DNA from: Lewinellaceae bacterium
Lineage (GTDB): Bacteria; Bacteroidota; Bacteroidia; Chitinophagales; Saprospiraceae
Reading direction: 5' to 3'
DNA length: 40,625 nt
Assembly: GCA_947476195.1 (NCBI GenBank)
Contig: CANJPT010000032.1
Coordinates: 1 to 40,625, forward strand
The notes below the pieces were generated by a model, which saw only the letters and a list, made by a program, of their open reading frames with translations, was not told the DNA's origin and searched no databases. Positions within the stretch are counted from its first letter, which is position 1, and each line of letters starts with the position of its first letter. Made by a program: the position numbers and the translations under genes. Positions 1 to 40,625 of the stretch are shown here, piece by piece.

Positions 1-116
1 AGGTCAATTTCGAGCCGGATCATATCGCCTGCTTTGGGATTTGCAGGGCTAATGGAAAAGTTTTGTCCGCAAAGAAATGTGGGCAACAGGAGTAAGAGGA
101 GGACTGATTGTTTCAT
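1..116 (-). CDS. N-terminal fragment of an exported protein, possibly thioredoxin/TlpA-like
   Basis: Only the first 38 codons are in the window; the gene continues past base 1. The minus strand reads from an ATG at 116 into a clear signal peptide (Lys-Gln, then a Leu-rich core, then a Cys-Gly-Gln region at residues 16-18). The mature start has the pattern FSISPANPKAGD. An Ig-like segment of the form 'SPxxPKAGD' commonly opens the periplasmic TlpA/thioredoxin-like proteins of Bacteroidota, so that family is suggested, but no catalytic domain is visible. A Cys near the cleavage site could also make it a lipoprotein. The 68-copy octamer array begins only 16 nt upstream of the start codon, so the usual promoter position is occupied by repeat DNA. 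Confidence 0.6.
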   Translation of the reverse strand, partial: MKQSVLLLLLLPTFLCGQNFSISPANPKAGDMIRLEID

Positions 117-131
117 ATGAAATGTTTATTT

Positions 132-675
132 GTCATTAAGTCATTGGGTTATTGGGTCATTGAGTCATTGAGTCATTGGGTCATTGAGTCATTGGGTCAT
201 TGGGTTATTGGGTCATTGAGTCATTGGGTTATTGGGTCATTGAGTCATTGGGTTATTGGGTCATTGAGTCATTGGGTCATTGAGTCATTGGGTCATTGGG
301 TCATTGGGTCATTGAGTCAATGGGTCATTGAGTCATTGGGTCATTGGGTCATTGAGTCATTGAGTCATTGGGTCATTGAGTCATTGGGTCATTGGGTTAT
401 TGGGTTATTGGGTCATTGAGTCATTGGGTCATTGGGTCATTGGGTTATTGGGTCATTGGGTCATTGGGTCATTGAGTCATTGGGTCATTGAGTCATTGGG
501 TCATTGGGTCATTGAGTCATTGGGTCATTGGGTCATTGGGTTATTGGGTCATTGGGTTATTGGGTCATTGGGTCATTGGGTTATTGGGTCATTGAGTCAT
601 TGAGTCATTGGGTTATTGGGTCATTGGGTTATTGGGTCATTGAGTTATTGGGTCATTGAGTCATTGGGTCATTGG
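132..675. repeat. Octanucleotide tandem array, 68 copies of GTCATTGG-type unit
   Basis: The tract is an uninterrupted 8-bp periodicity of exactly 544 bp. The units are mainly GTCATTGG, GTCATTGA and GTTATTGG, with single GTCATTAA (first copy) and GTCAATGG variants. No copy is frame-shifted, so the array evolved by whole-unit changes plus point variants at positions 3 and 8. The + strand has no stop codon in any frame because 8 is not a multiple of 3 and the unit lacks stops, which creates spurious open frames of SHWVIGSL-type peptides. I do not regard these as genes. The array lies between the stop codon of the porP-like gene and the start codon of the gene at 1-116, upstream of the latter. 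Confidence 0.97.
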
Positions 676-834
676 CTATTAATGACCAAATGACTATTAA
701 TGACCAAATGACTATTGACCAAATGATTATTAATGACCAAATGACTATTAATGACTATTAATGACCAAATGACTATTAATGACCAAATGACTATTAATGA
801 CCAAATGACCAAATGACTATTAATGACCAAATGA
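676..834. repeat. Composite 18-bp repeat block (CTATTAATGA + CCAAATGA words)
   Basis: The block directly abuts the octamer array. Seven full 18-mers (CTATTAATGACCAAATGA, one with an initial T) are mixed with partial units: a 15-mer at 712-726, the 10-mer word alone at 745-754 and the 8-mer word alone at 809-816. It is therefore built from two separable words, CTATTAATGA and CCAAATGA. On the opposite strand the words read TCATTTGG and TCATTAATAG, close relatives of the octamer GTCATTGG. The block is thus roughly an inverted-orientation relative of the neighbouring array, and the two could fold back on each other. Confidence 0.95.
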
Positions 835-864
835 CTAATTATGTCCCATTGACAATGAATGAAG

Positions 865-1926
865 TCAAAAATTCGGACAAACCACCCGGGCGCGTTTTTC
901 GCCTGGGTGAATATAAGTAAGCGATATTTCAAAAGCACCGCGTGCGTTATTGGCCTGTGTGAGGGGAGAAACCGTTATATCGTAACTTAATCCCATCATC
1001 CAGTGGTTCAGTTCTACCATTCCTACCACGGTTATGGCATCTGTCTGGAGGCCTTTTTGAAGTTTGTTTCCTATGCGCGCCCAGGCACCTGCCCGGAGTG
1101 CCAGTTCGTTAAAGTCGTTGTTGGAATACCTGAGATTAAGCCCAAGATCCGTTTCAAAAGAAGGGCCTTGTTGCATTACCAGGGCGCCAGGAAGCAGACT
1201 AACCGTTTTATTTAGCGGAAATTGTCCACCGACATGTCCCGTCCACCGGGTATAAAGTATTTCATTGTTATCAGCGGCGAGGGATATCTTTGGTTGATTA
1301 AGATGATGCATTGCACCACCCAGGTAGAAAAAGCCATCGTTTTCAAAGACAGCATACCAAAGTAGGCCAGCATTAAAATCCAGAAAGCTTTTTGAAGTCG
1401 CATTGGCATTCGGTTCGTTGTTTGGGAGGCTGGTATTGGGCGTTTCAGTATTTGAGTCAAATTGCCGGCTAAACCAAAGTCTGCCCCAATCAATAGAATT
1501 TTGCCCGAAACCAATTTGTGCGCCAGCGGACAGGAAGTGATCTGCCTGATTACGACCGCCGGTAAGTTGTTTCAGAAAAGCTCCCCCAAGCTGAATCTTA
1601 TCCTGAGAAAAACGTGCAGTTCCGGCCTCATCGTGCATTGCACCTATGCCAAAAGAGGCATAATCGTCACCATACCCTAATTGTAAGCGGTGCTCAAAGG
1701 AGGCAGCATAGGTTCGGAATGGTACAGGGGACAGGAAACTTCCCCATTGATCGCGGTAATTGATGTTAGCACGCCACTTGCCATTGAATACGCCATTCAT
1801 AGCTGGATTGAGATTCCAGGGAGAAGCGTAGTATTGAGAAAAACGTGGATCCTGCGCCTGAGCTTGCTGCAAAAAAGCTGCAAAAAATAGAATTATACAA
1901 AGAATCGGTTTGGAAAATTGTTTCAT
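865..1926 (-). CDS. PorP/SprF family type IX secretion system membrane protein
   Basis: This 353-aa protein has a signal peptide (residues 1-24, ending AQAQ). The family's hallmark N-terminal motif follows at once (DPRFSQYYASPWNLNPAMNG, residues 26-45). The remainder is a series of amphipathic beta strands with Gly/aromatic patterns, as in an outer-membrane beta-barrel. PorP and SprF are T9SS-associated outer-membrane proteins; SprF-type members help export individual type-B-sorted cargo such as SprB. No cargo gene lies next to it here, but several T9SS cargo genes lie within 40 kb. Length is normal for the family. A perfect TAnnTTTG element lies 40 nt upstream of the ATG. The repeat tract begins about 30 bp after the stop codon. 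Confidence 0.93.
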   Translation of the reverse strand: MKQFSKPILCIILFFAAFLQQAQAQDPRFSQYYASPWNLNPAMNGVFNGKWRANINYRDQWGSFLSPVPFRTYAASFEHRLQLGYGDDYASFGIGAMHDEAGTARFSQDKIQLGGAFLKQLTGGRNQADHFLSAGAQIGFGQNSIDWGRLWFSRQFDSNTETPNTSLPNNEPNANATSKSFLDFNAGLLWYAVFENDGFFYLGGAMHHLNQPKISLAADNNEILYTRWTGHVGGQFPLNKTVSLLPGALVMQQGPSFETDLGLNLRYSNNDFNELALRAGAWARIGNKLQKGLQTDAITVVGMVELNHWMMGLSYDITVSPLTQANNARGAFEISLTYIHPGEKRARVVCPNF

Positions 1927-1966
1927 GACTAATTCAGTTTGGATGATTACAATTTATTTGGAAACA

Positions 1967-1974
1967 CAAAAGTA
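1967..1974 (-). promoter_or_regulatory. Bacteroidota -7 element (TACTTTTG) for the porP/sprF-like gene
   Basis: A perfect TAnnTTTG match on the minus strand, 40 nt upstream of the ATG at 1926. This is the primary-sigma -7 consensus of Bacteroidota. No -33 TTTG at the usual spacing stands out. Confidence 0.55.
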
Positions 1975-2009
1975 GTTTTCCTTCCCAAAAACAGACCGTT
2001 CCCTCAAAA

Positions 2010-2017
2010 TATCTTTG
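2010..2017 (+). promoter_or_regulatory. Bacteroidota -7 element (TATCTTTG) for the 742-aa gene
   Basis: A perfect TAnnTTTG match on the plus strand, about 86 nt upstream of the ATG at 2104, in a gap shared with the divergent porP-like gene. A second, imperfect element (TTACTTTG) lies at 2060-2067. Confidence 0.45.
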
Positions 2018-2103
2018 AACTTAAATTTAGCGTTGCCTAAAAGCCGTTTTGGCCTACAATTACTTTGCCTACCTTGCGCCCGCTTTTTTGAACAAGATAT
2101 ACT

Positions 2104-4332
2104 ATGGAAAAATCAGGCAAGTCTACTCCTAAAACCAATACGCAGTCGTCCGTTGGTGGAAAGCAGCAAAGTACAACATCGAAATTTTCAGCTCCGGCAA
2201 AAAACTGGCTCGAAAGGCCGGTTTTGCCAGTAACAGATCCGATGCTTCGCAAGGTCTTTTGGGGCCTGGCAGCTTTGGGCCTGGTTGTTTTAATTGCGCT
2301 TTCATTTGGCTCCGGAATCAATGCGGACGACAAGTTTCAGGTGGATTATTCTCAAAAACTCGTCAATTATTACAGCACGTTTGGCAAAGACACTACAGCG
2401 CTCAATATTCCAGATGGCAACATGCACTTGTATGGGGGCTTCTTTGAAACCGTAACAGGCTTTGCCAGCAAAACACTTGGTTTTAAGCCAACTGACCTTG
2501 CCTATCACAATATCCGCCACGCATCAAGCGCAATATTGGGCTGGGTAGCTATGCTTTGTGCAGCGCTTTTCGCCGGTCTGATCGCTGGGCAACGTGCCGG
2601 CATAATCACGTTGATCATTATGCTTGTTTCGCCGCGTTTTATGGGCGACTCTTTGATGAATCCCAAGGATATACCCTTTGCGGCGGGTTACATCATGGCG
2701 ATCTACAACATGGTTGCAGTACTGGAAAGAATGCCTAATCCTCGTCGATGGAATCTGGCCGGGCTGGTCGTTGGACTTGGCATCGCCTTGGGTATTCGAG
2801 CCGGCGGTTTGCTTTCTTTTGGGATGTTTGGGATGTTTGCAGGCCTGCATTTTTTGCTTAAAAATGGCGGGTTTCGTGCATTTACGGATACACAAAATTT
2901 AAAGAAATACGTGCTGGTCACACTTGGTATTGCAATAGCGGGCTATGCCTTTGCCCTGCTTTTCTGGCCATTTGCCTTGCATGCGCCTTTGAAAAACCCG
3001 TTTGTGGCCTTGTCTAAATTCTCTGACCTGGAAGTGAAGATCCGAGTCTTGTTCGAGGGCGTAAATATGATGTCTGACAAGACGCCCTGGAATTATGCTA
3101 TCAAGTGGATCACCTATACGATTCCGCTCGCGGCCTTATTGGGTTTTGTCGGAGGAGTTGTTTTACTACCCCGTTTGTTGCGGCGTTTGAATCCACTTTG
3201 GGTAGGTTTGGCATTTTTTGCGGCTATTTTTCCGGTTTTTTATGTGATCTATAAAAATTCGGTCATTCACGACGGATGGCGTCACTTAACTTTTGCCTAT
3301 CCTCCATTAGTGGTTTGTGCAGCCTTATTCTGGAATGAATTGGCTCAGATATTTGCTGAAAAGAAATATGTGCAATGGGCAGTTTATGGTGCTATGGGAT
3401 TGCTTTGCGCTGATGCTGGAGCATTCATTGTTGCAAATCCTAAAATGCCGTATGTTTATTTCAATCCAATTTTAGGAGGAACAGCTGGCGCTTATGGTGA
3501 GTTCGAAACGGATTACTGGGGTATAAGTACCAGACAAGGAATTGAATGGCTTGAAAGTCAGGGTATTCTCCGGCCGGATATGCCTGAAATAGTGGTCATT
3601 GCCACTAATATGTACTACTCGACCAAACAATTGACTGCGAAATACGGCGATAAAGTGAAGGTAAAGTATTTGAAGTGGGAAAAACGCTGCGATGATGCCT
3701 GGGATTATGGATTATATCCAACCCGTTTTCTCGATGGCAGTACTTTGCAAAAAGGTATGTGGCCGCCTGACAATGCAGTGCACATTGTAAAAGCAGGTGG
3801 TGCGCCGATACTCGCGGTATTAAAAGATAATGGCCGTAATTGTGCGTTTGGTATGGCTGCTACAAAATTGGGTGATTGGCCGGGGGCTATTGAACGGTTC
3901 AAAGCTGAAGTGGCCAATGTCCCCGACAACGAAGTGGCCTGGGTGAATCTTGCACAAGCCTATTTAAATACCAGCCAGCTCGAAGAAGCCAAAGCCGCAG
4001 CAGAAAAAACGATCGAAATCTGTCCGGACGATGCTCAGGCAAACAACCTTATCGGCTTGTATTGGCTCAATAAAAATGATGCAGCCAAAGCGAAGGTCCA
4101 ATTTGAACTTTCTATCAAAAAAGAAGCCTCTAACCCTGCAGCATGGTATTATCTGGGTCTGATGGCACGTGGTCAGGGAGACAATCAAACAGCTTTGAGT
4201 AATTTGATGAAAGCCATTCAGCTTTCGCCGAATTTCAAACCAGCCTATGAGCTTTCTGCACAGATTTATGAAACTATGGGAGATGGGGCTCGGGCGCAAC
4301 AGTTTAGAACAGCATTGGGTCAGATGAAATAG
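2104..4332 (+). CDS. Multi-pass membrane glycosyltransferase-like (PMT/GT39 type) protein with C-terminal TPRs
   Basis: 742 aa. A cytosolic, Ser/Thr/Lys-rich N-terminus of about 45 residues precedes roughly nine to ten hydrophobic segments between residues 50 and 445. Motifs typical of lipid-sugar-dependent transferases of the PMT/ArnT superfamily sit between them: NMHLYGGFFE near 106, HNIRH near 135, SPRFMGDSLMNPKD near 176 and HDGWRHL near 389. A soluble region of about 130 residues follows, then about 165 residues of tetratricopeptide repeats (580-742). Members of this superfamily move a sugar from a polyprenyl-phosphate donor to a protein or lipid at the periplasmic face; donor and acceptor cannot be read from sequence. 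It is followed by ccmE after 54 nt. The assignment to the superfamily is good, the exact reaction unknown. Confidence 0.75.
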   Translation: MEKSGKSTPKTNTQSSVGGKQQSTTSKFSAPAKNWLERPVLPVTDPMLRKVFWGLAALGLVVLIALSFGSGINADDKFQVDYSQKLVNYYSTFGKDTTALNIPDGNMHLYGGFFETVTGFASKTLGFKPTDLAYHNIRHASSAILGWVAMLCAALFAGLIAGQRAGIITLIIMLVSPRFMGDSLMNPKDIPFAAGYIMAIYNMVAVLERMPNPRRWNLAGLVVGLGIALGIRAGGLLSFGMFGMFAGLHFLLKNGGFRAFTDTQNLKKYVLVTLGIAIAGYAFALLFWPFALHAPLKNPFVALSKFSDLEVKIRVLFEGVNMMSDKTPWNYAIKWITYTIPLAALLGFVGGVVLLPRLLRRLNPLWVGLAFFAAIFPVFYVIYKNSVIHDGWRHLTFAYPPLVVCAALFWNELAQIFAEKKYVQWAVYGAMGLLCADAGAFIVANPKMPYVYFNPILGGTAGAYGEFETDYWGISTRQGIEWLESQGILRPDMPEIVVIATNMYYSTKQLTAKYGDKVKVKYLKWEKRCDDAWDYGLYPTRFLDGSTLQKGMWPPDNAVHIVKAGGAPILAVLKDNGRNCAFGMAATKLGDWPGAIERFKAEVANVPDNEVAWVNLAQAYLNTSQLEEAKAAAEKTIEICPDDAQANNLIGLYWLNKNDAAKAKVQFELSIKKEASNPAAWYYLGLMARGQGDNQTALSNLMKAIQLSPNFKPAYELSAQIYETMGDGARAQQFRTALGQMK

Positions 4333-4344
4333 GGGATTTGAATG

Positions 4345-4352
4345 TATCTTTG
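4345..4352 (+). promoter_or_regulatory. Bacteroidota -7 element (TATCTTTG) for ccmE
   Basis: A perfect TAnnTTTG match between the stop of the preceding gene (4332) and the ccmE ATG (4387), giving a predicted leader of about 30 nt. It argues that ccmE can be transcribed on its own. Confidence 0.5.
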
Positions 4353-4386
4353 TCTTACTTGTTATTATCCAAAACACAACACATTC

Positions 4387-4782
4387 ATGAAAAAATCACA
4401 TCTGCTTGCTATTATCATTGTGGCCATTGGGATTGGCATCCTGATCACGGCCAGTAAAGACGTGACCACCTACGCGAATTTTGCCCAGGCTACTAAGAGC
4501 GATGACAAGGTAAAACTGGTAGGACAACTTGTTAAAGACCGCCCTGTGGAGTATGATCCAGCTAAAAACCCCAATTTTTTAGCTTTTTACGTCAAAGATG
4601 ATGCAGGCGAAATTCGTCGGGTAGAATTGCAAGCAGCCAAGCCTCAGGATTTTGAGCGTTCAGAATCCATCGTGCTTACCGGCCAGATGAAAGGAGAAAC
4701 CTTTGCTGCTTCAGATATGCTGCTCAAATGCCCTTCCAAGTATAAGGACCAGGAGATTTATGTCAGGGAGAAACAAGGGTAG
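4387..4782 (+). CDS. ccmE: Cytochrome c maturation heme chaperone CcmE, cysteine (CXXXY) type
   Basis: 131 aa with one N-terminal membrane anchor (residues 4-21) followed by an OB-fold periplasmic domain (VKLVGQLV near 42; IVLTGQM near 95). CcmE carries heme covalently from CcmC to CcmF in cytochrome c assembly system I. The heme-binding position is C115-P-S-K-Y119, i.e. CXXXY, where enterobacterial CcmE has HXXXY. The Cys form is known from archaea and some sulfate reducers and is typical of a streamlined system. I chose the ATG at 4387 because the upstream in-frame ATG (4342) would add a non-hydrophobic stretch before the anchor and would lie upstream of the predicted transcription start. 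No other ccm genes are nearby. A long hairpin follows the stop. Confidence 0.88.
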   Translation: MKKSHLLAIIIVAIGIGILITASKDVTTYANFAQATKSDDKVKLVGQLVKDRPVEYDPAKNPNFLAFYVKDDAGEIRRVELQAAKPQDFERSESIVLTGQMKGETFAASDMLLKCPSKYKDQEIYVREKQG

Positions 4783-4788
4783 TTAACG

Positions 4789-4859
4789 ATGAACTATAAA
4801 CGATATCAGATTTTTAAAGCCAAAATAGGCTGCCATTCCGATAATCGTTTATAGTTCAT
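4789..4859. repeat. 16-bp perfect inverted repeat (ATGAACTATAAACGAT) downstream of ccmE
   Basis: Arms at 4789-4804 and 4844-4859 match perfectly as reverse complements and flank 39 nt. The right arm is followed by a direct repeat of its end (GTTCATAGTTCATAGTT). The hairpin begins 7 nt after the ccmE stop and ends 17 nt before the flippase ATG. There is no U-tract, so it is not a standard terminator. It may stabilise or separate the messages, or be a small dispersed repeat. Confidence 0.85.
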
Positions 4860-4875
4860 AGTTCATAGTTAAATA

Positions 4876-6354
4876 ATGGGTGTAATTCGCAGACAAAGTT
4901 TAAAGCATTCCGCCGTAAATGTGGTGGGTTTGGGCGTGGGTGCGATCAGCATATTCTTTGTCTATCCCCATGCTTTGGAGCCTTATGGCCTGGCGCAGGT
5001 CTTGCTTTCCATCGGTATGGTTGGATTACCCATATTATCTCTTGGCGCAAACACCGTAGCGATCCGCTTTTTCCCAAGGTTTCAGGATAAGTCCTCCGGT
5101 CATCATGGGTTTTTGACTTTACTCCTTTGCCTTTGTGCGATTGGTTGTGCCCTTTTTTCGATTGGTGCCTGGATATTTTGGGAGCCGTTCTCCACGGCTT
5201 TAGAGCACAAATCCCCTTTGCTTCGGGAATATTTGTGGTTGGGTTTTCCGCTTGCATTTTGCTACATCACCAGTTGTGTTTTAGCTGTTTACTCCTCCAA
5301 TTTCAAGCGCATTGTAGTCCCTTCTCTGCTGCTTGATTTTTCGCAAAAGCTTGCCTTGCCCTTGTTACTCATTGCGGTATGGCAGGAATGGCTTTCTTTG
5401 GAGGTCGCTATGTTCGGCTTGGTTTTACATGCTGCCTTGGTGCTGACCGGATTGATATTTTATTTGCGCCAAATTGGTGAATGGTATTGGCGTCCGGATT
5501 GGGCTTTTATCACGCCTGAATTGCGGAAAGAGATGATACAATTCATTGGCTTCGGCGCCTTTGGCGGCTTTGCTTTACTGGTTGCAGCAAAGTCGGATGT
5601 GTTCATGGTCGGTTCCATGAGTGCCGTAAAATCGGCTGGCGTCTATGCCATTGCGGCCTATCTGGCCACGGTGATTGAGGTCCCCATAAAAAGTTTGTAC
5701 GCCGCCAGCGCCTCCTCCGTAGCGAAATACTTAGCGGACGACAACCGCCCGGAACTGGAGAAACTTTATAAAAGTGTGTCCATCAACCTATTGGCAGCAG
5801 GACTGCTGCTTTTTGGGAGCATTTGGATCTCGATAGACAGTTTGTTTGCCCTTCTGCCCAATGGCGCAGAATTACTGGCCGGAAAGTGGGTTTTCCTCTT
5901 TATTGGACTATCCAGGTTGGTCGAAATGGGTACTGGACTGAATAATTATATGGTGTATTATTCCCAATATTATCGGTACTCGCTGGTTTCGCTGGGTGTT
6001 TTAGCGGTTGGGAATATTTTGTTGAGTATCTGGCTCATTCCAATCCTTGGGATCTCAGGGGCTGCTGTGGCGACCTTGCTGAGTATTACAGGATATAATG
6101 CAGTAAGCTTGTGGCTTGTTTGGCTCAAATTCCGATTATTTCCTTTTACGGCTCAAACCGCTAAGGCGATAGGTCTAGCAATGGCTGCTTATCTGGTGGC
6201 TGGCCTAATTCCTGTTTCAGGCTATGCAATGATCGACCTGATACTCCGCTCAGGTTTTTTTGCGCTGATCTTTGGAGTATTGGTGTTGCGTTTTCGGGTT
6301 TCGGAGGACTTGAATGGGCTGGAGCAGATGATTTGGGGGAAATTGGGGAAGTAA
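4876..6354 (+). CDS. Polysaccharide flippase (Wzx/MATE-like, MOP superfamily)
   Basis: 492 aa with about 12-14 hydrophobic segments spread along the whole chain and a Lys/Arg-rich N-terminus (MGVIRRQSLKHSAVN) of the kind that opens the polysaccharide synthesis/export proteins. Short charged loops, including a conserved-looking VGSMSAVKSAGVYAIAAYLA segment near residue 247 that resembles the second repeat of MOP flippases, support a lipid-linked oligosaccharide flippase. The substrate is probably an undecaprenol-linked glycan. No polymerase or O-antigen ligase lies adjacent, although glycosyltransferases occur elsewhere in the window. It follows ccmE after 93 nt and the hairpin there. Function as a flippase is by family only. 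Confidence 0.85.
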   Translation: MGVIRRQSLKHSAVNVVGLGVGAISIFFVYPHALEPYGLAQVLLSIGMVGLPILSLGANTVAIRFFPRFQDKSSGHHGFLTLLLCLCAIGCALFSIGAWIFWEPFSTALEHKSPLLREYLWLGFPLAFCYITSCVLAVYSSNFKRIVVPSLLLDFSQKLALPLLLIAVWQEWLSLEVAMFGLVLHAALVLTGLIFYLRQIGEWYWRPDWAFITPELRKEMIQFIGFGAFGGFALLVAAKSDVFMVGSMSAVKSAGVYAIAAYLATVIEVPIKSLYAASASSVAKYLADDNRPELEKLYKSVSINLLAAGLLLFGSIWISIDSLFALLPNGAELLAGKWVFLFIGLSRLVEMGTGLNNYMVYYSQYYRYSLVSLGVLAVGNILLSIWLIPILGISGAAVATLLSITGYNAVSLWLVWLKFRLFPFTAQTAKAIGLAMAAYLVAGLIPVSGYAMIDLILRSGFFALIFGVLVLRFRVSEDLNGLEQMIWGKLGK

Positions 6355-6398
6355 GAGGCTTCTTAGATTGTCTTCTCAATTAAATTATACCATACAGA

Positions 6399-6492
6399 CG
6401 ACTTGAATTATTCAGGGATTTCAATCAAGTCGCTTCCATAATCTCATTTCTTCATTATCATCATCATTGACTGTGGCACTTACTCGCCACAG
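6399..6492. terminator. Two small hairpins between the flippase gene and the beta-helix gene
   Basis: CGACTTGA (6399-6406) pairs with TCAAGTCG (6425-6432), and CTGTGGC (6471-6477) pairs with GCCACAG (6486-6492). The first is followed by a pyrimidine-rich, T-containing stretch and could end the flippase transcript; the second lies 23 nt before the next ATG. Both are short, so their role is uncertain. Confidence 0.35.
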
Positions 6493-6515
6493 GTAATTTT
6501 CCTTTTCTACTTCTC

Positions 6516-8321
6516 ATGAAAAACATAATACATATACTTCTATTTTGTTGCTACACTGCAATATTGCCTGCGCAACAAATTTGGTATGTCAACCAACTCG
6601 CAACCGGAATTAATACCGGCATTAATTGGGAAAACGCCTTTACAAACCTACAGTCTGCAATTGCTGCGGCAGGTTACGGTGACCAAATATGGGTAGCCAA
6701 AGGCACATACTTACCAACCGAAGGTTTGGACAGGGAAATTTCTTTCAATCTACCCAATGGTGTTAGTTTGTACGGGGTTTTTGCGGGCAATGAAGGGAAA
6801 TTAGAAGATCGAAACTCAGAGAATAACACCACTGTTTTGAGTGGTGATATCGGGGAGACAGGCATCAGAACAGACAACTCGTACCATGTTGTTACCATTT
6901 ACCAAGGGGACGAAAACACGGTCTTGGATGGATTTACAATAACACTGGGATATGCTGCAAATGCCTTTTCTGGTTTTCCGCATGAATTTGGTGGAGGAGT
7001 ATTGGTGGCTGCGGATGCATCGTGGCCACTTTCAAACCCAGTAATTGCAAATTGTCATTTTGAGCAAAACCGTGCTGGCTCAGGCGGTGGACTTGCATGC
7101 ATCGGAGATGCCATGGTTATCTGAAGTCCCGATATCCGGCACTGCACTTTCAGGCACAATCGGGGAGAGTATTACGGTGGAGGTATGTACAAAATAGGTC
7201 GAAATAGAAGCGACCGTGCTTTTTCGATGCAGGATTGTTTTTTTGAAGCCAACCGCTCTGCCGCTTTAGGAGGGGGCATGACCATTTATGAGCCTACAGA
7301 CACAGTAAGAATCTCTAAATGCTCCTTTATTAGAGATACTGCAATTGAAGCTGGAGACCGCTCCTATAACGAGGTTTCGATCGATCGATCCTGGTTTTTC
7401 GGCAATCAAACCGGGGCTTCTTCTGTAGCAGGTGCTTTCTATTATCGAGGTTTTGGAAGTGAACTGATTACAAATCAGAATACCATTACGAATTCCGTTT
7501 TCATGTTCAACGATGGCGCCATCGCCGCGCTCGGTGGAAAACCAGGTATTAGTAATACTCGGGTGGTAAACTGCTCTTTTTATCAAAACGGCGCTATCCC
7601 TTTTGTCAAGTATTGGGGCCCCGAGAACAATCCAGTGGACTTGGTTATGAAGATGCAAATCCTCAATTCAGTGATTTGGGAGCCCCAGACAGTGGGTGTG
7701 CACCGGCTGTTCTACAATAATAACCCTGTCAACTTTACCGTGAATGATTATTTGGTTGAGCATTCACTGGTGCACCTGCCCGATTGCAGTTACAATGGGG
7801 TCGACCCTTGTGGAGAAGGTATGATTTATGGTGTTTGGCCTGATTTTATTGACCCGGACTTTGGAATCACCCTGCATATCTGGAACTGTTCAGCTGCTCA
7901 AAATCGAGGGAGCAACCTTGTAGTGGACACATTTGGGCTGACTAAAGATTATTGGGGAAATTCGCGTATCATCGATGACACCGTGGATATGGGGGCATAC
8001 GAAATCCAAGGCCCTTGTATTTCAGCAACTGAAACGCCTGTTTTTATTTCCCTGCCGGTAGGCATTCGGCTTTTACAAAACCCAATTCAAAAAGATGACC
8101 CAATAGAAGTTGAGTTATTCGCAGCAGTGTCTGAAAATTTGCATATCCAAATGGTAGAGGCCAGTGGTCGGGTGGTTTGGAAAGGCAGTGTGAATATCCA
8201 GGCTTCCACACCAAGTGTCTTTTCTATAGCCTCTAATAATTTAGGTCCAGGCTTGTATTATTTGCAGGTTATGGATGAATATGGGCGGTCAAAAACTGAT
8301 AAAGTGGTGGTATCACAGTAG
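6516..8321 (+). pseudogene. T9SS type-A cargo with right-handed beta-helix, interrupted by one in-frame TGA
   Basis: Two open segments (6516-7124, 202 aa; and from 7125 to 8321) share one reading frame and are separated only by a TGA at 7122-7124. Read through, they give 601 residues: signal peptide (1-19, ending LPAQ), the opening WYVNQLATGINTGINWENA and GDQIWVAKGTYLPT typical of surface beta-helix proteins with choice-of-anchor repeats, several helix rungs with NCHFEQNRA-GGG and HCTFRHN-GGG motifs on both sides of the stop, and a C-terminal T9SS type-A sorting domain of about 80 residues ending KVVVSQ. The rungs immediately before and after the TGA continue the repeat pattern. The break is therefore a single-base event, either a real nonsense mutation or a sequence error. 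Secreted surface adhesin or enzyme; substrate unknown. Confidence 0.85.
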
Positions 8322-8356
8322 TCATCTTGAACCTGACTAGACTCGTGCACAACAAA

Positions 8357-8443
8357 ATGGGCCACGGATAACACAGATTAGACACGGATTTTATGCTTAC
8401 TAAATATAAAATCCGTGTCTAATCCGTGTCATCCGTGGCCCAT
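8357..8443. repeat. 38-bp near-perfect hairpin between convergent genes
   Basis: Arms 8357-8394 and 8406-8443 are reverse complements at 36 of 38 positions, with an 11-nt loop. Each arm contains the word AATCCGTGTC repeated with variation (ATCCGTGTCT AATCCGTGTC ATCCGTGGCC). It lies 36 bp after the stop of the beta-helix gene (+) and 22 bp after the stop of the gene at 8466 (-). It can act as a bidirectional transcription end, though neither side has a long U-tract. Confidence 0.93.
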
Positions 8444-8465
8444 GTCGTGCCCCATAACGGCTTTT

Positions 8466-10487
8466 TTACCGCAACAAAGTCACATCTCCCTTCTCCACTT
8501 TTTCCTCTCCGCTCACCAGACGCACCCGCATCCGGTAAACATATACATCTGAAGGTGCACTTACGCCATTAATAGTGCCATCCCAGGTGTTTTTGCCGGC
8601 GCTGATCGAGTCAAAAACCTTTTCTCCCCAGCGTGACCAAACTTCCATTTGAATGAGGGTATGGCCAACAAGCACAGGACCGAACGCATCATTGGCTCCA
8701 TCGCCATTCGGGGTAAACGCATTGGGGCGTTCAAATTTTGGCAAATCAACCACAACCGTAATAGTGTCCATGTAAACACAGCCACTATTATTGACCACGA
8801 TGGTGTAGTTCGTTGTTTCGGTTGGAGACAATATCTGAACCGGCCCGGTAAGCGTACTTCCTGTAGAAGGGATCCATTGAACATTAAGAGAGTCAGTAGG
8901 AACGCCTGTTACGGTCAGGGTGATACTTTCACCCTGAAGTATTTTAGAAGTATCCGGCGGGAACATGGCGCTGACATCCAGCGGCGTATTCACGTTGAAC
9001 GTCAGACTATCCTTGCAGCCATTTGCATCTTCAACCAGTACAGAATAACTGCCTGAAGAATCAAAAGAGGTGGTCGTATTGCTGCCCGTTTGCCCGTTGC
9101 TCCAGGTAATATTCAAAGGGTCGAGTCCATTTTGAACCGCCACCGTTGCCGTAGCTGCCGGGTCATAAGGGCACCCAGGCTCCACGCTTACGGCGGCTTC
9201 CAGGATACAACAGACCTGAACCAGCACAAATGCAGTATCCAGCGCTGCGCAACCTTCATCCGTAACCACGGTAAGTATAATACTTTTCGGGCCAACCGTT
9301 TGATATTGAATCGTATGTGGTCCTTTACCACTGATAGTGTCGGGAATCGAACCGCTTCCAAAATTCCAGTGCCAGTTGGAGATCACTCCGTTAGCAGTAT
9401 AGGAAGAATCCGTCACCACAAGCTCCTCTCCGAGGCATATTTTTTTGTCCGGCTCGTCTGTGGAAAAATTGGCAGTCGCAGAGCCCTTAAACAGTGCATC
9501 TCCACCCCAATCTATGGTGAAACCATTGCCTATGGTTGTGAAATTGTTGATGCAGAGCGCGTAAGTCCTTCCGGGTACCATTGTCAGGAAGCGAAGAAAG
9601 TTGTCCATGCCAGCCGCACAGCCGGGAGGCTGGTTGACATCTGTAGCCGTTAGATTCAATCCGGTAGGCCCCATACAAGGGCTTGTAGCGTTAAAATCAC
9701 CGGCCACCATACAACGCTCGGATACTTTATTGGTACAATCTCCGGGGCCATTGGGAAGTCTATAAAGGACAAAGTCAATGTCGTCGTCCACCGCATTGGG
9801 TGTAATAGTGAAGGTAAGTTTACCGTTGTTTGCAGCCGTGAATACATACCAGGCAGAACTTGCTTCGCCAGGAAAACCTGTCAGACAGGGCGCGTCTGAC
9901 AATTCATTTGGGTCGTTGCCAAATCCAAAAACCTGATCAACTACAATCTGATTTTTACTGCATACATAGGTCGCAGTAGGGCAATCTCCTGATACCACAT
10001 TGACATTTTCCTTGTTTTTGATGCAACATTGGAAAAGGCCTGGAATAACACCATCCACTCGTATGAAATATTGCTGACCAATTACCAGGTTGGATGCTGT
10101 AAGGGGTAAATTATTGGTAAAGCTCAAATCAGCTGCACAGGCGATCTCTGTCAGGTTGTTACAATCTCCGCTATAAACCGCTACTTCGGGTCCAAACATG
10201 GTACCCGTAGGATTGGAAGGTGTTTGTCCTTTTGTTATGATGATCAAGTCTGGAGCGACCGCTGTAAAAGAATACCATAGATCTGCCCCGACATTGGACC
10301 AACAGCTCGGGAAAGCCTGTCCACTTGCTGTGGCAGCAGAATTGTCTTCTCCCACGGTGCAGAATTCAGAAGGATCTGCAATCACCGTAGCACCGCTGCA
10401 TTCGTCGTTAGACTGTGCCCAGAGGGTAGGAGAGAGGAGGGAAAAAAACAGAAAAGCAAGGAAAGTATTGTTTCGTGTCATTTGCAT
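8466..10487 (-). CDS. Secreted protein with PKD and SprB-type repeats and T9SS type-B sorting domain
   Basis: About 673 aa. The start is placed at one of two close ATGs (10487 or 10481), both just before a good signal peptide ending LWAQ; an upstream in-frame codon at 10517 would add ten polar residues. Order of parts: a domain starting NDECSGATVI with paired Cys residues; a second similar domain with four or more Cys (near 170-330); a PKD-like fold (GVISNWHWNFGSG, near 370); a SprB-like repeat (ITWSNGQTGSNTTTSFDSSG, near 460); an Ig-like stretch; and the gliding-motility/T9SS type-B C-terminal domain beginning at PNAFTPNGDGAND and ending LLR. Exported across the outer membrane by T9SS and probably surface-attached. 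The N-terminal domain resembles that of the 1374-aa protein at 34683. Biological role not known. Confidence 0.88.
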   Translation of the reverse strand: MQMTRNNTFLAFLFFSLLSPTLWAQSNDECSGATVIADPSEFCTVGEDNSAATASGQAFPSCWSNVGADLWYSFTAVAPDLIIITKGQTPSNPTGTMFGPEVAVYSGDCNNLTEIACAADLSFTNNLPLTASNLVIGQQYFIRVDGVIPGLFQCCIKNKENVNVVSGDCPTATYVCSKNQIVVDQVFGFGNDPNELSDAPCLTGFPGEASSAWYVFTAANNGKLTFTITPNAVDDDIDFVLYRLPNGPGDCTNKVSERCMVAGDFNATSPCMGPTGLNLTATDVNQPPGCAAGMDNFLRFLTMVPGRTYALCINNFTTIGNGFTIDWGGDALFKGSATANFSTDEPDKKICLGEELVVTDSSYTANGVISNWHWNFGSGSIPDTISGKGPHTIQYQTVGPKSIILTVVTDEGCAALDTAFVLVQVCCILEAAVSVEPGCPYDPAATATVAVQNGLDPLNITWSNGQTGSNTTTSFDSSGSYSVLVEDANGCKDSLTFNVNTPLDVSAMFPPDTSKILQGESITLTVTGVPTDSLNVQWIPSTGSTLTGPVQILSPTETTNYTIVVNNSGCVYMDTITVVVDLPKFERPNAFTPNGDGANDAFGPVLVGHTLIQMEVWSRWGEKVFDSISAGKNTWDGTINGVSAPSDVYVYRMRVRLVSGEEKVEKGDVTLLR

Positions 10488-10580
10488 TGATATTTGTCTA
10501 TTCGAAAAGTACGGCAAAAGTGGGAAAACTTTATGGTTTCTTGTAGTGTTTCTGTCCTTTCCCGGTTCAAAAAAATATGA

Positions 10581-11192
10581 ATGGTTCTTCTGGCAGCAGG
10601 TTTTATCCTTAGTTTATTCGGTTCGATCCCGCCCGGCCTCATCAGTTTAACAGTGGCCCAGACTTCTATTGCCCGTGGTTGGACTGCGGCTATCGCTCTC
10701 GCAATGGGCGCTGCTTTAGCAGAATTTTTCCAGGCCTGGGCGGCTGTACTGCTCACCGATTGGTTTTTGAGTCACCAGGGAGCGGAACGTGGATTCCATT
10801 GGGCAGCAGTGCCGGTGTTTTTTACGCTTGGGTTTTACCTCGTCTTTTTTGCAAAACCGCCACTCCCACCTGGTCAAATGACCCAGGCTACCTTGCGGGG
10901 ACAATTTTTAAAAGGCCTGGTGGTCAGCTTTTTTAATCTTTTAGCTGTGCCCTATTGGTTCGTGTATTGCGGGTGGTTGCGGATGGAAGGTTGGTGGCAG
11001 GAAGGGCTTTTGCCGACCCTGGTGTTCTCCCTTGGCGTCTCCCTGGGCACCATGTTCGCGTTGGGTTTGTACGCCTGGCTGGGGCAGTTGGTACTGCGCC
11101 GTTCTAACGAGGTTGCTCGATATGCGAATTGGGTCATTGGAGCGATCTTCCTTGGCTTGGGCTTAAAGACTTTGATCGGATTGATCTTTTAA
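10581..11192 (+). CDS. LysE/RhtB-type transporter
   Basis: 203 aa with about six hydrophobic segments and the N-terminal pattern GSIPPGLISLTVAQTSIARGW (about residues 14-34), which matches the PGP-containing first loop of LysE-type exporters that move amino acids or other small solutes out of the cytoplasm. The predicted polar middle (FFAKPPLPPGQ...) fits the family's central loop. Length matches the family (about 200 aa). It is read divergently from the T9SS type-B gene; the start codon is the first ATG in the frame and has no obvious ribosome site. The cobalamin riboswitch begins about 20 bp after its stop. Substrate cannot be assigned. Confidence 0.82.
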   Translation: MVLLAAGFILSLFGSIPPGLISLTVAQTSIARGWTAAIALAMGAALAEFFQAWAAVLLTDWFLSHQGAERGFHWAAVPVFFTLGFYLVFFAKPPLPPGQMTQATLRGQFLKGLVVSFFNLLAVPYWFVYCGWLRMEGWWQEGLLPTLVFSLGVSLGTMFALGLYAWLGQLVLRRSNEVARYANWVIGAIFLGLGLKTLIGLIF

Positions 11193-11211
11193 GGTTCCTA
11201 CCTTCGCCCCG

Positions 11212-11425
11212 GATTTTGGTTTTCCGACGTATGGTCGGGATTAAAGGGAACCCGGTGAGAATCCGGGGCAGTACCCGCTGCTGTAAGTTTCAGATCTTAA
11301 AATAGCCAATGCTCGTACGAAGAGCCATTACTTATTTAGGATCAAGGTGTTGAACAATTTTGCCACTGTTCCAATGGAATGGGAAGGCGTTCTCCGCTAA
11401 AACGAGCCAGAAGACCTGCCATCAT
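11212..11425 (+). ncRNA. Cobalamin (B12) riboswitch
   Basis: The conserved core reads AAAGGGAACCCGGTGAG (from about 11243), AATCCGGGGCAGTACCCGCT (about 11260) and CTGTAAG (about 11281). The B12 box GCCAGAAGACCTGCC lies at about 11406-11420. This is the classic order for the Rfam cobalamin aptamer, with a variable P-arm insert between (11287-11380). It precedes the beta-propeller lipoprotein gene at 11581 and lies 20 bp after the LysE-type gene. A short stem TAAGGT/ACCTTA (11483-11488 with 11496-11501) lies in the expression-platform region. I see no clear intrinsic terminator, so control of translation or an atypical attenuator is more likely. Ligand-bound form should lower expression. Confidence 0.96.
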
Positions 11426-11580
11426 CCATGAATTCAACCGGGCTTCGGGTAGAAAGTCCAGGACATTTGGTTATTTTCCAGATAAGGTCGTCACAACCTT
11501 ACAGGGTACGGTTTTTTGAAGCCGGATCCAGTCCTTCCTATCCGTTTTCCTTTCATTATCAACGTTTTAGTTTTTAAAAA

Positions 11581-12627
11581 ATGAAAGTCAAACTACTTTT
11601 CCTTTCGCTTATTTCAACCGTATTCTTCATCGCTTGTGGGGAAAAAGAACCGTGTTGTACGCTTCCAACGGCGGACTACTCAAAAGGTGTTTTCGTGGTA
11701 AACGAAGGCCCATTTGGCGGCACGGGTACCATCAGTTGGTATAATCCCGATACTGGTGAAACGCAGGATTCCCTGTTTGAAAAAGCCAATAAAGGCGCGG
11801 TCTTAGGACAGTTTGTGCAGTCGCTTACGTTTTTTAAGGGCAAAGGCTATATTGTTGTCAACGGCGCCAATAGGGTAGTGGTCGTAGATGCTACAACCTT
11901 CCAATACCTGGATACCATTGGTGGTCTGGCATTGCCACGGTACTTTTTGCCCTTAAATAATAATACCGCCTATATAAGCCAATGGGGGCTGGATGGCTTA
12001 ACCGGTAGCGTGGTGAAAGTAGACCTTGGTACCAATAAGGTAATAAAAACCATCCCTGCCGGTTCAGGTCCGGAAAAAATGGTTCTGGCTACGGATCGGG
12101 TATATGTGGCCAATTCTGGTGGTTATGGTAAAGATTCGACCCTGACAGAAATAATGCTTGGGGATGATTCCGCCCAGATATTGCCTATAGTTGCCGGAAT
12201 AAACCCGGCTACGCTTGTTTTAAATACCTATGAAACGCCCGCAAAACTGGTTTGTCTTTGCAAGGGTTATTTTGGGGATCCGACACCCGCAGGCAGGCTC
12301 GACTTTCTGCTCCCGGGTACGCCAGGCGTCGAAGCACCCGCGTATTCGGATGATCTGATGTTGGATGGGGATAGCGGAGACCTGTTTTTTATTGGCGACG
12401 GCAAGGTTTACAAGTTTTCGGGCACTGGACCTGCCGCATCACGCTCTATCCTTTTCAGCCAAGCTGCCTATGGATTGGGCTATGATGCTGACCAGAACTT
12501 GCTGTATTGTGCAGATGCAAAGGGTTTCACCGGACTTGGTGAGGTTGTGATCTACCAAACGGATGGCACTAAACTTGGCTCCTTTCGTACCGGTATCGCC
12601 CCGGGCGAGGTTATAATCGTGAAATAA
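11581..12627 (+). CDS. B12-regulated surface lipoprotein with beta-propeller (DUF5074/YncE-like, BtuG-like)
   Basis: 348 aa. Lipoprotein signal with lipobox FFIAC (Cys19), followed at once by acidic residues (CGEKEP), the kind of export signal that sends Bacteroidota lipoproteins to the cell surface. The rest is blades of a beta-propeller: GVFVVNEGPFGG near 37, LGQFVQSLTFFKGKGYIVVN near 75, VVVVDATTFQYLD, SVVKVDLGTNKVIKTIPAG, DRVYVANSG and GLGYDADQNLLY. The NEG..G and PRY motifs fit the DUF5074/YncE-like group that includes Bacteroides BtuG, a lipoprotein that captures B12 with very high affinity at the cell surface and hands it to the TonB receptor BtuB. The cobalamin riboswitch directly upstream supports a B12 role. 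No btuB is adjacent, so it would have to work with a distant receptor. The BtuG assignment is inference from domain plus riboswitch. Confidence 0.8.
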   Translation: MKVKLLFLSLISTVFFIACGEKEPCCTLPTADYSKGVFVVNEGPFGGTGTISWYNPDTGETQDSLFEKANKGAVLGQFVQSLTFFKGKGYIVVNGANRVVVVDATTFQYLDTIGGLALPRYFLPLNNNTAYISQWGLDGLTGSVVKVDLGTNKVIKTIPAGSGPEKMVLATDRVYVANSGGYGKDSTLTEIMLGDDSAQILPIVAGINPATLVLNTYETPAKLVCLCKGYFGDPTPAGRLDFLLPGTPGVEAPAYSDDLMLDGDSGDLFFIGDGKVYKFSGTGPAASRSILFSQAAYGLGYDADQNLLYCADAKGFTGLGEVVIYQTDGTKLGSFRTGIAPGEVIIVK

Positions 12628-12640
12628 AAAAATATCGGGA

Positions 12641-12648
12641 TAACTTTG
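12641..12648 (+). promoter_or_regulatory. Bacteroidota -7 element (TAACTTTG) 4 nt from the start codon
   Basis: A perfect TAnnTTTG match ending 4 nt before the ATG at 12653. With the usual -7 geometry, transcription would start at or next to the A of the ATG, predicting a leaderless message for the lipoprotein that follows. Confidence 0.55.
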
Positions 12649-12652
12649 CCCC

Positions 12653-13180
12653 ATGAAATACTTTGTAGCGCCCCTTGCATTTTTCGTTTTTTTCGCTTGT
12701 TCCCAGGCTCCCACGGAATTTGGGGGCAGGCAGAAAAATCAAAAACCGCTGGTATTCCAGTTTAGCAATAAAATAGCAACCATGGACCCCAAAGATCCTA
12801 CTAACTGGTGCAATGCTAAATATGGGCAAGCCGTGCTTATTAGCGCGGATCCTAAAAATTTCCATCGCCGACTGTTTGCGCTGGGTGATTTGCCAATCAG
12901 AGTGATCATAGATACCGGCCATCAGACTGCTGCTTTCATGATGTACAAACAGGGCAATCAGATTGAGATTTCCACAAGCGATAACCTTCCCATGTGCCTT
13001 TCCAACAAAGCAGGTTTCCAGCTATCTTCAGATGGGCTTTCTTTCCGTTACAATAACAAACGGGACATCAGTTTTGATGTTTACATGCAAGAATTGACTA
13101 ATGGGACACAAATCGCGCTTGATCTTCCGCCAAGTGGAAGCCATGGAATGACAGTGATTCCGTGTAAAACTTGCAAGTAG
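12653..13180 (+). CDS. Small lipoprotein of unknown function
   Basis: 175 aa. A short lipoprotein signal ends in lipobox FFAC (Cys16), followed by a mature region with Lys-rich start and a mixed beta-type domain. Four or five further Cys residues occur, including a C-terminal pair in PCKTCK. I do not recognise the family. It lies 25 bp after the riboswitch-controlled gene but carries its own -7 element immediately before the ATG, so it may be expressed separately from the B12 response or in addition to it. A role linked to the BtuG-like protein is possible only by position. Confidence 0.7.
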   Translation: MKYFVAPLAFFVFFACSQAPTEFGGRQKNQKPLVFQFSNKIATMDPKDPTNWCNAKYGQAVLISADPKNFHRRLFALGDLPIRVIIDTGHQTAAFMMYKQGNQIEISTSDNLPMCLSNKAGFQLSSDGLSFRYNNKRDISFDVYMQELTNGTQIALDLPPSGSHGMTVIPCKTCK

Positions 13181-13324
13181 TGCAATATTTTGATTTTCAG
13201 TACGTTACAGTTCGTTTGCGAGTACTAAAGGTCCCTGTAACAGTAATACTTGCAAATTCGGCACTTTATTTGCTAACGCTGATCTACTAATTCAAATTAT
13301 TCCCTCTCGCCATTCCTTGTGTCC

Positions 13325-13789
13325 ATGATAAAATATGTTTTTTTTTGCACCTTATTGAGTGCAACAACCTTTTTTTCTTGTAAAAACACCACGACACCTC
13401 CACCTGCCGTTCCTATAGCCAATACGGAAGTTGAAACAAAATCGTCTATTCCAGACCCCGGTGATCTGTTGAAGACTTTACAAGGGCGTTGGAAAAGTGA
13501 ACAGGATTCTACGTACACACTTGAAATTTCAGATACCCAGATGAACCATTTTAATAGTGGTAAACTAACTTATCAAAGTATAATTGATGTGGATGGTGCC
13601 TGTGAAAGTTCCGTATGCAAACTAGATGGAGTAGATACATCCGATGGTTGGTGCTTTACAGAAATAATGGTGGAGGATGGAAAACAGGTTGCTCAGTGTA
13701 ATTTTGTGATCTTTTGTGATACAAATAAGTTTCAATACCGCTCACTCATTGGAACGGGTAGTGGATTGTCTTTCAAAAAAATTAAATAG
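13325..13789 (+). CDS. Small lipocalin-like lipoprotein, function unknown
   Basis: 154 aa from the ATG at 13325. A GTG two codons earlier is in frame, but the ATG gives a standard lipoprotein signal with lipobox FFSC (Cys19). A Pro-rich linker (TTTPPPAVPI) follows, then a domain opening with LQGRWKSEQDSTYTLEIS and continuing in alternating strands, reminiscent of the lipocalin-like domains common in Bacteroidota lipoproteins. Four Cys near residues 89-122 could form disulfides. No partner genes or pathway can be assigned. It lies 144 bp after the preceding lipoprotein. Confidence 0.68.
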   Translation: MIKYVFFCTLLSATTFFSCKNTTTPPPAVPIANTEVETKSSIPDPGDLLKTLQGRWKSEQDSTYTLEISDTQMNHFNSGKLTYQSIIDVDGACESSVCKLDGVDTSDGWCFTEIMVEDGKQVAQCNFVIFCDTNKFQYRSLIGTGSGLSFKKIK

Positions 13790-13818
13790 ACTTTTGTGCT
13801 GAGGTTCACCGGGTTCGC

Positions 13819-13826
13819 TACATTCG
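13819..13826 (+). promoter_or_regulatory. Near-consensus -7 element (TACATTCG) 4 nt from the UbiA-type start
   Basis: TACATTCG differs from TAnnTTTG by one base and ends 4 nt before the GTG at 13831, the same spacing as two perfect elements elsewhere in the window (12641 and 38895). Suggests a leaderless transcript starting at GTG. Confidence 0.35.
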
Positions 13827-13830
13827 CAGC

Positions 13831-14817
13831 GTGAAATACCCCCTCGCGTTTCTTCGGCTGCTTCGGCTTCCCAATCTGCTCATTGTGTTTCTCACGCAAT
13901 TTGTGCCTTATTGGCTTGTCCTGCGTCCTGCCCTGTTAAAAGCTGGTGGGATTCCCTTGCTTACGGAACATACTTTTAAGCTCATTGCTGCAGCAACCAT
14001 ACTCACCACCATGGGCGGGTATATTCTGAATGACTACTATGAGCGGAATATTGATGCGATGAATAAGCCGAAACAAGTAATCTTGGGGCGGATCCTTCCT
14101 CCTTCGGTTGCTTTGCTATTATATGCTATTTTCGTAAGTGCAGCGCATTGGCTGGCCTATAGGATTGACCTGGAACTTCGTCCGAGCGATCATTGGCCGA
14201 TGTGGGTATTCCCGGGCATCTCCTTCTTACTTTTCCTTTATGCCTGGGTTTTCAAGTGTACCCCATACCTGGGTAATTTACTGGTATCAACCCTCTGTGC
14301 CCTTGTACCTGTGGTAATGCTATTGCCTGAGCAACGAGCCATTTGGCTTACCTCCTTTGTACAACCCGCTATGGTGCAACAAGCAGTCTCCCTGGTTTGG
14401 CTTTACGCATTGTTTACCTTTTTATCCAATCTTTTACGGGAGCTTGTCAAGGATCTTGAAGATTTCCAAGGGGATGCAGCATGCGGATGCAATACGGCAG
14501 TCGTACTTAAAGGACCAAGTTTTGCCAAAAAGCCGGCTGGATTTACAGCAATGCTCCTCACTTTATTCGTGGCTATCTTATTGATTTTTTGGCAACAAAC
14601 AGGGGCTCCTAAATGGCAAATTGGGGCCGGGGCTGTTTTGTTGTTTTTGCCAGCACTATTTACTTCATTTGTTCTTTACAGGGCTCAAGGCAAAGCAGAT
14701 TTTAGTCGAGCTGGATTTTTGATCAAAATAGTAATGGTTTCAGGTATTTTCTTGTTGTTGCGCACCTGGCCTGATGATATGATGGGAGCTGCGCGAACCT
14801 ATTTTGCAAATTTTTAA
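13831..14817 (+). CDS. UbiA-family prenyltransferase
   Basis: 328 aa with about eight to nine hydrophobic segments. It carries the family's two Asp-rich motifs: NDYYERNIDAMNKP near residue 68, where the usual NDxxDxxxD has Glu at the middle Asp, and KDLEDFQGDAACGCNT near residue 208. UbiA enzymes move a prenyl chain onto an aromatic or glycerol-phosphate acceptor at the membrane. In Bacteroidota a gene of this type beside maf is often annotated as a geranylgeranylglycerol-phosphate synthase-like enzyme; the true acceptor is uncertain. The start is GTG, the only good one for a complete first helix. The maf gene starts 3 nt after its stop, so the two are probably one operon. Confidence 0.88.
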   Translation: MKYPLAFLRLLRLPNLLIVFLTQFVPYWLVLRPALLKAGGIPLLTEHTFKLIAAATILTTMGGYILNDYYERNIDAMNKPKQVILGRILPPSVALLLYAIFVSAAHWLAYRIDLELRPSDHWPMWVFPGISFLLFLYAWVFKCTPYLGNLLVSTLCALVPVVMLLPEQRAIWLTSFVQPAMVQQAVSLVWLYALFTFLSNLLRELVKDLEDFQGDAACGCNTAVVLKGPSFAKKPAGFTAMLLTLFVAILLIFWQQTGAPKWQIGAGAVLLFLPALFTSFVLYRAQGKADFSRAGFLIKIVMVSGIFLLLRTWPDDMMGAARTYFANF

Positions 14818-14820
14818 GTC

Positions 14821-15387
14821 ATGTTCAAACGACCTTTGATTTTAGCCTCCAAAAGCCCACGCAGGAGCCAACTTTTACGGGAGGCGGGTATTGATTTCAC
14901 CGTTCAAACTTTTGATATAGATGAATCTTTTCCTCCTGAAATGCCCCCGGAAGAGGTAGCTCCATGGTTAGCTCAGCGAAAAGCACTGGCTGCAGTCCAT
15001 TTGATCGAAGGGGATGAAATTATTCTTGCCGCAGATTCTGTGGTAATTCTTGACGGAAAGATCTACAATAAGCCGGATGACTATGCAGAAGCTTTTAGCA
15101 TGATCCGAGCTCTTTCGGGCAGGCAACACACGGTGATTACAGGTGTTTGTCTGAGCTCTAAAGAAAAAGAAATGGTGTTTTCAGGTATCACAAAAGTGTG
15201 GTTCTCGGAACTTTCAGATGAGGAGATTGATTACTATATCCGGACCTGTGAACCTTATGATAAAGCAGGGTCCTATGGCGCTCAGGATTGGATCGGACAT
15301 TGTAAAATCACCCGGATAGAAGGTACTTTTCAAAATGTTATGGGGCTTCCGGTAGACCTGGTCTATGCTGCGTTGCAAGCTTTTTGA
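14821..15387 (+). CDS. maf: Maf-type nucleoside triphosphate pyrophosphatase
   Basis: 188 aa, the usual family length. Hallmarks: N-terminal LASKSPRRSQLLREAGI (residues 7-23), EIILAADSVV (near 64) and CEPYDKAGSYGAQDWIG (near 139). Maf proteins hydrolyse non-canonical or dTTP/UTP-type nucleotides to the monophosphate and pyrophosphate, guarding the nucleotide pool; the YDKAG.YG.Q form fits the dTTP/UTP subgroup. Cytoplasmic. It begins 3 nt after the UbiA-type gene, consistent with translational coupling. Substrate preference is by family only. Confidence 0.93.
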   Translation: MFKRPLILASKSPRRSQLLREAGIDFTVQTFDIDESFPPEMPPEEVAPWLAQRKALAAVHLIEGDEIILAADSVVILDGKIYNKPDDYAEAFSMIRALSGRQHTVITGVCLSSKEKEMVFSGITKVWFSELSDEEIDYYIRTCEPYDKAGSYGAQDWIGHCKITRIEGTFQNVMGLPVDLVYAALQAF

Positions 15388-15410
15388 GCTGATATTCAAT
15401 CGTTTATCCT

Positions 15411-15509
15411 ATGAAAATACTTTCTGTCAGAGCCTTGATCGAATCGGATATTCCCTTGATCATACACCATGAAGCTATTATTTACGGTTACCAACGACTT
15501 GAGTTATGA
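15411..15509 (+). other. Short upstream reading frame overlapping the glycosyltransferase start
   Basis: ATG at 15411 opens a 32-codon frame (MKILSVRALIESDIPLIIHH...) that ends with TGA at 15507-15509, 41 bp inside the next gene in another frame. The first residues resemble the opening of GNAT acetyltransferases (VRxLxESDIPLI). It may be a decayed gene remnant or an upstream frame that couples translation to the glycosyltransferase. Evidence is weak. Confidence 0.2.
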
Positions 15510-16581
15510 CCAACGGATGCAGCGCATTTGCAGGACGCTGGTGGCTAATGGCTACGCAGTGATGCTTGTTGGCCGTTCCTTGCCCAATTCCATTCCACTG
15601 GAAATCAGCCCATTTGAGCAGAAGCGGCTTACTTGTTTTTTTAAAAAAGGCTTCCCATTCTACGCTGAATATAATCTTCGTTTGTTCGTTTTTTTATTGA
15701 TCGCCCGCTACGATGCGGTTTGTTCAATCGACCTGGATACTTTGCCAGCGGGATGTTTTGCGACGCTCCTTCGAGGTAAAAAACGGGTGTTTGATGCACA
15801 CGAGTATTTCACGGAAGTGCCGGAAGTCGTTCATCGCCCTTTTGTAAAATCTTTTTGGAGTGCTGTGGCGAGGGTCTGCCTGCCCTTTTATCGGCATGCC
15901 TATACAGTGGGCACTGCACTTGCACAGATTTTTGAAGCGAAATACGGACTTAAGTTTGAGGTCGTGAGAAATGTTCCTTCCTCCAGTGATCAGGAGCCCG
16001 GATCCTCATTTGAGGGCTTACCAAATTTATACCCTTATACTATTTTATATCAAGGCGCCTTAAACGAAGGTCGTGGCATTGAGACCATGCTCGAAGCGAT
16101 GCAACAACTTGAAAATGTACAACTTGTATTGGCAGGAGAGGGTGATTTGTCCAACCGGTTGCGACAAAAGACAAAAGATCTGGGCTTGGAGGATCGGGTA
16201 GTTTTTCTTGGGTATGTCAGGCCGGCAGATTTGAAAAAATTGACGGCAGAGGCCTGGTTAGGACTCAATTTGTTAGAAAACCGGGGACTTTCCTATTATT
16301 ATTCGCTTGCGAACAAGTTCTTCGATGGTGTTCAGGCTGCTGTTCCGATGCTAACGATGGATTTTCCTGAATACCAGGCGCTGAACAAACAACATGAAGT
16401 GGCCATATTATTAGAGGCCTTGACACCTGAATCGGTTACAAAGGCTATTCAATCTTTATTGGAAAACAAAGAAAAATACGAAAAACTGAGGGAAAACTGC
16501 CTGCTGGCCCGCAAGGAATGGAATTGGGAAAAGGAAGCGGAAATACTAAAAGCCTTGTGGCGAAAAGTGGAATTAGCGTGA
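15469..16581 (+). CDS. GT4-family glycosyltransferase
   Basis: 370 aa with two Rossmann-like halves. The N-terminal half carries FTVTNDLSYDQRMQRIC (near 4) and DAHEYFTEVPE (near 107), the C-terminal half has ILYQGALNEGRGIETMLEAM (near 188), LVLAGEGDLSNRL, RVVFLGYVRPADLKKL and the donor-binding region AEAWLGLNLLEN...LANKFFDGVQAAVPM. This layout is typical of GT-B, GT4-type enzymes that transfer a sugar from a nucleotide-sugar to a growing glycan at the cytoplasmic face. It follows maf after 81 nt, with a short overlapping upstream frame. Donor and acceptor are not known; it is likely to work in surface-polysaccharide synthesis with the flippase at 4876 or the enzyme at 32943, but no operon link exists. 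Confidence 0.87.
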   Translation: MKLLFTVTNDLSYDQRMQRICRTLVANGYAVMLVGRSLPNSIPLEISPFEQKRLTCFFKKGFPFYAEYNLRLFVFLLIARYDAVCSIDLDTLPAGCFATLLRGKKRVFDAHEYFTEVPEVVHRPFVKSFWSAVARVCLPFYRHAYTVGTALAQIFEAKYGLKFEVVRNVPSSSDQEPGSSFEGLPNLYPYTILYQGALNEGRGIETMLEAMQQLENVQLVLAGEGDLSNRLRQKTKDLGLEDRVVFLGYVRPADLKKLTAEAWLGLNLLENRGLSYYYSLANKFFDGVQAAVPMLTMDFPEYQALNKQHEVAILLEALTPESVTKAIQSLLENKEKYEKLRENCLLARKEWNWEKEAEILKALWRKVELA

Positions 16582-16700
16582 AAGCCAAACTGTTTAAATA
16601 GCTTTTAGAAGACAGTTCAAGACGTATTGATGTATTCGAGTTCCGGAAAAACGTATTTTCGCCGTCGATATTTAAAAGACTTCCATCCTTACTGTTTTCA

Positions 16701-19091
16701 ATGAAAAAATTATTCAAGTTTTCCCTTCTTGTACCCATTCTTTTTGCTTCGCAACTTGCTTTTGCACAGCTCCAAGACATCAATCTACAACTTCAAGCCA
16801 CCATGAATTTTCCTGGCCAGACACTTGCCAACGTGTGTGGTTATTGGCAAAATGGTAAGGAATACGCATTGCTCGGAGCTTCTAAAGGGCTGATCATAGT
16901 CGATATTACCAATCCAGCCACCCCCCAACAGATCGTTCAAATTCCAGGACCCGACAATCTCTGGAAAGAAATTAAAGTTTACTCCCACTACGCCTATGTT
17001 ACCTCAGAGGGCGGCCAGGGCGTGCAGATCGTGGACTTAGGCGGCTTGCCAAGTGCTAATTTGAGCTATCACTATTATACAGGAGATGGTGCAATTGCTG
17101 GCCAACTTAACGCTATCCATGCCTTACACATTGATGTAAAAAAAGGCTACCTCTACGCTTTTGGTGGTGACCTTTTTGGCGGCGGCGCTAAAATACTTAA
17201 CCTCAACACCGATCCGTATAACCCTAAATATGTTGGGGCATTTACAGATCTTGGATATATCCACGATGGATACGCAGATAATGATACGCTGTATGCCTGC
17301 CATATCTACACTGGTACCATGTCGATCGTTGACATGGCAGATAAATCCAATCCAGTCGTACTTGGCAGTGTAGAGACACCGGGGAAATTTACCCACAATG
17401 CGTGGATGACCGGCGATCGTCAACACATGCTGACCACTGATGAGACCACGCCTTCTTTCCTGACTTCCTATGATGTGAGTGATCCTACGGATATTCAGGA
17501 ACTGGATCGTATTTCACCAAACAATGGAACCGGTACTTATGTGCACAATACGCACATTGTAAATGATTATGCAGTTACGTCCTGGTACACGAGTGGTTTT
17601 TTAATTGTGGATGCTCACCGCCCTCAAAATTTGATTACGGTGGCTCAATATGATACCTATCCAGGTAATATCCTTGAATTTGAAGGTTGCTGGGGGGTAT
17701 TTCCTTTTTTCCCTTCTGGTACAATCATTGCTTCTGATATTGATCCAGGCCAACTAACAGTGCTGACGCCTACCTACAAGCGCGCTTGTTACCTGGAAGG
17801 AAGTATCACCAATGCTTGTAATGGTCAGCCACTGATTGGTGCCACGGTTACAATCAATGGCAGTACAGACCCGGTTAAAACTTCTACAACAAGGGCTGAC
17901 GGAAATTACAAAACCGGTCAGGTAACGCCAGGCAATTTTACAGCAACCATCAATGCGCCCGGTTTCGCCCCAAAAACAGTCAATATTTCTTTGGTTACAG
18001 GACAAGTTACTGTTTTGAATATCGTCATGGATGCAGGGCAAGTATTCTCCACCAACGGTATCGTAACTGAAGTTGGCAGTAATGCACCAATTGCCAATGT
18101 ACAGGTAACCTTGAGCAGCGCGACGAATACCTTTGACCTTACGTCCAATGCACTCGGCCAATTTAGCAAGAGTTGCATTCCCGTTGGAACATATACCGCA
18201 ACAGCAAGTAAGTGGGGATATCTCGTTGGTACGGTAGTAGTTTCGCCCACGGCACCGATTCTTATTCAACTTACGCCTGGTTATTATGACGATTTTGCCA
18301 CCGATCTGGGATGGACCATTGCCAGTGCTGCAGACGCGGGCGACTGGGTTAGGGGAGAGCCAATCGGCACCACGAATCAAGGTAATCTGGTTAATCCTGA
18401 AGATGACGTTCTTCTTGACAACAATGACCAATGCTATATGACTGGAAATGGCGGTGGCCAGCCAGGCAGCAATGACGTAGACAATGGAAAGGTTTCACTC
18501 TTTACGCCTGTGATGAAACTTTCCGGGTTTCAGGACCCAGTGCTTACGTACTACTTTTGGTTTTATAATGCTTTGACTCAGGGTAATCCGGCTAACGATA
18601 AGTTTGATGTGGATATTTTGAATGGCAACCAAACCATCCATGTATTGACAGAAACCATGTCTCAAAGTGCCTGGCGTTATTCTGGTAAAATACACCTTAA
18701 AGACTTTTCATCTACGCTGGGTGATAATGTCCGAATCGAATTTTCAACTACCGATATAGCACCAGGTAACTGGTTGGAAGGCGCGCTCGATATTTTTAAC
18801 GTGTCAGAGGCTACTGTGGATGTCCGGCCAGACTTAGATGCTTCAGCAACCATGTATGTTTCGCCCAATCCTTCGGCAGCTGGATTTGACCTTCGTTTTT
18901 CTTGGGAAAATGCGGAAGAGAATCCTATGCTGGAAGTCCGAAACCTCTTGGGGCAGGTCGTATTCTCCGAAAAACTTTCGACTAAAACCGGCCTTACTTC
19001 ATTTGGACAAGAATGGAATTCCGGCGTTTATTTTGCCAGTTTGCGTTGCGATGGTCATTCAAGCGCGGCGGTTAAACTGGTAAAACAGTAA
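16701..19091 (+). CDS. Secreted choice-of-anchor B / LVIVD-repeat protein with T9SS type-A sorting domain
   Basis: 796 aa. Signal peptide (1-22, AFAQ). Residues 30-360 form LVIVD-type propeller blades (GLIIVDITNPATPQ, GVQIVDLGG, MSIVDMADKSNP, GFLIVDAHRPQN) in the arrangement of the choice-of-anchor B group, with His/Asp motifs such as GYIHDGY and THNAWM. Two carboxypeptidase-regulatory-like beta domains follow (GSITNACNGQPLIGATV near 372 and GIVTEVGSNAPIANVQV near 455). A jelly-roll type region (near 530-720) comes next, then a T9SS type-A C-terminal domain of about 80 residues (PNPSAAGFDLRFSWENAEEN...). Exported by T9SS and attached to or released from the surface; ligand unknown. A 21-bp hairpin 36 bp after its stop ends it against the convergent gene. 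Confidence 0.9.
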   Translation: MKKLFKFSLLVPILFASQLAFAQLQDINLQLQATMNFPGQTLANVCGYWQNGKEYALLGASKGLIIVDITNPATPQQIVQIPGPDNLWKEIKVYSHYAYVTSEGGQGVQIVDLGGLPSANLSYHYYTGDGAIAGQLNAIHALHIDVKKGYLYAFGGDLFGGGAKILNLNTDPYNPKYVGAFTDLGYIHDGYADNDTLYACHIYTGTMSIVDMADKSNPVVLGSVETPGKFTHNAWMTGDRQHMLTTDETTPSFLTSYDVSDPTDIQELDRISPNNGTGTYVHNTHIVNDYAVTSWYTSGFLIVDAHRPQNLITVAQYDTYPGNILEFEGCWGVFPFFPSGTIIASDIDPGQLTVLTPTYKRACYLEGSITNACNGQPLIGATVTINGSTDPVKTSTTRADGNYKTGQVTPGNFTATINAPGFAPKTVNISLVTGQVTVLNIVMDAGQVFSTNGIVTEVGSNAPIANVQVTLSSATNTFDLTSNALGQFSKSCIPVGTYTATASKWGYLVGTVVVSPTAPILIQLTPGYYDDFATDLGWTIASAADAGDWVRGEPIGTTNQGNLVNPEDDVLLDNNDQCYMTGNGGGQPGSNDVDNGKVSLFTPVMKLSGFQDPVLTYYFWFYNALTQGNPANDKFDVDILNGNQTIHVLTETMSQSAWRYSGKIHLKDFSSTLGDNVRIEFSTTDIAPGNWLEGALDIFNVSEATVDVRPDLDASATMYVSPNPSAAGFDLRFSWENAEENPMLEVRNLLGQVVFSEKLSTKTGLTSFGQEWNSGVYFASLRCDGHSSAAVKLVKQ

Positions 19092-19127
19092 GCTTTAGGT
19101 TCAAAAAAACTTTCGGATGTTTTCAAT

Positions 19128-19180
19128 GGGATTGTTCAGAAATCTGTGTCAAAGCTTGGCACATATTTCTGAACAATCCC
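19128..19180. terminator. 21-bp hairpin between convergent genes
   Basis: Arms 19128-19148 (starting GGGATTGTTCAGAAAT) and 19160-19180 pair at 20 of 21 positions with an 11-nt loop; the pairing can be extended into the loop through GTGTC/GGCAC with one wobble. It sits 36 bp after the + gene stop and 3 bp after the - gene stop (19184). It is well placed as a bidirectional terminator, with T-rich sequence on both sides but no perfect U-tract. Confidence 0.85.
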
Positions 19181-19183
19181 TTT

Positions 19184-20734
19184 TCAATCCTTCAGGATTT
19201 TTATGGTCCATTGATGCCCTTCTCCATTTAATTGTAAAAGGTACCAACCAGCTGGCAGATTGCTGGAAAACAACAGCGATTCTGATTGCCGGCCGGTTTC
19301 AAATTGTTTCGCACGAAAGAAAGTCTGTACCTGCTGGCCATGTACATCGCTTAGGCTTAGGGTAAATACCCCGGGTTGAGTAATCCCAAACTCAAATATA
19401 GCAGTTTGATGCACTGGATTGGGGGAAATAAAGGCCGTATTAGATGCTGAAGGGTCCAATAAACCTACATCAAGCCCGGAAATATATCTAGCTACCGCAA
19501 ACGCCGTGTGCCCATTAGAATACGAATAACCGGCCTGCAGCAACTTCCCATCCAACTGAATAGCCATAGGAAAACCGTAGTCATAGCCATTGCTAAAATC
19601 TGTGGTTACAAGTCCGTTGAGGCCGAAATTAGGGTCAATTGTACCATCAGACAAGTATCGCGCCATGGCAAAATCGGGCAGCGAACCATTGTAGGCATAT
19701 CCACCGACCAATATCTTTCCATCCGACTGCAATAATACGGCATTAGCATAATCGTCAGAACCAGCAAAATCTGTCAGGACATGCCCTTGATTCGCAAAAT
19801 TCGGGTCTAAGGTTCCATTCGGCAAATATCGAAGCAGTGCAAAGTCGCGGGTAGCTCCGGTAATTCCAACTACCAACATTTTGCCGTCATCTTGTATGGT
19901 GATGGCATTACCGCTATCAGCATCGCTCCCAAGATCGGTGACAATATGTCCCGAAATACCAAATGTAACATCTGCAGCACCGCTGGGCAGAAACCTTGCC
20001 AGTGCAATGTCATCCGACATGCCAAATTTTGCAGCCCCGGCAAGCATGATCTTGCCGTCACTTAGCAAAGCCATCGCATAAGCATTGGTGAAAATGGTGC
20101 CAATGGCAAGGGTATTCTTGCCGTCCCCACTAAAGGTTGCATCTGGCGTTCCATTGGGTTTTACTCTTGCTATTGCCATGAGCGAATTATTTCCATTAGT
20201 GGAGGTTCCGGCAATCAGGATATGCTCATCGGGCTGTAGTATAACTGCCCGCGCTATATCGTCGCCAATACCAAATGAAATTGTTTGGATACCATCGCCA
20301 GAAAAGGTGGAGTCAAGTGAGCCATTCGGAAGGAAGCGCAAAAGCGTAAAGTCCTTTGAGCCGTTGCTGGCTGAGGATGCGCCACCGGCGAGTAGAATCT
20401 TGCCGTCAGGTTGCAATGCAATTGCATAACACACGGCGTCGCTACCAACTAACATTTGAACCAATCCGTCTGTTCCAAAAGCAGAATCCGGGGTGCCGTT
20501 GGGCATCAGTCGGGCCAACTCAAATACATTAGCGCTGCCGGAAAGCGCATACCCTGCTATCAATATTTTTTGATCGGGTTGGAGAGCGATCCCGTAGGCT
20601 TTATTTAATAATGGCTGAGGAATAAAAGTAGTAGTCCCATTGCTGCCAAAGTCAGTATCGATGGATCCGGCCTGGGCAAAAGACAAGGTTGAAAAGGAAA
20701 GAAAACCAACGATTGAAAGAAAGAATTTTGACAT
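19184..20734 (-). CDS. Delta-60 repeat secreted protein with T9SS type-A sorting domain
   Basis: 516 aa from the ATG at 20734. A TTG 15 nt upstream is in frame but lies only 4 nt after the preceding stop and adds no signal features. Signal peptide ends SFAQ. Seven delta-60 type repeats of about 50-55 residues follow, each with a D-x-x-F-G/S-x-x-G turn (for example SIDTDFGSNG, TLDPNFANQG) and an LQPDGKILLAGG-like strand pair; the set should form a propeller-like structure. The T9SS type-A C-terminal domain (about 80 residues, ISPNPVHQTAIFEF... to KILKD) directs export. It begins 18 nt after the methyltransferase gene, so the two are likely cotranscribed. Function unknown. Confidence 0.9.
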   Translation of the reverse strand: MSKFFLSIVGFLSFSTLSFAQAGSIDTDFGSNGTTTFIPQPLLNKAYGIALQPDQKILIAGYALSGSANVFELARLMPNGTPDSAFGTDGLVQMLVGSDAVCYAIALQPDGKILLAGGASSASNGSKDFTLLRFLPNGSLDSTFSGDGIQTISFGIGDDIARAVILQPDEHILIAGTSTNGNNSLMAIARVKPNGTPDATFSGDGKNTLAIGTIFTNAYAMALLSDGKIMLAGAAKFGMSDDIALARFLPSGAADVTFGISGHIVTDLGSDADSGNAITIQDDGKMLVVGITGATRDFALLRYLPNGTLDPNFANQGHVLTDFAGSDDYANAVLLQSDGKILVGGYAYNGSLPDFAMARYLSDGTIDPNFGLNGLVTTDFSNGYDYGFPMAIQLDGKLLQAGYSYSNGHTAFAVARYISGLDVGLLDPSASNTAFISPNPVHQTAIFEFGITQPGVFTLSLSDVHGQQVQTFFRAKQFETGRQSESLLFSSNLPAGWYLLQLNGEGHQWTIKILKD

Positions 20735-20752
20735 ATTAGCATAATTCAAAGT

Positions 20753-21577
20753 TTACCGCTTTCGAAGTACCACACCTTTCCCAATACTTCTGTTCGTCCA
20801 ACCAAACAACATATTGTCCAGCCAAAGCAAAGAGTCGGTGAAAAACACCAGCCATGGTTCTTTTGTGGAGACTGGACGGATGGTTACTCCTCCTTTGGTG
20901 TCTGTTGTTATGTTTCTGGCATTTTTTTTGAAAATACTTTGGACGATTCCAGTCCAATAGACTTCCAAAATACCAACTAAATGACGACTAAGTCCTTGAA
21001 ATTCAACAATTTCAAAACCGGCATCCACGGCCCATTTTTTAAAATCTGCTGAACCGATCAGGTAATCATGACCGAACGCGTATGCACCCTGAGAGATAAG
21101 ATTTTCTTTATCAGCGGGCTTTCGAAACCATTGCCAGACCCGATTTACCGGATCATAGGAGATAGGGAACTCACGACTTGGGAAAGTCATGATGGCATAC
21201 CCTCCTGGTCGAATTACCCGAGCCATTTCCTGTACCATTTTTTCAGGCTGGCCTACATGTTCAATTACTTCACAGGAAACAAGGAGGTCAAATGAGTTTT
21301 CGGCATAGGATAGATCCAGGGCATTGTTTAGTTCATACTGAAGGTTTGCTACACTTGAGTTAAGGATACGCGCATGCGCGAGATCTTCTTCATTCACGTC
21401 ACAACCGATCAAATGAGCACAATGGCTGGCAACCATGCGGTCATAATCGCCTTCTCCGGTACCCAGATTTAACGCATCTCCGACAGTTTGAGGGTCATTG
21501 GGGGCATATTTTTCTAACCGGTCTTTGACAAACTTGTAACGGTTTCGAAAAGTTGGGAATAGAAATTTGAAATTCAT
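20753..21577 (-). CDS. Class I SAM-dependent methyltransferase
   Basis: 274 aa. SAM-binding motif I is LNLGTGEGDYDRM (near 38), with IGCDVNEED (motif II region) and CEVIEHVGQPEKMVQEMARVIRPGGYAIMTFP (near 110-142) typical of the Methyltransf_11/UbiE-like fold. The C-terminal part is longer than the core and has a hydrophobic region (LVGILEVYWTGIVQSIF) that may touch the membrane. Acceptor not predictable. It follows the VanX-like gene after 45 nt on the same strand and precedes the delta-60 gene, so these may form a transcription unit, though the products show no common pathway. Confidence 0.85.
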   Translation of the reverse strand: MNFKFLFPTFRNRYKFVKDRLEKYAPNDPQTVGDALNLGTGEGDYDRMVASHCAHLIGCDVNEEDLAHARILNSSVANLQYELNNALDLSYAENSFDLLVSCEVIEHVGQPEKMVQEMARVIRPGGYAIMTFPSREFPISYDPVNRVWQWFRKPADKENLISQGAYAFGHDYLIGSADFKKWAVDAGFEIVEFQGLSRHLVGILEVYWTGIVQSIFKKNARNITTDTKGGVTIRPVSTKEPWLVFFTDSLLWLDNMLFGWTNRSIGKGVVLRKR

Positions 21578-21622
21578 GTAAATGAGTTTTCAGAAGTGAT
21601 ACTTTTCAGAAAAGAACACCTT

Positions 21623-22396
21623 CTATTTAGCACAAGGCCAGACATAATCAGAAAGCGGCCAGGTTTTACTTTGATATGAAAAATGCCACCATTCTGTCCG
21701 GATTCCTTTGAATCCTACGGATTCCATAGTATTTTGTAATAGTAGTCTGTTGGCAAGCACTATTGCCGGAAGCTTGGTGTTGTCGGTATGAGCTTCCGGT
21801 CCAAAGAAATCATAAGGTGTTCCCATATCGAGTTCCTTGCCATTTGCATTTACGATTGTCAGATCAACAGCGGCACCTCTTGAATGCATGGAACCCTTGG
21901 CGGGCGGGGTTACATAGTCAGGGTTTGGAACCTTGTCCCACAAACGTTGCTGGTAGGGCTTTGGACGGTAGCAATCAAACATTTTCAATCCAAGTCCCTT
22001 CTTATTCAAAGCTTTATGCGCAGTAACAATGGCCTCTGCAGCCTCTGGGCGCAGTAAACAATTTGGACAATCATAGATTTTTGTCTTTGTAAAATTGTCA
22101 GTTGTTGCATACTTGATATCCAAGCGAATGCTTGGGTCCAGTTTGGCAAGCTCCGTAAAATCTATCCCACTTCTATTGGTGGAGGTATTTACTTGATTTG
22201 CTGTTTTGGACGATGTTGGTGCCGTTGTTTCTGCCTGATCCATCATCTTTTCTGACGGAGCAGAGGCCTGACCATTGCTGGTCTCAGATAGGGTAGGAGC
22301 CAGTTCTTTGGGTGCTTCTTCTGTTTTTTTTTCAGTATGATTACTACTACAAGCTATCAGAAATAGCAACATTAAGTGGGTGAAAAGGCGCGTCAT
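21623..22396 (-). CDS. VanX-like D-Ala-D-Ala dipeptidase lipoprotein (M15 family)
   Basis: 257 aa. Lipoprotein signal with lipobox LIAC (Cys16), then about 60 residues of low-complexity Ser/Thr/Glu-rich linker and an M15D-type catalytic domain: LDIKYATTDNFT (near 92), DCYRPKPYQQRLW (near 140), the zinc motif GSMHSRGAAVDLT (near 166; His and Asp ligands) and EWWHF (near 236; Glu catalytic base, His ligand). M15D enzymes cleave D-Ala-D-Ala dipeptides; in organisms without glycopeptide resistance they recycle peptidoglycan fragments or defend against host peptides. The lipid anchor places it in the periplasm or on the surface. No van genes accompany it. A TAATTTTG promoter element lies 16 nt upstream. 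Confidence 0.9.
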   Translation of the reverse strand: MTRLFTHLMLLFLIACSSNHTEKKTEEAPKELAPTLSETSNGQASAPSEKMMDQAETTAPTSSKTANQVNTSTNRSGIDFTELAKLDPSIRLDIKYATTDNFTKTKIYDCPNCLLRPEAAEAIVTAHKALNKKGLGLKMFDCYRPKPYQQRLWDKVPNPDYVTPPAKGSMHSRGAAVDLTIVNANGKELDMGTPYDFFGPEAHTDNTKLPAIVLANRLLLQNTMESVGFKGIRTEWWHFSYQSKTWPLSDYVWPCAK

Positions 22397-22412
22397 TTTG
22401 AATTATTTTTGG

Positions 22413-22420
22413 CAAAATTA
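22413..22420 (-). promoter_or_regulatory. Bacteroidota promoter (TAATTTTG, with a -33 TTG) for the VanX-like gene
   Basis: A perfect TAnnTTTG match on the minus strand, 16 nt upstream of the ATG at 22396. A TTG at 22444-22442 lies 21 bp upstream of it, in the expected place for the -33 element. Confidence 0.55.
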
Positions 22421-22513
22421 CTTTTTGCACTCAACTCCAGTCAACGAAAGTGTGATGTTTGCGTTTAATTACCTTTTACTACTTTTAATGCAAAGGGTTT
22501 AATGGAGCGAAGT

Positions 22514-23248
22514 TCATCCAAATCTTTCAAAACCAGTAGCCACAAAATAGTAGTTCTTCCGTTCGTAAAATTGCTTTGCAAATTCTTCTGCGCCAAGACA
22601 GGGGCCTGAAGATAGAAAATTTTCAAGCAAAAATATTCGCAATCCACAATCATTAAACAGGGCAAAAACTTGGGCCGGAGTAGAGCCGTACACATCAGAA
22701 GCGCCAAGGCCGTGTTCAAAAATAACAGTTGGTTTACAACGAATTAAGGTTTTTCGTGCACCCTCCAGTACCATTAGTTCTCCACCTTCAACGTCTATTT
22801 TTAGTACATCCAACTGCAAATCTGCAGGCCAGATCTCATCCAGCTTTTCTGTACGGACCGTTATCTGGGTGTCCTCCTCATTGGGACGGTCATAGGTACG
22901 CTTGAGCAAGCCACTATAGGAGGGGTTTGTGAGGACATAATTAAAACTAGAGGTACCTTGCATATTTGACAATGCAACATCAAAAAAGTGACAATTGGTA
23001 AGGCCGGCATATTTTTCTTTCAAATTTTGGAATAAGAAAGGAATTGGCTCGAAGCCAAAATGTTGGCCTTTGGGTGCGGCAGCCAGAAACAGATCTAATA
23101 TTTCACCTTTGTGGCAACCAACGTCTGCACAATTACTTGCAGGGCTGCAAACCTTGCTTATGACTCGTTCTGTGAGGCGGTCATAGCGTAGATTTTTTGT
23201 AAAAGCAAAAGGTAGTGCTTTGAGTATTTTTTTTAAAAAGTCCTTCAA
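22514..23248 (-). CDS. FkbM-family methyltransferase
   Basis: 244 aa. FkbM hallmarks: SAM-binding DVGCHKGEILDLFL (near 42), the FGFEPIPFLFQNL acidic loop (near 67), LKIDVEGGELMVLEGA (near 148) and IFEHG (near 176). Family members O-methylate sugars or polyketide groups; in Bacteroidota they commonly act on surface glycans. Cytoplasmic, no membrane segment. The 3' end is 117 bp from the VanX-like gene, the 5' end 154 bp from glnS. That upstream gap shows no repeat and only a weak promoter-like TATATTGC. Substrate unknown. Confidence 0.88.
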   Translation of the reverse strand: MKDFLKKILKALPFAFTKNLRYDRLTERVISKVCSPASNCADVGCHKGEILDLFLAAAPKGQHFGFEPIPFLFQNLKEKYAGLTNCHFFDVALSNMQGTSSFNYVLTNPSYSGLLKRTYDRPNEEDTQITVRTEKLDEIWPADLQLDVLKIDVEGGELMVLEGARKTLIRCKPTVIFEHGLGASDVYGSTPAQVFALFNDCGLRIFLLENFLSSGPCLGAEEFAKQFYERKNYYFVATGFERFG

Positions 23249-23402
23249 AAGGGAAAAATTTCAAGAGAAATAGTCGGATATCGGCTGCAATATAGCACCT
23301 CGCCCATCTATGAGTGAAAATAAAAAAGCCTTCGGAACAATACACCCCGGCCCCTGGCTTGTAGCGAAAAGACCCGTTAATACTATGGTATTACAGCATG
23401 TT

Positions 23403-25067
23403 TTATTTGGCGGATTCCTTCGCCCAGGTATCCTTAAGGGTAACGGTGCGATTGAATACCATTTTATCAGCACTAGAATCAGGATCTACACAGAAATATC
23501 CAAGTCTTGTGAATTGAAAGCGATCACCAAGTTCAGCCTGCATCAAGGCAGGTTCAACGAGTGCATTTTCAATCACTTGCAAAGAGTTTGGATTGATAGT
23601 GGCTATAAAATCTTCCTCCCTGGCAGGATCTTCTACCTGGAAAAGCCGATCATAAAGTCGCACCTCCGCAATCATCGCATCACTGGCCGAAAGCCAATGG
23701 ATAACGCCTTTGGGTTTAAGCCCTGAAGTATCCTGACCAGAGCGGCTTTCAGGGATGTAGGTGCAATGGAGCTCTGTAATATTGCCAGCGTCATCTTTCA
23801 TTACTTCCTCACAGCGAATGATATAGGCCGATTTTAGCCGCACGATACCTCCTGGCGAAAGGCGGTTATATTTAGGCGGTGGCGTCTCCATAAAATCATC
23901 TTGCTCTATCCATAGCTCGCGTCCAAAAGACAAGGGCCTAAGGCCGGTTTCTGGCGCCTCAGGATTATTTTCAGTTTCAAGATGATCAATTTGTGCTTCC
24001 GGATAATTGGTAATCACCACTTTAAGCGGGTGAAGCACTGCGAAGCGGCGCAAAGAACTTTTATTCAGATCCTCCCGGATACAAAACTCAAGCAGTGACA
24101 TATCTGCTACCATTTCACGTTTTCCCAATCCAATCCGATCACAAAACTCACGGATACTTGCCGGAGTATAACCCCTGCGACGGAATCCGGAAATAGTCGG
24201 CATCCTCGGATCATCCCAGCTCCGCACAATATTGTCCTCTACAAGCTGCCTTAATTTCCGTTTACTAGTAATGGCATAAGAGACATTGCGGCGGGCAAAT
24301 TCATATTGATGCGATGGAAAGATACCAAGTTGGGCAATGCACCAATCATATAGTTCGCGGTGTGGTGCAAATTCCAGGGTACAGATGGAGTGGGTAATGT
24401 TTTCAAGACTGTCGCTTTGGCCATGGGCCCAATCATACATAGGATAAATACACCAGGTGTTTCCCGTGCGGTGATGATGCGCATGTTTGATCCGGTAGAG
24501 TAGGGGATCGCGCATGATCATATTCGGCGAGTTCATATCGATCTTGGCCCGAAGGGTGCAATGCCCGTCAGGAAATTCCCCCGCCCTCATTTTTTCAAAC
24601 AGCGCCAGGTTTTCTTCAGGAGTAGTATCCCGATAAGGACTGTTTTTACCAGGCTCTGTTGGGGTCCCTTTCAAGGTAGCCATTTCTTGAGAGGTAGAGA
24701 AGTCAACGTATGCTTTTCCATTCTGAATCAGCACTTTAGCCCACTCGAACAATTGCACAAAATAATCAGATGCATAGACAATCTGTGCGGGCTCGAAGCC
24801 CAGCCACCGAACATCTGAAATGATACTATCGACATATTCAGTTTCCTCTGTGGTGGGATTGGTGTCGTCGAAGCGGAGATTGGTCGCACCACCAAATTTG
24901 ACACCCAGGCCAAAATTGAGGCAAATGGAGGTTGCGTGCCCAATATGAAGGTAACCGTTTGGCTCCGGCGGGAAGCGCGTTAGTATATGCTTGTATTTAC
25001 CTGAAGCGAGATCGGCTTCGATGATCTCTTCGAGGAAATTGAGGGATTCGTTGCTATTGGTACTCAT
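23403..25067 (-). CDS. glnS: Glutaminyl-tRNA synthetase
   Basis: 554 aa, normal for bacterial GlnRS. Class I signature PEPNGYLHIGHATSICLNFG (near 35), with the KMSKS-equivalent loop ITSKRKL (near 275). The catalytic domain is followed by the anticodon-binding beta-barrels (PLKVVITNYPEAQIDH, then KGVIHWLSA). Charges tRNA-Gln with glutamine in the cytoplasm. It lies 33 nt after argS on the same strand, which makes an argS-glnS operon likely. No internal promoter is evident in the 33-nt gap. Nothing is missing; the start ATG is the first in frame. Confidence 0.96.
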   Translation of the reverse strand: MSTNSNESLNFLEEIIEADLASGKYKHILTRFPPEPNGYLHIGHATSICLNFGLGVKFGGATNLRFDDTNPTTEETEYVDSIISDVRWLGFEPAQIVYASDYFVQLFEWAKVLIQNGKAYVDFSTSQEMATLKGTPTEPGKNSPYRDTTPEENLALFEKMRAGEFPDGHCTLRAKIDMNSPNMIMRDPLLYRIKHAHHHRTGNTWCIYPMYDWAHGQSDSLENITHSICTLEFAPHRELYDWCIAQLGIFPSHQYEFARRNVSYAITSKRKLRQLVEDNIVRSWDDPRMPTISGFRRRGYTPASIREFCDRIGLGKREMVADMSLLEFCIREDLNKSSLRRFAVLHPLKVVITNYPEAQIDHLETENNPEAPETGLRPLSFGRELWIEQDDFMETPPPKYNRLSPGGIVRLKSAYIIRCEEVMKDDAGNITELHCTYIPESRSGQDTSGLKPKGVIHWLSASDAMIAEVRLYDRLFQVEDPAREEDFIATINPNSLQVIENALVEPALMQAELGDRFQFTRLGYFCVDPDSSADKMVFNRTVTLKDTWAKESAK

Positions 25068-25100
25068 GTGTTTTAATTCCGTTGAAAGGTTAAAAAGGGA

Positions 25101-26954
25101 TTACATTCGCTCTGGCATCTCCACGCCCAGGAGTCCCATACTTGATTTAAGTACCTGTCCCACCGCACGGCTTAGTGTAAGCCGGAAGGCGCGGGCCTCA
25201 GGAGTCTCTGCGCTAAATACTGAAAGGTCATGCCAGAACCGGTGGTATTTCTTGGCAAGATCGTAGCTAAAGTTAGCCACTAATGACGGGTCATATTCTT
25301 CAGCAGCTTTTTGAACTACGCTGGAATAGTCCAGTAAGGCTACCAATAATTCTTTCTCTTGTGGTTGAATGTTGGCATATTGTGTAGCAATTGAGCAGTC
25401 AATACCTTCTTTTTCTATCCGTTGCATGAGTCCGTTGATACGAACATAGCTATATTGAATATAGGGTCCAGTTTGTCCTTGCAGATCCACGGATTCCTCA
25501 GGATTAAAAACCATCTTTTTCTTTGCGTGCACCTTAATGATGAAAAACTTGAGTGCGCCCATACCCACGCGTCGGAAGTTTTCTTGTTTTTCTTCAGCAG
25601 ATAAGGTCTCGGCTTCTCCGCGATCTTTAGATTGCTCAGTTGCGATCCGGATCACCTCTTCAATCAGGTCATCAGCATCTACAACCGTGCCTTCCCGGGT
25701 TTTCATGCGGCCACCTTTTGGCAGCTCTACTAAGCCGTAGGAAAGATGGTGAAGCCCTGCTGCATAAGGCTCACCAAGCCGCTTGAGGGTCTCAAAAAGA
25801 ACCTGAAAATGATAATTCTGTTCGTCGGCTACCACATACACATATCGGTCACATTTCAACTCATGGTGCCGCATCCGGGCTGTACCCAGATCCTGGGTTA
25901 TATATACCGAAGTGCCATCTGCACGCAACACTACTTTTTGATCATGCCCGGCATCGGTTAGGTCTACCCACACCGATCCATCGTCTTTTTTGAAGAAAAC
26001 ACTTTTCGACAGTCCGTCTTCCACGATGTCTTTGCCCAAAAGGTAGGTGTCACTTTCATAATACAACTTATCAAACGAAACGCCGAGGTCGCCATAGGTC
26101 TTTTCAAAGCCGGCATATACCCAGCCATTCATTTTTTTCCAAAGTGCAAGGATCTCAGGATCATGTGCTTCCCATTTTAGGAGCATATCACGCACTTCGG
26201 CACCTAGTTTAGAATAATCGTTGAACCACTTGTTTTTAAAATCCTTGAAAAATGTGGTCTCGTCCTGATCAGGCTTGTGTTTGCTTTGAAAAACAGACGT
26301 TGCTTCTTCAGTTTCTTGCCAGGCTTCGTATTCGACTTTGGATTTTTGCTCGAATAAAACATACCAATCCCCTACAAAATGATCTGATTTGATGCCGGTA
26401 GATTCGGGTGTTTTGCCTTCGCCAAATTTTAGCCAGGCTAACATGCTTTTGCATATCGCTACGCCACGGTCATTGATAATTTGTGTCTTAACTACTTCAT
26501 AGCCAACAGCTTCTAAAATACTTGAACAGGAGGATCCGAGTAAAATATTGCGAATATGTCCAAGATGCAGCGGTTTATTGGTATTAGGTGAAGAGTACTC
26601 CACCATTACTTTTTTGCCGTTTTTGGGCAATCGACCAAAGGACGGATCAGCAACTACGGATTGCAGAAGACCTTGCCAGTAAGTATCGCTGATCTCAAGG
26701 TTTAGGAAGCCCTTGACTACATTGAATGACTTGATCTCTGAAATATATTCAGTCAAATGGGCTCCAATTTCAGCCGCAGCTGCGTCCGGTGATTTTTTAG
26801 CCACCTTGACAAACGGAAAGATCACAATCGAGTAATCACCCGTAAAATCAGGTGGGGTAGGGTTCACCAGTACCTTACTGGATTCAGTGGAGTCGCCGTA
26901 AAGTTGTTCTACAGCCTGTGATACAGCGTTTTGGAGTGTGGTGACAATGTTCAT
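25101..26954 (-). CDS. argS: Arginyl-tRNA synthetase
   Basis: 617 aa. N-terminal Add-1-type region, then the HIGH signature NKPLHLGHIRNILLG (near 128), a KMSKS-equivalent GRMKTREGTVVDADDLI (near 418) and the DALR-type anticodon-binding C-terminus, ending MPERM. Length is a little above the E. coli enzyme and fits Bacteroidota ArgRS. Charges tRNA-Arg. Promoter element TACTTTTG lies 16 nt before the ATG. First gene of the argS-glnS pair. Confidence 0.96.
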   Translation of the reverse strand: MNIVTTLQNAVSQAVEQLYGDSTESSKVLVNPTPPDFTGDYSIVIFPFVKVAKKSPDAAAAEIGAHLTEYISEIKSFNVVKGFLNLEISDTYWQGLLQSVVADPSFGRLPKNGKKVMVEYSSPNTNKPLHLGHIRNILLGSSCSSILEAVGYEVVKTQIINDRGVAICKSMLAWLKFGEGKTPESTGIKSDHFVGDWYVLFEQKSKVEYEAWQETEEATSVFQSKHKPDQDETTFFKDFKNKWFNDYSKLGAEVRDMLLKWEAHDPEILALWKKMNGWVYAGFEKTYGDLGVSFDKLYYESDTYLLGKDIVEDGLSKSVFFKKDDGSVWVDLTDAGHDQKVVLRADGTSVYITQDLGTARMRHHELKCDRYVYVVADEQNYHFQVLFETLKRLGEPYAAGLHHLSYGLVELPKGGRMKTREGTVVDADDLIEEVIRIATEQSKDRGEAETLSAEEKQENFRRVGMGALKFFIIKVHAKKKMVFNPEESVDLQGQTGPYIQYSYVRINGLMQRIEKEGIDCSIATQYANIQPQEKELLVALLDYSSVVQKAAEEYDPSLVANFSYDLAKKYHRFWHDLSVFSAETPEARAFRLTLSRAVGQVLKSSMGLLGVEMPERM

Positions 26955-26970
26955 AGTTGAAAAAGAGGCG

Positions 26971-26978
26971 CAAAAGTA
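26971..26978 (-). promoter_or_regulatory. Bacteroidota -7 element (TACTTTTG) for argS
   Basis: A perfect TAnnTTTG match on the minus strand ending 16 nt upstream of the argS ATG (26954), which predicts a leader of about 12 nt. Confidence 0.5.
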
Positions 26979-27207
26979 GGACTTTGCGTCCGTGCTTAGG
27001 TCATGGTAAATGGATTGATTGCCGATTTTACGATGTTATTTTCCAAATCGAGAGCCTTGCCATCTTTTTCTTGACAACTTGACCACTAAAACTTACTTGA
27101 TAAGGATACTGATTTGGCAGGCGATTCATCTCAAAATGCCCCTGATCAGTAAAGACCCCGTAATAGCATTGTATGGCTCTAAAGGTTTGACAGTAGTATG
27201 GGATTAA
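26979..27207. other. Gene-poor gap between argS and the atp operon terminator
   Basis: No convincing gene. On the minus strand an open stretch without start codon ends with TAA at 27030-27028; its last residues (TDQGHFEMNRLPN..., then VSFSGQVVKKK) read like the end of a beta-sandwich, carboxypeptidase-regulatory-like domain, so it may be a decayed gene. The plus strand also has a 62-codon frame with no family likeness. I call no gene here. Confidence 0.4.
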
Positions 27208-27244
27208 AAAACGCCCCGACAGCGAATCACTGACGGGGCGTTTT
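27208..27244 (-). terminator. Intrinsic terminator of the atp operon
   Basis: Perfect 11-bp stem AAAACGCCCCG (27208-27218) with CGGGGCGTTTT (27234-27244). A further inner CAG/CTG pairing extends it after one mismatch, leaving a 7-nt loop. Read on the minus strand, it lies 25 nt after the atpG stop and ends GGGGCGTTTTTT, a strong GC stem with a U-tract. It marks the end of the ATP synthase transcript. Confidence 0.93.
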
Positions 27245-27269
27245 GGCTCTTATAGATGGACGCAAAAGA

Positions 27270-28163
27270 TCAATTTTCCAATGCTGCCGCGCCGCTCACG
27301 ATTTCGCCGAGCTCCGTTGTAATGGCTTCCTGTCGCTTCTTGTTGTAGAATATTTTGAGCGATTTGAGTAATTCTTCAGCATTTTCTGTCGCTTTACCCA
27401 TGGCTGTCATTCGAGATCCATGTTCTGAAGCCTGCGTATCCAGCACGCATTTGTGAAAAGCAAGTTGAAGAATGCTGGGGACTAATGTTTCCAACAACTC
27501 GTGTTCATTCGGCTCAAAAATATAGTCTGATTTTTTTGCTTTGGTACCTGCCGGAACTTCCGTTTTAGGGACTGGCAACCATTGTTCAGCTGTTGGGAAT
27601 ACCGTTGCAGCATTTTTAAAGCGGCTGTACACGATTTCTACGGCATCATATTTACCCATGCTAAATTCATCCATTCTCCCTCGAGCTACAGCGCTCACGT
27701 TTTCGTAAGCCACGTTTTCGTAAACCGGAATAAAGTCCGTAATGAAGGTAACATCCCGGAAACGACGGCGGAAATAATCAAACCCCTTTTTACCAATGAA
27801 AAGCATGGAAACATTGCCATTACTGCGCTGCCGACCATATTTTTCTGTGATAAGTGCAGTAGCTTCTTTGCAAATATTGGTATTGAACGCTCCGCAAAGT
27901 CCCCGATTTGAGGTCACTACAACCACCAGTACGTTTTTTACGTCGCGGGCTTTTCCAAAGCTGGTATCGCCACCGCCATCAAGATTAGAAAGTATGTTCG
28001 AAAGCATACGATTCAAGCGGTTGGCATAAGGGCGCACCTGCATGATGGCATTTTGTGCCTTCCGCAACTTTGCCGCCGATACCATTTTCATGGCTTTCGT
28101 GATCTGCTGCGTATTGTTAACCGACTTGATCCGTTCGCGTACTTCTTTTAAACCGCCAGCCAT
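27270..28163 (-). CDS. atpG: F1 ATP synthase subunit gamma
   Basis: 297 aa. Opens with the conserved ELKEVRERIKSVN-type start (GGLKEVRERIKSVNNTQQITKAM, residues 3-25) and has TSNRGLCGAFNTNI (near 83), both hallmarks, with the coiled ends completing the central rotor shaft (C-terminal MTAMGKATENAEELL). Couples rotation of the c-ring to the alpha/beta catalytic head. Last gene of the operon; a 121-bp gap with a long hairpin separates it from atpA, and an intrinsic terminator follows 25 nt after its stop. Confidence 0.97.
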   Translation of the reverse strand: MAGGLKEVRERIKSVNNTQQITKAMKMVSAAKLRKAQNAIMQVRPYANRLNRMLSNILSNLDGGGDTSFGKARDVKNVLVVVVTSNRGLCGAFNTNICKEATALITEKYGRQRSNGNVSMLFIGKKGFDYFRRRFRDVTFITDFIPVYENVAYENVSAVARGRMDEFSMGKYDAVEIVYSRFKNAATVFPTAEQWLPVPKTEVPAGTKAKKSDYIFEPNEHELLETLVPSILQLAFHKCVLDTQASEHGSRMTAMGKATENAEELLKSLKIFYNKKRQEAITTELGEIVSGAAALEN

Positions 28164-28168
28164 ATTCT

Positions 28169-28282
28169 AAATGTGGTCAATGTGATGAATGTGGTCAATA
28201 TGTTTAATCTGGTCAATGTGTTTAATGTGGTCAATATGTTGAGTAAAACACATTGACCACATTAAACACATTGACCAGATTA
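28169..28282. repeat. Tandem words plus 31-bp perfect inverted repeat between atpA and atpG
   Basis: AAATGTGGTCAATGTGATGA-type words recur several times on the plus strand (28167-28240). The last copies (28205-28235) are the exact reverse complement of 28252-28282. After one mismatch the stem continues for 4 more bp (TGTT/AACA), leaving a 6-nt loop. The arm nearest atpA ends 2 nt from the atpA stop codon, and the structure ends about 40 nt before the atpG start. In the transcript it would be a 36-bp hairpin inside the polycistronic message. Confidence 0.95.
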
Positions 28283-28284
28283 TT

Positions 28285-29865
28285 TTAATATCCGCCTGCC
28301 AAGTCAGCTGCTAAAGCTTTCATTTTAGTCAGACTGGCTTCTTCGAGTTTGCCTTTACGGAACTCCTCCAGTACATCTGGAAGTTTGCTTTCCATTCGCT
28401 CGAGGAATAATTGTTCAAATTCCTGAACTTTTTCGAGCGGCACATCACGAAGGAGGTTATTGGTTCCTAGGTAAATGATTGCAACCTGCTTTTCTACAGA
28501 AACCGGGCTGTATTGTGGTTGCTTCAGAATTTCCACGTTACGTGCACCCTTTGCCAAAACGGCTTGAGTGGTTACGTCAAGATCAGATCCGAACTTTGAG
28601 AACGCTTCCAGTTCGCGGTATTGCGCCTGGTCAAGTTTCAAAGTACCGGCAATCTTTTTCATGGACTTGATCTGGGCGTTACCACCTACACGGCTTACCG
28701 AGATACCTACGTTGATCGCCGGACGAACACCTGCGTTAAACAGGTTGGATTCCAAAAAGATTTGTCCGTCTGTGATCGAAATTACATTCGTTGGAATGTA
28801 GGCAGATACGTCACCAGCTTGTGTTTCAATGATCGGCAATGCGGTGAGTGAACCACCACCTTTTACCAACCCGGCTTTCACCAGACTTGGAGGCAGGTCG
28901 TTCATATCTTTTACGACATCTGCGCTGGCGATAACTTTTGCAGCACGCTCGAGCAAGCGGCTGTGCAGGTAGAATACGTCGCCAGGGTAAGCCTCACGGC
29001 CTGGAGGACGACGAAGCAACAGTGATACCTCACGGTATGCTACGGCCTGTTTGGAAAGATCATCATAAATGATGAGCGCTGGACGACCAGTATCACGGAA
29101 AAACTCACCAATGCAAGCACCTGCGAAAGGAGCGTAGAACTGCAATGGAGCCGGATCGGAAGCCGATGCGCAAACGATACAGGTGTATGCCATTGCACCA
29201 TATTCTTCGAGTGTGTGTGCTACGGTAGCTACTGTCGAAGCTTTTTGGCCACAGGCAACATAGATACAGAAAACGGGCTCACCACGATCATAAAATTCTT
29301 TCTGATTGATGATGGTGTCGATTGCGATAGCTGTTTTACCAGTCTGGCGGTCACCAATGATCAATTCACGTTGGCCACGACCGATCGGAATCATCGCGTC
29401 AATGGCTTTTACGCCAGTTTGAAGCGGCTCATTTACAGGCTGACGGTAGATTACACCGGGAGCTTTGCGCTCCAGGGGCATATCGTACTTGGCACCTGTG
29501 ATCGGGCCTTTTCCATCAATAGGCTGTCCTAGCGGATTAACAACACGACCCAAGAAACCTTCACCAACTTCGATGGAAGCAATCTGGCCGGTACGTTTTA
29601 CCGAAGAACCTTCGCGTATACCTTGTGGAGAACCCATGAGTACAACACCAACGTTGTCTTCTTCCAGGTTAAGCACGATGGCGCGAGTGCCATTTTCAAA
29701 TTCGACCAATTCACCGGACTGAGCGCGGTTCAGGCCGTAAACACGGGCGATACCGTCGCCCACTTGAAGCACACTGCCTACTTCTTCGAGGTTAGTTTCG
29801 GCCCCGAAGCCAGACAATTGCTGTTTCAATATCGCGGAGATTTCTTCCGGTCTTACGTCTGCCAT
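28285..29865 (-). CDS. atpA: F1 ATP synthase subunit alpha
   Basis: 526 aa, normal length. Walker A region [11 protein letters not shown] (near 171), [48 protein letters not shown] segment (near 264-311) with the arginine-finger region [13 protein letters not shown] (near 374). Non-catalytic nucleotide-binding subunit of the F1 head; forms the alpha3beta3 hexamer with AtpD, which is not encoded in this window. Separated from atpH by 81 bp that contain a small hairpin and from atpG by the 121-bp repeat gap. Confidence 0.97.
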
Positions 29866-29887
29866 GATTCTTATTGGATAATGAATT

Positions 29888-29947
29888 AATTTGATAATTA
29901 GATCATTTGATAGTTTGGGAATTTGACAATTATCCCATTATCAAATT
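29888..29947. repeat. Nested hairpin between atpH and atpA
   Basis: AATTTGATAAT (29888-29898) pairs with ATTATCAAATT (29937-29947), whose last base is part of the atpH stop codon. Immediately inside, GGGA (29917-29920) pairs with TCCC (29933-29936). The gap is built of AT-rich words (ATTTGATA, ATTTGACAATTATC). In the transcript the stem starts at the atpH stop. Confidence 0.75.
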
Positions 29948-30507
29948 TAATATTCCTTGATGTACAGATTTTTCGTGAACTCCGATTTCAGTTCGGCCAA
30001 TTTGTTGGCGACAGAGGCATCGTAGCGTTTATTGTCAAATTCTAGGACAAAACCACCAACCAGGTCTGGATCAATGCTACTTTGTATCTCCAGGTTGGAA
30101 TTGGTGATGCCGCTTTTAAGCAAGCGGGCTTTTAGATCATTCAAAACTTCTTCACTCAGCGGCGCTGCGGAGATGACCTTTACAGAGGTAATCTTTTGAA
30201 GTGTTTTGTACTGAGCCACAAATTCAGCTGCAATTTCCAGAAGATATCCTTCCCTGCCTTTGTTCACAAGCAAATTGAGGTAAGCCATGGTAAGGCCATC
30301 CATATTGCTGCTAAAAAGGGCAGTCAATGCAGCGTTTTTTCGGTCTGCGCTGATGATTGGACTTTTCAGCATAAGCTGCAAATCACGGTTTGTGGCAGCC
30401 CTGGCCAGCGATTGTACATCGGCGCTTACTTGTGCAAGTTTGTCTTGCTCCACAGCAAGTTCGATCAACGACTTAGCGTAGCGGGTAGCGATACGAGTAA
30501 CACTCAT
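29947..30507 (-). CDS. atpH: F1 ATP synthase subunit delta
   Basis: 186 aa, typical length for the OSCP/delta family. N-terminal helical domain with RIATRYAKSLIELAVEQDKL (residues 5-24), then the C-terminal segment LEEVL-type (LSEEVLNDLKARLLKSG, near 117) and IDPDLVGGFVLEFDNKRYDASVANKL (near 145-170), which is the family signature. It forms part of the peripheral stalk that holds F1 to F0. The gene starts 4 nt after the atpF stop, so coupled translation is likely. Confidence 0.95.
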   Translation of the reverse strand: MSVTRIATRYAKSLIELAVEQDKLAQVSADVQSLARAATNRDLQLMLKSPIISADRKNAALTALFSSNMDGLTMAYLNLLVNKGREGYLLEIAAEFVAQYKTLQKITSVKVISAAPLSEEVLNDLKARLLKSGITNSNLEIQSSIDPDLVGGFVLEFDNKRYDASVANKLAELKSEFTKNLYIKEY

Positions 30508-30511
30508 AAAC

Positions 30512-31024
30512 TTAGTTCAGATTGATTGATTCAGCCAACGATTTTGCGTAGGCCTCTTGCTCAGGTTTATTCGCGAGTTCCCGACGAAGCAACTTCTCGG
30601 CAATCTCGACAGCCATTTGACCTGACTGATTTTTCAAAGAAACCAAAGCAGCTTGCTTTTGGTTTTCAATATCTTGTATGGCACTTTCCACTTTGCGCTT
30701 GTACTCAGCACCTGCGCGATCCTTGGCTTCGGAAATGATTTCTTCTTTCGCCTCCTTGGCTTCTTTCAGAATAGCCGAGCGCTCTTCCCGTGCTTGTGCC
30801 AGAAGCTTTTCGTTTTCTGATATAAGTTGAGACATCTCTTCTCTGGCCCGTTTTGCTTCGTCCAGTGAATTTTGAATGTCTAATTCGCGCTGTTTGAGGG
30901 CATTACCGATGGGCTTGAAAGCAAATTTGCTCATCAAGAACCAAAATAATCCAAAAATGATCGTCGTCCAAATGAGCAAGCCTGGTTCGGGCTTGATGAC
31001 GGAAAAGTCTGCTAGAAAAACCAT
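30512..31024 (-). CDS. atpF: F0 ATP synthase subunit b
   Basis: 170 aa. One N-terminal transmembrane helix (GLLIWTTIIFGLFWFLMSKF, residues 15-34) followed by KPIG and a long, charged coiled coil (residues 45-165) with frequent Ala, Glu and Lys. This is the peripheral-stalk b subunit. The start ATG is immediately followed upstream by the word-like repeat gap that separates it from atpE; downstream, atpH begins 4 nt after the stop. Confidence 0.96.
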   Translation of the reverse strand: MVFLADFSVIKPEPGLLIWTTIIFGLFWFLMSKFAFKPIGNALKQRELDIQNSLDEAKRAREEMSQLISENEKLLAQAREERSAILKEAKEAKEEIISEAKDRAGAEYKRKVESAIQDIENQKQAALVSLKNQSGQMAVEIAEKLLRRELANKPEQEAYAKSLAESINLN

Positions 31025-31025
31025 A

Positions 31026-31130
31026 TTTAAATGTGGTCAATTTTATGAATGTGGTCAATGTGTTTAATGCGCTCAATGTAATAAATGTGCTCAAATTAAC
31101 CACATTAACCACATAGACCACATTAAATTA
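31026..31130. repeat. Word-like imperfect inverted repeat between atpE and atpF
   Basis: AATGTGGTC (31030-31038) pairs with GACCACATT (31116-31124) and AATGTGGT (31048-31055) pairs with ACCACATT (31099-31106), with further GTCAATGTGTTTAATG and GCTCAATGTAATAAATGTGCTC words between them. The words are the same as those in the atpA-atpG gap (AATGTGGTCAATGTGTTTAAT). The tract begins 1 nt upstream of the atpF ATG. Confidence 0.85.
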
Positions 31131-31172
31131 TCCGGGCCATTGCGTCGCCAACCGCTTCGCGCTGGCCCGGAT
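31130..31172 (-). other. GC-rich stem just downstream of atpE
   Basis: ATCCGGGCCA (31130-31139) and TGGCCCGGAT (31163-31172) form a perfect 10-bp stem over a 23-nt loop, beginning 10 nt after the atpE stop codon on the minus strand. It has no U-tract. Its position after the gene whose product is needed in the largest number of copies suggests a stabilising 3' structure or a partial attenuator. Confidence 0.7.
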
Positions 31173-31182
31173 GAGCGTACTT

Positions 31183-31416
<234 letters not shown>

Positions 31417-31460
31417 TTAGATAATTTGATTTTGGAGTTGATTTCTTGGTATGGTCAACT

Positions 31461-32783
31461 TTAATGATGGTCGCCATGTGGCTCTTCCAATGCCATTCCA
31501 ATGTAAGTGGCCGACAGCATGACAAAAATAAACGCCTGGAGGAAAGCCACCAAAAGTTCAAGGGTCATCATGAAAAGCGACAATGGAATGGCAGCAGCAG
31601 CTCCTGCTATAGAACCGCCAACGCTGGTACCTGCTTTGCCAAAAATAAAGATTAAGCCAACAAAACACATGATCACAATGTGACCAGCAGTTATGTTTGC
31701 AAAAAGACGGAGCAGCAAGGTGAAAGGCTTGAGGAAAAGGCCCAGTATTTCTACAGGCGTTAGAATTAGAATTTTGAGGACTGCAGGAACGCCTGGCATC
31801 CACAACGTGTGTTCCCAAAAATATTTTTTGGTACTAGCAAGCATGAGAATGAATGTCAGTAAAGCCAGTACAATGGTGACCGAAATATTGCCAGTCACAT
31901 TGGCACTTCCTGGAAAGAACGGTATTTGTCCGATCAGATTAAGTCCGAGTATGAAAAAGAACGCCGACATGAGGTAAGGCATATATTTTTCGTACTTAGG
32001 CCCTATGCCTGGGCGCGCTACATCATCACGGATGAAGGTGTAAAAAGGCTCAATGAAATTCTGCAAACCTTTTGGAGCGTAGCCATGGGTACGGGTTGCC
32101 GAATTGGCCGCACGACGGAACACGAAGAAAAGCAGCAAACAAGTCAGCAGCATCGTGAACACATTGCGTGTAATGGAGTAATCATAAAAACTGGTCACAC
32201 CACCGCCCATCAGGCCACCATCGAAAGTAGTTTTTTTATCTAATTCGTAGCATTTGCCATCTACTGATACATAATAGACGTCTTTGTCTTTCCCGTTTAC
32301 GACCTTAGTATCGTGAGTAGGCTCACTCACCATTACTTCACCTTTTGGAAAGGTTGGGTCTTGCACACGTTGTATGCTGCCATGTACGAGTACATAACCA
32401 TCCTTTGCTACTTCTCCATTACCGTGGTGTCCGGGATGAAATGCAGACGTCATCGTAAGGGTCCAGCCCTGGGAAGGAGCGTAAAGGAAGCATGGAAGTG
32501 GAATATAAATATCGCCAACTACATGAATCGCGTTTGCATCAGCGATGTGATGAACTGCCGTTTCACCGGCATTAAATTCACCTTCTTTTTCCTCCATAGA
32601 GTGTCCGCAACCATGAGAATCCCCTTCTGGAGATTCAGAAATGGTGCCAGTTTCAGCACTTGAGGTCTTGTCGTGATTTTCTGTGGCCTGTTCTGGCTGC
32701 TGCTGGTCTTCATGTTGTGCAAACGTTACAACACCTAAACCAGTGAAAATCAATGCGATCCAATATTTGCGAATGCCTGTCAT
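31461..32783 (-). CDS. atpB: F0 ATP synthase subunit a with extended periplasmic N-terminus
   Basis: 440 aa, against about 270 for E. coli AtpB. Residues 1-22 look like a cleavable signal (ending TFAQ). A His/Glu/Gln-rich segment (HEDQQQPEQATENHDKT, DSHGCGHSMEEKEGE) and a beta-rich region with IHVVGDIYIPLPCFLYAP and HPGHHG follow. The membrane part begins near 208 and contains the essential Arg in FTLLLRLFANITAGH, as well as PFFPGSANVTGNI and LLVAFLQAFIFVMLSATYI. Together with the c-ring, subunit a forms the proton path. Long, exported N-termini are usual in Bacteroidota AtpB, but the His/Cys richness here is striking. First gene of the operon, promoter element TACTTTTG 37 nt upstream. Confidence 0.95.
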   Translation of the reverse strand: MTGIRKYWIALIFTGLGVVTFAQHEDQQQPEQATENHDKTSSAETGTISESPEGDSHGCGHSMEEKEGEFNAGETAVHHIADANAIHVVGDIYIPLPCFLYAPSQGWTLTMTSAFHPGHHGNGEVAKDGYVLVHGSIQRVQDPTFPKGEVMVSEPTHDTKVVNGKDKDVYYVSVDGKCYELDKKTTFDGGLMGGGVTSFYDYSITRNVFTMLLTCLLLFFVFRRAANSATRTHGYAPKGLQNFIEPFYTFIRDDVARPGIGPKYEKYMPYLMSAFFFILGLNLIGQIPFFPGSANVTGNISVTIVLALLTFILMLASTKKYFWEHTLWMPGVPAVLKILILTPVEILGLFLKPFTLLLRLFANITAGHIVIMCFVGLIFIFGKAGTSVGGSIAGAAAAIPLSLFMMTLELLVAFLQAFIFVMLSATYIGMALEEPHGDHH

Positions 32784-32820
32784 ATCTATATTTTCAGAAC
32801 GACTTGTTCAAAATCGGCGG

Positions 32821-32828
32821 CAAAAGTA
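32821..32828 (-). promoter_or_regulatory. Bacteroidota -7 element (TACTTTTG) for the atp operon
   Basis: A perfect TAnnTTTG match on the minus strand 37 nt upstream of the atpB ATG (32783), the only such match in the 159-bp gap before atpB; predicted leader about 33 nt. A T-tract and a TTTG farther upstream exist, but not at the best spacing. Confidence 0.6.
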
Positions 32829-32942
32829 CAATGCCCTTTTCTGATAAAAAAACCAAGTCAAAGTATTTTTACAAAAAAAAATAGCGCGGTAGGGGTATTT
32901 GGGGTGGGGGTTCGGAATTTAATTTGGAAAGGGACCTAAAAC

Positions 32943-33950
32943 TTACCGTTTTGAAAAATTTGAAAAGTCGCCCAGGTCCAAGGCATATTTCGAGCCCTCA
33001 TACCTGCTTGAGTTTCCAATCATCGAGCTGTCCAACACTGCGTTCTTGATATGGGCATAATTTTGAACGATGCTGTTACTTATAACGGTACCCTCTACCA
33101 TAGAGTGATTTCCCACACTGACATGCGGTCCAATCACGCTATTGCGGATGATAGCGTTCTCGCCAATAAAACAAGGGTGAACAATGACGCTGTTTTCTAT
33201 AACGGCCGTTTCTGAAAGCAAATGTTCTGCTCGGTGAAACTCTAACATTCTGGCATTGGAATGCAGGATGTTTTCCTTGTTGCCACAATCAAGCCATTCC
33301 TCAATTTCGGCGGTACGAAACTTAGTTCCGTTATTTTTTAGCCTTTCCAGCGCGGTTGTAAGCTGGTATTCGTTCTTTTCTCTTATATCGTTCGTAATGA
33401 TATACTGGAGCGCATCCCGAAGTTTTTCTCCTTCCTTAAAATAATAAATCCCAACAATGGCGAGGTCGGAGACGAATTCTGTCGGTTTTTCAACCATTTC
33501 ACTGATAAAGCCATCTTTGTCCAGTTTTATTACGCCAAAAGACGAGGGGTCGTCCACTTTTTGGGTCCAGATTACGCCATCCTCCAGGTCATTGAAACTA
33601 AAATCAGCCTTGAAAAGGGTATCGGCAAACGCTACGATACACTTTCCTTCCAGGCTTTCTGCAGCACAAGCGATTGCATGGCCAACGCCGAGGGCTTTGT
33701 CCTGCTGGTAAAGCCGGGCGCGGGCACCAAGTTTTTCGGCAATACTAATCAGTTCCATTTCTACCTCTGCGCCAAAATCTCCCACAATATAAGCAATTTC
33801 CTCAATCGTGCCGGGATATGAAGTTGCCAGATCTTCTACCAATCGTTGGATGATAGGTTTGCCTGCTACCGGGATGAGCGGTTTTGGTACGGTAAGGGTA
33901 TGCGGTCTTAATCTTGTGCCGCGACCGGCCATAGGGATAATGATCTTCAT
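32943..33950 (-). CDS. Sugar-phosphate nucleotidyltransferase with left-handed beta-helix domain
   Basis: 335 aa. The catalytic Rossmann domain opens with the signature AGRGTRLRPHTLTVPKPLIPV (near 8-28), has the metal-binding Asp in VAFADTLF (near 110) and EKP near 154. The C-terminal third is hexapeptide-like left-handed beta-helix (VIENSVIVHPCFIGENAII, VIGPHVSVGNHSMVEGTVI, IVQNYAHIKNAVLDSSMIG). This matches glucose-1-phosphate nucleotidyltransferase type enzymes that make dTDP-, UDP- or GDP-sugars for surface glycans. It starts 18 nt after dut on the same strand. The exact sugar is not assignable. Confidence 0.9.
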   Translation of the reverse strand: MKIIIPMAGRGTRLRPHTLTVPKPLIPVAGKPIIQRLVEDLATSYPGTIEEIAYIVGDFGAEVEMELISIAEKLGARARLYQQDKALGVGHAIACAAESLEGKCIVAFADTLFKADFSFNDLEDGVIWTQKVDDPSSFGVIKLDKDGFISEMVEKPTEFVSDLAIVGIYYFKEGEKLRDALQYIITNDIREKNEYQLTTALERLKNNGTKFRTAEIEEWLDCGNKENILHSNARMLEFHRAEHLLSETAVIENSVIVHPCFIGENAIIRNSVIGPHVSVGNHSMVEGTVISNSIVQNYAHIKNAVLDSSMIGNSSRYEGSKYALDLGDFSNFSKR

Positions 33951-33968
33951 GTCAATTATTTGAACTGT

Positions 33969-34400
33969 TTATTTTCCGGTGCTACCAAAGCCACCGGTTC
34001 CCCGATCAGAATCAAGCAGTTGTTCGACAGCTTGCCATTCAACACGCTCATGGCGGGCGACGACCATTTGAGCAATACGCTCTCCAGGTTCAATCGTTTG
34101 GGCCTGGTTGGAGAGGTTGACTACAATACATTTGATCTCGCCGCGATAGTCCGAATCTATTGTTCCGGGCGAATTGAGCATTGTAAGTCCCCGTTTTGCA
34201 GCAATACCACTCCGGGGGCGGATCTGGGCTTCAAAACCAGTTGGAAGTTCGATGAAAAGTCCTGTAGGGACCACGGTTCGTTCCAGTGGCTCGAGGGTAA
34301 CTGATACAGCCAAATGAGCCCGAAGGTCCATACCAGCACTACCTAAGGTTTCATATTGGGGGAGGGGATAGGGCGATTGGTTGATGATTTTAACTGTCAA
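33969..34400 (-). CDS. dut: Deoxyuridine 5'-triphosphate nucleotidohydrolase (dUTPase)
   Basis: 143 aa with all five trimeric dUTPase motifs: SAGMDLRA (1), [12 protein letters not shown] (2), [18 protein letters not shown] (3), [10 protein letters not shown] (4) and [10 protein letters not shown] (5, the flexible arm). Converts dUTP to dUMP and pyrophosphate, which keeps uracil out of DNA and feeds dTMP synthesis. Promoter element TACTTTTG lies 32 nt upstream of the ATG; the nucleotidyltransferase follows 18 nt after its stop in the same unit. Confidence 0.97.
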
Positions 34401-34432
34401 AGTTGGATTCGTTAATTTAGCGCAAAAGTAGC

Positions 34433-34440
34433 AGAAGGTT
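34433..34440 (-). promoter_or_regulatory. Bacteroidota -7 element (TACTTTTG) for dut
   Basis: A perfect TAnnTTTG match on the minus strand 32 nt upstream of the dut ATG, in the 282-bp divergent gap shared with the 1374-aa gene. Confidence 0.5.
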
Positions 34441-34543
34441 CCGAACGAGTATTTTCTAATCTACGATAGTTTAAAAGGAAAAACAGAATCCGTCAGATTT
34501 CGACCATTTGACAATTATCACAACCCATTCTATATTCCCTGCG

Positions 34544-34551
34544 TACTTTTG
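34544..34551 (+). promoter_or_regulatory. Bacteroidota -7 element (TACTTTTG) for the 1374-aa gene
   Basis: A perfect TAnnTTTG match on the plus strand, 131 nt before the ATG at 34683, which predicts a long leader of about 127 nt. The leader has no coding or repeat feature I could identify. Confidence 0.45.
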
Positions 34552-34682
34552 TTCCAAGAAAATCGAATTTAAGTTTTCCGTTAAAGGTTAAATGTGTTGA
34601 GCCAGCCAACAAATAGTTGCATCAAGGCATTGTTAAACTTTAAACATCATATTGCTAATTTATCCAAAGTTTCCATTGCTTC

Positions 34683-37600
34683 ATGAAAGCACTCTTTATC
34701 CTTCCATTCACCGTATTTATTTTCTTTTTTGCTGCAGCACAAGCCCCTATTAATGATAATTGTGCTGGAATCATCGACTTGGGAGAAGTTCCGTATTGTT
34801 CCCAACCTGCCCAGTTCACAAACCTGAATGCTACCGCCAGCATCATCGATGCGACAGCCAATGTGCCGGCCTGTTGGAATAATCTTGGCGACCGCGATGT
34901 GTGGTTTCAATTCAGCCTGCCGGCGAATGGAAGTATCGTTGATGTTAGCATCGATGTTTTGGGCAATATAGCAGGGAATGGCACCCTTAAATTGCCGCAA
35001 CTAGCCGTGTACAGAGGAGATTGCGAATTTGGTGGATTGGCTGAATTGTCCTGTGTCACTGCGCCGATCAATGTCAATGAGGTTCATCTCAATCTTTTTG
35101 GACTAACTCCCGGCGTGCCTTATTTTCTGCGTATCAACGACTACTCTGCTTCTGCGAGCCCTAATTCCGGAACATTTAAATTATGTGTAGCACCCTATGT
35201 GCCAGACCTTAACCTGGGGGATGCTCCGGGTTCTTCCAGTTGCAGCGGAACACTTTGGGATTCTGGTGGTCCGGACGGAGATTATCACAATAACGAGCAA
35301 GCAACGTTCGTGATCTGCCCCACGGAATTTCACCAATGTATCCTCCTGAACTTTGTCTCGTTTGCCACGGAAGTCACTTATGACCAAATTAGTGTGTTTG
35401 AAGGAGATGACATCGGTGGAAATTTGATCCAGACCATTGACGGGTCTGGATCAAATTTCCAACTCCAGCTATCTTCTGACTGTGCGACGATACAATTTAT
35501 TTCCGATGGAAATGTTGTGGATCAGGGGTTTCAGATCACCTGGCAATGCTCTCCGGATGTTTGTGATGCACCGCCGCCAACCTTACCTTCCAATGCAACT
35601 TGCGACCATGCGTTGAACATCAATGGTTGTGGAAGTGGTCCCCAATTCATGCCACTTTCCCCTGGAACAGGCGAGTCTGATTTTATTCAGATCGGGGTAA
35701 ATCAAGGGTGCTTTCTTTCCCCTAGCGACCAGTTCAATTTTTCATTTTTCTATTTCCAGGCACAAGCGAATGGGAAATTCGGCTTTGCCGTTCAATCAGC
35801 TAACCCGAATGAGGCCACCGACATAGACTTGAATGTTTGGGGCCCGATTAACAGTGTGGCTGACATCTGCGATTTTGTAAGCCATAACCAGCCCATTCGT
35901 TCTTCCTGGGATGAAGGCTCGGATCTTACTGGCCTGGCAGATATACATCCGGTATTCGGAAACCCAGTGAATGACAATTTTGATTGTGGAAGCACAGCTA
36001 CACCAGGTACGGATCCACCCTTAGGAATTGCGGATGATTTTGTCAGCCGAATCGATGTGGTAACAGGTCAGATCTATGTTATTATGTTGGACGATTATGA
36101 AGGAAACATTGAAAACAATGGGATTGCCATTGATTTTTCAGGTACATCTACTGGGGTGCTGGGACCAATTTCGACGCCTATTTCGGTTAGTGGGGATGCT
36201 TATTCCTGTAATGGGGCACCCGTACAACTTCAGATTACCGGGGGGCTTGCTTACGCTTGGTCGCCCTCCACAGGACTATCCTGTAATACCTGCCCAAACC
36301 CTTTTGCCAACCCCTCTCAGACCATCACCTATGAGGTTAAGGTGGTAGATGTATGTCAAAGTGAGACAGAAACAGTTGAAGTTACGACCGGCATTTCTTT
36401 AAACGTTCAAAATGACACGGCCATTTGCAATGGCCAGAGTGTGACGCTTGGAACCACGATTCCTGAAGCCGGTGTAACCTATACCTGGACACCGAACGAT
36501 GGGTCACTTTCTGATCCCAATACCGCCAATCCAAAGGCGACGCCCATTCATACTACTACGTATTCGCTGACGGCTACCAACGGCATTTGTTCTACGACCC
36601 AAATTGTGACGGTAGCAGTTGTAAATCTGGAGTTGACCCTTAATGTTCAGGATACTGCTCTTTGTAAAGGTCAGTCCTTTGAGATTTCAGCCGCCACAAC
36701 TCCTCCTGGCATTGCTATTGGTTGGGCACCACTTACCCAGCTGCAGTTGCAGCCAGATAATATGAGCGCGATTGCATCACCCACAAAAAGTATCATTTAT
36801 ACCCTTACAGCAACATTGCCGGGTTGTATTCGAAAGGAAACTGTGATGGTCAAGGTGGATAGCCTGCCCACTAACTTATCCATATATCCTGCAGATACCC
36901 TCGTCTGTAAAGGGCAGCCGGTTTTGCTTGTTTCACCCTCTTATTCGAGTACACAGTTTCCTAACCTGCAGTTTGTATGGCAAACTGTAGGAGGTCAGAT
37001 TTTACCAGAAGACCAGTATTTTTATTTGGCAAACCCAACGGAAGCTACTTTTTTTCAAAGAATAACGACCAATGGAGCCTGTATTGAAAACAGTTCAGCA
37101 ATCATTCAGGTGTTTTCGGTGCCAGTACTGACCATAAATTCTAGTAATCCAAAACTTTGCCTGGGAGAAAGCACCACTTTAGTGGTCAATAATATTTCCG
37201 GGCTAAGCAATCCACAATGGTCACCGGCTGTTGGACTGAGTTGCATTGCTTGTACCAACACAACGGCGGCCCCTTCGGTGACAACCAACTACCAATTTAC
37301 GGCTGATGCCGCAAATGGTTGTAAGGTAATGGCTTCGTCAATCGTGGAAGTGAATCAAACCCCCAAGTATCAATTTCCAAAAGATACCATCTGTGTGGGC
37401 GAACGCCTATTACTGAACCTGATCGAAGATCCTACGGTAACCTATGCCTGGACCTCAAACCCTCCGGGTTTTTCTTCCACTTTGGCCCAACCCACTGATT
37501 CGCTATTACAAACGATGACTTACCTGGTGACCATGGAAAATGGTTGTACGGTACAGAAGCAGTTTACTATAAAGGTCATTCCCACAGGCAACTTAATGGT

Positions 37601-38807
37601 CAGCAATGATGCTACCATTTGTGCTGGAGTATCGACACAACTTATTGCTACCGGCAACTATCCGGGTATTTATAAATGGAGCAATAACACTACAGGGCAA
37701 GTAATTACAGTTACTCCTGGTCAGAATACTACCTATTATGTTACCTATAGTTATCCGCTACCTACTGCACGGTGCCAGGCAATTGATTCGGTCAGCATTG
37801 GCGTACAAGGCGAAGTTGCAATGGTTCAATTTCCTTCAGACACACTGCTATGCCCAGGGGATAGCCTATTGCTTAATACCTTAACTACTCCTGGCGCTAC
37901 CTATTCCTGGGCCTCTGATCCGCCATTTTTTTCGTCCAATTCCGCCACCCCTCCTGTTTTTTATCCGGAGGAATCAGCGACCTATCAGGTAACAGCGACC
38001 TTGGGTAGTTGTACGGTCAACTATGAGGTGGCGGTGACTGTCTTTAATCCGCAGATGATGATAAGTGAAGACACAATAGTTTGTGCAGGCGAACCCGTTA
38101 CCATCAGTGCAGAGGCCTTCCTTACCGGAGATTATAGCTGGAACCCGGGAGGAGAGGCTCCTACTTTTGTAGATAATCCGACTGAGAATAGCGCATATTG
38201 TCTTCGTCTTGAGTACGGCGATGGTTGTATTTTTAGAGATACCGTAGAAGTAACGGTCATACCCAACTTCACGATCAAGCTTGTGAGCGATCCAGATACC
38301 AATCGTATCAATGTGGGTGAACCCATTACGTTGGATGCTTTCATTCCAGGTACAAACGTTAGCAGTTTTTCATTTGAATGGCTCGAAAACAACACAGATC
38401 CTGTTGGAAATACACAGCAAATTACGGTTACGCCAGTCACCAAGGACAGTACGGTATCCTACTTCGTTACGGTAACATCTCCTTCAGGGTGTATTCAATC
38501 TGAAGCTGTAATGTTCGCGATCATACCTCCCAATATCCAATTACCCACGGCCTTTACGCCCAATGGGGATGGCTCCAATGATTCCTTTGGACTGGTCATG
38601 GTTGAAGGGGTGGCTACGGTCGAAAAAATGGAAATATACAGCCGCTGGGGGCAGAAAGTCTTTACGAGTAATGAACTAAACGCGCGATGGAATGGCACGA
38701 TAGATGGGAATGAGGCCCCTTCCGATGTATATGCGTACGTTATTTTTTACAGGGGTGGTGACGGCGCCTTGTCGGTGGCAAAAGGTGAGCTTACCTTATT
38801 GCGATAA
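34683..38807 (+). CDS. Large secreted CUB-domain protein with many Ig-like repeats and T9SS type-B sorting domain
   Basis: 1374 aa. Signal peptide (1-20, AAAQ), then an N-terminal Cys-rich domain starting INDNCAGIIDLG (near 23-170), a CUB-like domain (about 185-295, CSGTLWDSGG...FVICPTEFHQCILLNFVSF...CATIQFISDG), a third Cys domain (305-500) and ten or so Ig/PKD-like repeats of about 80 residues, each with a C-x-G-x-x-V/T-L turn (AICNGQSVTLG, ALCKGQSFEIS, LVCKGQPVLLV, KLCLGESTTLV, TICVGERLLLN, TICAGVSTQLI, LLCPGDSLLLN, IVCAGEPVTIS). The end is the type-B domain FTPNGDGSNDSFG...LLR. Such proteins are moved across the outer membrane by T9SS and build surface structures or adhesins; SprB is the best-known example. 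It is divergent from dut. Confidence 0.9.
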   Translation: MKALFILPFTVFIFFFAAAQAPINDNCAGIIDLGEVPYCSQPAQFTNLNATASIIDATANVPACWNNLGDRDVWFQFSLPANGSIVDVSIDVLGNIAGNGTLKLPQLAVYRGDCEFGGLAELSCVTAPINVNEVHLNLFGLTPGVPYFLRINDYSASASPNSGTFKLCVAPYVPDLNLGDAPGSSSCSGTLWDSGGPDGDYHNNEQATFVICPTEFHQCILLNFVSFATEVTYDQISVFEGDDIGGNLIQTIDGSGSNFQLQLSSDCATIQFISDGNVVDQGFQITWQCSPDVCDAPPPTLPSNATCDHALNINGCGSGPQFMPLSPGTGESDFIQIGVNQGCFLSPSDQFNFSFFYFQAQANGKFGFAVQSANPNEATDIDLNVWGPINSVADICDFVSHNQPIRSSWDEGSDLTGLADIHPVFGNPVNDNFDCGSTATPGTDPPLGIADDFVSRIDVVTGQIYVIMLDDYEGNIENNGIAIDFSGTSTGVLGPISTPISVSGDAYSCNGAPVQLQITGGLAYAWSPSTGLSCNTCPNPFANPSQTITYEVKVVDVCQSETETVEVTTGISLNVQNDTAICNGQSVTLGTTIPEAGVTYTWTPNDGSLSDPNTANPKATPIHTTTYSLTATNGICSTTQIVTVAVVNLELTLNVQDTALCKGQSFEISAATTPPGIAIGWAPLTQLQLQPDNMSAIASPTKSIIYTLTATLPGCIRKETVMVKVDSLPTNLSIYPADTLVCKGQPVLLVSPSYSSTQFPNLQFVWQTVGGQILPEDQYFYLANPTEATFFQRITTNGACIENSSAIIQVFSVPVLTINSSNPKLCLGESTTLVVNNISGLSNPQWSPAVGLSCIACTNTTAAPSVTTNYQFTADAANGCKVMASSIVEVNQTPKYQFPKDTICVGERLLLNLIEDPTVTYAWTSNPPGFSSTLAQPTDSLLQTMTYLVTMENGCTVQKQFTIKVIPTGNLMVSNDATICAGVSTQLIATGNYPGIYKWSNNTTGQVITVTPGQNTTYYVTYSYPLPTARCQAIDSVSIGVQGEVAMVQFPSDTLLCPGDSLLLNTLTTPGATYSWASDPPFFSSNSATPPVFYPEESATYQVTATLGSCTVNYEVAVTVFNPQMMISEDTIVCAGEPVTISAEAFLTGDYSWNPGGEAPTFVDNPTENSAYCLRLEYGDGCIFRDTVEVTVIPNFTIKLVSDPDTNRINVGEPITLDAFIPGTNVSSFSFEWLENNTDPVGNTQQITVTPVTKDSTVSYFVTVTSPSGCIQSEAVMFAIIPPNIQLPTAFTPNGDGSNDSFGLVMVEGVATVEKMEIYSRWGQKVFTSNELNARWNGTIDGNEAPSDVYAYVIFYRGGDGALSVAKGELTLLR

Positions 38808-38811
38808 ACTT

Positions 38812-38867
38812 GCCTGAACCTCTTATTTCGTACAACGAAACAACTGGCGTTATTCAGGCGTTTCGTT
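38812..38867. other. Interleaved inverted repeats, possible pseudoknot, downstream of the 1374-aa gene
   Basis: GCCTGAA (38812-38818) can pair with TTCAGGC (38853-38859), and AACGAAAC (38834-38841) with GTTTCGTT (38860-38867). The two stems interleave in the order required for an H-type pseudoknot, starting 4 nt after the gene's stop. Both stems are short, so this could be chance or a weak transcription end. Confidence 0.4.
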
Positions 38868-38894
38868 ATGCGCTGCAAACTTGACCTGCATGCT

Positions 38895-38902
38895 TACCTT
38901 TG
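38895..38902 (+). promoter_or_regulatory. Bacteroidota -7 element (TACCTTTG) 4 nt from the TPR gene start
   Basis: A perfect TAnnTTTG match ending 4 nt before the ATG at 38907, which decides the start codon (an upstream in-frame ATG at 38868 would precede the promoter element). Predicts a leaderless message. Confidence 0.55.
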
Positions 38903-38906
38903 TGCT

Positions 38907-40457
38907 ATGAAAAAACTACTGCTTTCTTTTTTTACCGCCCAGTCCTTTTTACGAGCCCTTGCTTTGACAATAGTCTGGATATCAGCGGTACTTTTTCCCA
39001 CAGGCCTGATTGCTCAAAATACCATTGGTGGCGTAAAAAAAACCATTCCTGAAGCGGAAGTAAACCGCCTTGACCAGTTTCTGCAGGCCGAACGCGAACG
39101 ACTTTTGACCCACAATGACAAAGCTTTAGACCTTTATAAGAAGTTCACCTACGACAATCCGGATGTAGATGCTGGTTGGTATGGTCTTGCGCGCACGCAA
39201 ACAGCTTTGAATGATTTCCCAATTGCCTTAGAGTCTATTGGCAAAGCTGTTACGCTGGCGCCTGCCAACCAATGGTATAGCATTTATCAAGCGGATATTT
39301 TTCAAAAAGTAGGCCGTTTGACCGAAGCAGTGGCCGTATATGAATCACTGGTCAAACGGTTTCCCCAAATCCCTGAATTTTACGAGCAACTTTCTTTCCT
39401 CTGTCTTCAAAATGAAGACCCCAAGCGTGCACTAAAAGCCCTGGAAAAGTGGGAAGATCTGGTGGGTGTGAATGAAGAGATTGCCTTTAAAAAACATGTC
39501 GTGTACGTCGGGCTGGGTGATATTAAAAAAGCAGTCGCAGAATATAAAAAGCTCTCCGATGCTTTCCCTAATGAGCTAAAATACCGCCGCGAACTGGCTC
39601 AGTATTATGATGAGATCGGCGACAAAACCAATGCCCGTTTGGTGTATGAGGAAATTTTGCGCCGAAACCCGGACGATCCAACAGCACGTATGGCATTGGC
39701 TGGAGGACAAAATAATTCAGATGCTTCCAAACTCCTTGCGATGCGTCCACTTTTTGATGATCCAAAGGTGCCGATTGATGAAAAAATAAAGGCAATTCTG
39801 CCCTATTTTGAGCAGTTAAATGCCGGATCGGACACATCCTTGATTGAAAACCTGCTGGAACTGGGTACTTTGCTTGAAAAAAAACATCCGGAAGAGGCAA
39901 AGACCTGGAGCCTTTCGGGTGATCTTTATTACCAAGCCAATCGGCCTGTGGAAGCTCTGGAGCGATACCGCAAGTGTATTAAAATGAACCCTACTGTTTT
40001 TTCAGTTTGGGACAATACAGTGACCCTGCTTGCCTCCCAAAAGCATTATGTTGAAATGCTGAGCACCGCTGAAAAAGCTATGGATGCTTTCCCCAACCAG
40101 CCAAAAGCTTACTTCTATTATGGTGTAGCTGCCAATATCAATGGTCGTCCCGAAGATGCTATTCCGGCATTGGAGCAAGGTTTACTGATGACTGGCAATA
40201 ACCTTGGATTGCGACTCGATATCATAGACCAGATAGGTCTTGCCTATCTTGGAAAAAAAGATCTGGCAGCCGTCATCGCCCGGTACGAACAAAGCCTTCT
40301 AAAAGGTGGCGATCAGCATCCAGGTATTCTGGAGCATCTTGGGGATGCATATTCGTTACAAGGCCAGGGCAGCCGCGCTGTGGAATATTGGAAAAAAGCC
40401 AATACGATTCGGCGTTCACCGGGTTTGGAGCAGAAAATTAGTTCCGGAAAGCTTTGA
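38907..40457 (+). CDS. Exported tetratricopeptide-repeat protein
   Basis: 516 aa from the ATG at 38907. An upstream ATG at 38868 is in frame, but it would place a promoter element inside the gene and 13 odd residues before the signal. N-terminal signal or anchor (MKKLLLSFF then a hydrophobic run to IAQ, about residue 36), then some ten to eleven TPR-like helix pairs to the end (for example NPDVDAGWYGLARTQTALND, GRLTEAVAVYESLVKRFP, DKTNARLVYEEILRRNPDD, RPVEALERYRKCIKMNP, DLAAVIARYEQSLL). TPR proteins serve as scaffolds. In related genomes a similar gene often stands near dut and a nucleotidyltransferase, as it does here, with the 1374-aa gene inserted between. Molecular partners unknown; periplasmic location expected. 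Confidence 0.85.
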   Translation: MKKLLLSFFTAQSFLRALALTIVWISAVLFPTGLIAQNTIGGVKKTIPEAEVNRLDQFLQAERERLLTHNDKALDLYKKFTYDNPDVDAGWYGLARTQTALNDFPIALESIGKAVTLAPANQWYSIYQADIFQKVGRLTEAVAVYESLVKRFPQIPEFYEQLSFLCLQNEDPKRALKALEKWEDLVGVNEEIAFKKHVVYVGLGDIKKAVAEYKKLSDAFPNELKYRRELAQYYDEIGDKTNARLVYEEILRRNPDDPTARMALAGGQNNSDASKLLAMRPLFDDPKVPIDEKIKAILPYFEQLNAGSDTSLIENLLELGTLLEKKHPEEAKTWSLSGDLYYQANRPVEALERYRKCIKMNPTVFSVWDNTVTLLASQKHYVEMLSTAEKAMDAFPNQPKAYFYYGVAANINGRPEDAIPALEQGLLMTGNNLGLRLDIIDQIGLAYLGKKDLAAVIARYEQSLLKGGDQHPGILEHLGDAYSLQGQGSRAVEYWKKANTIRRSPGLEQKISSGKL

Positions 40458-40480
40458 GTTACCAAGTGTTCAGAATCCTA

Positions 40481-40625
40481 GTGCCGCGCCCGGCCATTAA
40501 GGTATGAATTGGGGAGGCAAATTTTTTCTTTATCAAGGCGTGAGAAGGGCGCAATGCGGGACATTTTAACCGACGAACAACGCAGAGAAAGGAAAAATCA
40601 GACCGCCATATTCACACCTTAATGG
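40481..40625. mobile_element. MITE-like dispersed element with terminal inverted repeats, truncated by window end
   Basis: CCATTAAGGTATGAAT (40494-40509) and ATTCACACCTTAATGG (40610-40625) are reverse complements at 15 of 16 positions. Just inside them the similarity continues at about 22 of 31 positions (GGTATGAATTGGGGAGGC.. against GGTGTGAATATGGCGGTC..). The left flank (GTGCCGCGCCCGG, from 40481) probably has its counterpart beyond base 40625. No transposase is present, so this is either a non-autonomous element or a large palindromic repeat. A small frame (40554-40622, MRDILTDEQRRERKNQTAIF...) is open on the + strand but probably not a gene. Confidence 0.6.

Follow-up and report, generated by a model that had tools for sequence, protein, structure and literature searches.

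BtuG has so far been studied as the lid of a co-expressed BtuB in gut Bacteroides, and the locus described here raises the question of how such a lid is used when its gene stands behind a cobalamin riboswitch with no btuB beside it. In gut Bacteroidetes, btuG is present in 106 of 109 btuB operons, and the operon annotation of six further btuG homologs is affected by incomplete assemblies (excerpt of PMC6143338); BtuG2 is also required for its co-expressed BtuB (excerpt of PMC12751083). The DNA analysed here, referred to as the window, is a 40.6 kb stretch that makes up the entire contig C32 of a draft assembly (G000; 4.76 Mb, 224 contigs, 97.14% complete). A preliminary description of it had proposed a stand-alone corrinoid scavenger or a lipoprotein with a distinct receptor partner. 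Our data point to a different answer, in which the window probably encodes the lid of a BtuBG system whose channel is encoded on another contig.

The riboswitch and the BtuG-type protein

The RF00174 model matches positions 11200-11437 of the forward strand from end to end (model positions 1-189), with a cmscan score of 90.1 bits and an E-value of 3.6e-21 against a gathering score of 31.5 bits, which places the start of the aptamer 12 bases 5' of position 11212, where it had been set before. This is a canonical cobalamin riboswitch aptamer, for which cobalamin binding and an effect on expression are predicted. A whole-genome search of the assembly, in which all 143 candidates were scored, returned this RF00174 match and no other. 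A gene for a LysE-type translocator (10581-11192, forward strand) stops 8 bases before the aptamer, and the btuG promoter is therefore probably located inside or upstream of it.

The btuG-type gene (11581-12627, forward strand) begins 143 bases after the aptamer end on the same contig and encodes a DUF5074 beta-propeller of 348 aa that is a predicted surface lipoprotein. Its N-terminus looks signal-like by eye and includes a lipobox-type cysteine, C19 (codon at 11635-11637, forward strand), which is invariant in a 17-sequence alignment (A3). DUF5074 is matched with 59.7 bits, above the Pfam cut-off of 27.2, and the best nine PDB sequence matches have E-values from 7.5e-19 to 3.7e-17; seven of these are BtuG-type or B12-bound entries, and the other two (8baz and 8puj) have generic names only. 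An AlphaFold model built with 17 sequences (pLDDT 88.8, pTM 0.86) retrieved BtuG-type chains at all of Foldseek ranks 1-13, with E-values between 6.1e-20 and 9.3e-18. Compared with BtuG2 (8bmz), the model gave a Z-score of 39.6 and an rmsd of 1.9 over 306 residues; outside the BtuG group, the top fold, 1l0q, reached a Z of 31.3, and the related fold of the B12-binding propeller BtuK1 (9s6c) was a weaker match than BtuG2, at 28.5.

The residues named for the BtuG2 pocket are W194, W272, Y316, Y335 and Y239, and the net charge of BtuG2 is given as -18 (excerpt of PMC10404256); that of the mature window protein is -10. In our own reading of the alignment, all five pocket places are aromatic in the window protein, with W272 corresponding to Y255, Y316 to Y297, Y335 to F316 and Y239 to F231 (or Y230), while for W194 a tyrosine, Y182, is found in the same loop at a place that is approximate because of an alignment gap. 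The aromatics differ in identity from those of BtuG2, with the same letter at Y316 only, and the motifs NEG, QS, VVN and PRY are retained. By sequence, predicted fold and pocket positions, the product of 11581-12627 is a BtuG-type protein that is ordinary in kind. From an identity to BtuG2 of only about 25%, and because beta-propellers are versatile folds, one could argue for a protein of BtuG fold that has taken up another ligand and lost corrinoid binding. However, a cobalamin riboswitch is found directly 5' of the gene in 17 of the 18 rows of its clade (see below) and the pocket aromatics and motifs are kept, so that such a change of ligand appears very improbable.

The contig contains no match to BtuB, either with a BtuB profile made for the family (E 1e-10) or with TIGR01779, and since the window is the complete contig, the absence of btuB in view holds for all of C32. 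For this reason we do not file the layout as a canonical btuB-btuG operon, although adjacency to btuB is usual, not defining, for a BtuG protein. The preliminary description was borne out in its account of the aptamer, of a BtuG-like DUF5074 protein and of the missing neighbour, and the comparison of a predicted structure with BtuG that it had proposed came out in its favour. It had also placed the host near the Saprospiria, which fits the closest BtuG relatives, from Saprospirales, Saprospiraceae and Chitinophagales MAGs.

A BtuB-type receptor on another contig

We ran the BtuB profile, made from 22 riboswitch-linked receptors of relatives, on 46 genomes of the family. In the genome of the window it has one match at E 1e-40 (C95:7076-8908, 389.8 bits), within a longest ORF of 649 aa (C95:6968-8917, or L045:1969-3918). 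Across the family, one TonB receptor above 290 bits was found in 38 of the 46 genomes and two in none. The C95 receptor has four PDB matches at E 0.001 or better, all of them BtuB entries (best E 2.5e-45), and it exceeds the cut-offs for both the TonB plug (PF07715, 32.3 bits) and the barrel (PF00593, 59.2 bits). It aligns with BtuB2 through extracellular loop 8 (EL8), where motif mapping places a Phe at the position of the B12-contacting Tyr538 of BtuB3, as is also the case in BtuB2. In the EL8 numbering, Leu531 and Tyr538 of BtuB3 fit our own count and Ser524 falls on an Ile; because Ser524 of the deleted tip is mismatched in this way with respect to the excerpt of PMC10404256, EL8 was mapped by motif and by the statement on the BtuB2 Phe. 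We also tried TIGR01779 (TonB-B12), which has 27 matches in this genome, none over the cut-off of 599.7 bits and the best at 88.1, and the family profiles were used instead. The cut-off is exceeded in one of the three control genomes with matches. By its sequence, the C95 gene is a BtuB-type TonB-dependent receptor, one not filed under TIGR01779.

The presence of this receptor in the same genome means that the window BtuG is probably not a stand-alone protein, contrary to what had been proposed, and the BtuB on C95, encoded in trans, is its likely partner in what would be a BtuB-BtuG complex. A search of the genome for a btuB under the same riboswitch, also suggested earlier, was successful as regards the gene and failed as regards the switch, since the region of the C95 btuB has no RF00174 match even up to an E-value of 5. 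Upstream of btuB are a malate dehydrogenase gene (mdh) and a gene for an AhpC/TSA-type redoxin, whose stop is overlapped by the longest reading of btuB; this position behind mdh and redoxin suggests housekeeping transcription.

Regarding the B12 economy of the host, its genome has four ORFs with B12-binding domains (726, 1322, 585 and 1165 aa), of which the 726-aa and 1322-aa ORFs fit methylmalonyl-CoA mutase and MetH, respectively, by size. CobB/CbiA was above cut-off in none of 22 genomes, a set that covers this one and 15 further genomes of the clade, and five had weak sub-cut-off matches; the absence of this one gene is compatible with corrinoid scavenging but no proof of it. A search for FecCD, a BtuC-type permease, gave no match in the genome of the window or in two further genomes (G186 and G111), and weak matches over the cut-off, from 32.7 to 40.4 bits, in three solo relatives, as defined below (G015, G147 and G172).

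Within the family, BtuG is present in 15 of the 46 genomes. A BtuB-profile match accompanies it in all 15, but also occurs in 29 of the 31 genomes that lack BtuG, so that the co-occurrence of the two proteins is weak evidence of partnership. Similarly, the EL8 aromatic is found in eight of nine BtuBs linked to DUF4465, and this residue therefore does not single out the partners of BtuG. DUF4465 itself occurs in 13 of the 46 genomes, and a search of the genome of the window gave no match to it. The riboswitch-btuB-DUF4465 (BtuH-type) operons are like the present system in taxonomic family, riboswitch class and the possession of a BtuB-type TonB receptor, whereas they differ from it in having the riboswitch before btuB and DUF4465. 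In four further genomes of the family (G065, G074, G163 and G168; loci L059, L050, L071 and L054), the TonB receptor linked to the riboswitch is a distant one, placed on a long branch apart from other BtuBs. The EL8 aromatic is absent from all four receptors, in a part of the tree with an uncertain alignment, and neither BtuG nor DUF4465 was found in these genomes. In two others (G055, locus L074, and G160, locus L086), the first ORF 3' of the cobalamin riboswitch starts with MQTQNLGYPRIG, which we take to be of the metE type.

Recurrence of separate btuG and btuB genes

A peptide-pattern scan of 84,980 species genomes yielded 270 relatives, the best 80 of which were kept. Joined by the window and by 12 genomes of the family, they gave 93 labelled loci, comprising 29 with a riboswitch and btuG but no adjacent btuB (hereafter solo), 53 with a BtuB-like ORF in the roughly 2.5 kb upstream, two of the order btuB-riboswitch-btuG, one of neither type and eight that were not assignable. 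The order in which the switch is between receptor and lid (L186 and L117, the latter in G147) is a possible intermediate of the split. On a BtuG tree, made by a quick method and with four long rows flagged, the window belongs to a clade of 18 rows (SH-aLRT 99*), 17 of them solo and one (L152) not assignable. Solo and between-type loci are separated from operon-type loci by six changes on this tree, which indicates several gains or reversions of the split.

BtuB was searched for in 32 genomes, 27 of them with solo loci. Besides the genome of the window, 25 of these 27 have a BtuB, always on a contig different from that of the riboswitch and btuG; it was not found in the genomes of L161 and L178, the latter a member of the window clade. 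Because the assemblies are fragmented, an unlinked btuB here means one on another contig. In the window clade, 17 of 18 genomes have a BtuB, and these proteins form one clade (100*) on a BtuB tree that was likewise made by a quick method and has long-branch warnings elsewhere; in membership, this BtuB clade and the BtuG clade agree. The EL8 aromatic is found at the Tyr538 place in 16 of the 17 BtuBs. Redoxin adjoins btuB in 15 of the 17 genomes, the exceptions being L152 and L145 (the flank of L145 is missing), and mdh was seen near it in 13. The riboswitch-btuG units of the clade, for their part, are in at least five different neighbourhoods, one of them on a 710 kb contig (L143). Most simply, btuB would have kept its position and the riboswitch-btuG unit would have moved.

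These observations bear on the idea of a stand-alone scavenger, in which the lipoprotein would bind B12 without BtuB or together with a different receptor. The contig without btuB speaks for it, as does the finding that BtuG2 partitions to the supernatant in a btuB mutant of B. thetaiotaomicron and, according to a section heading of the same paper, can function extracellularly (excerpt of PMC6143338). Nevertheless, a BtuB-type receptor in the genome of the window and in nearly all other solo genomes searched, as well as the shared membership of the BtuB and BtuG clades, make this idea quite unlikely. A search for a conserved btuG neighbour that might be another partner found none clade-wide within about 4.5 kb, and neighbours in common within sub-clades only, such as the one that contains the window, L142, L143 and L178. 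In the window, the ORF that follows btuG (12653-13180, forward strand) encodes a lipoprotein-like protein of 175 aa with no Pfam match, and this ORF, a 154-aa ORF and a UbiA gene are kept 3' of btuG in L142, L143 and L178.

The two genus-mates of the window genome have other arrangements: one (G186) has a riboswitch-btuB-DUF4465 locus without BtuG, and in the other (G194) neither a cobalamin riboswitch nor BtuG was found, nor any BtuB match at E 1e-40. Genes for B12 uptake thus differ within one genus. As neither genus-mate has the window layout, the clade unites BtuG genes and does not correspond to the genus as grouped, and replacement or transfer is possible. The disagreement with the genus-mates, together with a draft assembly in 224 pieces, might also be taken as a sign that a normal riboswitch-btuB-btuG operon was split by an assembly or binning artefact. 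We find this scarcely conceivable, given that the riboswitch and btuG are so close together within one contig and that the layout recurs in 16 other clade members, in several neighbourhoods that include the long contig of L143.

A more serious alternative, which we nonetheless consider unlikely, is that the two genes are separate but regulated jointly, with B12 repressing btuB by way of a transcription factor or of a leader that escaped recognition. Operon 4 of B. thetaiotaomicron is B12-responsive with no identified riboswitch (excerpt of PMC12751083), and in three of the 25 btuB-positive solo genomes (L182, L200 and L214; G220, G223 and G225) btuB has a riboswitch of its own in addition to the one at btuG on another contig. 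Against joint regulation, the btuB region of the window genome has no trace of RF00174 at a very permissive threshold, and btuB follows mdh and redoxin in most of the clade, with the overlap of the redoxin stop in the window genome. The flanks of btuB (up to 1.5 kb) are free of a riboswitch in the remaining btuB-positive solo genomes, with the 5' flank cut off in L145 and L180. Genome-wide, two RF00174 matches were found in each of L182, L200 and L214 and one in each of the other 24 solo genomes, among up to 56 candidates per genome, a scheme that weak ones may escape; in the genome of the non-assignable L152, no cobalamin riboswitch was found among up to 56 candidates scored.

Taken together, the reading we favour, and hold to be probable, is that the window BtuG works with a trans-encoded BtuB whose gene follows mdh and redoxin on a different contig and has no detectable riboswitch, while the sole detected riboswitch is on btuG alone. 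In comparison with BtuB2G2 and BtuB3G3 of B. thetaiotaomicron (excerpts of PMC10404256 and PMC6143338), the BtuG fold and pocket, the predicted lipoprotein, the BtuB-type receptor with an EL8 aromatic and the cobalamin riboswitch at btuG are alike, whereas in the present genome no riboswitch was detected at btuB, which is on a different contig. The arrangement is unusual and recurrent and, judging from sequences and models, is probably a variant of the BtuBG system in which the switch would throttle the lid and not the channel. In titles and opening lines of abstracts of the open-access literature, we found no conserved btuG/btuB split, no riboswitch at btuG alone and no cobalamin riboswitch in Saprospiria; PMC11287211 and PMC3766115, in their excerpted parts, have no bearing on the split.

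A candidate expression platform at the btuG start

Cobalamin riboswitches have a P13-L13 element, and a kissing loop between L5 and L13 reports the binding state (excerpt of PMC9600662). Like the platforms described there, the window has a full-length aptamer with a P13-like hairpin right behind it (11440-11459, forward strand, read from the sequence), whose loop is CGGGTAGA; each of the clade's 17 solo leaders has a GGCTTCGGG-type element. What sets the window clade apart is a candidate arm that could mask the start codon. This arm (11537-11557, forward strand, with a core at 11544-11557) can, by computation, pair either with the P13-like element or with the btuG start-codon region (11580-11593, forward strand), 12 of whose 14 positions pair with the core. 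Across the clade's 17 solo genes its sequence is TTTGCCTTTCATT or a variant, and it ends 12 to 23 bases 5' of the start. A simple scan of the forward strand from the aptamer to the gene called no terminator.

Pairing of the arm with the start region fills 204 of 238 cells in the 17 solo leaders, as opposed to 145 and 103 when the two are slid by one base. The median duplex energy is -12.2 kcal/mol for the arm and the start and -14.2 kcal/mol for P13 and the arm. In none of the 17 leaders did more than 13 of 200 single-letter arm shuffles attain the former energy, while the latter was attained by at least 18 of 200 in nine of them (93 in L150), so that the pairing of P13 with the arm is the less clear of the two. 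Codon 3, a valine, is GTC in 15 of 15 clade genes, compared with 72 of 484 valine codons elsewhere in the same genes, a bias that constraint on the RNA would produce, with shared descent weakening the count. Since the pairs between arm and start are nearly invariant, covariation adds little.

A scan of whole leaders of 17 clade members for complementarity to the start region gave z-scores from -5.8 to -1.0. The observed value was reached by at most two of 200 shuffles in six leaders, by three in the window and by more than 10 in seven, among them L143, L145, L146, L150, L157 and L156, for which a wrong start codon was used. By contrast, 42 other riboswitch leaders had no general start-region signal (median z -0.02; reached by at most two of 200 shuffles in two of the 42), although their gene starts were picked mechanically and some may be wrong, in which case a signal could be missed. 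Covariation between L5 and L13 was also tried and set aside: in the 45 of 110 riboswitches that were parsed, the mean longest run was 3.87, versus 3.77 with loops swapped between species. The loop pair of the window, UACCCG/CGGGUA with six pairs, is merely consistent with an L5-L13 kissing loop.

On this basis, we suggest that BtuG would act as a surface propeller lipoprotein that captures corrinoids and passes them to BtuB. When B12 is scarce, the btuG start codon would be free and the lid would be made. When B12 is ample, the aptamer would hold the P13 element and release the switch arm, which would then mask the start codon and stop translation, leaving BtuB channels with few lids. What we infer here is that B12 is bound, that BtuB and BtuG are partners, that btuB is expressed steadily, and in which direction and at which level the switch acts. 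More tentatively, it is possible that a housekeeping BtuB is kept constant, that the start-masking translational riboswitch adds BtuG only in B12 hunger so that the number of lids sets the supply, and that BtuG made in excess of BtuB can be shed as an extracellular catcher. If this were true, the BtuG lid would be a separately dosed module.

With the genes for lid and barrel apart and the B12 switch at the lid, the function of BtuB without its lid becomes testable, and the same clade allows two further tests, of whether uptake is set by the number of lids and of whether surplus BtuG acts extracellularly. B12 uptake systems of this kind are overlooked by genome searches that look for a riboswitch with an adjacent btuB.

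In two btuG leaders, L153 and L154, the stretch that separates the arm from the P13-like element contains an extended and almost perfect hairpin with GAGTCCTGAGTC-like repeats, and these leaders have folding energies of about -145 to -149 kcal/mol.
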